From: Amanita rubescens
Taxonomy: Eukaryota; Basidiomycota; Agaricomycetes; Agaricales; Amanitaceae
Reading direction: 5' to 3'
Assembly: GCA_015039365.1 (NCBI GenBank)
Contig: WION01000264.1
Location: 1 to 64,000, forward strand
Length of the DNA: 64,000 nt
Part shown: positions 1 to 64,000 of the stretch, one piece after another
How positions within the stretch are numbered: the stretch's first letter is position 1
Layout of the letters: the number at the start of each line of letters is the position of its first letter
The notes under the pieces: model-generated
Database searches by the model: none
The model's input: only the letters and a program-made list of their open reading frames with translations
What the model was told of the DNA's origin: nothing
Made by a program: the position numbers and the translations under genes

Positions 1-629
1 AAATACTGTCGCTGACTTGCAGCTATCGTGGTTTTCCCCAAATCACAAAAACTCCGTGGTTCCTCGGACGTTGACCTGTGGCAAAAAGCCCTAATATGGT
101 AGCAGAGCAGCTGAAAGGGATCGTTTATTGTGGGGTAAGCTAAGCACGATTAGCTGACCAATAAATAGATCACACTGGGCCAAGATACACCATACGCTTT
201 AACGCCTTCTGACCGAAGATAAGCCGAAAAAGGAGTGAAATGAGATCACAAAAGTCGAACTACGGCTCAACCGCTATTCGCAGATTGATATCGATGGTTG
301 CTCTGCTTCTCCGAGGGATGGGGCCTGTGGCTTGTAAAAAAGTGAACAGTATCGCTTGGTTGCGCTACTTATTTTTCGCGCCTGGAAGCGTTCCAAACGG
401 TGAGGGATATGGCTCATTTAGGGTTACGGTAAAGAGTCCTTCGTTTTTTGCGGCTTTGAGAAGAAAAATCGGGTGAACCAAGACGCGGACAAGATCAACG
501 CTGATCAGGGTCGACTGTGATAGCCTGTCACGGAGTTACGCGTTACATTTCATACACGGTTGTCAACTCAACACGGTTTTGCGGCGATTTCAATCATCGG
601 CCCAACCTTCTTAGCACCCATTCCACTTA
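1..629. other. No gene recognised
   Basis: No frame here has a family motif, signal peptide or believable exon chain. A 78-codon open frame at 240-476 has no recognisable content. Confidence 0.5.
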
Positions 630-1200
630 ATGTGTCGCGGAATGAAGAAGATTGTGCCGAGAATGGTCCCAAATATCATCGTATATGACAAAACGAACAA
701 AATCAGCGCAAGGGGAAGGACAAATTTAATCGTTAATCATGTGCATTTTCAGTGACAATACGGCCCTCGTGTTCTCCGTTGAGAAGAGCCTGTCTTGCTT
801 GTTCGGTGTCGATGTTTCCGATCATTTGAGGAAGTTGCAGAATGAACAACACGATCTGACGCAGGATTTGCGTCGCCATACCAAAGCCTTAATATTGACG
901 CCACTCAGACGTCCTGGACCAAATCTGCACATAGGTGAGATGTCGTACCTTGCTGTACGCGAACAATTCTGAATTGCTCCTAGGTGTCGTCTCTGTGATT
1001 CATAGTCCAGAACGGGCGCATTGGAACTACTGAGGCGGTTTGGTAAATGGGATAAATGTTGGTGTGAGGCTTGATACAACACGCCTCTCTGGGTTCTGCT
1101 GGAATTCCTGAGCGCTACACAGTCAAGGAGTTCACTCAAGTCAAGGTTCCTTGCCCCCTTTCTTGCACAACTGACCGGATCCTGCATTACCAATTTTTTT
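630..1200 (-). pseudogene. Relic copy A of a three-copy unrecognised gene
   Basis: Read on the minus strand, this stretch encodes pieces closely matching copy B at 3785-4310, such as 'YQTASVVPM', 'PFWTM' and 'HRDDT', but they are scattered over frames with stops. The plus-strand blocks 'TGTGTCGCGGAATGAAGAAG' and 'GACAAAACGAACAAAATCAG' recur at 3786 and 3842, so the whole segment is duplicated. A further block, 1061-1131, recurs at about 4778-4845. I do not recognise the family. Small indels break the frame, so I call it a relic. Confidence 0.45.
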
Positions 1201-1591
1201 TCCTTCTACATAACCGATTACTCATCTCATTTTTTATATGGGCATATATTGTACTATTTGTACATTGCATGTACTTACTACTCTCATATAAACAACGTTT
1301 TTGCATACTGCATGATATTGACTTACAGATGATATGATCCGTAGGGCGTCGGCGCGTGCCGCACGCCAACGGAATGATCGTATCAAAGGAACGATGATGT
1401 TGAATCTCGATCGAATCTTGACGGACTCATGCTCAAAGTGGGTGCGAGTACGCGATCAGGTTTATCTGAAATATACCATGCCGGTCTCCCGTACGACGTT
1501 GATAGGTAAACTGCCTAGAAGCACACCACAAACATCAACTAAAGGTCGTAATAGGCTTGACGAAGGACGACCTACCACAAAAGGCCCCGGG

Positions 1592-2449
1592 TTACTCTTC
1601 CTTACAAGGAAGACACTGGAGATCCCCTGTCCCTGCAACGACCGCAGCCAGTGCATCTCCTATCCATTCTTCACCTGGGCGCCAAGCGCCGTCAATTCCC
1701 CATTGCGATACAATCTTGGCACCGTGCTTCAACCTCTGGTTCAGCCCCACTGCAGCTAACGCTTCTTCATCGTATGGATCCAAATATCCATCCTCCAAGC
1801 CAAGGAGATCGTATCCGATAAGTTCCGATAGATCCGACAGAAGTACAGTTGTTGTGGCGCAATGTTTTGGGTAACGAAGCAACAAGCGAAAGATTGACGC
1901 GTAGACCGCTGGTGGAGAAGGTACACGGATCGATTTACATAGGGATGAGGTAGTAGAGAGGTGGGAAGGCGGCATTTCTTCGAGTTCCGAGTCGTCAAGG
2001 GTAGAAAATGATTGCGGATAGAGGGCCAGATGCTGTACAGACGAAGGCAAGGTCCAAATGGTGATCCGATGGAGGCGCGCTTTGGCTTGAAAGTCCCCGT
2101 CTGTCATCAGAAGAAGCGTCGAGTGGGGCGAAAGGGGGAGGCCCATTGAAGAGAGAAGGGCGGAGGCTTTGTCTAGCTGCTCGTCTGGCACGAGGTATGA
2201 ATAGTTCTATTAAGAAATTCTCGATATTACCATTGGAACGGGCATAGAAATGAAAATACGTCCCTTTATGATAACAGGAACATTCATCCTGCGGTAAAGC
2301 AAAGCCAGCCACTCTAGCATAACTATGCCTGCTGTTTGTAATTTTCCCAATGCCATGTCCACCACTTCCGCAGGTTCGCGACGCAGAATGTCATCGTTGT
2401 TCTGTTTAAGAGGTGCAACGTGGCTGCACGTTATCTGAGATGTTGACAT
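1592..2449 (-). CDS. Uncharacterised basidiomycete protein, intron-containing
   Basis: The main exon (1592-2191) is an open frame with the blocks 'MTDGDFQAKARLHRITIWT', 'VQHLALYPQSF', 'YASIFRLLLRYP', 'LLSDLSELIGYDLLGLEDGY' and 'GEEWIGDALAAVVAGTGD'. I recognise this as a pattern recurring in uncharacterised Agaricomycete proteins of about 250-280 residues; no function is known to me. The likely first exon begins at 2449 (MSTSQ) and runs to about 2330, with at least one intron before the main exon. The gene is divergent from the nucleotidyltransferase-like gene starting at 2494, so the two share a promoter of under 50 bp. The first-exon boundary is uncertain. Confidence 0.6.
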
Positions 2450-2493
2450 GTATTCTACGTCACGCGTCGCGCGTCACACTTGGACTCGTACTA

Positions 2494-3363
2494 TGAGCAC
2501 GCCACGGTCGAACATAATTTCAATCACAACATCTCAACTCGACCATTTTAAAGCCGCCGCATATCTATCAGCGTATCTCCAACACCTGGGGTGCCCTCAT
2601 GCGTATATTGGTGGATTTGCGTGGTCGCTACTTGGCAGCTCTCGCCCCACCCAGATAAGTCTTACGACAGGTCTTCCCCGTACCCCTATCTAATCTCTAT
2701 CCACGATATCGATGTGCTTATTGACACGAAAAGCTTGACAATGGAGGGTTTGCGCCAGAAGATATTAGATTGTAACAATCAATTTGCTTCTGTGGGCTTG
2801 AAGCTCTACTTCGTAAAGGCAGGTTATTTTTCGTTTCAAATCATACAGGGTGTGAATCGAGAAATACAGGAACTCAAAGACAATCTAACTGGTGAAGAGC
2901 TAGTTCGGGCAAGCAAAGACAACGTCTTGATTGAAACGCTCTCAACTGGATCGTTGGGTCTTCCCACCGTTGTGGGGCCCACAGTCAAAATTCCGCACGA
3001 ATCAGGACTGCGTAGGCCATGCCCTTTACATATGTTCCCCTCTTATAAGTGTTCTTCGTAGAGATTGAAATCCTGCACCCCGGGGTCCTTTTACTTACCA
3101 AGATAAAGCGGTGGTATCAAAATCGTGACTCCACATATCCAAAGGCAGTGTCTAAACGACGTTCCGATAGAAGAGATCTCGATTTCATGGTCGTATGGCT
3201 GGCTGACAATGACATGACCATCGAATTCGATGTGTACGGAGGCAAGAGTAAAGGAGAGTTGCTTCCATTCGTTCGATATTATCGGGAGCAGGTTAGGACT
3301 GATAAGGATTTAATGGAGAAGTTACGAAAGGCAACGAAACCGGATGATTGGGCTCTTTTGTAG
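2494..3363 (+). CDS. Nucleotidyltransferase-like protein, basidiomycete family
   Basis: Exon 1 encodes MSTPRS to 'YIGGFAWSLLGSSRPTQ', which continues in frame into 'DIDVLID'. The GG..(G)..R.T-D-x-D layout is that of nucleotidyltransferase-fold proteins. A second intron (about 3011-3060, GTAGG to CGTAG) joins 'HESGL' to 'QIEILHPGVLLLTKIKRW'. The C-terminus contains 'RRDLDFMVVWLADN' and ends in DDWALL. The predicted length is about 255 residues. The first intron (2655-2704) begins ATAAGT and ends CCAC, so it would be an AT-AC intron; see findings. The ATG at 2494 is preferred because the upstream frame has no family similarity. Substrate unknown. Confidence 0.7.
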
Positions 3364-3784
3364 GTGAGGGTTTGGGAGGTCTTACGTACTATGACTGTTC
3401 GGTACAAAAAAGGTGGACAAAACTCCGCGCGTTTGCTCCCTTGGTTTCTTTAAAAAGGTGGGTGGAATTCTTCACAGTGTAAATTGACATTATGCCTGCT
3501 GCCGATACAAATAATCTGCATAGAGGCAGATAGATGCTATCCAAAACACCCAGCTGACCAGCTCCTCGTTAACAGGTACTCGGAACCTGGCCGCCCCTAT
3601 CGACTGACATCTAGAAAAGGGGCTATTGGGCAGGACATTCCCGACATAATTGCGCGATTGGTAACTGGAAGCAAAGGTAGCTGGGAAGAAAATGTGAGGA
3701 TAGTGGTGCAAAGACGCCTAACACAACGTACCATCTTCTATTCCGTCTCTCCTGAAGCCAAGACACCAAAGGACGACAAGTGAA
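3364..3784. other. No gene recognised
   Basis: A 99-codon open frame at 3484-3783 has no recognisable motif. Nothing else is visible between the nucleotidyltransferase-like gene and relic copy B. Confidence 0.4.
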
Positions 3785-4310
3785 ATGTGTCGCGGAATGA
3801 AGAAGATGATGTTGAGAATGGTCCCAAAAATCTTCATATATGACAAAACGAACAAAATCAGTGCAAGGAGTCGCTCATGTTCAATAACAAATTTAATCGC
3901 TAATATGCATTGTTCAGTGACAATACGGCATGTACAGATTGTCCTCACCTTCGTGTTCTCCGCTGAGAAGGGCCTGTCTTGCTTCGGTGTCGATCATTTG
4001 AGGAAGTTGCAGAATGAATAGCACGATCCGACGCAGAATTTGCGTCGCCATATCAAAGCCTTTAAAATCGACGCCACTCAGACATCCCGAACCAAATCTC
4101 ATGCACGTAGGTGAGATCATTGCCGTACCTTGCTGTGACACGCGAACAATTCCGCGTCTGATTTGCTCGTAGGTGTCGTCTCTGTGGTCCATAGTCCAGA
4201 ACGGGGGCATTGGAACTACTGATGCGGTTTGGTAGATGGAATGAACGTTGGCGCTTGCAATTAAAAGCTGTGGAAATGTCGTGGGAGTATATAAACTTGT
4301 GGGTCCCATC
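3785..4310 (-). pseudogene. Copy B of the three-copy unrecognised gene
   Basis: This is the best preserved copy. A minus-strand frame (3914-4309) reads 'TSLYTPTTFPQLL', 'YQTASVVPMPPFWTMDHRDD', 'YEQIRRGIVRVSQQGTAM' and 'ILRRIVLFILQLPQMIDTEA'. The last block is hydrophobic and may be a membrane segment. The order of blocks matches copies A and C, so there is a real ancestral protein here, but I cannot name it. It is short and lacks an evident start, so it may be a C-terminal fragment rather than a full gene. Confidence 0.45.
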
Positions 4311-4739
4311 GTTTTGACTCAATGTTCCATTGACACGAAGGTCATTTAGACTTTATGAAATCAAGGAGTAATATAACACAATTCATGTGAACTACGCGTG
4401 GACCTACTGCGCTTTTCAAGTCAAAATTCGGTGCGCACCCCAGCATACCCTGGAAAGGAATCTTGCATAGTTCGATGCTGTTTGCCTAATGTACATGCTA
4501 TATTACATGCTCAACGTACGTGTCAGTACTAGAAACTGAGAGAACCGCTTGTTTCATGCAAGGAATCGATGAAGAGCGCAACAGACGCTATCATCAATAA
4601 CCAACCGAATAATGCCAACGGATTAGTCACACGTGGTTGGTACCTGTCGTTGGGACTTGGGTAGTATCGTGTATGAACTGCTCCATATGTCCGCGAAGTT
4701 TGATGGGCGGTCATTAGTAGGCCTTCTGGAAGAAAGAAT

Positions 4740-5411
4740 GTGAGGATATAGGGGTACTACGCAGCGCGCAGCTCAGGCGCGTGAGGCTTGATATACAACA
4801 CACCTCTCTGAGTTCCGTTGGAATTCCTGAGCGCTACACAGTGAAGGAGTCCATTTGAAAGAATGAACAGGACCACTGCAATGGCTCGCTCGTGGTCAAT
4901 GAAAAATTGAGACACTTTTAACGTCTATTTTAGTAACAGGTTTTGTGATGGCATTTATTTTTCTCTCTTACAATGTTGTCCTGCTGAGACGAGGACTTGT
5001 CCTAGTCGCTCAAAGTCGATGTTCTTAATCGTCTGAGGCAGTCGGAGGATGAACCGTACGATACACTGGAGAAATCGTATCAGTTCGTCGAACGCTGAAA
5101 TCCGAAATCACATCAGTGACCGTCATAGGTACAGCTCGATCGGAGCGTCGTACCTTGCTGTAACAAGCGAGTGACTGCATGTATGACATCGTCAAACTTG
5201 TCGTCTTTGTGGTTCATAACGTAGAGCGGTGAACTGGGACCCATTGATGTCGTCTGATAAAGCAAAGCAACGATGGATGCCTGCGTACGCAGCAGTTAAA
5301 AGGTGTGACAAACTTCTTGTGGGAATGCCGATAGCCTAATTCACACCCTTTTGACGCCGAAGCAAAAATCGTAAAACCACCGCAAAAATCAACTAGGGCG
5401 ACCAGTAACAT
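4740..5411 (-). pseudogene. Copy C of the three-copy unrecognised gene
   Basis: The minus strand near 5150-5260 reads 'ALLYQTTSMGPSSPLYVMN' followed by a H-K-D-D-K block, matching 'YQTASVVPMPPFWTMDHRDD' of copy B. About 4778-4845 repeats the 1061-1131 block next to copy A. This copy is the most diverged; it is not simply a recent duplicate. I see no complete reading frame. Confidence 0.35.
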
Positions 5412-5614
5412 AAGTTCTTTCCTTCACGATTCTTTCACGTGCCAATATCTACAAAAAGTCCCCAGAATGTAAAGCAACAAACCATTTGCGACGGTTATTG
5501 TTAGGTCAGGTCACCTTGCCAGCAAGCCCCGCCGCATATGAATGTATCTACCCAAATCTTCGCAGATCGGATTGAGAGCTATTCAGATAGATTAATCTAG
5601 TTTTTCATCAAAGC

Positions 5615-6789
5615 CTAAATGTGCGTACCGCGGAGAGCATACATCACCATAGCTTGCCTGACCGGCCATGCAATAACACCAACACCATTGCCTTCGACCC
5701 TACGTTTCATTTTCTTTGTTGCGGACGCAAATTCATACTCAGGAATTGTGCTGCCTTGCCCTCGCATCTTGGACGTCATGTGTGTATCAACGAGGCCAGG
5801 GAAAACTGTGATCACCTCAATATTATCTTCGAGAGCTAGGATTCGCAGCGAGGACGTAAATGTTTCAATGAAGGCTTTGGTGGACGAATATGAAATGATG
5901 TTGGCAGGATTGAACAATCCTGCCACTGATCCTACGACGCACTGTAGCAGGTGTCAGAGCGTGGACCCGTCGCAAAAAAGAGACTCACAATAGTGCCATA
6001 TCGCCGGGGTTTCATGAACTCGTAGGACGCCATAACTGTGGCTACAATGTTGACATTAACGGTAGTGTCCTACCCATCCCTCCAAGATAAATAGCGTGTC
6101 AAAATGCAGAATGACACGTACCAAGTCATATGGCTTCTCATTGTCCAGATGATTAGAGGTGGCGCTGATCGCATATACGTGAGTTATGGGACCGTATTTG
6201 CAGTCCCATTCACTGGTAGTTCAGATAATCTTGCTTTGCAGAACACTCATATCAAGGGCCTCTAGACGTATACTCGCTCGCATAGGTCCGATGTCAGAAA
6301 CCATAGCTTCCAACTTTTCTATATGCTCGCATATATTAGCTTATCGGTTTAATAAGCTCGGCTGGGCGCACCCATGGACCTGGACACGGCAATGATCGTG
6401 GTGCCCTCTTCATAGGCGTACTCTCGGACGACGTTGCGGCCGATTCCGTGACTAGCACCTACGATAAGGACGACTTTGCGTTGGTCATGGGGGTGTGTGC
6501 CCCGCTGGAAGGCCAAAGCATCCGCCTTCATTTGATTAGGCAAGATGACTCGAACAATGGAGAGAGGGAGAATAACGGTGGCGGTAAGAAGTAAAGACGA
6601 GACGGACGATATTATTGTCGATGTAGAAATAAGGATGTTTTGGATGGTGTATGATAAGGTGGGGATACGACGAAGGAGAGACGACATGGTGGAAGACGGT
6701 TTAGAAGCAATGACGTGGGTGAGGACGTTTATATATCCCTTCGCAAAGATCGACGGCAGCTTCGAGGGTGTGATGATGTCATCTGTCAA
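5615..6789 (-). CDS. Short-chain dehydrogenase/reductase (SDR) with N-terminal membrane segment
   Basis: The N-terminal exon holds a hydrophobic stretch ('SVSSLLLTATVILPLSIVRV') followed by the Rossmann glycine motif 'VVLIVGASHGIGRNVV'. Middle exons give 'IEKLEAMVSDIGPMRASIR', 'LDNEKPYDLV' and 'VNIVATVMASYEFMKPRRYG'. The last exon has 'VVGSVAGLFNP' and the catalytic 'YSSTKAF' (YxxxK), then 'VITVFPGLVDTHMTSK'. The order and spacing are those of a classical SDR. It resembles membrane-anchored 3-ketosteroid or 3-ketoacyl reductases in layout, but the substrate cannot be told. At least four introns are needed. The start may be the ATG at 6789 (MTDDII) or the internal MSSLLRR at about 6687. It ends with TAG at 5615-5617. 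Confidence 0.8.
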
Positions 6790-6939
6790 AAGTTGGATAA
6801 ATCAGGTAGAACACCACTTTGTACATATATGCGTGGCAATATTATTTTCTTGAGGCGTAGAATATGGATGAAAATGGAAACTAGCAGGCCATGCACGTGT
6901 GTGATGATAGTGCGGGCGATAATGTCGGGACTGTCGCGA

Positions 6940-8310
6940 TCAAGATGTTCTTCGTTTCTTCAATTCCTGTCGTATAATCGCCTCGTGTCTTCCAGATGTT
7001 CTATCATCCCTCGATGTACGCTTCTTTTCCCTTGGAATGCTGGCAAACATACGTTCTACACTTTCTCCCAATTCTAGAGAAACTCTTGCACTATCGAAGT
7101 CCAAGTTCCGTAACGTAGGATGAGTGGAACCCAGATACTCGTTAATCCTGTCGATCGCCATGCCAGCACGGCTACGATGCAGAACTTTGGCTATCGCGGC
7201 ATGAACCTGAAGGAGCGAAGATGACGGAGTGGGAATGCCAGATGAAGACACCGTTGGCGCCGGCGTACGCAAGGAGATCTGACCTTGCAGGGGTGGGATG
7301 GCGCATAATTCATTTATCGCGTGGTCGTACGCCACAATATCATACTCATCAGGGACCTGTCAGGGGTGAGACAAGAAAACGTCAAAAAGTGTTAGCTAAA
7401 CCTGAGTTGGCTCCAAGGTGAACAAAAATTGCTGAAACGAATCACCCGCATCAACTTCCATCGCAATAGCGTTAGCTGACGATTCAAGTTCAGCCAGAAG
7501 ATCTTCCTCTCCGTCGAAAGTCACCGGCGCATAATTTTGTAAGATATCCCAGCTTTTAGGAGAGAAATACTCGTGCTGTGGAGAGAATGGGTCAACTTTC
7601 CATCGGTAAATGAAAACGAACGGACAATGCTTTGTGACAATTCTTCCCTACAGCCATCGAGCCTGGCGGTCCTTGGCAGGATGCACGCATAATCGAGGCT
7701 TGCCTTCGGGACTTGATGCCTCCGCGCCCTACACCAGTCATAAACGCCAGTAACTGTGCACCGGTTACCATGTCGTTGCATAACCTATGAGGAGGTTGAG
7801 ATGCGGAGCACACATTGATAGACTACGAAACACACCTGTTCGCGAAGAAAGTAATCTTGAATCTCATTGTTTGTTGGAAACATCCCGTCAGCGCCTGCTG
7901 ATTTGACTAGAAATCCAATCTCGAAAACACCATTTTCAAACGGAGAGGATAGGGGGCTTACAAGTCCAGAATAGATGACCAAACCAATTAATCGCCAGCT
8001 CCCGTAAATTTTCTGCAGTCTCCGGACTACTCCACTCCTTGACGCTGCATCCCGTGATAGCACTTGCAACGTATCGCCGACTTGATGCCGTTGGAGCACA
8101 TTCTAGCATAGTGCGTAGGAAGAGTTCGAGGTCCAACTCGTATCTTCGTAGCCATTGGAGTTGAAACTTGGGTGAAGTAGAGGCGGCGTTAACGAGAAGC
8201 AACGCTTGCTTGACAAGTTCCTTCGTAGTTCGTTTCGACGAACATCGCTGATTGATGGAATCGATGAATGAAACGGAGCCGATACTCAAAATGTGAGGGG
8301 TGGGATCCAT
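6940..8310 (-). CDS. Fungal HNH endonuclease-like protein
   Basis: Exon 1 begins MDPTPHIL at 8310 and contains 'ELVKQALLLVNAAS' and 'NLRELAINWFGHLFW'. After an intron the chain reads 'FPTNNEIQDYFLREQ', then (intron about 7787-7843) 'VMQRHGNRCTVTGVYD', the R-C-x-V-T-G hallmark of fungal HNH proteins. Downstream come 'SFSFTDGKLTHS' and a final exon with 'LLQVHAAIAKVLHRSRAGMA', ending RRTS at 6940. These proteins are frequent and of unknown role in Agaricomycetes. In family members I expect A-H-I-[IL]-P after the TG motif; here the codon is TGC, giving 'YACILP'. Catalytic activity is therefore doubtful, although the exon structure is intact. Confidence 0.68.
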
Positions 8311-10480
8311 GGCGAGTTGTGGGTGTGAACGAAATTGCGACTATACCATAGCGCGGATGGAACTAGAACAGCAGCAGTGAGAGCTCACGAAACATTTACT
8401 TATCGTGGCTGTCGCCGCCTAAGGGGTGATTTGAATTAGTGATGATCTGGTTGATGTTGATCTTGGCAAACACGATTGTCAAGTGCCTGAAACGTATGAA
8501 GTAATAGTTTGATATAAGGCCGTAAGGCGGCGAGTGAAGGAACGTACTGAATGACGCCAGTATAACACCAAAAAGCGCTATCGCAACACTTCAAACTAGT
8601 CATGGGTTCATTCTATTTGCTTTCGTGGCGCTTCTCACATCTATTTCTGCCAAATTATTGAATGAGGCTTCCAGAAGAGGTGAAGAGTGCCCGCAATAGA
8701 CTCACCTTGCCCATTCAATTTTTTGTACCCGGCTCTTACTTGTACCTCTGAACATTGTTACTGCTGAATCACACGTGTGAGGCATGGTGGGCCAGGAATG
8801 AGGTAAGTGGTCAATGAGTGGCAAAATGCCTCGTGGCCGAGTTTAATTCGACCATGAGGCGGTGGCGTTCCCAAATGTTAACGTAGCCAGGGCCATCATA
8901 GGTGGTGTTGGCGGGCAAGTTGATGTACTGATAGTGGTCTGACACTAGCGTCGGAACAGAGCGTCCAGCACTCAGTGAGCATTGCGTGGCAAGCGACGGT
9001 TGCCATGATTTGCCATCACGCGTCACGCCCAAATTCTCCATCCTCACGGTCATGATGCCCACCAACAAGCTCTGCTCGCCAGCCAGCCAGCAAGGGAGGC
9101 AAACTATCGACCTGAACCGTGGGTGAATTGAGGTAAAGGTTGAGGTTCTACTTTATAAGTGCCTCATGTAGTAACTCCACCTCAATTTCACTAATCCAGC
9201 TTCTTCCAGGCTCTTACGCGATGATGTAGACCATCACATCACCAAACCCCTATACCCATTTTATCGACCCTCATCGTACACAGCTGGACGATGACGCTGT
9301 GGTAGTAGGCGCTTGGGTTGTGTTCACACAGGACGTCATCCCGGCAGTCGTAACACTGGGGATCGTGGGATTAGGTGCGTTATCGGTCCTTCGTCCCCGT
9401 TTTAAGCTCGAGAACCAACACCTGGATTTTGTCTTTGATAGATGGCTGCCCGATCAGTATGAGAGAGGCAAAATCCCTGTTTATTGACATCTGTCACCCC
9501 AAACTCTCAGAATCGCGGCAGGAAAGCGCCAAGCCAAATGTCTAGTACCCGCATGTCATAATATGTCAGGCGACCCGTCCATATTGCCAAAGGGGTTACT
9601 TAACGACTTCTATTCCCACTTGACGTCCGAAACCCCGTTTGCCTGCTTTCGCCCTGCGTGCGACTCTTTGCTCAATATTGGCTCTGTGCGGCGTGATGGT
9701 ATCAAAAGGACTGTTCTCGACTCGGTCATTGGAGCTGCTCAAATTCAAATATCGGATCTTATTCGGTATTTGTTGCTTTCAAGCCCTTGTTTAATGTAAC
9801 CATGTCATCCCATGGTTCTATCATCCGGTGCATGCTACACCTCTGATATCGCACAAGTTGAGTCCAGCGCCAGATCGTAGCCAGAGATTCCTGAAACATA
9901 TATGGACCCGGATCCAATGATGTCGTTATCGATACACGAGGCCGCGAGTAGCGCTGATTCTTATCTATGCTGCGGAAGAACCTCGAGTAGATGAGGTGAG
10001 TGCCGTAAGATGGGGGACTATGTTGGGCCGGAAGCAACGATATCGATGATATGGACGAGATGGTATATGAGCATTTATTTATTTATTTTCTTCGTGAGAA
10101 ATTTATTCTTGTCCAATCAAAACGAGTTGACACCACGCAATCGTTACAGAGCTAAGCTTGATCTCAAAAGCACTTTACAACTTATCCACTGCGGAAATTC
10201 AAGATTCTATGCTGTGGTCGTAATCGATCATCACTTCTTCCGGAATTCCATAATCTATTTGAAAGAAGGCGAATGTTACAGGAGAGAGCATCACGACTAG
10301 CGACCCTCGACATCTCGAAGTTAACCATCTGGTACGTGCGATGTTCGATTCTTGGACCGGATGTTGAATCGAAGCTAGACTAGTAAGCGTTCAAGATTCA
10401 ATTTCGATTGCAGAATAAAAGGACGCAATGGTGTGTTGTGCTATTATTCCCAATTTGGATATGTTATGAATATCCAAAAA
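8311..10480. other. Gene-poor stretch
   Basis: Two short open frames stand out weakly. A minus-strand frame at 8811-9068 has a protein-like composition ('DHYQYINLPANTTYDGPGY'). A plus-strand frame ending at 9487 contains 'AVVTLGIVGLGALSVL' and ends ERGKIPVY. Neither matches a family I know, and neither has a convincing exon partner. Confidence 0.35.
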
Positions 10481-10898
10481 TAGCCGACATGCCGCTGAGT
10501 AATGATGACATAGCACTGGCAGAACCAAATAACCGCTTAGTACGCAGCGGACCACCTGCTCATAATACTCTTGCCGTAAGTCACCTGTTGAACGCGTCAT
10601 CGCAGCCGCCGTCGGCAGACAGATACTCAGACGTTTGTAGCCTACACTGCTGTATCGATTGAAGATATAGAGGCACGCTGGAATTCGCCACTGATTACTA
10701 GAACGAAGTAGCGAAAATGAAAGATCTTTCAGGAGGACTAGGGAGGACTCTTTCGACTCGGCCACCTTTCCGCGCTGATGACGCGCCGTTTCGGTTCGTT
10801 TTTGACAATGAAATTACTGGAACGCTGCGGCGAAAACCGACACAAATCTTTCAGCAGGACTCTTTCGGCTTGGGATCTGTCCACTTCCCTCATGCCGA

Positions 10899-10908
10899 TG
10901 ACGCGTCA
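10899..10908. promoter_or_regulatory. Palindromic TGACGCGTCA element upstream of AKR copy 1
   Basis: A perfect 10-bp palindrome lies 135 bp upstream of the ATG at 11044. The same 10-mer recurs 143 bp upstream of AKR copy 2 and a one-sided variant lies upstream of copy 3. It contains ACGCGT (MCB-like) and TGAC half-sites typical of bZIP sites. A related TGACGCGCCG lies at about 10778. The role is inferred. Confidence 0.45.
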
Positions 10909-11043
10909 TTTCGATTCGGATGGCATCCGCGCCTCTCACGCTTATGGTTGCCGTGTTTTATCTTTTATACCAGTGTTGCTCTATTCTGAGATATTCAGCC
11001 TTTCATCGCATCTACCTTACTATCACCAGGAGAAACCACGACG

Positions 11044-12770
11044 ATGTCCACCTTGCCACAGAAAAGAGAAATGCCCTATGGTGTGTGCTGTATCCGGTAG
11101 GGTTCGAAACAAGATTTAACGTGATAATCAGTGCGATTGGGGCAATCGGGTCTGAAGGTCTCTAGGATCGTATTGGGATGTATGTCGTACGGAACTCCCG
11201 AGTGGGAAAGCTGGGTATTAGGCGAAGAGGAATCTCTCAAGATGATTAAGGCTGCGTAAGTTTGAAGTTGCACCTGTAAGGGTTGTACTGAGCTACAACT
11301 AGGTACGATGCTGGGATCAATACATTTGACACAGCTAATGTATGGCTCCGTGCTCTGAATCGTCCGTATGATAGCGAGCTAATTCATTGATCAAGATCTA
11401 CTCCAACGGTGTATCTGAGATCGTTCTTGGGAAGGCCATCAAACAGTTCAACCTACCGCGGGACGAAATCGTTGTCATGACCAAGGTTACTCCACTTTTT
11501 GCTTCGCACTTCTGCTTCCAGTGGCTCAATCGTGATTCGTTAAGGTCTACTTCGCCGTACCCGAATCTCCTGTACTCTCCTTCATGAAGACAGGCCTGCC
11601 CCCGGATGAATATGGATTTGTCAATCGACACGGTTTGAGTCGCAAGGTAATGTCCTGCTTTGCAGTAAACGCACGTCTGTGTTAAAGGATTCCTAGCACA
11701 TCTTTGACTCCGTCAAAGCTAGCTTGAAGAGGCTTCAGTTGGATTACATCGACGTATTGCAATGTAAGATACATCATCCGTTTCTTGGATTATCTTGACC
11801 ATGTATCCTAGGTCATCGCTTCGATTCAAACACGCCGATTGCAGAGACTGTATGACAAAGTTTAATTTTACTTTCAGGAGATGTTGATTGTACCAACAGA
11901 TGGAGGCACTCCATGACGTTGTCAAGGCCGGATATGTGCGATACATTGGCATGTCATCCTGCTGGGCTTGGCAATGTAAGTTCCAATCATTTCATTGGCA
12001 ATCTCATCATTCTTACCTCCGCTAGTCCACGCTATGCAAAGTACTGTTATCCATTTACACAAGTTCCATTTAATAATCCAATCCCATCGTGAAACTGACA
12101 GACTATTCTATCGCGAACAAATTGACTCCATTCATATCGATGCAAAACCATTATAGCCTTGTTTATAGAGAAGAAGAGCGCGAAATGATGCCCACGCTCA
12201 AGGTTTATCAATAATTGTACCTCGCCTGTTCACCCTCTGATTGTTCTATACGGGCAGCACTTCGGCGTTGGCTCAATCCCTTGGTCCCCTCTTGCTCGCG
12301 GTATTCTCAGTCGTCCCCCTGAAACGAAAACACAACGGAGTGAGATAGACAGGTAATACGAGTCTTATTCCTATTGGAAGTCGCTAAGACTGCTGCAGGG
12401 CTATTCCTAGATATGAAACGGATGTTACGAGCAAAATTATTGAGCGTGTCGAAGAGATTGCGAAGAAGAGGAATATTAGTATGGCGCAAGTAGCGCTTGC
12501 CTGGGTCTTGTCCAAGGATGGTGGGTTGTTCGGTTCTTGGAAGTAGCCCATCTGAGCATACACATCAGCTGTCACGGCGCCAATTGTGGGCACCTCTTCG
12601 GTTGAGAGATTAAATGACACAATCAGTATGTCTTAACCTGTTCTCTGCGCGCCGTTTTCTGTTTCTAAATTCTGACTATAACAGAGTCCGTGCAAGTCAA
12701 GTTGACGGACGAGGAAATACAGTACCTGGAGGAGCCATATAGTCCGAGATCCATTATTGGTCATACTTAA
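11044..12770 (+). CDS. Aldo-keto reductase, tandem copy 1
   Basis: Splicing about 13 short introns gives a complete protein of about 345 residues, from MSTLPQKREMPY to 'SPRSIIGHT'. Key pieces in order: 'VRLGQSGLKVSRIVLG', 'YDAGINTFDTAN' plus 'IYSNGVSEIVLG' (catalytic Asp and Tyr), 'EIVVMTK' (catalytic Lys), 'LQLDYIDVLQ' plus 'CHRFD' (catalytic His), 'AGYVRYIGMSS', 'GVGSIPWSPLARGIL' and 'ISMAQVALAWVLSKD' (cofactor-binding end). The full AKR tetrad is present. It belongs to the NADPH-dependent, aryl-alcohol-dehydrogenase-like group. Every junction has GT and AG in frame, so I consider it intact. Copy 2 is nearly identical, introns included. The physiological substrate is unknown; clustering suggests dosage or detoxification, which is inference. 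Confidence 0.85.
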
Positions 12771-13750
12771 GAGTACGAGAGATATAGATTCGTATTCAAT
12801 GATGGTAAATATCAAGTAACGATTTCATTCTCTGTGCGCACTATCTCTCTCTCTCTTTGTTAATGTCAGAGTGCGCTTCAAGTTGTTGCGGTTCACCTAT
12901 CATCCGGGAACACCTTTATTCTGTTGTCGGCTGATGAGGCTCAGGAGGTCCACCTCCTCCCTTGCTACCAACCCTCAACCGCAAAACAAAAAGACGCGAT
13001 TCAGTGCTATGTCCCTCCCCAAAAAATATGGAGCGGAACCCATAAGCCCTGAGCACCTGAGCATTCAATTCAAGTCCATAGTGGCGGTTCAACACCTGCC
13101 AATCATCCACTATCGATATGAAATTAGGGAATTTGAATCCTGTTCAGTCAGTTGTTATGCACTCCCGGGTCGATGTTACTGCGGGTATAATTGGGAAAAT
13201 GTCCGAGAGGTTATTCCCAGAGTTGCCATAACACAGATCTGGACCAGATCATCGTCTAAGAATAACTTCGACACCAACCATCTCAACGGGCGTCGCCGGA
13301 GCATCGGCGGAATAAACTCTGACGCGCCATGTTCGTTTCTTGGATCTGAGGCTGCAGGGGGCAAGTGACTGGCACAGCCGTACTAGGCGGTGTATTACAA
13401 AAATAGCTGACGTTATTACTCATCGACGCTCAATGATAGCGTGGCACTGGCGGAACCAAATAACTGCCCTAATCCTCATATCTACCAGGGGATGCTTACG
13501 CATGCAGCGGGCCATTGTTCATAATACTCTTGCGTAAGCCGTCCGTTGAACGCATCACCTGTCGGAAGACCGATACTCAGACGCTCAGATTGTAGCCTAT
13601 GCTATTGTACCGATAAAAATTCGGAGGCACGCCGTAATTCGCTACTGAACGTTGTTAACAATGAAATTACTGGAACGCTGTGGCGAAAACGGATACAAAT
13701 ATTTTAGCAGGACTCTTTCGGCTTGGGACCTTCCGCTTCCCTCATGCCGA
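12771..13750. other. Spacer between AKR copies 1 and 2
   Basis: The right half (from about 13430) repeats the sequence upstream of copy 1 (from about 10500), so it is the duplicated 5' flank. A 165-codon frame at 12871-13368 shows no family motif. A CT-rich run lies at about 12845-12858. Confidence 0.5.
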
Positions 13751-13760
13751 TGACGCGTCA
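13751..13760. promoter_or_regulatory. Palindromic TGACGCGTCA element upstream of AKR copy 2
   Basis: Same 10-bp palindrome as at 10899, 143 bp upstream of the ATG at 13904, with conserved flanks on both sides ('CATGCCGA' before, 'TTTCGATTCGGATGG' after). Confidence 0.45.
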
Positions 13761-13903
13761 TTTCGATTCGGATGGCCATCCGCGCCTCTCACGCCGATTA
13801 TTGCCGTGTTTCAACCTTCATCTTATATATCAGCGTTACTGGGTTCTGAGATATTCAGCCTTTCATCGCATCTACCTTACTATCACCAGGAGAAACCACG
13901 ACG

Positions 13904-15624
13904 ATGTCCACCTTGCCACAGAAAAGAGAAATGCCCTATGGTATGTACTGTATCTGGTAGGGTTCGAAACAAGATTTAACGTGATAATCAGTGCGATTGG
14001 GGCAATCGGGTCTGAAGGTCTCTAGGATCATATTGGGATGTATGTCGTATGGTACCCCCGAGTGGGATGGGTGGGTATTAGACGAAGAAGAATCTCTCAA
14101 GATGATTAAGGCTGCGTAAGTTTGAAGTTGCACGTGTATGAGGTACTGAGCTACAGCCTACAACTAGGTACGATGCTGGGATCAATGCATTTGACACAGC
14201 TAATGTATGACTCCATGCTCTGAATCGTCTATATGATAACGAACCGATTGATTGATCAAGATTTACTCCAACGGTGTTTCTGAGATCGTTCTTGGGAAGG
14301 CCATCAAACAGTTCAACCTACCGCGGGACGAAATCGTTGTCATGACAAAGGTCACTACACCTTTTCTTCGCAGTTCGGCTGACTCAATCACGATTCTTTC
14401 AGGTCTACTTCCCGGTGCATGGAATTTCCCTCATGAGGGCAGGCCTGCTCCCGGACGAACATGGATTTGTCAATCAACATGGTTTGAGTCGCAAGGTAAT
14501 AATTCACCTTTTAGTCAACGCGCGTCTGTGTTAAAGGATTCCTAGCACATCTTTGACTCTGTCAAAGCTAGTTTGAATAGGCTTCAATTGGATTATATCG
14601 ACGTCTTGCAATGTAAGATACATTATTCATTTCTTGGATTATCTTGACCATTTATATCAGGTCATCGCTTTGATCCCAACACGCCGATTGCGGAGACTGT
14701 ATGACAAAGTTTAATTACCTCTCTGAAGATGTTGATTGTACCAACAGATGGAGGCACTCCATGACGTTGTCAAGGCCGGATATGTGCGATACATTGGCAT
14801 GTCATCCTGCTGGGCTTGGCAATGTAAGTTCCAATCATTTCATTGGCCGTACCATCTCTTACCTCCGCTAGTCCACGCTATGCAAAGTACTGTTATCAAT
14901 TTGTACCAGTTCCATTTAATAATCCAATCCCATCGTGAAACTGACAGATTATGCTATCGCGAACAAATTGACTCCATTCATATCGATGCAAAACCATTAC
15001 AGCCTTGTTTACAGAGAAGAAGAGCGCGAAATGATGCCCACGCTCAAGGTTTATTAACAATCTTACCCCACCCGTTCATCTTCTGATTGTTTATATGGAC
15101 AGCACTTCGGCGTTGGCTCAATCCCTTGGTCCCCTCTTGCTGGTGGTATTCTCAGTCACCCCATTGGAACGAAAACACGACGCAGTGAGACAGACAGGTG
15201 ATATAACTCTTATTCCTACTCTTGGAAGTTGCTGAGAGTGCTGTAGGTTTATTTCTAGATACAAAGCGGATCATCTGATAACCAAAATCGTTGAGCGTGT
15301 CGAAGAGATTGCGAAGAAGAGGGATATCAGTATGGCGCAGGTAGCGCTTGCCTGGGTCTTGTCCAAGGATGGTGAGTAGGTTGTTCGACTCTTGGAAGTA
15401 GTAGCCAATCCGAAAATGTCAGTTGTCGCGGCGCCGATTGTGGGTACCTCTTCGGTTGAGAAATTAAATGACACGATCAGTATGTCTTGTTCTCCTCTCT
15501 TCACGCTATCCCCTGTTGCTAAATTCTGCTTATAACAGAGTCCGTGCAAGTCAAGTTGACGGACGAGGAAATACAATACCTAGAGGAGTCATACAGTCCA
15601 AGAGCTATTATTGGTCATACTTGA
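13904..15624 (+). CDS. Aldo-keto reductase, tandem copy 2
   Basis: Same exon-intron plan as copy 1 and nearly identical sequence over exons, introns and upstream DNA. It runs MSTLPQKREMPY to 'SPRAIIGHT' and ends with TGA at 15622-15624. The tetrad pieces 'FDTAN'/'IYSNG', 'VVMTK' and 'CHRFDPNTP' are kept. Differences lie mainly in the loop after the first Lys exon ('VYFPVHGISLMRAGLLPDE' versus 'VYFAVPESPVLSFMKTGLP' in copy 1) and around 'KADHLITKIVERV'. No frameshift is needed. The repeat interval between the two ATGs is 2,860 bp. Confidence 0.85.
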
Positions 15625-16640
15625 GAGTAAGAGATGTATAGATGCGTATTTAATATCAAGTTGCGATTTCATTCTTTGTACACGTAACGGAATTGATATT
15701 AGGTCGAGGAAACACAGCATCGACACCATATTGTTTCTCTTCTCGATTTACCGTACAACTTGCCCTTATCGTGTCGCCTACGCGAAGGACATCGGTAAGC
15801 GCTTCCCAAAGGAGCATGGGACCCACTTAGATGTCTTCCTGCAACTCGGTGATATATTTGATAGTCTTGTGCACCCCGGGCGTATCTGTGAGTCTTGAAC
15901 GGCCACTTCAATCCCAGGACTGCGCAAGACATGGTGATGATTGCAGAGTAGGAGCTGAACTCGGCGGTGGAGCGATTGCGGTCCCCGTAATTTTGGAATC
16001 ATCGGGGGCTGCGGAGTACACAGGCGGAGCGCGCAGTGTAGCTCTGGGGGAAGAAGCCAATATGGCCTTGAAGGTTTCTGCCCTGTTTGAAGAGATACTT
16101 TAGCTAACGCATGAGGAATGAGTAAGGCTCGAGGACGGACCTGCCGCCATCTCAGGGGAGTCCGGACTTGGATAGGGTGGTGGACAATGGTAAGTATGCG
16201 AATGCTTGGATCCCGCAAATGGGCGGTTCGTAGAACGGCTACCTGAGAGTCATTGATTTGTCCCGTCCCAGTATGGGAGGGTCCCGATAGAGGAGGGCAC
16301 GGAAGTCGCCGAACGATTAGTCAGGTGAGATCTTGGCGAGCTTTTCGACATTGGTCTCAACTTGTGGGTTGTGGGCCACCGCTTCGCGTGGCATGGTCCG
16401 AGGCTGGGGAATAAAATGCTGTCAGCTGCATGTCACGGCTCACAACAACTGTCTCGTTTGTCGGGAAATGCCATGTCTCGCGTAACACCGAAGGGTTCGT
16501 CGGCAAACCCCGTCCGACTAAGAGATTCAGGCCTCGGAAATTGCTCTCGATCCCCAAAAACTATGCGAAGATTTAACGCTGGTGTCGAGAAAACACAATT
16601 TTGAGCCTCATTACTAGTGGGTTATCTTCATCTTAGCCCA
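15625..16640 (-). pseudogene. Intergenic region with an SH3-like relic
   Basis: On the minus strand at about 16023-16106 a frame reads 'LQGHIGFFPQSYT', which matches the end of an SH3 domain (G-x-x-G-F-F-P-x-S-Y). Alternative frames continue with Pro/Ser-rich pieces such as 'AIAPPPSSAPTLQSSP' and then 'HKTIKYITELQEDI', separated by stops. I read this as a decayed SH3-domain gene fragment. The rest of the stretch shows nothing I can support. Confidence 0.35.
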
Positions 16641-16655
16641 GTCACAAAAGGCTCA

Positions 16656-17145
16656 AATACTGGGATCTCCAGGTGATATGCCTCTATCGCATCGAACTGC
16701 CGCCCCGCGTGCCTCAAAATCTCCCACCACCGTCCAACGAAGCCAAAAACAACACGCTGCAATGATCCAGGTGCGTACAGCACCCATCCCATGCCTTGCT
16801 GCAAGGCTAACAAAGCCCTCCGCACCCAAACAGCCTACTGCCACCCAAAAAAGCCCCAAACTGTCCCCCCGCCGCCCACCTAGGTGCGTACCACGTCCAT
16901 CCTATACCCGGCGAGGCTAAAAATGCGCCACCCACCCCAAACAGCCCACCGTGTGTGGCCCGAGTCACCCTGAAACCGCCACTGCCGTACACCTAGGTGC
17001 ATACCATGTGCACCCCATGCCCAGCGGGGCTTCCGTACACACCATATAGCCCTGTACTGCTTCCCAACGCACCCTGAAATCGCCCACTGCTGCCCAACGA
17101 AGGCATAAACTGCCCTCCCAGACAGGTGCACGAAGGCCCAAGGGC
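16656..17145. repeat. Degenerate 113-bp minisatellite
   Basis: An AGGTGCGTAC-type anchor recurs at 16769, 16882 and 16995, exactly 113 bp apart, with weaker copies at 16671 and 17124. Each unit continues with a C-rich block like 'CCATCCTATACCCGGCGAGG' and then 'CTAAAAATGCGCCACCC'-type sequence. The array is strand-asymmetric (C-rich on plus). The minus strand yields Trp/Gly/Phe-rich open frames, which I treat as by-products of the repeat. Confidence 0.75.
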
Positions 17146-17411
17146 CGTATTGCATCCATACGTATACCTTCGTTTCATTGATGATACATTTACGAGGCTG
17201 TTCACAAAGCGGCGGAAGTTCACCGTACAAGTTAGGAATAAATAGCCCGGATCCACGGATTTTCCAAACAACATCCTCCCATTGCTCAGGTCTACTGCAT
17301 ATCACCCACTCGTAAATTGTTCTCCTCCGTTCAAGGTAGTCCGTACGTGTCGCTCGCAGTGTATGCCCCTCTTTTCGCTGGTGTTTAACTGGGTGCGTAG
17401 TGCAACTTATC

Positions 17412-17834
17412 ATGAAACTCGCCCAGTCACTCGCACTCCTAATCAGTGCATCGTTCACCATCCCTTCCACCCTCGCCGACTTCCACGTCGTACAGGTTAT
17501 CCCTAATCACAGCGGTGCAAGTCTACAAGCTTGCCCTTCAAATTACTACAACTGCAAATGCCTGGTGGACGGTGATCGTGCAGCACTAGTTGCGGTCAAC
17601 TTTCAAGGGGTGGGATTTCTCCCCGACAACTTTTTCTCTATCATACCGGGGCTTTGTGGTATGGGCCAATTGAATTTTTACAAGCAGGGCGATGGACATT
17701 GGGACTTTTATGTGGATGGTGGAGATGGGAGTTTGCAAGGAACGTGTTACCCGAATTCGGCTGACGCGTCGTGTTTTGGCACTGTCGTCTGGCACGATCA
17801 ATTGGTTTGTTACAGTTACATCTGTGGAAATTAG
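17412..17834 (+). CDS. Small secreted cysteine-rich protein
   Basis: A single-exon frame of 140 residues starts at MKLAQS. Residues 1-20 form a clear signal peptide ('SLALLISASFTIPSTLA', cleavage probably after the last Ala). The mature part has eight Cys, enough for four disulfides: 'ACP', 'YNCKC', 'GLCG', 'GTCY', 'ASCF', 'LVCY' and 'YICG'. It is rich in aromatic residues and Gly/Asp. It has no lipase, hydrolase or hydrophobin pattern that I recognise (no adjacent Cys pairs as in hydrophobins). Small secreted proteins of this size are common in plant- or wood-associated basidiomycetes; an effector-like role is only a guess. It lies just downstream of the 113-bp minisatellite. Confidence 0.75.
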   Translation: MKLAQSLALLISASFTIPSTLADFHVVQVIPNHSGASLQACPSNYYNCKCLVDGDRAALVAVNFQGVGFLPDNFFSIIPGLCGMGQLNFYKQGDGHWDFYVDGGDGSLQGTCYPNSADASCFGTVVWHDQLVCYSYICGN

Positions 17835-18151
17835 TTTCAAGGCTCTCTCTCTGTACCGCTTACCTCTTCCCATGATTTCATGTAGATTTGATTACCATCC
17901 TTGTGTATCATAATGACAACCTTGTCAGCCCGAGACTCTAAGGTATTACATACCTGTTATATCCTTCAAAGGAGTGACAATGCTCCACCCTTTTCCGACG
18001 GACGTGACCTCCCAGCCGTTCTAAACGGACACACACTTTCCGCCAAAAAAGTCCGATTACCATGGCCAACCTGGAGATCAGGGCTGTCCGGAAGCCACGC
18101 ACATCAAATCCACTCACGGCTTGACATGGACCTCTCAAGATTCTACATAAA

Positions 18152-18931
18152 GTTGGCCGACGAGCTCATTAATTCGTCTTTCGCACTTCTCTCCGATAAT
18201 AAGCGGTTCGAGCGTCCTTCAAGTATTTGCAAGGGAGAAATATGAAGAATCCAACCTTGACCTTTATGTCGAAGAGACAAAAAGTGCAACGGTACACGAT
18301 TTTTTGACACGAATGGGATATAGGAAATTAGAGTCAAGTATCATAGCGACGAAAGAAGCTCTCGAGCCGGAGGATGATTATCCTGGCAAAACGGAAATAC
18401 AGCGAGTCATGACGTATTCAAGCTCTACTTCTGATAGACAAGTGCAACTCATCCAGACTTCGAGGGAGCCTACTTTGGCGGTTTTGCAATTCCATTCTAG
18501 TGAGTGTCAGGGGAAGCAATTTGGTGCCAGTAACTAAACGGGATGAAAACTTTACGGCGTGTGTCATGAATATTTTAACTGACGTCGAAGCATATTGCCT
18601 GTATCCTTTTTCGACATTCTGCGAGAAAAAGACGCTCGTCTGTGGACCTACTACGCGCAAAATCAATGATGCACTCTCCAAATACGAGAGGAGGGGGTGG
18701 ACCGTTCTGCAGACACAGACAGTCGACTCTCTCTGTATAAATCCGACATCAGAGTATATCATCAAATATCATAGGTGGGTGACGGATTCTGTTGGGCGAG
18801 GAGCTTGGTTGCGAACGACGTCGCTCACTCAGGAGCGAATTCGTCAAGTCGTTGGAATTTTCGTTGGGGAATATCATTCCACAAGTTCCGGTTGTTCGGC
18901 AACTTGGCGGAGGGGGTTACAGAACCAATAG
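18152..18931 (+). CDS. Uncharacterised basidiomycete protein, C-terminal part, possibly broken
   Basis: Two overlapping frames carry a continuous-looking protein: 'SGSSVLQVFAREKYEESNLD', 'VHDFLTRMGYRKLE', 'REPTLAVLQFHS', then in another frame 'ACVMNILTDVEAYCLYPFST', 'LSKYERRGWTVLQ'. I recognise this order as a recurrent Agaricomycete family of unknown function, perhaps F-box-associated. Joining the frames at 18500 (GTGAGT) and 18530 (CCAG) would need an intron of only 31 nt, too short for normal splicing, so the gene may be frameshifted. I see no convincing N-terminal exon. Confidence 0.5.
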
Positions 18932-20640
18932 ATTAGAAATTCACTGCGAGACTAGAGATTCGGGAAGATGTATAGTACCCGTCTGAAGTCGAGACGTAAA
19001 CAAATAAGTTGAATTACATACACTAGCGGGATGGGAAAGAGAAAAATAGTGAAGTAGTGTGGTGACGATGCAGATCGATCGAAGGATAGTGTAAAACGTG
19101 CAACCGAGAACCAGCCGTCGAAAATGCCGAATGGTTGTTGCGAGTGGTGACAACGATGGAGTGAAATTCTTGAACCTGACGGAACACGTAGAAACGGTTA
19201 AAAGAGTGTATATAACGAGATTGAACGCTACATACCTGAAACAATGAACGATGATAAGGAGTACACGAACATTTTGTGGGTTGGGACTCTACGGGAACAG
19301 CGGGAACCTTTCCTCGACGTCTCAGTAGGTGAGAACGGATAAGAATCGATGCCGGTGTTCAGGACCTACTTAGCGCGCTGTACTGGTGATTGTGCAGGTG
19401 GACAATGGGCACGAAGGTCAGCAGCGTTCCTAGTATGAGGTCCGCGCTCAGGCTGACGATCTCGGGTTCATGCCTGGCCAGTTTGAGTTCCCTGCTGTTC
19501 CCAAGCATGAATTCAAAGACAGTAAGGAAAGGTTCCTCTTGCAGATAGTTTTTGGGAAGGCGAGAGGGGATGTCACTATGATTTATTAAGGACGTGGAGG
19601 ATAACGTGTAAGGGAAAAACTTACCGAGATGGACGCGCCTCGGTGATGTGCATCGGGTCTTTGTCTCTGATGTCGAGAGCAGTTGGTGATGGGAATGTCG
19701 GATCAGAGAGACATCATCTAATTAGAGTGGGAGTTGAGGTTCAAGAAGCCTAAGTTCCCGCCGTTGAAGGTCGGTCCAAGTGAGAGTCAGTCTCAGTGCT
19801 CTGACTTCGTTGGGTGCTAGAGACTAGTTGGGTGGAATCAGTGGGCGTTGAGGACACGGTAAGCTGTAGATGGGAAACATAGAAATGGAATCTGTGAGTT
19901 TTTTTTTTGAGGATATGAAACGACGCGCACCTTCCATGTCCATCTCTATGCCGCTTCCTAACCTGACTGGGAGCTATCCAAACATCGTGCATTGGACTAG
20001 GTGTAAAGTGCGCAAGGCAGGACGTCACGCCCATATAGACGGTGACGCGGCCGGTGTTGCGCCGTGCGGGCCTCGGCAGCGTCTGCGACTTCACGTTCTT
20101 GGCCAATCCTGTGCGGCGATGACTTTCAAAGTTCTGATTGGGCATGGGACGAAAGCGTATCATACATGTTGCAGTGCATCGGCGCTGGAAAGAGGACGGA
20201 CTTTCGTTACAAGTCACCTAGGGGCTGACACGAAGATTTCCTCGGACAGAGAGGATGGAATCTGTTTCAGATCGTCTCGACTCTCAAGCTCAAGACTCAC
20301 TGACCGACGCCAACAAAACTTGAAATTCCTCTCTCCCAGCTCTAGCGCCGGGGAATGAGGTGCGCGACTCGCCTCGAAAAGGTTTTTTGGATAACTTGTC
20401 GCACGATAATCGTGCTTTCATCTATACCTGAATTCAATTCGGAATTCGAACAGAGGGGCACTGTACTTACAGGTTTGGAAATTGTTGCGAAGGCTTACCG
20501 TCCAAATTAGGAAGATTCAACCCACGGGTAAACTTTCGATATTTTTCCTCGTACTCGTCGCTACCCGTACCCGCAACCCACGTCAATCACTAATGCAACA
20601 GTGGTGGATAGAAGCATCAAAATGCCAGGCTATTACGCTG
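18932..20640. other. Gene-poor stretch
   Basis: Between 19400 and 19590 the plus strand has a short open frame with 'GFMPGQFEFPAVPKHEFKDS', protein-like but unrecognised. A 162-codon frame at 19870-20358 has no motif. No other coding signal is supported. Confidence 0.35.
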
Positions 20641-20641
20641 A

Positions 20642-20651
20642 TGACGCGTTG
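20642..20651. promoter_or_regulatory. TGACGCGTTG element upstream of AKR copy 3
   Basis: A one-sided variant (8 of 10 matches) of the TGACGCGTCA palindrome seen upstream of AKR copies 1 and 2, here 89 bp before the ATG and again preceded by the local string GATGACGCG. Conservation in this otherwise diverged promoter argues for function. Confidence 0.4.
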
Positions 20652-20740
20652 TTTTGACACAAGTGTTGGTTCTGCGCCTCTCACGCTGATTCATCTTAAA
20701 TACACGCATTTCATCGCACCGTCCCGTAGAAATTACCACC

Positions 20741-22482
20741 ATGTCTAACCTACTGCAGAAGAGAGAAATGCCTTATGGTGCGTATTCTGTCTCCTGTCGT
20801 TCAAATCAAGCTAAAACGTCAGAACCAGTGCGATTGGGGAATTCTGGTTTGAAAGTATCCAGGGTCATCCTGGGATGCCTGTCCCTTGGTACACCCGATC
20901 GCGAAAGCTGGATTCTAGGCGAAGAAGAGTCTCACAAGATGATCAAGGCTGCGTATGTCTGAAGTTTGACCTATCCGGAATGCAGCATCCTCATTACTCT
21001 GCGACAAATAGCTACGATGCAGGGATCAATACATTTGATACAGCGAATGTATGCGTTTGCAAATCCGCCATATGATAACAAACTAACTGGCCGGTCAAGG
21101 TTTACTCAAATGGGGTATCTGAAATCGTTCTTGGGAAGGCAATCAAAAAATTCAACCTGCCTCGAGATGAAATCGTTATCATGACCAAGGTCACTTCTAT
21201 TTTTTCTTCGGAAATTGAGTGAGCTAATCATCACTCCTGTAGGTCTACTTCCCGGTATTTCCTTCGCCTTCGTTCTCCATGGTTCGTTCTGGCCTGCCCC
21301 CGGATGAATATGGATTCGTCAACCAGCACGGTTTGAGTCGCAAGGTGAATTTCCGCTTTGCAATAGATGCACGTCGGTCACATTGAACGATCAATCAGCA
21401 CATCTTTGACTCCGTTAAAGCTAGTTTGGAACGACTTCAATTAGACTACATCGACGTCTTGCAATGTAAGATTTGTAATACTTCTTTGAATCATCGTTGA
21501 AACCACGTACTAACAGGTCATCGCTTCGACCCCAATACGCCGATTGCAGAGACTGTGGGTTCACCGTGTAGTCAAATTGCGAAGATGTTGATCATGCCAA
21601 TAGGTGGAGGCTCTTCATGACGTGGTCAAGGCTGGTTATGTTCGGTACATTGGCATGTCATCTTGTTGGGCCTGGCAATGTAAGCTTCAAACCCTTTTGT
21701 TGTTGCCATCTCATTAATTGGACCTTCCCTAGTCCATGCTATGCAAAGTACAGTGGTTCGCGCGTTTATGCGATAATCCAATCTCATTGTGACTTCCACA
21801 GGTTATGCCATCTCGAACAAGCTTACGCCGTTCATATCGATGCAAAACCACTATAACCTTGTTTACAGGGAAGAGGAGCGCGAGATGATGCCTACGCTCA
21901 AGGTTGGCTTTTGTTATCTTAGGTCTGCCAGTTCATACGCTGATTGCTTATGCCGATAGCACTTTGGCGTTGGATCAATTCCTTGGTCCTCTCTTGCTAA
22001 CGGTATTCTCACTCGTCCCGTTGGCACAAGAACGCAACGGAGTGAAGTGGATAAGTATGTGATCTTACGCTTTATTCCCGCTGAAAGTAGCTCAAGTCCG
22101 TACAGGTATATTTCGGCATACATCACAGGGGCAGGAGCAGATGTTACGAGTAAAATTGTTAAGCGCGTGGAGGAGGTCGCGAAGAAGAGGGATATCAGTA
22201 TGGCGCAAGTAGCGCTTGCCTGGGTTTTGTCAAAAGATGGTATTTTGTTCAATCTTTGGATGCAATCTGTCTGAGCACACATTTCAGCTGTCACTGCGCC
22301 AATTCTAGGTTCGACTTCTCTGGAAAAATTGAATGACTCAATTCGTATGTTCGCCTGCTCTTGCTCCGTCCTGTTTTGTTAATGTGATTTTGACAGAAGC
22401 CGTGCACGTTAAGTTGACAGGGGAGGAAATACGGTACCTAGAGGAGCCGTACATACCGAGAGCTATTATAGGCCATGTTTAA
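20741..22482 (+). CDS. Aldo-keto reductase, tandem copy 3 (diverged)
   Basis: The same 13-intron plan as copies 1 and 2, but clearly older. The spliced protein runs MSNLLQKREMPY + EPVRLGNSGLKVSRVILG to 'IPRAIIGHV' (TAA at 22480-22482). Tetrad pieces are intact: 'YDAGINTFDTANV', 'VYSNGVSEIVLG', 'EIVIMTK' and 'CHRFDPNTP'. The cofactor end 'ISMAQVALAWVLSKD' and 'APILGSTSLEKLND' is normal for the family. The first intron (GTGCGT to AACGTCAG) retains six nucleotides of exon that copies 1 and 2 lost, giving two extra residues. It lies about 5 kb downstream of copy 2, beyond the minisatellite and the secreted protein gene. Confidence 0.85.
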
Positions 22483-22552
22483 TGGCAATTGTTCTCTAGA
22501 AAAGTTTTTTTTCGATAAATTTAATGTCACACCATCACGCTCCACGTGACGT

Positions 22553-23869
22553 ATGCGCATTTTTTCTGCGCGCTATCTCAGTCTCTATCGGGGAAATGCC
22601 GCAAAATTATCAGGCTTTATGAATCACTCGTCTACAAGCATTCTTAGATGCGATCCTACCTCTATCACGTTCTCTTCGAAATCTGATCAACCAGACGTCT
22701 CGTCACCCGAAACTCTAGATGCATTAAAGGTAGCTGCCCATCGTCTGTCAAACCTGCACGAGACCGTCGCGTTTCCTACAGAAACCGTCTACGGACTAGG
22801 TGCCAATGCACTGAATGCAGATTCAGTATCCCAAATATTCAAAACGAAAGGCCGTCCTGCGGATAACCCCCTGATCGTGCACGTCTCTTCACTTTCTATG
22901 CTCCGAACGCTCCTTCCTGATGGATACGTAATACCACCCACATACGGGATCCTTATGAAGCATTTTTGGCCCGGACCGCTGACTCTACTGTTTCCGAAAA
23001 GACAGGGAGTCATACCAGAAATAGTAACGGCGAGTCAGCCGACGGTCGCCATCCGAATGCCGTCACACCCCGTAGCCCGGGCTCTCATCGCTCTCGCAGG
23101 CGTCCCTTTGGCCGCACCTAGTGCTAACACTTCGGGAAAGCCGAGTCCGACGCGGGCAGAGCACGTGTTGAAGGATCTAGATGGAAAAGTTGGTATTATC
23201 CTTGACGGGGGTCAGTGCGGAGTGGGATTGGAGAGCACCGTCGTGGATGGCTTGCAAGAAGACGGCGATATTCGTATTCTGCGCCCCGGAGGCGTAACCT
23301 TTGAAGGCATTACGCGCGTTTTGCGAATTGAAATGGACAAGACGGATGATACCATCCCGAAAGTGCTAGTTCACCGCCGCGATTACGTGGATGCGGTGAT
23401 GGAACAAGCGCCAACGACTCCTGGAATGAAATATAGACATTATTCACCCACCGCGCCCGTAACGCTACTTCTCACGCAAACGAAACCATCGAGTTTTCCC
23501 CCATTGTCAGTCAAGGCATATCTGAAGTCGTTACAAGAGAGTTTGCCCACATCGTCAGGAAGACCTATCCGAGTTGGCGTCTTGGCGCCCGAGGATTCCG
23601 ACTTATGGGGCTGCCTTCGACAAGATGATGCATTCGAATGGCATCGATATCCTCTTGGGCTAAAAAACGCGCCGTCCACCATTGCGCATCGCCTATTTGA
23701 TGGTTTGATCACGTTGGACGAGGAAAGGGTCGATCATATCCTGATTGAAGAGGTGAATGAAGAATGGGAGGGTCTCGCTATCATGAACCGGGTTAGAAAG
23801 GCTGCATCCTATGTTCGGTCGGTTTCTTTGGGGACACCTGTTGCAGATGACGGGATTCTGTCAACCTAG
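22553..23869 (+). CDS. SUA5: Threonylcarbamoyl-AMP synthase (YrdC/SUA5 family)
   Basis: A single 438-residue exon covers the whole protein. The YrdC domain spans about residues 70-265: 'VAFPTETVYGLGANAL', 'IFKTKGRPADNPLIVHV', 'FWPGPLTLLFPK', 'TVAIRMPSHPVARALI' and 'PLAAPSANTSGKPSPT' (the KxR and SxN nucleotide-site motifs). The C-terminal Sua5 domain follows the linker 'TPGMKYRHYSPTAPV', which closes over the active site in this family. The enzyme makes threonylcarbamoyl-AMP from Thr, bicarbonate and ATP for the t6A37 modification of ANN-decoding tRNAs. The first 22 residues are Arg-rich and unacidic before a second Met (MNHSS), which would allow mitochondrial and cytosolic forms from alternative starts; this is inference. 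Confidence 0.93.
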   Translation: MRIFSARYLSLYRGNAAKLSGFMNHSSTSILRCDPTSITFSSKSDQPDVSSPETLDALKVAAHRLSNLHETVAFPTETVYGLGANALNADSVSQIFKTKGRPADNPLIVHVSSLSMLRTLLPDGYVIPPTYGILMKHFWPGPLTLLFPKRQGVIPEIVTASQPTVAIRMPSHPVARALIALAGVPLAAPSANTSGKPSPTRAEHVLKDLDGKVGIILDGGQCGVGLESTVVDGLQEDGDIRILRPGGVTFEGITRVLRIEMDKTDDTIPKVLVHRRDYVDAVMEQAPTTPGMKYRHYSPTAPVTLLLTQTKPSSFPPLSVKAYLKSLQESLPTSSGRPIRVGVLAPEDSDLWGCLRQDDAFEWHRYPLGLKNAPSTIAHRLFDGLITLDEERVDHILIEEVNEEWEGLAIMNRVRKAASYVRSVSLGTPVADDGILST

Positions 23870-24277
23870 ACTTTTGCTATAGATTTAACATGGTGGTGCT
23901 TATCTATGCGTCATTATTTTAGATTGATTTTGACCTGCCCTGATAGGATGTCTTTAAATAACGATCGTGATTTATTCGTCGGAAAAATATAATCAAAGGA
24001 GACTTAACGGTCTATCAGGGAGATCGAGCTCTGACATACGTCTGCCCCAAAATAGAGTCTTCGTCGGTTGTGCTAACTCATCTTATGCCAAAACATAAGG
24101 CTGGTCGCTGCTAGCCAATCAACAGCCCTTAGCCGTGGCTAACGACTTCCACATCCACCTCTTGCAATCATGCGGGATTAGCACCGCATCTACGGCGCCT
24201 CTTTATCCGAGTATGCTGCTCCCATTTCTTACTGCCGTATGACCCATCTCACTTCCGATTAAAAGTACATTCAAATA
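23870..24277. other. Convergent intergenic region
   Basis: Lies between the 3' ends of SUA5 and the calpain gene. No open frame or RNA motif is recognised. Confidence 0.5.
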
Positions 24278-27200
24278 CTAGTTACCTTCTGTCCGCCTCT
24301 GAACTAATAAATCCTTCACGCTAGTGTAGATTATTAACCGAAACTCCGCCTGTACCCCAGGTATATAGGTAGACGGAATAGCCCAGTACTTGCCACCGTT
24401 TAACGATACCTGAGGCGTTGCGACCCCACAAACGGAATCGTCATATGGACCCGAAGTTGTCACATGTTTCTGTTTAAAATATTGATCAGACACGCTTGAA
24501 GCAGGAGCTGGATAAATTGTGATGTTTGATGATGCCGTTGTGGAAGGATGAATGAGCTGCAAACGGAGTCTGAATGTGAATGTTGAGAACCGGTTTCTTT
24601 CGGTGCTGGAAAAACAAAGACGCACTTGAGTTGGAACTGACAAGGGGATTCAATCTCGTATATTGGGTTGATTGCGTATTTGTCAAAGCTTGGACTGCCA
24701 CCGGCAGATTCTTCGGTCCTATGAGCAGAACTCAATAAATCGTTGCTGACAATACATAATAGATCAATCACCATTCCCCTTTGATCACTTTCTGGTACAT
24801 CCCAGCTCCTTCTTGCGGAATAGGTCTGAGGTCGAACGGAGCAGTGGAATTGACGGATAATGTAAATGAATCCAGGTGGTGGGGTTCAAATGCCGAGACG
24901 ACCACGGAATAATCACCAGCTAAACGCTAAAATTGAATGCCTGTAAAATACTAAAAGAAAGATTCTTACGTGCTAAATCCTTCGTGATACTTGCCAACCC
25001 GTATGAGTAAGGTCCCGACGTGACAGCTAACTCCTTCTCAGATAACCTGCTTACTCATTAGTGTGAATCATGAATGAAGATCAAGTCGTACGAATATATT
25101 CTTCCCCCTTGAGACCACGCCACCAATACATTGACAGGCACGTTTCTTCCAGTCTTCAACACCATCGATGTCTTTACTTTTACTCGAGAAGCAGAAGTCA
25201 ATGTCGACTTGGCCTTCGGCGGATGCAGTCGTAGATGATATTGAGGATTTAACATGAACGTTGGGTACATTCCGTTGCCACCACAGTTCTTGGTTGTAAA
25301 CGAGCCCGTCACTCTTTCCGTGTACGGCGGCTGAACAACTTTCTCATCCCAAGCGAGATGTACGCTTTGGACAGCATACACATCAATGGTATATCCAACT
25401 TCGTCGGCATGACCATCATAAGACGCGGTAATCGAAAAGGCACCTGCGCCCCTTGGAACTCGTGCTTTGACCTGTTGCACGTGTTATCAACGAAGGATGT
25501 GATGCACTAGATTGTCTCACCAGAAAATGGATGCCATTTGTAAACGTTCCCTACAGGCGCTCTCAACAAAATCGACAACATCAAGGTCGTTGCTTACGTC
25601 TTTGGCTAACACCTGCTCGTTTGCGAGCCTTGTACTAGGGATTGGCGTCCCTTCTTCAAGCTCAATTCTAAGAGAAATGTAATCTGACGCTTGTTTGGTA
25701 TTAACAACATGACGCGTCAGAAGAACCCATATCCACGCGTCAGATAATGCAGTATTAAATATCAAGCGTAAATGACCCAAGGATGCTGTACAGGGGTACA
25801 TTACTAATATGATGCATACGATATAACAAGCTACGCACATTGCTCATCCTGTCCTCTTCGTTTCCACATGCTCTCATGTAGGTAAGATCGAGGCTGAACA
25901 AGTCTACTAGCATCGCCTACCTGTGGAATCTCAGATTCTTCGGCCACATCTCCGGATTCCAACTGAGATATACCCCGTCAAACGTCGATAGAACGTCGGA
26001 CCATGGCATGACCAAATGCCCTGCGAACAGTTAATCATCGAGTTGAACGTGTCAAGAGGTCACGTACTAGACTCCGAAAGATGGTTGTCATCTTCTCCAA
26101 CTTTCCATGAATCAAGAATTGTCACTAATGGTCCTTCTGTATCCTCGACTACATCTACATGATAATGAGCCTTGCTTGGACGAGAAATGACTAGACTCTC
26201 ACCAACGATGGGGTAGCAATGAGAGGGTAAGAGTGGTTTTCCGCGCCAGGAGCAGGTCTTCGAAGGACCAGTACCGACTGTCGCCATGCATTGGCCTGAT
26301 CACAAGCATTCCTACAAGACCAAACACGACGCGTTTCTATACCACGTACCACTCAAGAAGCCTTGCAGCAGCCGTATCCAAGTCTTTTCACGTTCAAAAT
26401 GGGGACTTTCGAGCGGGTCAATATCGATGTATACAGGGTTTCGGAACCTCACCTTCTGACGTCGACATGCTCGGGTATCCAGCCAACAAGTGCACTAACA
26501 GCGTGTTAAGCATATAGCTGCATAGAGCGATCGAAGAAACAAACTAAAGGTCGGAGCTTGATATCCTACAGATTCTCAGCGATTCCGAGGGTCATTGAAA
26601 AAGGTATGACACACGAGCCTGGAAATTCGTACCCTCCCATGAGTTTCATATACTGAGAATTGTTTAAAATTCTGAGTTTCCTGAAACCGAAGTAACTCAC
26701 GGCTTTCTCTATTAGGCTAGGCCATATGATCTGACCCGTGTCCTCGCGCTGACCATCTAGAGTTGGCACCACGGATATACATAGTAGCGTATCATCCGTT
26801 GGGTGGTAAGGTAAACTGTCGTCTATGACTGATTCTTGTGAGGTTGGGTTCGGGCGTATCTGATGGCAGATCTTACCGACCTTAGACGGGGATCAGTTTC
26901 GGTAAGAGGAGGAAGAGGGTTTGCACATACGCGTCTCCAAGTGCCATTAAAGAGAATTCGAACGTGATATTGACCGCAGGGATCCATCAACGAGGAATGT
27001 TCGGGGCATGAATATATGGCACCCATGAGGAGCTACAATAGAAAATCGTTTAAGAAAGGCGAACCGAAAGGACCAAACAAATTACGCGAGATTTGAACCT
27101 TCGGTCGTGCTCAAGACACACAGTAATGGACGCGCATAACGAACAGTCTGTGACAATGTGTTGTAAAATTTCTTGAGGAAGTACGTGTCGACCGACAGAG

Positions 27201-27879
27201 GTAACGACGGAGTTGGTTGGTCGCCGCCATTCAGGTGACTGACGGACCTGTTCTGAAGACAGCGAGGGTTGATGGTCCTCACTACTGTATCCAACAGTCA
27301 CAACGGGATGTTCGCTTGTGATGTCGGACGTACTGATGATGACTGTTTAACGATTGCACGATGGGTTCATCCCAAGGAGAGTACGTTCGCCCGTTGATTA
27401 CTTCGCCTTTCTTTAGAACGAGGAATTGTTCCTCTGTGCAACAGTATCCGTATGAGCAAATTGTCTCGCACAACATGCTACTCACGGGAGGAGAAATGAT
27501 CCACAGCCACAGGCGTCAACCTTATCTCACTAGCACCGGGCGCAATTCCTTCCGTTTGGCCCGTGGCGGATTCGGAAGAGGTGGATGCTCCTACTTTCTG
27601 TCTTTCCACGAACGACTTGATCTTCTCAGCCCTTTCGAGAGCCCTGCTTGCACTGGATTTCCATTTCTCCTTCTGCACGTCGCTCGGTGCTGATCGACTC
27701 AAATGCAAATATCCATTGGCTGACTTGATATACAATCGGAAGGCGGCGTCATAGTTTTTCGCCAGCTCCGCCTCCGTTGCCTTCGAGTATGTCGTCTATT
27801 CCAGGCAGAGGTTAGATAAGCGTATCTGGAAACGTAGACAATGTACCTCTGCCTCGCGTGCGTCTTTGGCCTTGTCCAT
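24278..27879 (-). CDS. RIM13: Calpain-like cysteine protease PalB/RIM13 with N-terminal MIT domain
   Basis: Many short exons read right to left. The start is MDKAKDAREAE (27879), then after one intron an MIT domain ('ATEAELAKNYDAAFRLYIKS', 'YLHLSR') that in this family binds ESCRT-III. 'EEQFLVLKKGEVINGRTYSP' follows, then the catalytic Cys block 'LQHIVTDCSLCASI' (about 27140). Next come 'YHVRILFNGTWRR', 'YMKLMGGYEFPGS', 'DLYALVGWIPEHVDVRR', the catalytic His block 'LLPSHCYPIVG' with 'VTILDSWKV', and 'FDGVYLSWNPEMWPKNLRFH'. The two C-terminal beta domains carry 'NCGGNGMYPTFMLNPQYHL' and 'TSGPYDDSVCGVATPQVSL'. All junctions checked keep frame. PalB/Rim13 cleaves the PacC/Rim101 regulator in the fungal alkaline-pH pathway. 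Estimated length is 800-900 residues. Confidence 0.88.
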
Positions 27880-28439
27880 TTTACCGGCTCAGAGTCATTG
27901 GATCGTCAGATCTATCAGAATTGCCAACAAATAAGTGCAAACACTCCATTTTTGCTCTTTCACAGATCCCACGACCATGTCTTCGTATCCTCCATTTGAC
28001 AGCCATCTCTCAGCTCATTTTCAGTACGCTATTCAGCATTTATTATTCCTTATGTGGCTTATTCAAGAAACTTCAGTCGGCGCCGCTGAATTTAACGGCG
28101 ATACGGTGGCATCGACGCGGTTCCTCGCGACAGCGACAGTGGCGCTGTAGGATAGATGCAAGGTCTCTTCAACGTCTTTTCATCGAATACCGAATCACAG
28201 GACCATGCTTCACTTGTGGAATTTTTGATATCGTGTCCGACAAGCTTCAGAACCCGCAACTGTTCTAATGCTGCGGTTGACACGCATGCATTTTGTCGGT
28301 TCTGAAGCGCTCTTAGGCTGCGGAGAAGTTGTTCTGAGAAGGTGCAATATAATTAATAGGAGTCAGATGAACATCTCCTCACACGAGGCGGTAGCAACCC
28401 TATATATATATCGCCAAGAACTCGGTGCCATAATACACA
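27880..28439. other. Divergent promoter region (calpain / BTB gene)
   Basis: The calpain gene and the BTB gene diverge from here. Short open frames at 27858-28268 have no recognisable motif and I do not support a gene. A TATATATATA run at about 28401 lies 40 bp upstream of the BTB start. Confidence 0.45.
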
Positions 28440-29430
28440 ATGTCTCATACCGCAACTGTCCTTGCTCAACCTGCAACCGGCACCTCATCAACTCCAATTA
28501 AGACTAAGAAAAAGAACATCAAAGACAGACTTTCGAAAGAACATGATCCTGACCGATGTGAGTTCTCTAACTTTCGAATTGATATGGTTAAGTAACCTAG
28601 TTGGGGTAGTTAACGCTCCAGACGCGGACATCACTTTCCAATCCGTAGATGGTATCATGTACCGCATCCACAGGAAGAATCTCGAGTGTTCTTCAGCGGC
28701 TTTTCCAGCTGCCGAGTTCGAATCCAAGAAAGATGAGGTCGTACCTATGCCCGAGCACTCCGAGGTCCTCGACCTATTATTTACTTTCATGTATCCGGAA
28801 CGGCAACCCAACCTGAAGAAGATCAGTTTCCGCGTATTGGCGGATCTTGCAGAAGCTGCTGAAAAGTATGAGGTCTTCTCCGCTATAGCCACCTGTAACA
28901 CGCATATGGTGTATGTTTCATGTCGTTCCTGGTCAATCATGTTCCGCAGTTGACACCTTCGATAGGGCAGAAACTGAAAAACATCCGCTCGATATTCTGG
29001 TATACGCCGCAAAGCACGGCTACCTTGAACTTCTCGACAAAGCGGCAACAATGGTGATTGGGCAATCATTGGATTCTGCGATTGACCGCATGCCACCTGC
29101 CATCGCGATAGCATGGGTAAGGAAGCTCCCATTACGTGACGTAACCAGATTTCTTGACTACGTGTGATTTAGGTTCGTTATTACCAAAAATGGCGAGATG
29201 TGTATACGAAGGCTACTGCAAGGCCGTCCAACTGTACATGCAGTGCATGGTACCCCAATTGCACAGTGATATTGGATAAATTTGGCGGGAAAGTCGAATC
29301 ATTGTCCAACATAGACGATGTCTTTCAACTGCCGTCCGTGAACAATTGTTGCTCGACGCACATCCGAACCTGGCGCAATAATGCCAACAACGCGTGCAAC
29401 ACGGTTCCGAAATTCAGTACCCTTTTGTAA
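28440..29430 (+). CDS. BTB/POZ domain protein
   Basis: Exon 1 encodes MSHTATVLAQPATG and a Lys-rich 'KTKKKNIKDRLSKEHD'. An intron (GTGAGT at about 28557 to GGGTAG) leads to 'FNAPDADITFQSVDGIMYRI', the start of a BTB fold, then 'MPEHSEVLDLLFTFMYPE' and 'FRVLADLAEAAEKYEVFSAI'. A second intron precedes 'HPLDILVYAAKHGYLELLDK'. A third (GTAAGG at about 29117 to GATTTAG) precedes 'VRYYQKWRDVYTKA', ending at 29430. The arrangement is standard for the expanded BTB families of Agaricomycetes, which probably act as adaptors for Cullin-3 ligases or in transcription. No second domain is seen. Confidence 0.8.
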
Positions 29431-30102
29431 CGTTAAAGATGGGAGACGAAGTATTCGATTTCAGGATGATCCCGATTGCCTTTGTGCTTCCGAACACATA
29501 TGTAGAACAGTGTACTTCATATAATGTCTGCAAAGGTTTTTGCTGCTACCGCTCAAGAAGGTATCGCTGCGCGCGAGGACAAGGACTAGGCTGCAATTCT
29601 TCACCAACGACTCGGAGAAGCTGTATATGGAATAAAGCGGCGCCTTGGTCACAATAGGTGGCGGAGATGTGTCATTTTCGGCGACTACATTGATGAATTT
29701 GAATTCGCCACATGTGGTCTTATGAGATGTGTAATGGCGAACGGCGTATACCGAATAAATCAAAAGGCCGACAGGGTGCTGGACAGGTTGGGAAGTAAGT
29801 TCGAATCATTCTTCCCTGGTGACAGACGACGGAGTGCGGCGGATGCCACAGCACTGGCAGAAGCTGGCGGAGCCACGTGAACGGCATCCGCGGCAAGATT
29901 CTGTAGTTTGATCGACTGACTATTAGGTCAAGGCGGTGTCCACGCAAAGCAGACTCAGACAATAAATGCGAGAAGATATCCTCTTTCACTCCTTAAATCC
30001 TTTGTCTTGTTCCTCGGTTACACGTGCCATCAGAAAACCACACGTCACCACCATTAATAAAGGCTCGAGATACGTGACGAACCAAGTGTGCCACTATTCA
30101 AG
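29431..30102. other. No gene recognised
   Basis: Short frames only (for example 29394-29657). I see no family motif between the BTB and F-box genes. Confidence 0.4.
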
Positions 30103-31104
30103 ATGCTCAGAGAAGCCGACGATTCGCATAATCCAGATTGTCCCACAGACAAGCTTCCAAACGAAGTTCTGGGACTAGTCCTTGACGAATTTACGTCCCC
30201 CTGGGCCGAAGAAAGTGGCGAGCCAGCGAGCGCCGCGCTACTTCTCTCCCATGTATGCCACCGATGGAAAGACCTCCTTACACCATCCCACTGGGCGACC
30301 GTACGCGTTCGACATCTGAACCACGCAAAGATTCTCAACGACATCCTCTCCCGTTCCAGAAACCATCAACTGGACATTGCCGTTCGCCTCGGACACATAG
30401 ACGCAGATTACTTTTGGCCCAGAGGGATCGAAACGGTAAAGACGCGATGGAGGTTATACGACCTGTTCCACACCTTGGCCGATCACCAAGCTCGCTTGCG
30501 TCGTCTTACGGTCGAGGCAAAGGGGGCGATTTTTGCGTGGTTTGAACAGATCACCATTATCCGGCCTCTATCCTTGACACATCTCTCGTTGATACAAGTG
30601 GATAAGGATACTTGCATGCATAATTTTGCATCGATATGCTTCGACCTCAGCACGTGCGTTAGCTTGACGCTCGTGCATACGTCCATCATCCTCGGGGAAA
30701 ACCTCGAATCCCCGTTTCTCCGCAGGCTCTGCGTGTCCGATATCCGGGCTTACGAACTGATCGGCTGGACCTACAATGTGGATATGGATGAGATGGGGCA
30801 TTATCACTATGCAAGGAAACCGCCGACTAACTGCTTCGCCTCCGTGGAATCATTGTCCATTTCAAACACGCTTTTCATCCGAAAGAAGCCACAGATAATC
30901 GATTTTTTCTCACTCTTTCCTAACGTTCGGGAATTGGAGTTGGATTGCATCGATTCCGAACTGATACTGGAAACCTTGGAAAAGGATGGCAGTCTGATGC
31001 CCTTCCTACAACGAGTAGTTGTCGACGGGAGAGAGGTGTACTATGAGGTAGCGGTCGGGGTCTTTTGGTTAGATGATTTGAAAGGTTTAATGTCGGTGCT
31101 TTAG
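30103..31104 (+). CDS. F-box protein (Agaricomycete type)
   Basis: A single exon of 333 residues starts at MLREADD. Residues 15-65 form an F-box-like domain: 'DKLPNEVLGLVLDEF' and 'LLLSHVCHRWKDLLTPSHWA'. The rest is a Leu-rich region with blocks such as 'LSRSRNHQLDIAV', 'LTHLSLIQVD' and 'ECNRELEL'-like repeats ('NVRELELDCIDSELILETLE'), the usual degenerate leucine-rich-repeat tail of SCF substrate receptors. Its 3' end and downstream flank (about 30950-31330) are duplicated at about 34800-35220. The ATG at 30103 is the first in frame. Confidence 0.75.
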   Translation: MLREADDSHNPDCPTDKLPNEVLGLVLDEFTSPWAEESGEPASAALLLSHVCHRWKDLLTPSHWATVRVRHLNHAKILNDILSRSRNHQLDIAVRLGHIDADYFWPRGIETVKTRWRLYDLFHTLADHQARLRRLTVEAKGAIFAWFEQITIIRPLSLTHLSLIQVDKDTCMHNFASICFDLSTCVSLTLVHTSIILGENLESPFLRRLCVSDIRAYELIGWTYNVDMDEMGHYHYARKPPTNCFASVESLSISNTLFIRKKPQIIDFFSLFPNVRELELDCIDSELILETLEKDGSLMPFLQRVVVDGREVYYEVAVGVFWLDDLKGLMSVL

Positions 31105-31733
31105 ACTGATGACAATGACTAACAAATAGTATTGAATTCATAAGAATTAGCACTCTGATGGAAGACGTACATTTGCAGTGCCTACCTCAAATGCATAAAT
31201 TCGTGGCCTGAGGCAGCGGACTCGTTCTACAATGTCGCCGCTCAGTGGCCCTGCAAGAAGTGTAGGTAGTAAATGTTGCTTAATTTAAGGCGTGAATGAG
31301 GCAAGCCGCAAAAACTACCTCTGATTTGAATGTATGTGTATATTTACTTCCGTTGGCCAACATCGTATTAGTAAGCAGCGAATTCACTGGTTGCGCAGGA
31401 CTTAGCTTGACCACTACTTAGATCCCTCAATTCTTCCCACCCGGATTTGAGCTTATCAACTTACCGGTGACCAAGTTTATCATCATTGTGTTGTTCCTGC
31501 CACTCATTTCCAATCGGTTGCACAGAATGGATAAGCCGACCGCCAAATTTGGTATACGCCACCTAGTAGTAACAGGCCACCGCATTGCTAGCAGCTGCCT
31601 GCCCGTTCTCCGATGCGACGTGTGATTTCCCCACACTACTTAAGCGTTTTTTTTTTCTCACCCGAATCGGGAAACTTTTGTCTCACCACTCATTTCCAAT
31701 CGATTGCACGAAATCCTTGTATCTGCGCACAAG
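31105..31733. other. Intergenic, upstream of the eIF4A-like gene
   Basis: No gene recognised. A direct repeat of about 20 bp, 'CACTCATTTCCAATCG' followed by a TTGCAC block, occurs at about 31500 and 31688, so part of the promoter is duplicated. Confidence 0.45.
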
Positions 31734-34055
31734 ATGTCAAAGTTAGTATCGATTCGTTTATCTCCTCTCCTAAATCTTTTTCAAAACCGACAGTTTCGGA
31801 GACTTATCATCCATCCAGCTACGAACCATCCTACCTATTATGAGAGGCGACGATGTCATTGCCCAAGTACAATCCGGTACTGACAAGAGCGCTACGTTGT
31901 CCATTGCCGTCCTCCGAAAGGTCTGTGAATCTGCACCATCCCCTTTCGTTCCACGGCTGATCGTTGATTGATGCAATAGCTGGACCTGACCAACAAGAAC
32001 TGTCAAGCTTTGATCATGATACCCACCCCTGAACTGGCCCAGCAAACCGCGAGGGCTATTGACACACTCGGAGATTATTTGAACGTCCAGTGTTGTGCCT
32101 GCGTCGATGCTACTGACGTTAGCGGGGACATCGCCAAGCTACAGCGAGGTGTTCATGTGGTTGTCGGTACCCCTGGCCGAATATGTGACCTAATTAGTCG
32201 TCGCGCACTGAGGATGGATAATATTAAGATATTCTGCCTGGACGAAGCAGACAATATCCTACGTCGTGATTTTAAGGGTCAGACTTACGAAGGAACTTGG
32301 GAAGGTGATCTGTCATAGGGCTCTCACAACCGATGACTGACATAACTTTACGAATAGTTTTCCAACGTCTTCCTGGGGGTACGCAGGTCATACTCCTGTC
32401 CGGCACTTTGTCCGCAGATGTGATGAAGCTCGTCAAGCAGTTCATGCGCGAACCAATCCGAACTCTGGTCGAGCTAGATGAGCCGGTAACCGAATCAGAC
32501 ATGAACAATCGTGATGTTGGCATTGACGAATCCAATTGGGACCAAATTGTGGACAGGTTGAGTTGTCTGGATATGCATTACCGTGTTCCAAGTTTAATTT
32601 ACTGGTGCAAAGCTTCGATAACATGGGTCTCAAGGTGGAATTGCTTCGTGGTATCGACGCCTATGGGTGCGTACATTTCTTTTTTGTGTTGTTTTGCCAC
32701 CGATACCACTTCTTGTGCTGCCTAGTTTGGATTGCCCGTCAGTCGTCCAGTACCGTACAATTGTGTCTATTGTCAAAGGTCAGGATGTCATTGTCCAGGG
32801 ACAAGACAGAACAGGCACGAGCGCTGCGTTGGGTATTGCTATCCTTCAGAAGGTAAATGGAAGTCCTATGCCACTTTGAGGCAGAGATAAATGCCGATAT
32901 GACAGCTGGATACGAGCGTCAAGGAATGCCAAGTTTTGATGCTGGTGCCTATTCGTGAACTGGCTCAGGAGATGCAAAAGACTGTAATCGCCCTCGGTGA
33001 TTACATGGATGTCGAGTGTCATGCTTGCATCGGCGGTACTAACGTCCGCGAGGAACAGGCCAAGTTACAGACTCAAGGTGTTCATGTCGTCGTTGGTACC
33101 CCGGGTCGAGTGTACGACATGATCAAACGTCGTGCGTTGAGGATGGATAATATCAGCTTGTTCTGTCTCGGTGATGCGGAAGAACTAATGTCGCGTGGTT
33201 TCGAGGACAAGGTTTACGAAGGTATCTCCCGGACCTGGCCTCGTGAATGCCGTTCCTAACAGAGTGTGCTTATAGTCTTTCAACTTCTTCCTCAGGATGT
33301 CCAGGTCGCATGGACGTCTGCTACTATGTCAGGAGATATAGTAGAGGTTACCAAGAAGTTCATGCGTGACCCTCTTCACATTCAAGTGAAGCATGACGAG
33401 TTGGCGTTCGAAGGTATCAAGCAGTTCTACACCGCCATTAAAAAGGAATCATTGAAGTTGGATACGCTTTGTAATTTCTGGGAGGCTATGACGACCAACC
33501 AAGTAGTGATTTTCTGCAACACAAGACGTAGGGTAGACTTGATTCACCAAGAAATGAACTCCCGAGGGCTCAGTGTGTCTGCAATGGTGCGCAACTGATC
33601 TTGTAAACTGGGTTATCGTCAGATAACCGTCACTGCAGCATAGGGGGATAGAACAAAAAGAACATGAGGTTTTGATGAAGGAGTTCCAATCCGGTTCATC
33701 GCGTGTCCTTATTACCACCGACGCCTTTTCCCGCATAATTCATGTACAGCAAGTTCCGTTTGTCATCAACTACGACTTGCCGACCAGTCATGAAAACTAC
33801 CTTCGCCGTATCGGCCGTGGCGGACGATTTGGATGCAAGAGTGTCGTCGTGAACATTGTGACGACTAACGAGGTCGCTATGCTCCGTAAAATTGAGCGTC
33901 AGTGAGATTTCATTTGCATAAAGGGGTACTGGCTAACGTTTGACTGGATAGAATTCTACCATACGCAGATCAATGAGACGCCTTTGAACATCGCGTAAGT
34001 GCTGCTACTGCTGACGCGAACGGCGCTGAATGGATGAAATAGAGATCTTCTTTAG
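31734..34055 (+). CDS. Fused double eIF4A-like DEAD-box protein with decayed motifs
   Basis: Splicing about ten short introns gives one frame of about 590 residues. Module 1 (residues 1-205) is only the first RecA domain: '[20 protein letters not shown]', Walker A 'QSGTDKSAT', 'VVVGTPGR', '[10 protein letters not shown]', '[10 protein letters not shown]'. It runs without a stop into a second eIF4A start, '[10 protein letters not shown]' plus '[19 protein letters not shown]'. Module 2 (about 380 residues) has both RecA domains: Walker A 'QDRTGTSAA' (Lys lost), 'CLGDAEEL' for DEAD, 'SATMSGD', '[11 protein letters not shown]', '[14 protein letters not shown]', '[12 protein letters not shown]'. 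The last exons rebuild the normal eIF4A C-terminus: '[19 protein letters not shown]'. Splice sites and frame are kept throughout, so this looks like a live gene rather than a pseudogene, but a weak or dead helicase. Confidence 0.78.
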
Positions 34056-34799
34056 TATCAAAAGAAGTCAGGAGAGAGACGAGGACGCTGAACAAGGACT
34101 CCAATCGGAATTGAGCATACTATCGGTCGCCCTCTTCCCTCTGTCCGTTCAGTTGTTGATGCCTAAAACCCCTTGTTCCGTAAGATACCATTGTTAATGT
34201 TATGCGTATATTGTCGACAGAAAGCTAGAAGGTCATCGATCCATGTATTACCCGACATGGTACTGGGACTCGACGAGACCCAAGAGGTTTATCTCAGTAC
34301 GATCGACCTCGCGCCTCGAAACCGAATTTCACCGTTCGAGAAGCCACCCTTTGTTTCATTCAAGAGAACGCGCTTGGATATACCACGTTCCTTCTTCTAG
34401 ACATATACTTCTTTTCGTTAGTGCTAGTTTGATACCACATGCCATTCAATATGTCTCTCAGTTTCTATCACGCACGATACTAGACTCCCACATATTCTAG
34501 CGGTGACCTTGGTGATAGAGTCCAACCGTGGAATCTTGTATATTAGACGCTTGGGAATAGAATTCTCATTGCCCGCGAAGGCCACACGATCTCCATCCAT
34601 CCCCGTTTCCTTACCTATGCGAGATGGTGCAAACGTAGGTTAAAGCAGGAAACGAGAGCGCACAAGCAGCGCCACGTGGTTCCTCAGAACCAGCACCATG
34701 GACCCAGGATAACGGTGCGAGCGTCTCGTGCGTCGAGCAGGCAAAGATCGTGCTCCAGGCCGAGTGTGTGGATTCTATCACAGGAAAAGGGTGGAGTCG
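34056..34799. other. No gene recognised
   Basis: Frames at 34173-34500 show no motif. The stretch separates the eIF4A-like gene from the duplicated F-box tail. Confidence 0.4.
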
Positions 34800-35220
34800 C
34801 AGTTATCGGTTTCGATTCCGAACTGAAAACCTTGGAAAAAGACGGGAGCCTCATGCCCTTCCTACGGTCGGGGTCTTTTGGTTAGATGGCTTGAAATGTT
34901 TATCGCTTTAGGTCTGCCCAATATGCAGTAGATTGATGGTAATGACTAACAAATAGTATTGGATTCATAAGAATTAGCATCTGATGGAAGACGTATATTC
35001 AACATCCAGCGCCAGCGTAATACCTGCTTCAAGTGCATATTCGTGGCCTGAGGTAGCAAACTTGTACTCCATAGCTTTGGTCATTATACTGCTTTATGTA
35101 AAACCTCATCGTCGCTGCTCCGTGGGCCTCCAAGAAGTGTAGAAAATATTGCGTAAAAGTTAAAAAGAGTGAAAGAAGTCCCGGCGCAGTCCGATAGTGT
35201 TTGTGTATATTTACTCCCAC
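34800..35220 (+). pseudogene. Duplicated 3' end of the F-box gene
   Basis: The sequence repeats the last part of the F-box gene at 30103-31104 and its downstream flank. 'SELKTLEKDGSLMPFL' here matches 'SELILETLEKDGSLMPFL', and the strings 'GGATTCATAAGAATTAGCA' and 'TCGTGGCCTGAGG' recur downstream at matching spacing. An internal deletion fuses the frame early. No F-box domain is left, so this is a truncated copy. Confidence 0.75.
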
Positions 35221-35777
35221 TGGCCAATAGCAACAGACCTTGACCGATTCTCCCTCATTACCGTGGGCGACCTTACCTGCAGCGCAATTGAAAAGTTGAC
35301 AGCTTCCAAAAGAGGATCGCGTCGGGTCAGACCTAAAAGCGATGGTCCGTGCACCGCTTGACCATGCGCCAGTGTGGATTCGGAAGAGCTGTGGATCTCG
35401 AACTGTAGAGAGGTGCAGCTTGGTATGCACGGTGCAACGGCAGATACTCGGTTTCCACCAACGGTAACTCCACATCTGCGGAGGGACGCAGAACATCCTC
35501 CTCAAACCCTCAGGCTTAACTCACCAAACCCAAATCGGAGACGTACAAACAAGCGTGGTCTGAATCGGAACAAAATTTACTCGAGCAGCTTTTAGAAAGG
35601 ATAACTGAGGCGAAAAGAACCGGTGCGCGGTTTTTTTCCTCTTGCGCGGTTTCGCCTTTTTGTGCTAATATGAGGATGGATATGACAGGTGACAAAGGAT
35701 CTCGCGAATGATGAATGGGAGAAGAACCATAAACTAAGGTTGCGGGTGATCATTCGACATGACCCAAAACCTGCCCC
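35221..35777. other. No gene recognised
   Basis: Open frames here show no motif. The stretch ends at the outer edge of the left amidase arm. Confidence 0.4.
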
Positions 35778-38053
35778 TCACGCCCCCGAGTCTCTGACTC
35801 CACCCGCAACAATCTCACTCAGCCTAATCACTGCCTCGTCCTCTTGCGTACGTCCAACTACCTGCACAGACACAGGTGCATTCTCAAACAGCTCGGGCTC
35901 GTCTGTTTAATCTCAGCGCTAATCCCTGGCCAACTCAGAGGCGGACACATACAGAATTCGTATACCTGGCGGTCATACTCCCCAAAGAATTCGCTCCGGG
36001 TCTGTTTAATATCCCTTTGGGGATCGACTTTCGTTATCGGTATTACAAGCGCAGGATAATCAAGAAGGTTCCATATGACGGTATACTGAGTATACCTAAG
36101 ACGCCAATTATGTGGTCATTTGTAATTTGTGTTTATGTTACTCACTTGTCCATTCCGTGCGGTGGTGCCGGATATGGCGCCACGGGGGCAATGATAGCAT
36201 CAATCGGACGGCCTGTACCTGTCTCACTGGCCGAGGCTTGCCAGTATTCGAGATACTCCCTTCTTAGCTCACGCCTCTGCTTGTGTACTTGCCACAGTTC
36301 ATACGCTGTGAGGCTCTTTCCCCCTCTAGAACCCCAATCCGGGATCTCTCCCATCTTGCTTGGCTTTGGCCAAGTAGGGTGTTCGCCAGGTTGCGGAATC
36401 ATCGTTTTTATGACCGGTTCTCCTGTAGGTGCCGTACATGCAAGAAAGTCTTCTCCTCCGTCCGCAGTGTAGAGGCGAGACTTCCGAATATCAGTTAAAA
36501 ATGATTTTCGCTGGCTGCTCCACTCACAGCGACTTCGCCTATTTCAAACAGCTTGTGGGGTTTCCAAATGATGACTGTCGCGACTTTGGTGAGCTCAATT
36601 TCGGTTGTCATTCCAATACGCACCTCGGTGCCCTTTGGCAAGCAGGGCTGCTTTCACGATTTCTAACGCTCGAGTCACCGGAGGATGTGGATGGACGACC
36701 CCATCGTGCCACAATATTCCAAAGCACAATTGCCCGCCATTTCCGTGTTCAGCGAGGTTGTATGCCCTCTCGTTCCAAGGCATTCTCAGTATCATCGGGT
36801 CCCTGTTCCACGGGTGCGCATCAAGTACAATCTTCATGAATCGTTTGATTCCTTCAATGCTTGTCGTGATCGGCCCTAGTACAGACGATATTGCCTCCTG
36901 TCCATCAAGCGAGTTGACGCATCCGGCGTATGGCATTCGATTATACGATGGCCTAAGTCCATACAAGCCATTGAACGCTGACGGAATACGGATGGATCTA
37001 CGGTCGAGGTTCAGTCGTGGGGAGCTTCTGGAATGGGATTGACGGTGCAGATTTCTTACCCTCCAATGTCAGAACCTACGCCTGAAGGGATGTTTAATTA
37101 GTTGAAATATAAAGGGTAATTTAGACGAACCCAGTGGACTTCCCTTCAATGCTACGAATGATTCAGACCGTCGGTTCGTACTTGAAGAGGAGTTGGCTTA
37201 CCAACAAGCGCGCCTTCTCCTCCAGAAGAACCTCCTGACGTGAGAGCGCGGTTGAATGGATTAGCAGTTCTTCCAAATATATGATTATATGTCTCTGGCC
37301 ACTATATGCGGTATAAATGCGACGCTTTTCGCGGAAAAGAGATACACACCATCAGTGTCTGAGGCAGATTTGTCTTGACATATAGGACGGCCCCTTGTGA
37401 TTCTAGTATGTCTGCAAGGACAGAATTTTGTTCGGCAAAATTCCCAATCCAAGTCGTATACCCTGAGAAAAAGCGGATCAGACTCAAGGCGTAGCAATGT
37501 CTCCTGTTGACAAACCCATAGTAGATTCTATGCCTTTCACATCGATTTGGTCTTTGAGAGATATCGGAAGGCCTGGTTGGATGCTGGACGAGCCGTCCTG
37601 TGTACAAATGACATGATCATACCGTGTAGGGGCCCAATGGTTTTGCCCGTTTTCACGAATTGTTCATCCAACCATGCCGCACGCTTCAATGCACGGTCAA
37701 CGAATATCTCGGTGAGGCAATTTGTCTGGACAAAGCATCTCAAAAACGTTCAAGATCGACTACCTTGGACTCACTAGCTGTTGAGCAATTATAGCCCGCT
37801 TGGCAAAAGCCGTGGTGACTTCAACAGCAGACCATGTTTTGTTCGCAATTTTCTCGAGTAAAACCTCAACTAGTGTATTTGTTATCTCTACCTCTTTCTC
37901 GGTCAAAATCTTTGATTGTTCTGGGATCTGTGTGACATCCAACAGACTTGCGGGAGGCGGATTTGAGAGAATCCACTGTGTGGGCAGGAGGTCATCTCTT
38001 CTTTTCCTCTTGTCTTCTGCGAGCTGTCTCCAGCCTTTGCCCTGGGTTGCCAT
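35778..38053 (-). CDS. Amidase (acetamidase-like, amidase signature family), left copy
   Basis: Starts at 38053 with MATQGKGWRQLAEDK and ends with TGA at 35778-35780; about nine introns. The chain reads 'TNCLTEIFVDRALKRAAWLD', 'LPISLKDQIDVKG' (catalytic Lys), 'GYTTWIGNFAEQNSVLADIL', 'NPFNRALTSGGSSGGEGALV' (cis-Ser loop), 'VGSDIGG' plus 'SIRIPSAFNGLYGLRPSYNR' (nucleophilic Ser), 'CFGILWHDGVVHPHPPVTRA', 'TMIPQPG', 'IDAIIAPVAPYPAPPHGM', 'YTVIWNLLDYPALVIPITKV' and 'NAPVSVQVVGRTQEDEAV'. The Ser-cisSer-Lys triad is complete. Fungal members hydrolyse small amides for nitrogen use. It is the mirror image of the gene at 50528-52810, with the same exon plan. Confidence 0.87.
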
Positions 38054-38594
38054 TGGTATGCTTATCCTGATAACGCGGCATGGTTATATAGCTGATTGCC
38101 GACGGAATAAGAAGCACCCAGCGGCACTCGTGACCATGTGGCGATCGTGTCCAACCGCTGTGACAGGTTTTGTATGCAGGTCCTCCAGAGACGTTCAGTC
38201 AATGTCCTTGTACTGCCCTTGGGATCCCATGACTTGACCTGACCCCCATAAGGTCCTGTTGCTTCAATGGCAATACATAAGTACGTACTGGTGACTCGGA
38301 TGCAATGATTGCGTGGCAAAGCTTAATCCTGAGTCATTTCTTCCCGTCCCTAGACTATTAGACGAATATGGCATTTGACGTTGCCGCTGATGTGCCTTTC
38401 CCGCGCCGCTTTGACATTACCACCGTATATGTTAGATAAAAAGCCACCTGATCATATCCGACGACGACAGCGAAGAAGATGCAAGCGAGCAATCTAAGAA
38501 GAAAGGCTTGATAATCAGGCAAAATCTTCAGGGACCCCTGACATCGGTCAGAAACGGAGCCTTTCTGATCATGAGGAAGATGTGTCGTAAACTA
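35778..38594. repeat. Left arm of an inverted duplication
   Basis: About 2.8 kb matching 49956-52810 in reverse complement. It covers the amidase gene, its promoter ('CCGACGGAATAAGAAG' at about 38100) and a 3' remnant of another gene: 'DDDSEEDASEQSKKKG' here and a close variant in the right arm. Similarity stops abruptly after the CGTAAACT block at about 38590. The arms differ by many substitutions and small indels, so the duplication is not brand new. Confidence 0.8.
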
Positions 38595-41203
38595 AAAAGT
38601 AATGTTTTGTATTATCTTTATATTGAGCACAATTCCCGATCCCTTGTAATAAGAAAAACATGATAATCAACTGGCTTTGCGCAAAGGATGGAACAGGAAT
38701 AAGAAGAAACCCGCATCCAAAAATAAAGAGGACGTTCAAGCCTCGGACGGTATCATTCATAACTGCGCAGGCTACGTTGGCGAAAGTGATGATGTAGAAA
38801 TGAAAGCGGTGCATAAAAGTGGGAACGTGCTCAGGCTGGTGATGATAAAGTTCAGTCAATGCCATATAAACTCTTCTGATAGATCTAGTCCGCAGCTTGG
38901 CAACATCGAGCCTAATCCGGTGACATCCAAGACCATTCATGTCGAAAAACAAGGCCGCAACGAGACCGGCAAACGAACCACTTGCCGGCCGAAGCACGCG
39001 ATGACTTCGAAACATGATTGCGCCGCTTGTACGCCTCAAGGCTGGGGCTCTCAGCAACCCGTGGCAAGCACTCCAAGTTGATGAGGTTCAGGCGGACTGC
39101 AATAGTGGATGATGTCCATGGCATTTTATGGTCTGGTATGCAACTCGCAACTCGCATTATTTTTTAACTAAGCTAATTTTCAAGTCCCTTTCGAAAGGGG
39201 CTTCTCTGTATGGAATTATACATGGTACGGAACTAGAGCAGAGTTACTAATGAAAGTCAGTGCAAATACGAGTGATTAGGGAATGGTGGTTAGGAGAGAG
39301 CATGATAAGACGAGACTAAAGTGCTATGATGAACCATACTGCAGGTAGTAAAAGTTGGTTAGTAGTGGTTGCGAAGAAACCATAATCCGAGTCGTTTGAT
39401 GTGCAGTGGCACCAGGTAGAGGATGTAGGGGACATTTCTGTTGAGTCAGAAGACGAATTGAAACAACAACAAAGTTACCCAACAAGCAGAAAACGCCGAG
39501 CGGATTGGGCATTTGATGTATTGCTAGTGTTGTACGTACCCTGATGCAGTCATATTTTCGATTTTGTCTGTCATAGGCCCGCGCAAGTCCAATCATTTCC
39601 AGGTGGGCGCCAAACAAGCACGCTTGGGCGACGACGAGCCACTTCCAGCTTCCGGCGGTTTTCTTGTTTTGCAATCTCTGGCAAACGACGCAATGGATAG
39701 AAACAACAAAAAAGAACATCAACTAGCCCTGCAGCTTGCCATGTTTCGCCGCAGCCTTTCCCTCCGTGAATCTAGTGCCGAACAGCTTGAGAAAGGGTGA
39801 GCGAAAGCTCCTGGATTTTCTTTCGCTCACCTCGAGTCGACCGTCGATGGGACTTGATAGACGAGGTGCACGATACGAACGCCCGGCGGGTGCGGTATGA
39901 CTAAGGGCTTGCAGGTAGACCGTAGGTAAGCAGGACCCACCTACCTCGAAAGCATCGTCACCGCCCCCCGCGCAGGTTGTTGTAGTAATAGAAACTGAGT
40001 CACCGGGGCAACGCAACGGGAGAAACGTGGGCAGCAGATGAAAAGGAACGCGTCAGATTTGGAGCAGGCGAGCTAGTGGCAGAAGGAGAAGAAGGTGTAG
40101 GGCACGCCAGATACACGTTCGTCAGAGGCGATGGCACCTAGACTAGTAGGTATTTGGGCATGCTGGGGAGATGGATAGCGCTGAATAAAAAGGCAGAATT
40201 GCGACCGCTGACGGCCACGGGGTGACAAAGGCATCGTGGGACTGGCAGGTAGGGGGGACATGAATGAGGGAATTTTAGACTAGTAGAGCTTAAGTTGGAG
40301 TACTTGAGAGGCAGAGTCGCTCCGGAGTTGGGGCAAAATTTCGATGACGCAGAAATGGACTAGTGAGGCAGGAATTGTCTTGGCTGGCGGACTTACCCCT
40401 TATGTCCGTCTGTCATTTTCCACCCTTGCGCCATACTTGGCCTGAACGGCTAGTATACCCAATCCTTTGCTTGGTAGGATGCGTCGCTTAGCCTCATCCT
40501 CCGCATATCGCCAGGCCGTGGTAGATGTTGGCAGAGATCCACAAGTGACCGGTCTTCTTTTCGATGTTTTCATACGTTCGTTGGCTCGACTATATTGAAG
40601 ATTGGTTAGGTTTCAATGAATTGGCGGGGACGCGAAAAGGGTGGTTGGGGAGCGTGGACAGTTTGTAGCCCTAGGAAGTGGGGTCAACGAAGGGACTTCG
40701 CTTGCCGAGCGCCCGTCCAGATTGTTGCGTCACTAGCCTGAGAGTCCGTAGGCTAGAATAAGACAGGGTGAGATGGGCCTGGTATCCATGTTGCTGAATG
40801 GAGAAACCAAATATATATGACTGGGTTTGAGAGCGACCTGGTTCGAGGATCAGTGGCGCCGCAGCCTCAGCCTGAACATAAGGTTACGCACTCTCGACAC
40901 ACGCACCATCCGATTTCGCTCGTACCCGGGTCCGTGCCACACAGTAGTGACTCGCATCGCTCTGTGCTCTGGAGTTCTCGCATCGTCTCTCGAAGTTCTC
41001 GGAGCATCGTTTCTAACTGGCTGTTGCCTGTCGCACGGTCACCTGACGCACCTTGTTGATCTCGACCCGCTCGCCGCTGCCCATCCAGCTATAGCATTTT
41101 CTCATCATTCAATTCTTTGGTGTACTTTTCTGTGGAAGAAGGCATTTCCTTTTCACCACCCCTCACCAAACAATCTCATTGTGATTCTAGAACAACACCA
41201 ATT
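38595..41203. other. Gene-poor stretch left of the CpG-poor island
   Basis: Several open frames of 60-160 codons exist on both strands (38569-39057 minus, 38677-39081 plus, 39324-39722 minus), but none has a motif or exon partner. CpG frequency is normal up to about 41090 and falls sharply just before the GTPase start. Confidence 0.4.
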
Positions 41204-44200
41204 ATGGCTGCACCTTCTTTGAGTAAGTATGCCTTGGCATTACAGTCAGTAATACTAATCCTCAACCACTACTAATGCATATAATTAGATCAAGATGAGA
41301 TGCATGTTAAAATGCTCAGGGATCACTACCTATGCCCATATTTTCACATCCTTCTCATTGGGAGGGCTAATGCAGGCAAGACAACCATCCTTGAGAAGGT
41401 TTGTGGTGTAGGAAAGGGGACAAATCCCATCATATATAACAAGGATGGTAAGTCAGTCTGAGTTTTGTGTTTCCTTAGACTGTTGAGTTTCTTGCAGGTA
41501 ATCAGCTTGAACAATCTGTGATTCACTTGATGCCATCAATAGAGGTGAGTCAGGTACTGATGTATGATTGTACCCATTCACACAGTGCAATGATAATAGA
41601 GAGGCCTGCATAATATTGAGCATCAAATTACATACCCTGGAAGTAACTTTATCTTCCATGACTCTCAGGGTTTTGAATCTGGTTCAGCTGAGGAATTGGA
41701 GAATGCTTGGAAGTTCATTGAAAACAAGTCTGCAGAAACTGAGTTAAAGAATCAGCTGCATGCAATTTGGTATCTTTTGAAGCTGTTTTATTCCTTTATG
41801 GTACTGTCTGACCTGGTTTCCTGTAGGTACTGTATACCCATGGACAGCCCTCGTCCCATTCTACCTGCAGAACTTGAGTTCTTCAATAAAGGGACAGGCA
41901 GAGGTAAGTCCTAATTAATTCATATCTCATCTTGTTATTTGGGGAGATTGTTTATCCTTAACTGTTATTACCTCTCTTTCCTTTTGCTAAATTTCCACAA
42001 AATCTACTAAGTACCGAATTACAGTTTACTGACTAGTAAATATGCCCTTTACAGTTCCTTTGGTGGCTATATTCACTAAATTTGATGGTCAAATAGCCAC
42101 TGCATTTGTCAACTTGACTGATTCAAAGGATGAAGATAGGTGGGAGAGAGCCAGGGAAATCGCTGACATAATTTTTCAGGAAGTTTACCTTCCTAAAGTT
42201 TTCAATGCCAAATATCCTCCTAAGACATATGTGCGATTGGAAGGTGAGAATTATGAGGGTTTCTTCCTGAAAATTGGGAGTAATGTTGTTTCCTAGACAT
42301 GGATTTACCAGAGAAGAATTGTGCTGAATTAACTCAGCAAACTGCTGATGCAATAGATGATGACAGCATACGTCACTTGTTTATTTCAACACAGAAAAAC
42401 AATCTTGACCTTTGTGTCAAATCTGCACTTCAGTGAGTGTCACATTCAAAATGTCACTAACTAACATTGACATTGGTCAGGCATGTTCTGAAATATAAAG
42501 ATTTGACATGGGATGAGGTCATTATAATAGTTTTTTCCAAATTTCCACATTTCTGGGTATGTACCTTCATCAAACTGCATATTAGTATAGGAAAAGTTAA
42601 ATGGCAGTAGGTGGACAGGGTGGTAGGTGGCCTTCATATGGGATGATTAATACTTAGCAAAAAGTTCATTAGGAGGTAAGTAACATTCCAATGCCTTGAC
42701 ATGAAAACAAAATTAGCCATGCTCCAGAATAAACAACTAAGTGAAACACAGGTTAGTTGTCACCATATTCTTGATGGCATACTCTGATGTTATTGATATC
42801 AGTGGGTAAGTGACATAGAACTAGCATGGATCTATATTGCCTCATGGCAACAGTTTGTGAGTAATGCTTTCTTTTATGTCAACAGTGTTGTCCCATAATC
42901 TACAGGATGTGAGTCACTCATTGACACTCAATTTTGATTTTTGGAAAATGATCCCATATTGCATCATGTATAACCAATAGAAAGTGAGTTAATCTACCAT
43001 TGGAAGCAGACCTGTCAACCTAGTCTCTCATGGACAGGGAGTGAGTAGTACAACACTGCATCACACCACATCTGACCTGCTTAAAGAAAGTAAGCAACAT
43101 CAGTGTTTGTGCAGTTTGTCAGACATACTTTAATGAACAATAGAAAGTTGGTGACATATGTATTGTTATCTGAAAGAGAATCTCAACAAACTTCATTGGA
43201 TTAATAATAGGAAGTAAGTGACATTTCATTTCTGTCTGTTGAAAAACATTACATCTTGTCCCAAAACAACAGACAGTGAATATTTCTCCTTTCAATGCCT
43301 CTTCACTATTCCAAAACAAACAGGATGTATGTGCTACTTTGTTTAGATTTCAAAATTTGTCATATGAAATACTATGGCAAAAGAGAGTCAGTGGCATTAT
43401 TTTCCTTTCTTAATTGATTATGCTAATTGCATTCTAAAAGGAAGTGAGTGCAAAATCTGCAACAACACAATTTTAACACATTGTTGTGTTCTACAGATTG
43501 TGAGTGATATTGTAAGTTTTGTGAAAAGCAGTGAAGTCATATCTTTTCCTATAAACGTAGAAGGTTAGCAGCATGCCATGCTGGTTTAGTGGTTTAAGAG
43601 ATGACCCCATCAAAATTTGGCTAACAGTATGTGAGTAGCATGGCAAATAATTTTTGAAAAGCTGTTCTATGTATTTTTCCATACTACTGGCAGGATGTGA
43701 GCAACATTCAAGGTTTTTAAGGCAGTCTCATAACATCTTTCCCATCATCAACAGGGAGTGAGTGACATTGCATGTCTTGTGAAAGGTAGCCTCATCACAT
43801 GTTTCCCTATGAACAACAGGAAGTGAGTAACATTACATGTTTGTGAATGTCTCATCACCTCTTTTCCTATGGCCAACAGGAAGTCAGTGATATATTGCAC
43901 ATCTTGTGAAAGGCAGTCTCATCACATCTTTTCCTATGACCATCAGGTTGTGAGTGACATTGCACATTTTGTGAATGGCAATTGCCAATCTCATCACTTC
44001 TTTTCCTATGACCAATAGCAAGTGAGTAGCATTGTACATTTTATTAAAGCCAGTCTCATCACATCTTTCCCAACAGGATGTGAGTGACATTCCACATTTT
44101 GTGAAAGTCAGTCTCATCACATGTTTTCCTATGACCAACAGCTTCAAGTGAGTGACATTGCACACTTTGTGAAAAGCAGTCTCCTCACATAATTTCCAAT

Positions 44201-47200
44201 GACTAACAGCAAGTGAGTGACATTGCACATTTTGTGAAGGTCATCACACCTTTTCCTATGAGCAATAGCAAGTGAGTGACATTCCACATTTGGTGAATGG
44301 CAGGCTCATCGCATCTTTCCCTATTATGGACAGGATGTGAGTGACATTGCACATTTTGTGAAAGGCAGTCTCATTACAGCCTTTCCTATGACCAACAGGG
44401 AGTGAGTGCCATTGCTTATTTTGTGAAGTGCAGTCTCATTACATCTTTTCTATGACCAACAGGGAGTGAGTATATTTTGTGAAGTGCAGTCTCATCACAT
44501 TTTATCCTACATATGACCAACAGCTTGTGAGTGACATTTCACATTTTGTGAAAAGCATCTCATCACATCTTTTCCTGTGACCAACAGGGAGTGAGCAACA
44601 TTGTACATTTTGTCAATGGCAGTCTCAGTATCACATATATGATCAACAGCTTGTGAGTGACATTCCACATTTTGTGAAAGGCAGTTGCATCATATCTTTT
44701 CATATGACCAACAGTTTGTGAGTGACATTCCACATTTTGTGAAAGGCTTTCTCATCACATCTTTCCCTATGATCAACAGCGAGTGAGTGACATTTCTCAC
44801 TTTTTGAAGTGCATCCCATTACATCTTTTCCTATGAACAACAGGGAGTGAGTAACATTGCACATTTGTGAAAGGCATTCTCATCACCTCTTTCCCTATGA
44901 ACAACAGCTTGTGAGTGACATTTCACATTTTGTGAAAGGCAGTCTTGTCACATCTTGTCTCATAACCAATAGCTTGTGAGTGACATTGCACATTTTGTGA
45001 AAGACAGTTTCATCACATCCTTTCCTATGACCACCAGGGAGTGGGTGCCATTGCATGTTTTGTGATCAGTCTCATCACATCTTCCCCTATTATGGACAGG
45101 ATGTGAGTGACATTGCACATTTCATAAAAGGGAGTCTCATGACATCTTTTCCTATGACCAACAGTTTGTGAGTAACATTGCACATTTTGTGAAAGGCAAT
45201 CTCATGACATCTTTTCCTATGACCAACAGCTTGTGAGTGACATTGCACATTTTGTGAAAGGTGGTCTCATGACATCTTTTCCAATGACAATGACCAACAG
45301 TTTGTGAGTGACATTGCACATTTCATGAAAGGCAGGCTCATCACACCTTTTCCTACACCCAATAGCAAGTGAGTGACATTGCACATTTTGTGAAAGGCAG
45401 TTTCATCACATTTTCTCCTATGACCAACAGGGAGTGAGTAGCATTGCATATTTTGTGAAAGGCAGTCTCATCACATCTTTTCCTATGATCAACAGCAAGT
45501 GAGTGGCATTGCACAATTTGGGAAAGGCAGTCTCCACACCTTTTTCCATGACCAACAGCGAGTGAGTAATTTTGTGAAAAGCAGTCTCATCATATCATTT
45601 CCTATGACCAACAGCGAGTGAGCCTTCACATTGCATATTTTGTGAAAGTCAGTCTCATCACATCTTTTCCTATGACCAACAGCGAGTGAGTAACATTGCA
45701 CATTTGTGAAAGTCAGTCTCATCATATCTTTTCCAATGACCAACAGGGAGTGAGTAGCATTCCACATTTTGTGAAAGGCAGTCTCATCACATCAATTCCT
45801 ATGACCAACAGCGAGTGAGTGACATTGCACATTTTGTGAAAGGCAGTCTCACCACATCTTTTCCTATGATCAACAGGTTGTGGGTGACATTGCACATTTT
45901 GTGAAAGTCAGTCTCATCACATCTATTCCTACAACCAACAGCAAGCAGTGAGTCACATTGCACAGTTTGTGAAAGGCACTCTCATCACATCCTTTCCTAT
46001 CACCACCAGGGAGTGAGTCACCTTGCACTTTTGTGAAAGCCAGTCATCACATTTCTTCCTATCACCACCAGGGAGTGAGTTACATTGCATATTTTGTGAA
46101 ATCCAGTCTCATCACACCTTTTCCTATGGCCAACAGTTTGTGAGTGTCATTGCACATTTTGTGAAAGGCACTCATCACATCTGTTTCTATGACTGACAGC
46201 GAGTAAGTGACATTTTATGCATTTTGTAAAGTGTAGTCTCATCACATCTTTTCCTATGACTACCAGGGAGTGAGCAACATTGCACATTCTGTGATAGGCA
46301 TCTCATTACATCTTTTCCTATGACCAACAGGCTGTGAGTGACATTGCATATTTTGTGAAAAGCAGTCTCATCACATCTTTTTCTATGACCAACAGGTTGT
46401 TAGTGACAATGACATTGCACATTTTGTGAAAGGCAGTCTCATCAGATTTCTTCCTATGACCCACAGGAAGTGTGTAACATTCCACATTTTGTGAAAGGCA
46501 GTCTCATGACATCTTTTCCTATGACCAATAGCGAGTGAGTGACATTACACCTTTTGTGGCAGGCAGTCTCATCACACCTTTTCCTATGCATGACCAACAG
46601 GAAGTGAGTGACATTCCACATTTTGTGAATTCTAGTCTCATGACATCTTTTCCTATGACCAACAGTTTGTGAGTGACATTGAACATTTTGTGAAATGCAC
46701 TCATGTCATCTTTTCCTATGACCAATAGCGAGTGAGTGACATTGCACATTTTGTCCAAGGCAATCTCATCACGTCTTGTCCTATGACCAACAGGAAGTGA
46801 GTGATAGCAGATGTTGTGAAAGGATGTCTCATCACATCTTTCCCTGTAACCAACAGGAAGTGAGTGACATTGTACATGTTTTGAACAGCAGTCTAACATC
46901 TTTTCCTATGATTAATAGCTTGTGAGTGACATCACAAATCTTCTGACCTGTATTCTCACCATAATTCATGAATGTTTGAAATATCATTACATCATTATGT
47001 ATATTAGAAAGTGAGCATGTTGCCATATTTTTTCCATGTCTCACTTTTCCATTATTATCATTATAGATTGTGAGATTTCATTTCAGCTGACCCACTCCCA
47101 TGTTATGTGGTCATTCCTGTCACTTATATCTTCCTTAATTTCCAGGTGTGTCACAGATCTGATTCAAGAGGTATTGATTTTTATATCAGTTTGCATACTA

Positions 47201-47783
47201 GTGTGTAGGTCTGATGACACACTGGGCATATAATTCTATCTCATAATCAGCATGAAATTTTCTCCATGTTTGGAGACAAGCAAAGGCACTTTACCATCAT
47301 GGTACTTTTGTTCATTTTTTCTGGGTACTATATACAACTGATGCCATTGCAACAAGCCTACTGATTGTCAGATCTTAGTTTGTAAATTGTTCCCTTTCAT
47401 TTACTATATTTATGCTTAAACCTTCAAGCAATTGTTATCATTGCCAAGCTATCCTTTTGGACCAAAAAATCATTTCTGCCATCAGTTGCAGATGCCTTGG
47501 ATCAATACAAGCAAAAAGGCTATGTTCAGAAGCTGAAGACTCACATTACTCCTGACTTTATGCAATCTGGTCATCAAGATTTGATCACATTACTTTATAG
47601 GCAGGTGAATCACATTGATGGTAAGTACTTTGTCTAGTCATGCATCACTTATAAACAATCTATGGCAGGGTGAAACATCTAGCATGATATTCAAGTTCAG
47701 TTGTTTCAACATAGGCTGCATTACCTTTGCATTGAGCTAACATTTATTTGTACATAGATCACTTCTCATATGCCTTCCCCTGA
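41204..47783 (+). CDS. G-domain (50S-GTPase-type) P-loop GTPase gene with a giant intron array
   Basis: Early exons are 41204-41222, 41289-41448, 41498-41544, 41600-41769, 41827-41903, 42055-42243, 42297-42432 and 42481-42556. They encode 'FHILLIGRANAGKTTILEKV' (G1), 'FIFHDSQGFESG' (G3, DxxG), 'VPLVAIFTKFDG' (G4, TKxD), 'ERAREIADIIFQEVYLPKVF', 'RHLFISTQKNNLDLCVKSAL' and 'VIIIVFSKFPHFW'. This is the basidiomycete 'G domain-containing protein' family, of unknown role. Late exons (25-nt 47146-47170, 47429-47620, 47758-47783) give 'IVIIAKLSFWTKKSF', 'ADALDQYKQKGYVQKLK' and the end 'DDHFSYAFP'. Between them lie 4.3 kb of intron-like repeats with 3-nt spacers (separate entries). The phases fit only if the 25-nt exon follows phase 0, as the micro-exon reading predicts. 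The gene lies in a CpG-depleted, AT-rich island. Confidence 0.8.
42803..47069 (+). other. Series of 68 candidate micro-exons (66 of 3 nt, 2 of 6 nt)
   Basis: Between every AG and the next GT sits exactly one triplet, first TGG at 42803-42805 and last ATT at 47067-47069. Six-nucleotide exceptions are at 44142-44147 and about 45952-45957. My count of single triplets: GGA 12, CGA 8, GAA 8, CTT 6, TTT 6, GAT 6, CAA 5, AAA 4, GTT 3, ATT 2, and one each of TGG, ACA, AGA, AAG, TAT, GCT. None is a stop. All would be phase 0. The triplets vary far more between units than the adjoining intron-like sequence. Whether they are spliced together is unproven. The stretch 42557-42802 is less regular: one possible reading has a TAG triplet at 42608, another a GAG at 42673 and a zero-length exon at 42751. 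Confidence 0.6.
42806..47066 (+). repeat. Tandem array of intron-like units, about 64 bp period
   Basis: Roughly 67 consecutive units. The younger ones (43758-46920) share a consensus that begins GTGAGTGACATTGCACATTT, continues TGTGAAAGGCAGTCTCATCA and ends TTTTCCTATGACCAACAG. Units are mostly 50-66 nt, the size of an ordinary basidiomycete intron. The left units (42806-43757) and the last ones (after 46921) have lost most internal similarity, yet all keep a GT start, nearly always GTGAGT/GTAAGT-like, an AG end and the 3-nt gap to the next unit. Another intron of the same gene (42433-42480) starts GTGAGTGTCACATT and may be related to the founder. Minus-strand open frames of 60-126 codons across the array are by-products of the repeat. 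Confidence 0.93.
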
Positions 47784-49955
47784 CCATTTATACATTTGTT
47801 TCAAAATTTGTTTGTAATGTAGACATATATGTATATGCATGCATGTATGTATGTATCAGCCGAATTCTGTTAATGTCTGTACATGATTGGCCTACTCAAT
47901 GATGGATGTGCACTAATGGTATTGGTATCTATTCTGTGCTGGAATTTGATTGAGGTAGTGTTAGTACAATGTTGCTAGCAGCTAGGCTCTAGACAAATAC
48001 ACAAAACTTGGGTAAATGGGCTGCTGCTGGGCATGGCAGATAATAGAACCATTCATCCAAGTGAAACAAATGTGGTCTTGCCACCATGGGCCATGGCAGG
48101 TGCAGGCATCTCAAGCAAATGCTATGTCCACCCTCTATTGCTTGTTCAGTGATAGATACCCCTGTTAGCGAGCACAAATTACCATACAGCTCCACATACA
48201 GATTCAACTCAATAAGAACAGAAGAAGCTACAAACTCATATACTGGTCATCAAATGGGCATTCAATCTTCAACACACACTCGGCTGCAATGAGTGAATGA
48301 AGTACGATGGTACTAGCCATCGACTCGTAGGTCGCATAAATCACCATGTTTGATCTCATTGTACAGGTCCGACCTCATTAGATGTGTCAGTGAGTGTCTT
48401 AGCATTCAGCAAAAAGCCAGCATTTCGCGAGCCTGAAGATGGGGTAAGATGATTTTGGCAGAGAAGTTAAAAAGACAGACGGCGAGAATTTGGACCCAGG
48501 CTCCCAGCAGTCCAACTAGAAGGGTCGAGGGCCAGATGGCCATTATGGCATGCATTTCTAGATGACTTCGCGCGCAACTATTCGGCCTACAGGTGCCGTT
48601 CATGACCATGAGACCGTATGGTCGAGCTCATGGCAGAAGGCGCGTTTGTCAATATAGTAATGCGCTACGCGTGAGGTTCAGCGCATTTTGGGTGTAAGCG
48701 GGGGCGGTGTGGAGAAGTGCGAAACGAACTTGATCCGCGTTGGTAAACGCGTTGACTGTCGACTCGTTGGTGGTGGTGAGTACTTGTTCAGGGAGCTTTT
48801 ATATCGCCTATACAGCAAGGATAAGTGTACAAAGGGGGAAATATTTTGACTGCTCACCACGCTGGTGACTGGCGGCCTTCAACCTTGTCGTACCAACTTC
48901 CAATATAACGGCGCCGCCGACAAACTGCCACATATGATCCCATCACGTCCATAGAATCTTCTTCCTACAGGACTACTTGTGGAGGGCCGCGCTCTGTAAT
49001 GCTTGTCGACGTTCAGCTAAATTGGAGAGACATGGAGTCGGACTTGACGAAATTTTTGGTGATGGTGCAAACACCACCAAATAAAGTGACATCACTCGGC
49101 GCGCGCGACACCTCTCTTTTTTTCTTTTTTTTTTTAAAGGGCATCATATTAAGCTACGTAGGTATGAACGACACCTCTCTTCCCCTTCTCACCATGGACG
49201 ATGCGCATATAGTGATACTGTTAGACTCGGCTTACTCAACGTCTGTGCCCAGCAGAGTCTAATGATTGACCAAGACGAGATGGTGGTCTAGGTTCGTTCA
49301 CGAGCTATTCCCATATCCTAGAGGCAACAAAATGACCTTATATATACACTTTTTCAGAATTTCTGACGTTGGAATCTTGACCCCCGCACGCCCCGCCGAG
49401 CCCAAAATGCAAACAGGTCCACCTGCGTCCCATCCAACCCGCCGCTTTCCTCCCATTCCCGCTGAGATCTCCAACCCGGATATCGTTTATCGCCTCGCCC
49501 TCGGCGTTCGAACTTTTCATCATCGCCTTGTACGGTGCGTAGCGACGATATGCATATAAGCCATATCCCTGACTTGGCGCGTGCGCGCTGTTTATTACTC
49601 AGTCATTGCTAGCATGTTTCGTCGTTGGCGTTGAATGTAATGTTCGCTCAGGTTCACATATACGTTTCAAGGTTTCTTCTGTCGATTTTGCTAATGCAGT
49701 TATAGATTTGTATTGGAGACGGGTCGCTTATCATCCAGCCCACTCGCTCACCATTCTGTATTGGGATCTGCATTGATCTCTGTTGATCGTGCTATTGATA
49801 TTGATTACCATAGCAATCTTATTGTCTGTGATCTAATATGAAGTTTGAGTCGTAAGGGATCAAAGAGGAAGCAGACCACCGTGAAGGCCTTCACTTTCAA
49901 AGGACTCGCGGTTAAAGTAACTGGGACCGCTTTCGAAAGAAGACATTAATTTTCA
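47784..49955. other. Right end of the island and gene-poor flank
   Basis: A short TA/TGCA-type microsatellite lies at about 47820-47858. CpG depletion fades near 48120-48300. The right part has ordinary composition, a poly-T tract at about 49113-49136, and a Pro-rich open frame at 49266-49559 ('PASHPTRRFPPIPAEIS') that I cannot assign. Confidence 0.4.
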
Positions 49956-52810
49956 GTTTACGACACATCTTCCTCAGCATCAGAAAGTCTCCGCTTCTGA
50001 CCGATGTCAAGGGTCCCTGAAGAAGGAGCCTACTGCCCGATTATCAGGACCTTTCTTCTTGGACTGCTCGCTTGCATCTTCTTCTTCACTGTCGCCGTCG
50101 TCAGATGTAGCATCTGATGCCTGATGATAATGTCAAAGCGGTGCGGGAAAGGCACATCAAGGACGTCAAATGTGATATCCGTCTGATACTAGTCTATCCA
50201 TGTCCATAAAAACCCAGGCACGGGAAGAAATGACCCAGAAGGATTAAGCTTTTCCACACCAATCCGTATACCTTACGTATACTGAAGCAATACCGGTCTT
50301 ATGGCCGTCCGAGTCGGCTTTTGCCAAGTCAGGGTCAAGGCATGGGATCCAAAGGGCAGTACATGGACATTGACTGGACGTCTCTGAAGGACCCGCACAC
50401 AAAACCGTTTATCGTACGTACCTGTCACGATCAGCGATTGGACTCTGACCGTCGTGCAACTGGCTACTTCTTATTCCGTCGGCAATCAGCTATTTAACTA
50501 TTTCACGTTATCAAGATAAGCATACCAATGGCGACCCAAGCCAACTGGAGACAGCTCGCAGAAGACAAGAGGAAAAGAAGAGATGACCTCCTGCCCACAC
50601 AGTGGATTCTCTCAAATCCGCCTCCCACCAGTCTGTTGGATGTCACGCATATCCCGGAACAATCAAAGATTTTGACGGAGAAAGAGGTAGAGATAACAAA
50701 TACGCTAGTTGAGGTTTTGCTCGAGAAAATTGCGAGCAAAACATGGTCTGCTGTGGAAGTCACCACGGCTTTTGCCAAGAGGGCTATCATTGCTCAACAG
50801 CTGGTGGGTCTAAGGTAGTCGATCTTGAACGTTTTTGAGATGTTTTGTCCAGACAAATTGCCTCACCGAGATATTCGTTGACCGTGCATTGGAGCGTGCG
50901 GCATGGTTGGATGAACAATTCGTGAAAACGGGCAAAACCGTTGGGCCCCTACACGGTATGATCATGTCACTAGCGCACAGGACAGCTCGTCCAACATCCA
51001 AGCAGGCCTTCCGATATCTCTCAAAGACCAAATCGATGTGAAAGGCATAGAATCTACTATGGGTTCGTCGACAGAAGACATTGCTACGTTCGTGACCTTC
51101 TGATGCGCTTTTTCCAGGGTATACGGCTTGGATTGGGAATTTCGCGGAACAAAATTCTGTCCTTGCGGACATACTGGAATCACAAGGGGCCGTCCTATAT
51201 GTCAAGACAAATGTACCTCAGACACTGATGGTCTGTATCTCTTTTCGCGAAAAGCGTCGCATTTATATCGCACATAGTGGCCAGAGACCTATAATCATAT
51301 GTTTGGGAGAACTGCCAATCCATTCAACCGTACTCTCACGTCAGGAGGTTCTTCTGGAGGAGAAGGCGCGCTTGTAGGTAAGTTAACTCCTCTTCAAGTA
51401 CGGATCAACGCTCTGAATCATTCGTAGCATTGAGGGGAAGTCCACTGGGTTCGTCCAAATTATCCTTTATATTTCAATTAATTAAATATCCTTTCAGGTG
51501 TAGGTTCTGACATTGGAGGGTAAGAAATCTGCACCGTCAACCCCATTCCAGAAATTCTACATGACTGAACCTTACGACCGTAGATCCATCCGTATTCCGT
51601 CAGCGTACAACGGCTTGTATGGACTTAGGCCATCGTATAATCGAATGCCATACGCCGGATGCGTCAACTCGCTTGATGGACAGGAGGCAATGCCATCTGT
51701 ACTCGGACCGATGACGACAAGCATTGAAGGAATCAAACGATTCATGAAGGTTGTACTTGATGCGCAACCGTGGAACAGAGACCCGATGGTACTGAGAATG
51801 CCTTGGAACGAGAGGGCGTACACACTCGCTGAACACGGGAATGGTGGGCAACTGTGCTTTGGGATATTGTGGCACGATGGTGTCGTGCATCCACATCCTC
51901 CAGTGACTCGAGCATTAGAAATCGTGAAAGCAGCCCTGCTCGCCAAAGGGCACCGAGGTTTGTATTGAAATGGTAACCGAAATCGAGCTTACCAATGTCG
52001 CGACCCGAACAGTCATCAATTGGCAACCGGACAAGCTGTTTGAAATAGGGGAAGCCGCTGTGAGTGATGCAGCCAGCGAATTTCATTCCCATTTGATATT
52101 CGGAAGTCTCGCATCTACAATGCGGACGGAGGAGAAGACTTTCTCGCAAGTACAGCACCTACAGGAGAACCGGTCATAAAAACGATGATTCCGCAACCCG
52201 GCGAACATCCTACTTGGCCAAAGCCAAGCAATATGGTAGAGATCCAGAATTGGGGTTCTGGAGGGAAAAGGTACCTCACAACGTATGATTTGTGGCAACT
52301 GCACAAGGAGAGGCGTGAGCTAAGAAGGGAGTATCTCGAATACTGGCAAGCATCGGCCAGTGAGACAGGTACAGGCCGTCCGATTGACGCTATCATTGCC
52401 CCGGCTGCGCCATTTGCAGCACCACCGCACGGAATGAGCAAGTGAGTAACGTATACCCAAATTACAAAACGATCATACAAGAGGCATCTTAGATATTCTC
52501 AGTATACCGTCATATGGAACCTTCTTGATCATCCTGCGCTTGTAATACCGATAACGAGAGTCGATCCTCAAAGGGATATTAAACGGACCCGGAGCGAATT
52601 CTTCGGGGAGTACGACCGCCGGGTATATGAATTTTGTACGTGTCCGCCTCTGAGTTGGCCAGGGATTAGCGCTGAGATTAGACAGACGAGCCCGAGCTGT
52701 TTCAGAATGCACCTGTGTCTGTGCAGGTAGTTGGACGAACGCATGATGACGAGGCAGTGATTAGGCTGGGTGAGATTGTTGCAGGTGGAGTTAGAGACTT
52801 GGGCGTTTGA
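49956..52810. repeat. Right arm of an inverted duplication
   Basis: Reverse-complement counterpart of 35778-38594. The inner edge is the 'AGTTTACGACACATCTTCCT' block at about 49956. The minus strand there reads 'DDGDSEEEDASEQSKKKG' and, in another frame, 'DIGQKRRLSDAEEDVS' followed by a stop, which looks like the 3' end of a nuclear-protein gene carried along with the amidase. Confidence 0.8.
50528..52810 (+). CDS. Amidase (acetamidase-like, amidase signature family), right copy
   Basis: Starts MATQANWRQLAEDK at 50528 and ends TGA at 52808-52810. Exon plan as in the left copy. Motifs: 'LPISLKDQIDVKG' (Lys), 'LTSGGSSGGEGALV' (cis-Ser), 'VGSDIGG' plus 'SIRIPSAYNGLYGLRPS' (Ser), 'YNADGGEDFLASTAPTGEPV', 'IDAIIAPAAPFAAPPHGM', 'YTVIWNLLDHPALVIPITRV' and 'NAPVSVQVVGRTHDDEAV'. 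All nine or so introns keep GT-AG and frame, so both copies appear functional. The two genes point away from each other across the 12.5 kb between their start codons. Differences are scattered, for example a one-residue-shorter N-terminus (QANW versus QGKGW). Confidence 0.87.
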
Positions 52811-52881
52811 GGATAGCCTATGCCACTTTGTATATGCAAAATACGTTCATTCCCGTTCATTGTGAATCGCAGTGAACAGCC

Positions 52882-53385
52882 GTGAACAGTCGTGAACAAG
52901 GACTGACCACGGATCCTATCACGTGGAGTCGCAGTTATCAGTTTATTGAGATGCACACGCACGCAGATGCTTTGCGCGTACCGAGATGGGTGAACACTAA
53001 TGCAGAGGTGGGCGCGTTGCTGGGGTCGGAGTGGAGCAAACAGTTCGGCAGGCTAGAAAGGGATAGGTTAAGTGGAAGTGAGGGTGACGAAGAAAGGGGT
53101 GATGCGAGGCTGAAACGGATGGTGACAGACTTGGCAAAGGAGGAGAGTAAACAAAAGCAAGACGGCGAGGAAAGACGGCGGGGAACGTTGATTATGGAGT
53201 TCTCGATAGAGAATATCCAGGTTGTTCAGAGGCGGCGGGCGGTGCAGAACAGTCACCCCACGCACGTCTGTCTGATAAAGAGTCGTTGTGTAGGTATCGT
53301 ATGTCACATTTTACGCATTCCCAACCAAGATACAAATGTGAAACGAAGTTCAAATGCAGACGTTCTCAGGGAGCGATCGCATTGA
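52882..53385 (+). CDS. Hypothetical charged protein, weak
   Basis: A 167-codon open frame with a strongly charged middle ('LERDRLSGSEGDEERGDARL', 'LAKEESKQKQDGEERRRG'). The block 'MEFSIENIQVVQRRR' looks like real protein, but there is no family match and the overlap with the end of the amidase flank gives no context. It could be an exon of a longer gene or chance. Confidence 0.25.
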   Translation: MNSREQGLTTDPITWSRSYQFIEMHTHADALRVPRWVNTNAEVGALLGSEWSKQFGRLERDRLSGSEGDEERGDARLKRMVTDLAKEESKQKQDGEERRRGTLIMEFSIENIQVVQRRRAVQNSHPTHVCLIKSRCVGIVCHILRIPNQDTNVKRSSNADVLRERSH

Positions 53386-53444
53386 GACCATTCTAAGGTT
53401 GATGCGTGAGCATATAAGATTGGCACGTAATCGTGAGGACGTAC

Positions 53445-54359
53445 CTAAGTCCGACTGACACCTGCCTCGACATCAATCCCGAGTCTATCCGCAATGATTT
53501 TTCCTTTTTCAGCCCAATGATGCTCAATCGTCCTGTCTTCGAACCACGCAACCTTCTCAGCTGCAGTTGGTTTGTTACAATCAGCGGCCAGATCACGAGG
53601 AACAGTTCGGCATTCTTGGATCCACTTTGGGACGTTGGGTTCATTTTTTAACTCCTCAAGAATGCCGATAAGCGCAAGAAGCGTCACATCGTATAAAACA
53701 TTCGGAGCATTTGGAGGGAAGACCGCTGCCGCCAAGTCTGACCGGCACTTTTTAGAATCGTATTGCCTGACATATATATGATTAAAGGGCTGAAGGTGAA
53801 GCCTTTTCCAATGAGTCGTCTACCAAAATCGTGTTGTGCGCAGAATACGGAGGTAACGATGGTTCGGTTTTGATTTTGAAATAATTCCATACTGTCTCCA
53901 AATTTTTCATCGTCGGCACATCCTTGTCTGAGTATGGAGTATGAGACAGTTTAAAGCGAGAAACCCAAATGATACGCACTATAACTGTCTGTGTCTAGAT
54001 CCATGTGGTCCCGGCCCCATACTAGAACCAGTTTTTCTTGCTCGTTCATGAAGCAGGATTGCACCATAGTGGCTACGTTGTGCGGCTGCGCGGAGCTCCA
54101 AACCATGGTGTCGAACCACGAACGCGTTTCTTGGTGAAAGAGATATTTGCAAAGAGTTCGCATGAACGGGCGGCGAAATACAGGGCGCTCAAATCTGCCA
54201 CGAGACTGGTCCAGAATGAGGAAGCGGAGACCGCTTTGGGCGGAACAAGAGGGTGCCATTCAGGTCCAGTACAAGAAGCTTCTTGGAAAGTGGCGGAGAT
54301 AATTCCGAAGACGCGGCTCTTGTCGTATGCAAAGTTGCGCGAAATTGGCAAGTTCGCAT
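53445..54359 (-). pseudogene. FCP1-like HAD phosphatase gene with two frame breaks
   Basis: From a start at 54359 (MRTCQF) the frame reaches 'LSKKLLVLDLNGTLLFRPKR', the D-x-N/D-G-T catalytic motif of FCP1/SCP phosphatases (D-L-N-G-T here). It then stops in frame; the continuation 'RGRFERPVFRRPFMRTLCKY', 'SWFDTMVWSSAQPHNVATMV' and 'KLVLVWGRDHMDLD' is in the next frame. A normal intron joins 'KDVPTMKNLETVWNYF' and 'AHNTILVDDSLEKA'. A second one-base shift is needed before 'LQPFNHI', which leads to 'ILEELKNEPNVPKWIQECRT' and the end at 53445. Both shifts lie in conserved stretches with no usable intron. Either the gene has died or the sequence has two indel errors. Family members dephosphorylate proteins such as the RNA polymerase II tail. 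Confidence 0.7.
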
Positions 54360-54467
54360 TCGACCTTGTCTTGAAGGTCGACCGCGTCGCTGCGCGGATG
54401 ATGGTATCCATGTTTTGTGTTGTTGATATTTATTATTTTATTTGCAACGTACTAGCACGTGGCGATT

Positions 54468-54892
54468 TCAAACTTCCCAGCTGGCAACGACATAGCCAAC
54501 GATGCGTGCCACTTGGCGACTTTCAATGAGTGACAGCCGTGAAAATAAATCATTCTTTCCACAGACATCGTCGTCCCCGAGGCACGATACCGCCAACCAC
54601 GAAGCCATATCTTTTCTGACAAAATTTCATTACGAATTTGACCTACAACAAGGAAAGACAAATCCATCCAAGTGACTCACCTTGTCTCACAACCAATATC
54701 CAGACTTGTATCCCCATTCACGAATGACAGGATGGGGTGGTTTTTATAATTATATGGCGCGGATTCGTTGAGTGCAAGAGCGAAGGCTCCAACCTTAGCC
54801 ATTGCCATGTTTATTAACTTGGAAGACGCCGAAGAGCTTGTAGGTGATTGAGCCCACTTGAGTCTCCCGTTTTTCAGTGGGGCTGAATCCAT
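54468..54892 (-). CDS. Small hypothetical protein, two exons
   Basis: Exon 1 runs from MDSAPLKNGRLKW (54892) to 'ILSFVNGDTSLDIGCETR'. An intron from GTGAGT to TTTTGTCAG joins 'KDMASWLAVSCLGDDDVCGK', 'RLSLIESRQVARIVGYVVAS' and ends WEV at 54468. The spliced protein is about 118 residues. The junction choice is supported by the sensible continuation; the nearer TAG acceptor hits a stop. No family recognised. Confidence 0.5.
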
Positions 54893-55005
54893 ACGAGATG
54901 TTTCGTAGGCATGTCATCCAAAAATGTGACTTTAACGTCACATAAACCCTCGATTAAAACAGATGAGGGCGACTGTGCAGTCGGCTCTCGTCCTCTCTTG
55001 TCCTT

Positions 55006-56682
55006 ATGCCTACCCTTCCAGGAACATCGAAGAGGCGGCTCCCGAATCCCCCCACTTTGATATCTCTTCCAGCACCAGTACGAGAGTCTGGTCGTTCCAA
55101 TGAAGAGCCCGCATCGTCGCATTCTTCACGATCTTCCTCCGATAGTCACTCCTCGGGTAGTCCTGGATCATCTCAGGGGCTAACGTCTTCGCAATCAAAA
55201 CTTTCCTCGGGGTCCATCTCCCCACCCCAGGAGTCTTCTCCAGAGTCAAGTCGACATGCTTCAGAAGTGACATTCGCTTTACCGCCTCCGAACCGCGCCA
55301 TCCCCTTGAAGCGACACTCGCCTCTTAATCCTGCATCTTTTTCCAGCCTCCCTTTTTCTCACCCGAAGCCGCAAACGAGACCTAGTATCAGTCCATTGAT
55401 ACTAGAAAGCTACAGGAAGAGCTCCACTTCTTCTCGTTCGTTTGGCTCGCGCCTGCACTTGAATCGTAGCACCACGGATGAAAACTTCTTTTCTCCACCA
55501 GCCTCACCTTACACTCCCAGCTCCTCCGTATCCTCTACATTGGGAGGATCGAGTCTTTCCCTTCTACCAGACGGGAAACATGGATCCGTTCTTCTTACGA
55601 AGGACGGCAACCTGATTCCTTTCCCGTCTGACCTATATTTGGTTGATAACGAGCCTATGAACGATGAAGACATGGCTTACACTTCTAATGAAAAGTTATT
55701 TCAAGTCGGCAATTATAACGTTTCCCTGCGGGGTATAGGCAATATTGTCACACTTGTCCTCCTGGTTACCGCCATTGCCGCATTGTTCATAATATATCCC
55801 ATATTTTCAGTTCTATCTTTACAGCAGTCAGAATACTGGAGATATCGAACAACGGCAATTCAACCAATCTAAATGCCAGAAGTCAATCGCCTCTATCGTA
55901 AGTCGTGCGCACTCTAAGAATAAACGTACATTCATTCCCGATCTCTATGAGTTATAGCATGGACTCCGGTAGTAAACACCCATCGGACGTTCTCAAAGTT
56001 GGAGCATCAGAGTACAAGCTGACTTTTGCCGACGAATGGGAGATGGATGGGAGGCGTTTTGGCCCAGGTACGTTCGCGATATGCTTCCTAAACAGTGAAT
56101 ATATCCGTTTGTAGGCCAGGACCAGGACTGGATTTCCTCGATCAACGACGATGCGAGTACGACGAGACAAGGATATCTTATATTTGGTCAACAAGCACAC
56201 CTGCAAACGCGTATCCCGCAATGCCTCCCTGACGGCGGGTTCATTGACGTTGGCTTTTTCGTCGAAGGTATTCAGGAACGATGGCACGCCTACGTGAGCC
56301 TTTCTGTGGTGTCACAATATTATTGATTTCACACCCGCTGTGCTATCGCCATAGTGGTCGGGAAACTGGTCCGTCATAAGAGCCGATGAAGATGGCGATG
56401 CGCATTTGACGGATGCGCTGCATATATCCAGTGTCAGAGGGCCGTTCGTGGTAACGCTGCATATGGAATTCGATAGCGGTGAGTCGCCGGGTAGCAAGCC
56501 GTTTGGTTCGGTCACTTAACTTTTTAGGAGTTCGTTCACAAGTGGCTGTGGATTACGTCCGGTTCTACTCACTTCGGACACAGTACGCTTGCGTGGATGA
56601 TGCTCCTCACGTCGCTCTTTACTTGAATTTGAGCGAGCACGGAGTAAATCATTCATACTCCAAATCACGGCCCGCTAAGTAA
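55006..56682 (+). CDS. KRE6/SKN1-like beta-glucan synthesis protein, short and probably inactive
   Basis: Exon 1 (from MPTLPGTSKRRLPNPP) is a Ser/Pro-rich cytosolic tail, then 'LFQVGNYNVSLRGIGNIVTL' leading into a membrane segment 'VTLVLLVTAIAALFIIYPIF', the type II layout of KRE6. Downstream exons give 'YKLTFADEWEMDGRRFGPGQ', 'YLIFGQQAHLQTRI', 'GNWSVIRADEDGDA' and 'SQVAVDYVRFYSLRTQYACV', which match the first and last strands of the GH16-type domain. The long middle part, with the E-[IL]-D-x-x-E catalytic motif, is missing. A frame change is also needed just after the membrane segment ('SEYWRYR' to 'ISNNGNSTNLNAR') and no normal intron fits. I therefore consider it degenerate or a non-catalytic derivative. 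Confidence 0.6.
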
Positions 56683-57126
56683 CCCGTGTGTTGATTTTGT
56701 TAAGAGAACGAACGATCTATTACTCGTCGCATACCGGACACCTATTATTTTCATTTCTAATGCCTAGATTGATAGAGTAGTTCTTTTGTAGTGCTGCCAG
56801 AGGCGGAATATTGGGCGAACCAATTAGAACGCCGTTATTTTCCGATATAAACATGTACAAATTGAATTTGATCCTTCTTTCTTCCAAAAATGCTCGCCTG
56901 GTGGGGTGAGTTGAGCTTAGAGCCGCACTTGACCCTAAATGGCTGTGATCTATCTGAGCAGCTTACGGCCACCAACCAAGTGAACAGCGCTGCATGTTAC
57001 ATCGAGCGTCACGGTAATCTCGTGGTGCACGACACACCGCAAGTGTTCATATCGCTACCATCGACCCTTTCAGGCTCTCAAAACAGCATTCATACCCACC
57101 ATCTATGATAAGCGACTCTGGTGCCG
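56683..57126. other. Intergenic
   Basis: A 72-codon frame at 56890-57108 has no motif. Nothing else is seen between the KRE6-like and FHA genes. Confidence 0.4.
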
Positions 57127-57914
57127 ATGCATCCAGATTCCAATCGTAACACAATCTTTCGCATTCAATTAACGCCCTACCTCGACTCTCCTAATCCTTT
57201 TCAATTTGACGCCATCACGCGCGACCTACTTGAGTCTGGCACGATACTCCAAATCGGGCGGTTTACGGACCGTGGCGGATTAAGCTCCTCTGAAATCAAT
57301 TCCCTAGGAACCGATAGACTCGTCTTCAAGTCCAAAGTCGTCTCGCGCAAACACGCCCAGATTTGGGTTGGGAATGGAGGGAAATTCTTCATCAAGGATA
57401 CCAAGTCGTCCGGTGGAACATTTCTGAACAATCGTAGGCTTAGCCTGGCAAATCAGGAAAGTATCCCGTTTCAGCTCAACGACGGGGATATTTTGCAGCT
57501 CGGAGTCGATTACCGGGACGGAACAGATGATTTTTGCAAGAACGTAAAGATCAGGGTGGCGTTATGGACGGTGCGGGAGGTGGACACTTCCCAGTACGCA
57601 TTCCATATCTTTTCACTTTTTTCTTCAGGTTTTGACGATCTCTCCTAGGTTGACCGTTGATAGGCATCATGCCTTACTCCGGACACCCGTATCAGCCTCT
57701 CCTACGTTTCAAGAGTCGGGGTCGGATGAGTCATTACATGATATTAATTTGCAATACATCCGGCGGCGGCGCTCCCAAGAACCGCTTCCCGATGAAACGG
57801 TTGACACCACGCCTGATTATCAGCAACAGAGCCATGAATCTTCGTAAGTATGCTTTGATCCATACTCTAGTCCTGCCAGTGGTCGATTAATGATATTTCA
57901 GCGCACTCTCGTGA
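57127..57914 (+). CDS. FHA-domain protein
   Basis: Starts at MHPDSNRNT. The FHA domain spans about residues 30-135: 'GTILQIGRFTDRGG' (GR motif), 'FKSKVVSRKHAQIWV' (SRKH phosphothreonine-binding motif), 'IKDTKSSGGTFLNNRRL' (SGGTFLN) and 'LNDGDILQLGVDY'. An intron at about 57580-57629 joins 'TVREV' to 'LTISPRLTVDRHHALLRTP', and a last short intron precedes the stop at 57912-57914. The tail has a basic patch 'RRRRSQEPLP'. Total about 230 residues. FHA modules bind phosphothreonine. The neighbouring gene encodes a protein kinase, but there is no evidence that they are linked functionally. Confidence 0.75.
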
Positions 57915-58097
57915 GCGACTTAGCCCTGTATTGTATTCTACATCTCAATTACTCTTAGTCCATCCTTAGTTCTACCGCTGCTACTTGCGCTCCTCAAAGC
58001 AGAGGTACGCACCTGGAAGATACAATAGCAGTCAACTCATGATTGCCAGCCGATCACTCCCAATAGCTCAAAAGTGGGACAATTGCCCATCCAACTT

Positions 58098-59427
58098 ATG
58101 AGCACATTATTGACTCTAGGAAACTATGACGCTACCGCTTCCGGAATCAACGCTGACTCTGACGTGGAATTATTACTTGATTTCATTATATACGTAAGTT
58201 TGTTTGTATCACATCAGGTAGACTTGACGTATTTCACTATGAAGTTGCTCGATAAAGATCATTTGTCAAATCACACCATGCCAGACGCGAACCGAAAAGC
58301 CAGGTGGCTCATGTTCAAATTATTGGCTCAGAGACCGGTCACACCAAAGTCTCTTTTCATTACGGGCGTCGCAGCCGAGTTGAACCTTGGTTATCTTGGT
58401 ATTGGCGGCTTCGGGTGCGTATTCAAGGGTGAATATCGAGGGAAGCAAGTTGCTGTGAAAGTATTGATTGATGGCCATAGAAATGTAAGTTACGCGCAAC
58501 ATCTCCGAACGAGTTCGTGCAGGTTTTACCTTATCAACCAGGATTCTGTGAATAAAGACTTTTGTCGAGAAGCCTTGGCATGGCGGTCGTTATCTCGTGA
58601 TCAGCATATCCTTCCACTGCTAGGGATCTTCGAAGAGGGATCACGATTATTCCTGGTTTCGCCGTTCATGGAGAACGGGACGTTGGGTAGGTGGAGAAGG
58701 AGCCGGCGACCAAATGTCGAGGAGATACAGAAGCGGGTACGATTACCATATTCCGCGTTTTGTCATTCATTCTTTAACGTATCAACATTTCCTCAGATAT
58801 TCGAAGTAGCCGAAGGTATGCAATATATTCACTCTCAAGGAATCGTTCACGGCGATTTGCGTGGGGTTAGTATCTTTAAAGCACTTTCACAATCGTTGAC
58901 TCTTCTCTCTTTAGGAGAATGTTCTACTAGATGCTTCTTTCCACTCGCGAATCACTGATTTTGGATTGACAAGGCATTCAGATGTTACAATCACCAATTC
59001 TGCTACATCATTAACGTTACATTTCGCTGCTCCAGAGCTATTCGGAATGTGCAACAAATGTGGCCAGTTCGAATGTGATTGCCGCGGTACGGATTTGAAG
59101 GATACACACATGAGAAGAAAAACTTCCCAAACGGATGTCTACGCGTTCGGCTGCCTTTATTACGAGGTGAGCTCCAGTCACAGTACGGCGAGTCGGTCCT
59201 TAAGGGAACATGTACAGATTTATTTCGGCATCGCACCATTTTCAGATCTGGGCGAGTATCAGATAATCAAGCGTGTCACAGATGGGGAGCGTCCTTGGCG
59301 ATTAGAGACCCCCAGGATGGGAGATGTTACGTGGGATTTGATTCAGAATTGTTGGGCTCCCAATCCGTCTGCCCGTCCGAATATGGAAGACGTTGTAGTG
59401 GAAATGACATCCATCTTGCGTACTTGA
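58098..59427 (+). CDS. Protein kinase, fungal TKL (tyrosine kinase-like) type
   Basis: N-terminal 'LLLDFIIY' to 'RWLMFKLLAQRPVTPKSLFI' matches the leader seen before basidiomycete TKL kinases. Kinase motifs in order: 'YLGIGGFGCVFKGEYRGKQV' and 'VAVKVL' (G-loop, Lys), 'REALAWRSL' (Glu), 'GIFEEGSRLFLVSPFMENGT' (hinge), 'QYIHSQGIVHGDLRG' (HGD catalytic loop, usual in this group) plus 'ENVLLD', 'ITDFGLTRH' (DFG), 'LHFAAPELFG' (APE), 'TSQTDVYAFGCLYYE' and the C-lobe 'NCWAPNPSARPNMEDVVVEM'. About five introns. A Cys-rich insert 'MCNKCGQFECDCRG' follows APE. The catalytic residues are present. The start (58098) is uncertain; an upstream exon is possible. Confidence 0.75.
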
Positions 59428-59689
59428 AAACCAAATGTATTCACCAAGGATTGTGAACACTGAATAGCTTAGTGGTTGACGAGCTCTAGAGGCCCCCTTG
59501 AAGCTCGTCCACCACCGACGCTGGATCCCAGGTAGTCTGCGCCATAGCTATAAGATCAATCGTAATATATCTCTAGCGTCGCATTCGCATGACTGAAATG
59601 GTTGCTTTTAGTCGTTACCAGGCAGACGTGGACTCAGAAGTACGGCCCGGGACTCTGTTATCGATCACGTTCAGCCACAGCCGTAGAAA

Positions 59690-59860
59690 TACGAGTTGCG
59701 AAATATTTCATCTCACATGCGAGAAACCCGTATCCACATGCTGGAGAACAGATGATGCTTCGATGAGTACGTGGGTAGAGGACAAGTTTGCATGCGGTGG
59801 AGAGGGGCGTTTTTATCCGATCCACACCTGTGACCTCCCTTTGCCTGAGCTACCCTTGGA
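59690..59860 (+). pseudogene. F-box relic related to the next gene
   Basis: The DNA matches the F-box portion of the gene at 60425. 'GGACAAGTTTGCATGCGGTG' here corresponds to GGACAAGTTTGCAAACGCTG there, and 'ATCCACACCTGTGACCTCCC' corresponds to 'ATCCATCCCTGTGGACTTCC'. Stops and a frameshift interrupt the frame. Only the F-box end is left. Confidence 0.6.
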
Positions 59861-59907
59861 CAGTAGATTCCTAAGAGCGTTTTCATGGCTTATAAAAATT
59901 CACCTTA

Positions 59908-59991
59908 TGTCCGTAGCTGGAGTCGAACCAGCGGCTTCTCGGAATTGCGATCAACCACAACGAGATGATTTAACCACTAATCGATACAGAC
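59908..59991 (-). tRNA. tRNA-His (anticodon GTG) with a 12-nt intron
   Basis: The minus strand folds as a complete cloverleaf. The acceptor stem pairs GTCTGTA with TACGGAC, discriminator A. The D stem is GATT/AATC, the anticodon stem TCTCG/CGAGA, the T stem GCTGG/CCAGC with loop TTCGACT. The anticodon loop becomes TTGTGGC once a 12-nt intron (TTGATCGCAATT) is removed after position 37, the canonical place. The base before the 5' end (59992) would be G, matching the G-1 of tRNA-His. The internal B box GGTTCGACTCC is a perfect consensus and the A box reads TCGATTAGTGG. Confidence 0.9.
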
Positions 59992-60424
59992 CTTGATACG
60001 CAGCAGTGATTTATAACGCATAATATCACGTATTTCGGCAACGCCGGAGTTTGATCCCCTTAAACACATGATGCGCCCACAGCGCGCGCGTTATTGTTAT
60101 AACCTCGTCGTCTGCTTTCACTGGCATCTTTTACTTGCCAGCAAAGTTCATTAGGTGGCAAACAGTCTGTCCAGAAAACCAGGGGCTAGCGGATTTGAGA
60201 AATTTCAGGGCCAGCGCTCTCTCTACCAGAATGTTGTGCGCGGCATTAGAATTTCAACTTTGACACTTTATGAATTACCTTTGTAGTTGCGTGCACCGTC
60301 GATTGTGCTGGTCAGCCCCCTCTTCGAATGATCATTGTTTGTTCCTATTTACGATATAACCATTACGCGGACTACCCGGCTTTCAAATTCAAGTTGCACA
60401 CGTTCAACCACCTCCTGCGACAAA

Positions 60425-61846
60425 ATGAGCTGCAAAACGATACCAACTGAGATTCTATGCCAAATTTTCCTCTCTCTCTGCAAAGAACCTATTGCCATCC
60501 ACGTGCTGGACAACAAATCGCACTTCGACGTATTCCCGTGGGCTGTAGGACAAGTTTGCAAACGCTGGAGAGATATATTTTTATCTTATCCATCCCTGTG
60601 GACTTCCCTTTCCCTGGAGTACGTCATTGATAGGAACATTCAAGATGCAGACTTGGATCCGGGTTTTGCTGAAATGAATCGACGTACAACATTGTACATA
60701 GAACGATCCAGGCAGCTGCCACTTGCCATAATCGTTAACGTTGCTATTCAGAACTTCATTTCCGATCCGGAGTTAAGTCAACGATTTCCTAGGGCTGCGT
60801 GGAGATCATTGCTGTCATGCTCCAATAGGTGGAAAGGGGCGGATCTGGTGCTAAGAATCGAGCGTACCATGGTTGACGATCTTCTTGAATGTCAAAATAA
60901 ATTCTCAATGCTTGAGTCGATGAACCTGGAAGTAATGACTGAATACAAAGATTCCAAACAACGGGGCAGCGCGTTTGCGATGGCGCCGCGCCTTACCGAG
61001 CTTAAATTTAGACACTATAGAGCGAATTGCAGATGGCTTTTTCCTTGGTCGCAGTTGAAGAAGCTTGACATAGAAATGTATGACGACTGGGATGCTGTTC
61101 TATCGCAGCTCCGAAACGTAGAGGAGCTACGGTACTTCTCTTACGTCGGTTATCCGGATTCCGATCCTTCATCTGCAATACGGCTTCCCCACGTCCGGTT
61201 CTTGGAAGCTCCCATGATTTACTCTGGCGGGCTGTTCGATCGGTTCGAAATGCCCTTACTGGAACATCTCTGCCTGTATGGCTGTATGCCACGCTTTGTT
61301 TTTGCAGAGGAGGGGTGGAAGGCGCAAATGGCATCATTGATCAATCGCTCGTCCTGCCGCATTCGCTGTTTGACGCTTCAATTCGCTGGCTACAAATTGA
61401 CACGCGATATTGCGGAGATGCTATCTACTAGCATCGAGCGCCTGTGTATCAAGGACCCATTTGGAGAGGTCATTCATCCGTGTATTCGGTTCATTGCCGA
61501 TTCCGATGATGGTGTCCACTTACCCAATCTGCAAGAATTGGAGGTAATATGCTGCCCTGGACAAGTTAGCAAGGGGTGTTTGGCAACGATACTTTATCTT
61601 TTGAAAGTACGGGGCAAAGCATCGAGGTTGGCACTTGGGGTGGTACCGCTCAAAAAAGTGACGGTCCAATTCAAATTAAGATATTGCAATCTGCAGGCGC
61701 AATGTTGCGGGGGCTTGAGGGAGGAAGCGAAGATTGAGATGCTGGATAAAGTGATGGAAACGATGCGCAGTTGGTCATCTATTGCTGACATATCCTTTGA
61801 CAAGACACATTCCCAGATCAGTATTAAACCACATTTTGAAGAATAG
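60425..61846 (+). CDS. F-box protein, Agaricomycete type
   Basis: A single exon of 473 residues from MSCKTIPTEILCQIF. The F-box covers about residues 4-60: 'IPTEILCQIFLSLC', 'VCKRWRDIFLSYPSLWTSLS'. The rest is Leu-rich with degenerate repeats: 'LESMNLEVM', 'LTELKFRHY', 'LEHLCLYGC', 'LTLQFAGYKL', 'LPNLQELEVICC'. This is the typical shape of the large F-box families of mushrooms, substrate receptors for SCF ubiquitin ligases. The open frame extends upstream of this ATG but has no earlier ATG with F-box context. A relic of the same family lies just upstream at 59690. Confidence 0.8.
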   Translation: MSCKTIPTEILCQIFLSLCKEPIAIHVLDNKSHFDVFPWAVGQVCKRWRDIFLSYPSLWTSLSLEYVIDRNIQDADLDPGFAEMNRRTTLYIERSRQLPLAIIVNVAIQNFISDPELSQRFPRAAWRSLLSCSNRWKGADLVLRIERTMVDDLLECQNKFSMLESMNLEVMTEYKDSKQRGSAFAMAPRLTELKFRHYRANCRWLFPWSQLKKLDIEMYDDWDAVLSQLRNVEELRYFSYVGYPDSDPSSAIRLPHVRFLEAPMIYSGGLFDRFEMPLLEHLCLYGCMPRFVFAEEGWKAQMASLINRSSCRIRCLTLQFAGYKLTRDIAEMLSTSIERLCIKDPFGEVIHPCIRFIADSDDGVHLPNLQELEVICCPGQVSKGCLATILYLLKVRGKASRLALGVVPLKKVTVQFKLRYCNLQAQCCGGLREEAKIEMLDKVMETMRSWSSIADISFDKTHSQISIKPHFEE

Positions 61847-62452
61847 TCGATAGTCAATGTAATATGAGCTGTTGTCCTGCTATTACCCTGCGCAGCAAGG
61901 TCACCCGCAAGGTAATAAATTCACAAAAACTGCAAAACGTGGGAAACATTCAAGATAAGATGATAAGGCACCACTTCGACTCGGTTTTCCTCTTCATCCT
62001 TCCTGTGTAGAGAAATCGGGCGCAAGGTTCGTGTCGGCGCTCCAGCGACAACATGGACGCGAAATGCGACTTGCGGCCTGCATTGCCCTATTGACCCCTA
62101 TTTACGCCCAAACTCAATCATCAACGGTGATCGATCACCGATCCACCGGCAGCTGATCAAGATCCCGATCACGTCCCTGTGGCTGTACCCATTCTCCTGA
62201 TCGCACGTTCCTCATTCAACAAACCGCGCGTACACAGGCGTACACGTAGTAAAACCACGACATTCCCAATTGTACTATTACATATCCCATTGAACCCGTA
62301 AAAACTGAAAGAAAAAAAAACCTCCACACCCGAACACCGGAAAACACCTTATCACCGCGCCAAGCCATCAATCAAATCGCAAAAAATTACACATCATCAC
62401 GATCGTCGTCTCCATCACAACAAATCACGAATCACACGTGTATCGTGTCCCC
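61847..62452. other. Convergent intergenic region
   Basis: Between the 3' ends of the F-box gene and the low-complexity gene. It is A- and C-rich in places (62310-62345) with no open frame or RNA motif seen. Confidence 0.5.
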
Positions 62453-64000
62453 CTAAGCATGCGTACTCTCACTAACTCCTTCCGAATCAAAATACCCTCC
62501 TCCTGGCGGACCTTCCAACCCAAGCCCAGGAGGATTATCCTCCCCACCACCAGTCCTACCCACCGACCTCGAGCGCGGTGTAACCGAATACAACTCGAGA
62601 GGTGATACGACATAGCTCGCGTCTACTCCTCCCGGAGAGGGTGGTGGTAAGTTTGCTATTAGCGCCGGGGAGGAAGCTAGAGGGTTGTCGGAAGAGATTG
62701 GTAGAGAAGGGAGGAGACTAGTCGTAGTCATAGCAGAAGAAATGCCGGGAGTAATAGTAGACCCAGACCCAGACCCAGATTCGAGCGCGAGAGGGAGCGA
62801 AACAGACCTCGTTATACTCTCTGGAAGGAGCGGTAATTCGGGCGGTCGTAGTCGTTCGCTTCTCCTATTCCCTCTTTCCCTGTCCCTGTCCCTTTCTCCC
62901 CCTCGTTCACGTTCTCGTTCACGATCTCCACCCCGTTCTCGTTCCCTTTCCCTATCCCGTTCACGATCACGATCACGACCAGGACTAGGACTAGGCGTAG
63001 GCCTCCTACTCGACCTCCCCGATCTCTGTACATATTGTCCCACCTCTCCGATCCCAAACTCCACCCCCCCAGGACCAGGTCCAGGACCAACGGTATACAC
63101 AGGCGGAGGCGGCCTAAGCGTTCCACCCGAACTGGCAGAACCAATAGTCCCACTACCAAAGAGAGACGGCGGTGAGAGCACATCTTCAAAATCACCACTT
63201 TCAGGCCCATACCCGTAATAGTCGTAAGTGTCACCACCACCACCACTACCACCGGTACTACCAGACTGGGGAGGTTCAACCGTTATTGTTCCTAATCCCG
63301 TTGAGATAGTGGTAGCGGTAAGAGGTGGAGGAAGTGTAGCGGAAGGCGGAGGTGAAGGACCATCTGTTGGGAAAGGCGTAGGAACGCGTCGAACTCCTCC
63401 GGGGCTATTAGCTCTACGCGTCGTCATCGTAATCGTCGTCGCCGCTTCTGGTGCGGAATCTGCGGAAGAATTGGATTGTTCAGAGTATCCTCGTTGGATT
63501 TGTCCTGTGCCTTGTTGGATTTGTCCGGCTTGTTGTTGACTCCACCTCTGTTGTTGTTGTTGTTGTTGTTGTTGGAAGGCGGGTTGAAGATCCTCCCCAC
63601 TTGGCGTACGTTCGATCGACTCGGCATACCATGACCTTCCTCCTCCCCCTAACCCTCCCCCTCCAGCCCTCCTAGTAGCAGTCGTACCCGTAGCCCAAGA
63701 TCGGTGCGTCTCAGGTGAAGACGAAGAAGAAGGTTCTTGTCCCTCGCCTTCCGCGATCGGGAATAAATCCGGAGGACGGGAAGGTGGAGGAGGTGGCGGG
63801 GTATGATAGGGTGATAAGAATCGGCTGTTGGTGGTGGTGGTGGTAGTTGTGTATCGGTCGGTGGGGTTGATACGAGCGGATGTGGGGCCGCCGGGGGAGA
63901 GGGGAGGCATAGCTGGGATGAAGGGTGTTGTGTCTGGGGAGGTGTGGTCTTGTAGTCCGGGAGGAGTGGGAGTGGTGTTGAGGAGAGGAAGAGGTGTGGT
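62453..64000 (-). CDS. Low-complexity protein, 5' end outside the window
   Basis: The frame is open from TAG at 62453-62455 to the window edge, at least 515 codons, so the gene is 5'-truncated here. Composition is extreme: Pro/Ser/Thr-rich stretches ('SPYHTPPPPPPSRPPD'), two Gln runs of 4-9 residues around 63540-63575, Gly runs ('AGGGGLGGGGRSW'), and a central block of alternating Arg with Asp or Glu at about 62880-62990 ('RDRDRERDRERERERGG'), as in RS-like RNA-binding proteins. The C-terminus is 'EGVSESTHA'. No folded domain is seen. The opposite strand is also largely open (62685-63218) because of the biased composition. Expression is unproven; identity unknown. Confidence 0.55.
   Translation of the reverse strand, partial: TTPLPLLNTTPTPPGLQDHTSPDTTPFIPAMPPLSPGGPTSARINPTDRYTTTTTTTNSRFLSPYHTPPPPPPSRPPDLFPIAEGEGQEPSSSSSPETHRSWATGTTATRRAGGGGLGGGGRSWYAESIERTPSGEDLQPAFQQQQQQQQQRWSQQQAGQIQQGTGQIQRGYSEQSNSSADSAPEAATTITMTTRRANSPGGVRRVPTPFPTDGPSPPPSATLPPPLTATTISTGLGTITVEPPQSGSTGGSGGGGDTYDYYGYGPESGDFEDVLSPPSLFGSGTIGSASSGGTLRPPPPVYTVGPGPGPGGVEFGIGEVGQYVQRSGRSSRRPTPSPSPGRDRDRERDRERERERGGDRERERERGGERDRDRERGNRRSERLRPPELPLLPESITRSVSLPLALESGSGSGSTITPGISSAMTTTSLLPSLPISSDNPLASSPALIANLPPPSPGGVDASYVVSPLELYSVTPRSRSVGRTGGGEDNPPGLGLEGPPGGGYFDSEGVSESTHA

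Follow-up and report, generated by a model that had tools for sequence, protein, structure and literature searches.

A 3-nt exon is usually regarded as an oddity close to the limit of recognition by the splicing machinery, and fungal introner-like elements are known as numerous near-identical introns in one genome. For Schistosoma mansoni, 35 MEG genes are described, each with 10–20 short exons of 6–81 bp (3–81 bp according to the abstract; mostly 15 bp), introns of 0.1–5 kb and secreted products (PMC10526429). Single minute exons are reported as well: a 1-nt exon in Arabidopsis (PMC4674806), the 1-nt exon of Fusarium CYP621A (PMC12940212) and the 3-bp exon of Drosophila homothorax (PMC7392893). 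Plant microexons of 1–15 nt are described as conserved and often unannotated, with one adjacent pair of 5 and 12 nt (PMC8831610).

Here we analyse a 64,000-nt stretch of Amanita rubescens DNA (contig WION01000264.1; the window) that carries a GTPase gene with a long array of intron-like units. We conclude with high confidence that a segment of 70 residues of this fungal GTPase is encoded one codon per exon, by a spliceosomal gene architecture.

Results

Architecture of the window array

In the final splice model the array consists of 68 exons (Table 1) separated by 67 GT-AG introns of 46–86 nt (median 62). All 68 exons have AG directly before and GT directly after them, and 51 of the 68 donors read GTGAGT or GTAAGT. 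All 70 codons are sense codons, and no frame break occurs. These counts bear out the first-pass annotation, which had listed about 67 intron-like units with GT...AG ends, gaps of 3 nt in 66 of 68 cases and of 6 nt in the other two, and 70 stop-free triplets. A splice-site parser, which rewards splice sites and has no preference for exon length, assigned 3 nt to 67 of 74 exons on the modelled window stretch; with ten shuffles of the array the lengths were flat (15/330 at 3 nt). The triplets had also been called hypervariable, which holds for the younger right part but not for the first 15 codons, kept within the clade (across 14 loci the mean modal count is 12.6).

Small exons (12 nt, 3 nt, 24 nt) are also found upstream of the array, beyond those first noticed. 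Downstream, the 25-nt exon originally placed at 47146–47170 proved to be intron, without conservation in paralogs, and its start is the AG/GT junction at 47145/47146; at the corresponding slot of the paralogous locus L038 the aligner took one 106-nt intron instead. Phase is restored by TGT, the 51-nt exon and another 25-nt exon, as homology to intron-free proteins indicates. Neither a candidate exon of 10 nt, ATCTTAGTTT, nor one of 4 nt near 42620 was retained; proteins and paralogs support exons of 25 and 12 nt. The P-loop exon matches Pfam MMR_HSR1 at E = 7.6e-4 and 20.0 bits, below the cut-off of 21.9.

Table 1. Features of the GTPase gene in the window
Feature	Position	Strand	Basis or remark
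GTPase exon with P-loop (GRANAGKTT)	41289..41447	+	boundaries by eye
GTPase exon VPLVAIFTKFDGQ..., TKFD motif	42055..42242	+	at least 150 scored genome matches, near-identical copies included
Final ordinary exon upstream of array, ending ...KFPHFW, phase 0	42481..42556	+	splice model
12-nt exon VDRV	42611..42622	+	conserved in paralogs; VDRA in P0001, VGRD in P0004, FRRQ in P0102
3-nt exon GAG (E)	42673..42675	+	slot is V in P0001, E in P0004, H in P0102
24-nt exon NKQLSETQ	42728..42751	+	30 nt in paralogs; TNEQLSETK in P0001
Intron-separated micro-exon array, 66 x 3 nt + 2 x 6 nt	42803..47069	+	splice model, parser
Old conserved array part, W F D K G K K E T D R E I K Y, each residue from its own exon	42803..43630	+	matched by P0001
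6-nt exon CTTCAA	44142..44147	+	splice model
6-nt exon CAAGCA	45942..45947	+	splice model
Younger array part, 65-nt tandem repeat (62-nt intron + codon)	43719..46932	+	49.8 copies, 77% matches
AG/GT junction, 0-nt exon or candidate recursive splice site	47145..47146	+	present in several paralogs
3-nt exon TGT	47202..47204	+	slot is F in P0102
51-nt exon HEIFSMFGDKQRHFTIM	47251..47301	+	homologous to GPLLSLFGDVPNKFSIT of P0102
25-nt exon PTDCQILV + 1 nt, phase-restoring	47357..47381	+	homologous to PTACQVLI of P0102
Exon IVIIAKLSFWTKKSFLPSV...	47429..47619	+	at least 150 scored genome matches

Intron-free proteins carry the codons in order

Micro-exon splicing predicts intron-free proteins with the codons in order; removal of the array as one long intron forbids them. 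Such proteins exist. P0102 (source label jgi) comprises 285 residues on an intron-free contig of 1099 nt and is identical to the conceptual product of the sister locus L038 at 275/285 residues across 52 introns (49 GT and 3 GC donors in the alignment). L038 has 41 exons of 3 nt, and at 39 of the 40 single-codon exons that can be cleanly compared the residue equals that of P0102. Judged against this protein, these 3-nt exons of L038 are microexons, that is, exons of at most about 30 nt found in a spliced product. For L031 the agreement is 271/285 residues and 38/40 single-codon exons, and for L039, under stricter donors, 272/285 residues. The L031 chain had been read before P0102 turned up, hence blind to that protein, and gave the same peptide; in a control on L031 the real array peptide reaches a score of 359.5 and 46/53 identities, compared to 153–161 and 18–24/53 for six shuffles. 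A second protein, P0049, matches L033 at 231/298 residues and at 26/40 array residues (by eye), its first 19 residues falling upstream of the fetched L033 DNA. The JGI contigs, whose lack of introns suggests that they are RNA-derived, show the single codons as one contiguous peptide for L031, L038 and L039, and also for L033, where identity is lower. The exon chain of single codons proposed in the first-pass annotation is thereby supported.

For the window copy, the nearest intron-free sequence is P0001, from the same clade. It reads VDRA-V-TNEQLSETK-WFEKGKKESDREIEYDG, followed by 40 variable residues, I and VRFHFR; the last six residues are the translated intron after ATT, and that boundary is therefore fixed. 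Fourteen of the window's first 17 single-codon residues are present in P0001 (by eye), from which we infer that the window's own copy is likewise spliced from micro-exons. A protein search with the window model found no transcript of this copy among 349 candidates, and a search with the P0102 region gave four matches, P0102 itself and the new P0121 included, none of them the window copy. Against the genome, the terminal exon of P0014 reaches 62% identity at best and a middle exon of P0001 90%; hence these two proteins probably do not come from loci of this strain.

The array in the GTPase family of A. rubescens

Each single exon of the GTPase family that was searched has at least 150 scored matches in the A. 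rubescens genome. Twenty-nine loci were parsed and show the codon-per-exon architecture, with 3-nt exons making up 1378 of 1640. When length was limited to 0–9 nt, and left unbiased within that range, 1293/1358 array exons were 3 nt long (29 loci; the end rule of this count shortened the arrays of L011 and L020). Among the loci fetched, no family member without an array was found. An identical copy of the window lies on contig C61, outside the parsed set.

Across 14 clade loci (the 16 unique loci without the more distant L029 and L036) wrong lengths occur in 0/210 conserved-codon cells, whereas 7.6% is the rate when 3-nt windows are taken from the introns on either side; stops occur in 0/210 cells versus 430/8136 windows. 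The windows overlap, which makes the p value of this comparison nominal. Over all 16 loci the advantage of codons is smaller (pairwise identity 0.861 versus 0.810 for introns). Stop triplets number 1/1378 across the 29 loci versus 91 expected, a deficit inflated because T..A triplets are scarce in general (TTA: 3 seen, 34 expected). A clean set of 20 loci, which omits those with odd junctions (L009, L014, L023, L025), a foreign insertion (L026) or a stop (L012) as well as the near copies L016, L019 and L020, has 0 stops in 905 triplets versus 58 expected. For both sets this is a weak test of stop avoidance, TTA being depleted too, and our conclusion rests on the conserved-codon comparison and on the P0102 alignments. 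A 38-residue query that looked in the species' own genome for the conserved codons as one uninterrupted stretch gave zero candidates, which is uninformative.

Odd loci and the origin of codon diversity

Some loci depart from the rule. Frame-breaking junctions of 0, 1, 2 or 4 nt with intact splice sites number 17 in L014 (one of them 0 nt), five in L025, two in L023 (one in an old unit) and one in L009, where the 12-nt exon is also 13 nt long. In L012 one unit is a genuine TGA, one acceptor has been lost and one exon measures 2 nt. L017, L018, L030 and L035 show a few odd lengths, which probably reflect ambiguous parsing. In the close copies L031, L038 and L039 array codons evolve no clearly slower than introns, and the neighbouring locus L037 differs from L031 at 24/52 compared array codons versus 3/192 ordinary codons, in an alignment that may be forced. 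These observations count against the codon-per-exon reading. A further proposal, possible though rather doubtful, is that an intron-restricted process keeps the array introns nearly identical while the single codons diversify, so that the array would serve as a codon-by-codon diversification system.

The identical introns and odd junction lengths of young arrays could instead arise in assembly or polishing, if introns were pulled to the family consensus and junctions blurred by mixed reads from neighbouring units. This is a real possibility, if not the one we favour. It concerns the diversity question only and leaves splicing unaffected. The odd junctions look as if bases in conflict had been dropped (CA, GA, A) and, one in L023 excepted, sit among near-identical introns, and the terminal exon of L014 has a 1-nt insertion. 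However, several young arrays, e.g. L021, L022, L024 and L015, have no odd junction, and in the window array, at an intron diversity of 0.15, codon diversity is still three- to five-fold higher.

An origin in which a mobile introner-like element inserted itself from one codon boundary to the next, with introns copied from one source and codons older or independent, appears doubtful, leaning to unlikely. Where two units have the same intron, their codons usually differ, the preceding codon being shared in only 11–25% of cases, and the 62-nt intron has 352 exact copies in the genome. Yet some coupling of intron and codon exists, as very different introns at the same loci share the codon in only 2–8% of cases; the copies listed among the 352 lie on C12, C13, C79 and C82, which are contigs with family loci; and insertion leaves the strict 3-nt, phase-0 rhythm unaccounted for.

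Less probable still is that only old arrays are used and that the young, near-identical ones, to which much of the window array may belong, are in decay or skipped. Frame-breaking junctions are concentrated in young arrays and the window copy lacks a recovered transcript, but all 70 window codons are sense codons in an unbroken frame, P0001 from the window's clade continues beyond the conserved codons with its 40 variable residues, and the same four young arrays are free of odd junctions. Finally, the alternative that accompanied the original proposal, a minisatellite inside one or a few long introns whose triplets never enter the mRNA, is extremely improbable and, provided that the P0102 contig is RNA-derived, already refuted for L031 and L038: the array is largely tandem repeat and young arrays are strongly homogenised, but the triplets, which as an intronic repeat would be absent from mature mRNA, occur in order in intron-free proteins, the 3-nt gap persists in old units whose interiors have diverged, as first noticed for the leftmost ones, and the conserved codons have neither wrong lengths nor stops.

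Discussion

Under the preferred reading, an array spliced codon by codon, about 70 consecutive short introns would each be removed by intron definition, and the chain of 3-nt exons would be joined and then read in frame. The introns may be excised one by one during transcription, because there would hardly be room for two spliceosomes at a distance of 3 nt. Arrays probably grow and shrink by whole units of intron plus codon, so that the segment would change in length without loss of frame. In young arrays, near-identical introns with varied codons would yield a hypervariable insert that leads from the GTPase domain to a conserved C-terminal segment. If the codons do diversify separately from their introns, the near-identical introns would be good for splicing as well as for recombination between units and loci, and perhaps more than 100 GTPase genes would rewrite a recognition-like segment residue by residue with the frame kept.

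When dozens of 3-nt exons are joined in a row, as in many A. rubescens genes of this family, recognition cannot proceed by exon definition, and intron definition has to work with hardly any exon sequence. With a local density of one intron per codon, the array makes the order and the steric limits of splicing directly testable. It also gives a protein segment a way to lengthen, shorten and vary one residue at a time. Such segments escape gene finders: among the matches listed, most A. rubescens models cover only about 46–72% of the query, and the gene model P0063 skips the array.

In contrast to fungal introner-like elements (PMC4457414), the copies observed here are in tandem, in phase 0, 3 nt apart and part of one gene family. 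The likeness to the MEG genes, as these are described, lies in long successions of very short exons, most of a length divisible by three, and in variable products that are hard for automatic annotation; here, however, tens of consecutive one-codon exons alternate with tandem-repeated introns of 46–86 nt in a GTPase family (PMC10526429). By exon size and the long introns of MEGs, the window array falls outside that class. The Arabidopsis, Fusarium and homothorax cases likewise include exons of 1–3 nt, but the exons reported there are isolated (PMC4674806, PMC12940212, PMC7392893), and a plant microexon 'cluster' denotes a group of homologous sites, unlike the tandem chain here (PMC8831610). The splicing chemistry and single microexons are already known. 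For the architecture itself, in which tandem units of intron and codon spell out a peptide, we found no equivalent in the literature searched, in line with the first-pass annotation, which knew of no earlier description.

The array and its host gene

The window lies on contig C184 of the 75.7-Mb Amanita rubescens genome. The gene hosting the array has a P-loop exon (GRANAGKTT) and a TKFD exon, and its best family match is Pfam MMR_HSR1, at a score just below the family cut-off. All 68 array exons are preceded by AG and followed by GT, and none of the 70 array codons is a stop; the first-pass annotation, which had described GT-AG units mostly 3 nt apart with no stop among the codons between them, was accurate on both counts. 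A splice parser that scores splice sites only, without preference for exon length, returned three-nt exons in 67 of 74 cases in the modelled window stretch versus 15 of 330 on ten shuffles of the array. Introns of the final model measure 46–86 nt, the usual size range for basidiomycetes, and GTGAGT occurs at 49 of the 77 donors. The frame is open from 42413 to 47619 with no stops. A 25-nt exon formerly placed at 47146–47170 was rejected: its sequence is unconserved, and proteins and paralogs give other exons, including a 25-nt exon elsewhere.

Features located in the window
Feature	Position	Strand	Remarks
Single-codon exon array	42803–47069	+	68 exons, 66 of them 3 nt and two 6 nt long, with 67 introns between
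65-nt tandem repeat	43719–46932		49.8 copies; part of the array
AG/GT junction (0-nt exon)	47145/47146		Shortly 3' of the array; same position in several paralogs; candidate recursive splice site
TGT exon			After the AG/GT junction; from proteins and paralogs
51-nt exon			After the AG/GT junction; from proteins and paralogs
25-nt exon	47357–47381		After the AG/GT junction; from proteins and paralogs
tRNA gene	59908–59991	–	Rfam RF00005, 51.7 bits

Arrays recur throughout a large gene family

When searched against its own genome, the array's first 598 nt gave scored matches for the best 40 of 105 candidates, and single exons of the gene gave at least 150 scored matches each (219 and 253 candidates). 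Many single-exon matches are near-identical pairs, which may be copies of the two nuclei or duplicate contigs. Contig pairs such as C79/C667 carry identical or near-identical family loci, and C61:12238–12835 is 100% identical to window sequence. Such copies on separate contigs suggest that both nuclear haplotypes were assembled or that contigs were duplicated.

From the 40 array matches and at least 150 single-exon matches we read 29 loci: the window, 20 of its clade and eight mostly more distant. The array is present in all 29, with 10 (locus L030) to 84 (L021) three-nt exons. Exons of exactly 3 nt make up 1378 of all 1640 parsed exons; with length held to 0–9 nt without preference, they account for 1293 of 1358 array exons. 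In the window's clade the majority first codons are W F E Q G K K E T D R E I K Y, and the array ends in K I in many loci. Between the last ordinary exon and the terminal one lie 2.2 to 6.3 kb across this clade; the distance is longest in L026, whose array contains ∼2.5 kb of other sequence, perhaps a transposon insertion. The same gene plan is found in members only 42–63% identical in the terminal exon. In remote relatives, E/H/R/Y/L-rich stretches sit in roughly the same place of P0105 and P0110, jgi database proteins with 36% and 40% identity to P0016, a hint from protein sequence that single-codon arrays may occur outside Amanita.

Array triplets are found in database proteins

A protein database search with the predicted spliced protein returned Amanita gene models with partial coverage and several proteins from JGI contigs of ∼1.0–1.7 kb. 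The latter continue past ordinary intron positions, into or through the array, and because the contigs are without the introns, we infer that they are RNA-derived. Splice-aware alignment of protein P0102 to L038 (C289:72540–76660) spans 52 introns and 41 exons of 3 nt, with 275 of 285 residues identical and agreement at 39 of the 40 cleanly comparable single-codon exons; for L031 the values are 271 of 285 and 38 of 40. Three GC donors are seen among the 52 (L038) and 53 (L031) aligned introns. As an overfitting control, the array peptide was shuffled and realigned to L031: the true peptide scored 359.5 (46/53 identities) and six shuffles 153–161 (18–24/53). More persuasive is that the L031 codon chain, read from DNA alone before P0102 was known, WFETAKNRAKSYSHEDHYFAFGYFRGAHG, is the P0102 sequence. 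P0049 gives the same picture for L033 at lower identity (231 of 298 residues), its first 19 residues lying before the fetched DNA. On these alignments P0102 is decisive for the presence of the triplets in mRNA: it carries those of L038 as peptide, upholding the earlier proposal of a single-codon exon chain over that of a minisatellite inside long introns.

P0001, of the window's clade, reads W-VDRA-V-TNEQLSETK-WFEKGKKESDREIEYDG, 40 variable residues, then I-VRFHFR, where VRFHFR is the translation of the intron following codon ATT; this unspliced intron fixes the boundary. P0004 reads VGRD-E-MANKQLSEAQ-WFEHGKKDTDKQIVYDG.

Tests for constraint on array codons

The first 15 codon exons at 14 loci of the window's clade were compared with 629 overlapping three-nt windows of flanking intron. 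The mean modal count was 12.6 of 14 for codon exons versus 10.9 for intron windows (Mann-Whitney test, nominal P-value 7e–4). Wrong lengths were found in 0 of 210 codon cells versus 7.6%, and stops in 0 of 210 versus 430 of 8136. The contrast shrinks once two more distant loci join: codons then have a pairwise identity of 0.861, against 0.810 in intron interiors and 0.97–0.98 at GT and AG. Of the distinct codons that deviate from the modal one, 13 are nonsynonymous and 1 is synonymous; therefore, conservation of the residues is not rigid.

Over the 29 loci, a single stop was found among 1378 triplets versus 91 expected from positional base frequencies. Since TTA is scarce too (3 versus 34 expected), the stop deficit is partly unrelated to stops. 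Among the close copies at L031, L038 and L039, introns diverge by 3–4% and differ in length in 10–17 of 44, and 1–3 of 52 array codons differ, a direction that fits but is not significant alone. Compared with L031, the neighbouring locus L037 shows differences in 24 of 52 array codons but in just 3 of 192 ordinary ones, reflecting either rapid array change or forced alignment.

Identical introns alternate with differing codons

In young arrays the introns are almost identical (41/47 equal the consensus in L025, 25/36 in L024, 21/25 in L015), and codon-position diversity is 0.09–0.80; in the window array, diversity is 0.15 for introns versus 0.52–0.73 at codon positions. One 62-nt intron has 352 exact copies, the places listed being C12, C13, C79 and C82, where family loci lie. 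Either introns are homogenised or copied apart from the codons, or the codons are under strong diversifying selection, or polishing drew the assembly toward a consensus. The last possibility is a real worry, given the concentration of odd junctions in young arrays: 0, 1, 2 or 4 nt long, they keep their splice sites intact and lie for the most part between introns that are near-identical. These number 17 in L014, 5 in L025, 2 in L023 (one in an old unit) and 1 in L009, and represent misassembly or real junction mutation. Plain duplication of intron plus codon is disfavoured because identical introns would then agree on codons far more often: in six young loci the preceding codon is shared in 11–25% of pairs with identical introns, 8–13% of all pairs and 2–8% of pairs whose introns are very different, so that intron-codon coupling exists and is weak.

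Insertions of 1 nt occur in the L014 terminal exon and the 12-nt exon of L009. A TGA unit, a lost acceptor and an exon of 2 nt give L012 the look of a decaying copy. The argument for splicing of single-codon exons rests on L031, L038 and L033 and is untouched by any of these irregularities.

Possible splicing order and role of the segment

With an acceptor and the next donor 3 nt apart, neighbouring introns could hardly be recognised simultaneously. Removal would hence be sequential, with introns excised one by one, most simply from 5' to 3' as transcription proceeds. In P0001 the array is spliced and the intron after ATT retained, a state that fits this order but does not prove it.

The array segment separates the GTPase domain from a conserved C-terminal segment. 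P0014 and P0016 share 89% identity overall, being nearly alike up to the array and divergent within it. As a guess, the segment might act in recognition or in non-self responses, which would suit this large, fast-changing family.

Comparison with known microexons

Among the listed full-text matches in open-access papers (subscription papers and outside preprints being beyond the scope), none described a chain of single-codon exons. Isolated 1- and 3-nt exons are on record (PMC4674806, PMC12940212 and PMC7392893), as are conserved plant exons of 1–15 nt (PMC8831610). Schistosome micro-exon genes chain 10–20 exons, mostly of 15 bp (PMC10526429), whereas the chained exons of A. rubescens are mostly of 3 nt. 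Within that scope, the architecture of the single-codon exon chain would be new, while its chemistry is that of ordinary spliceosomal splicing.
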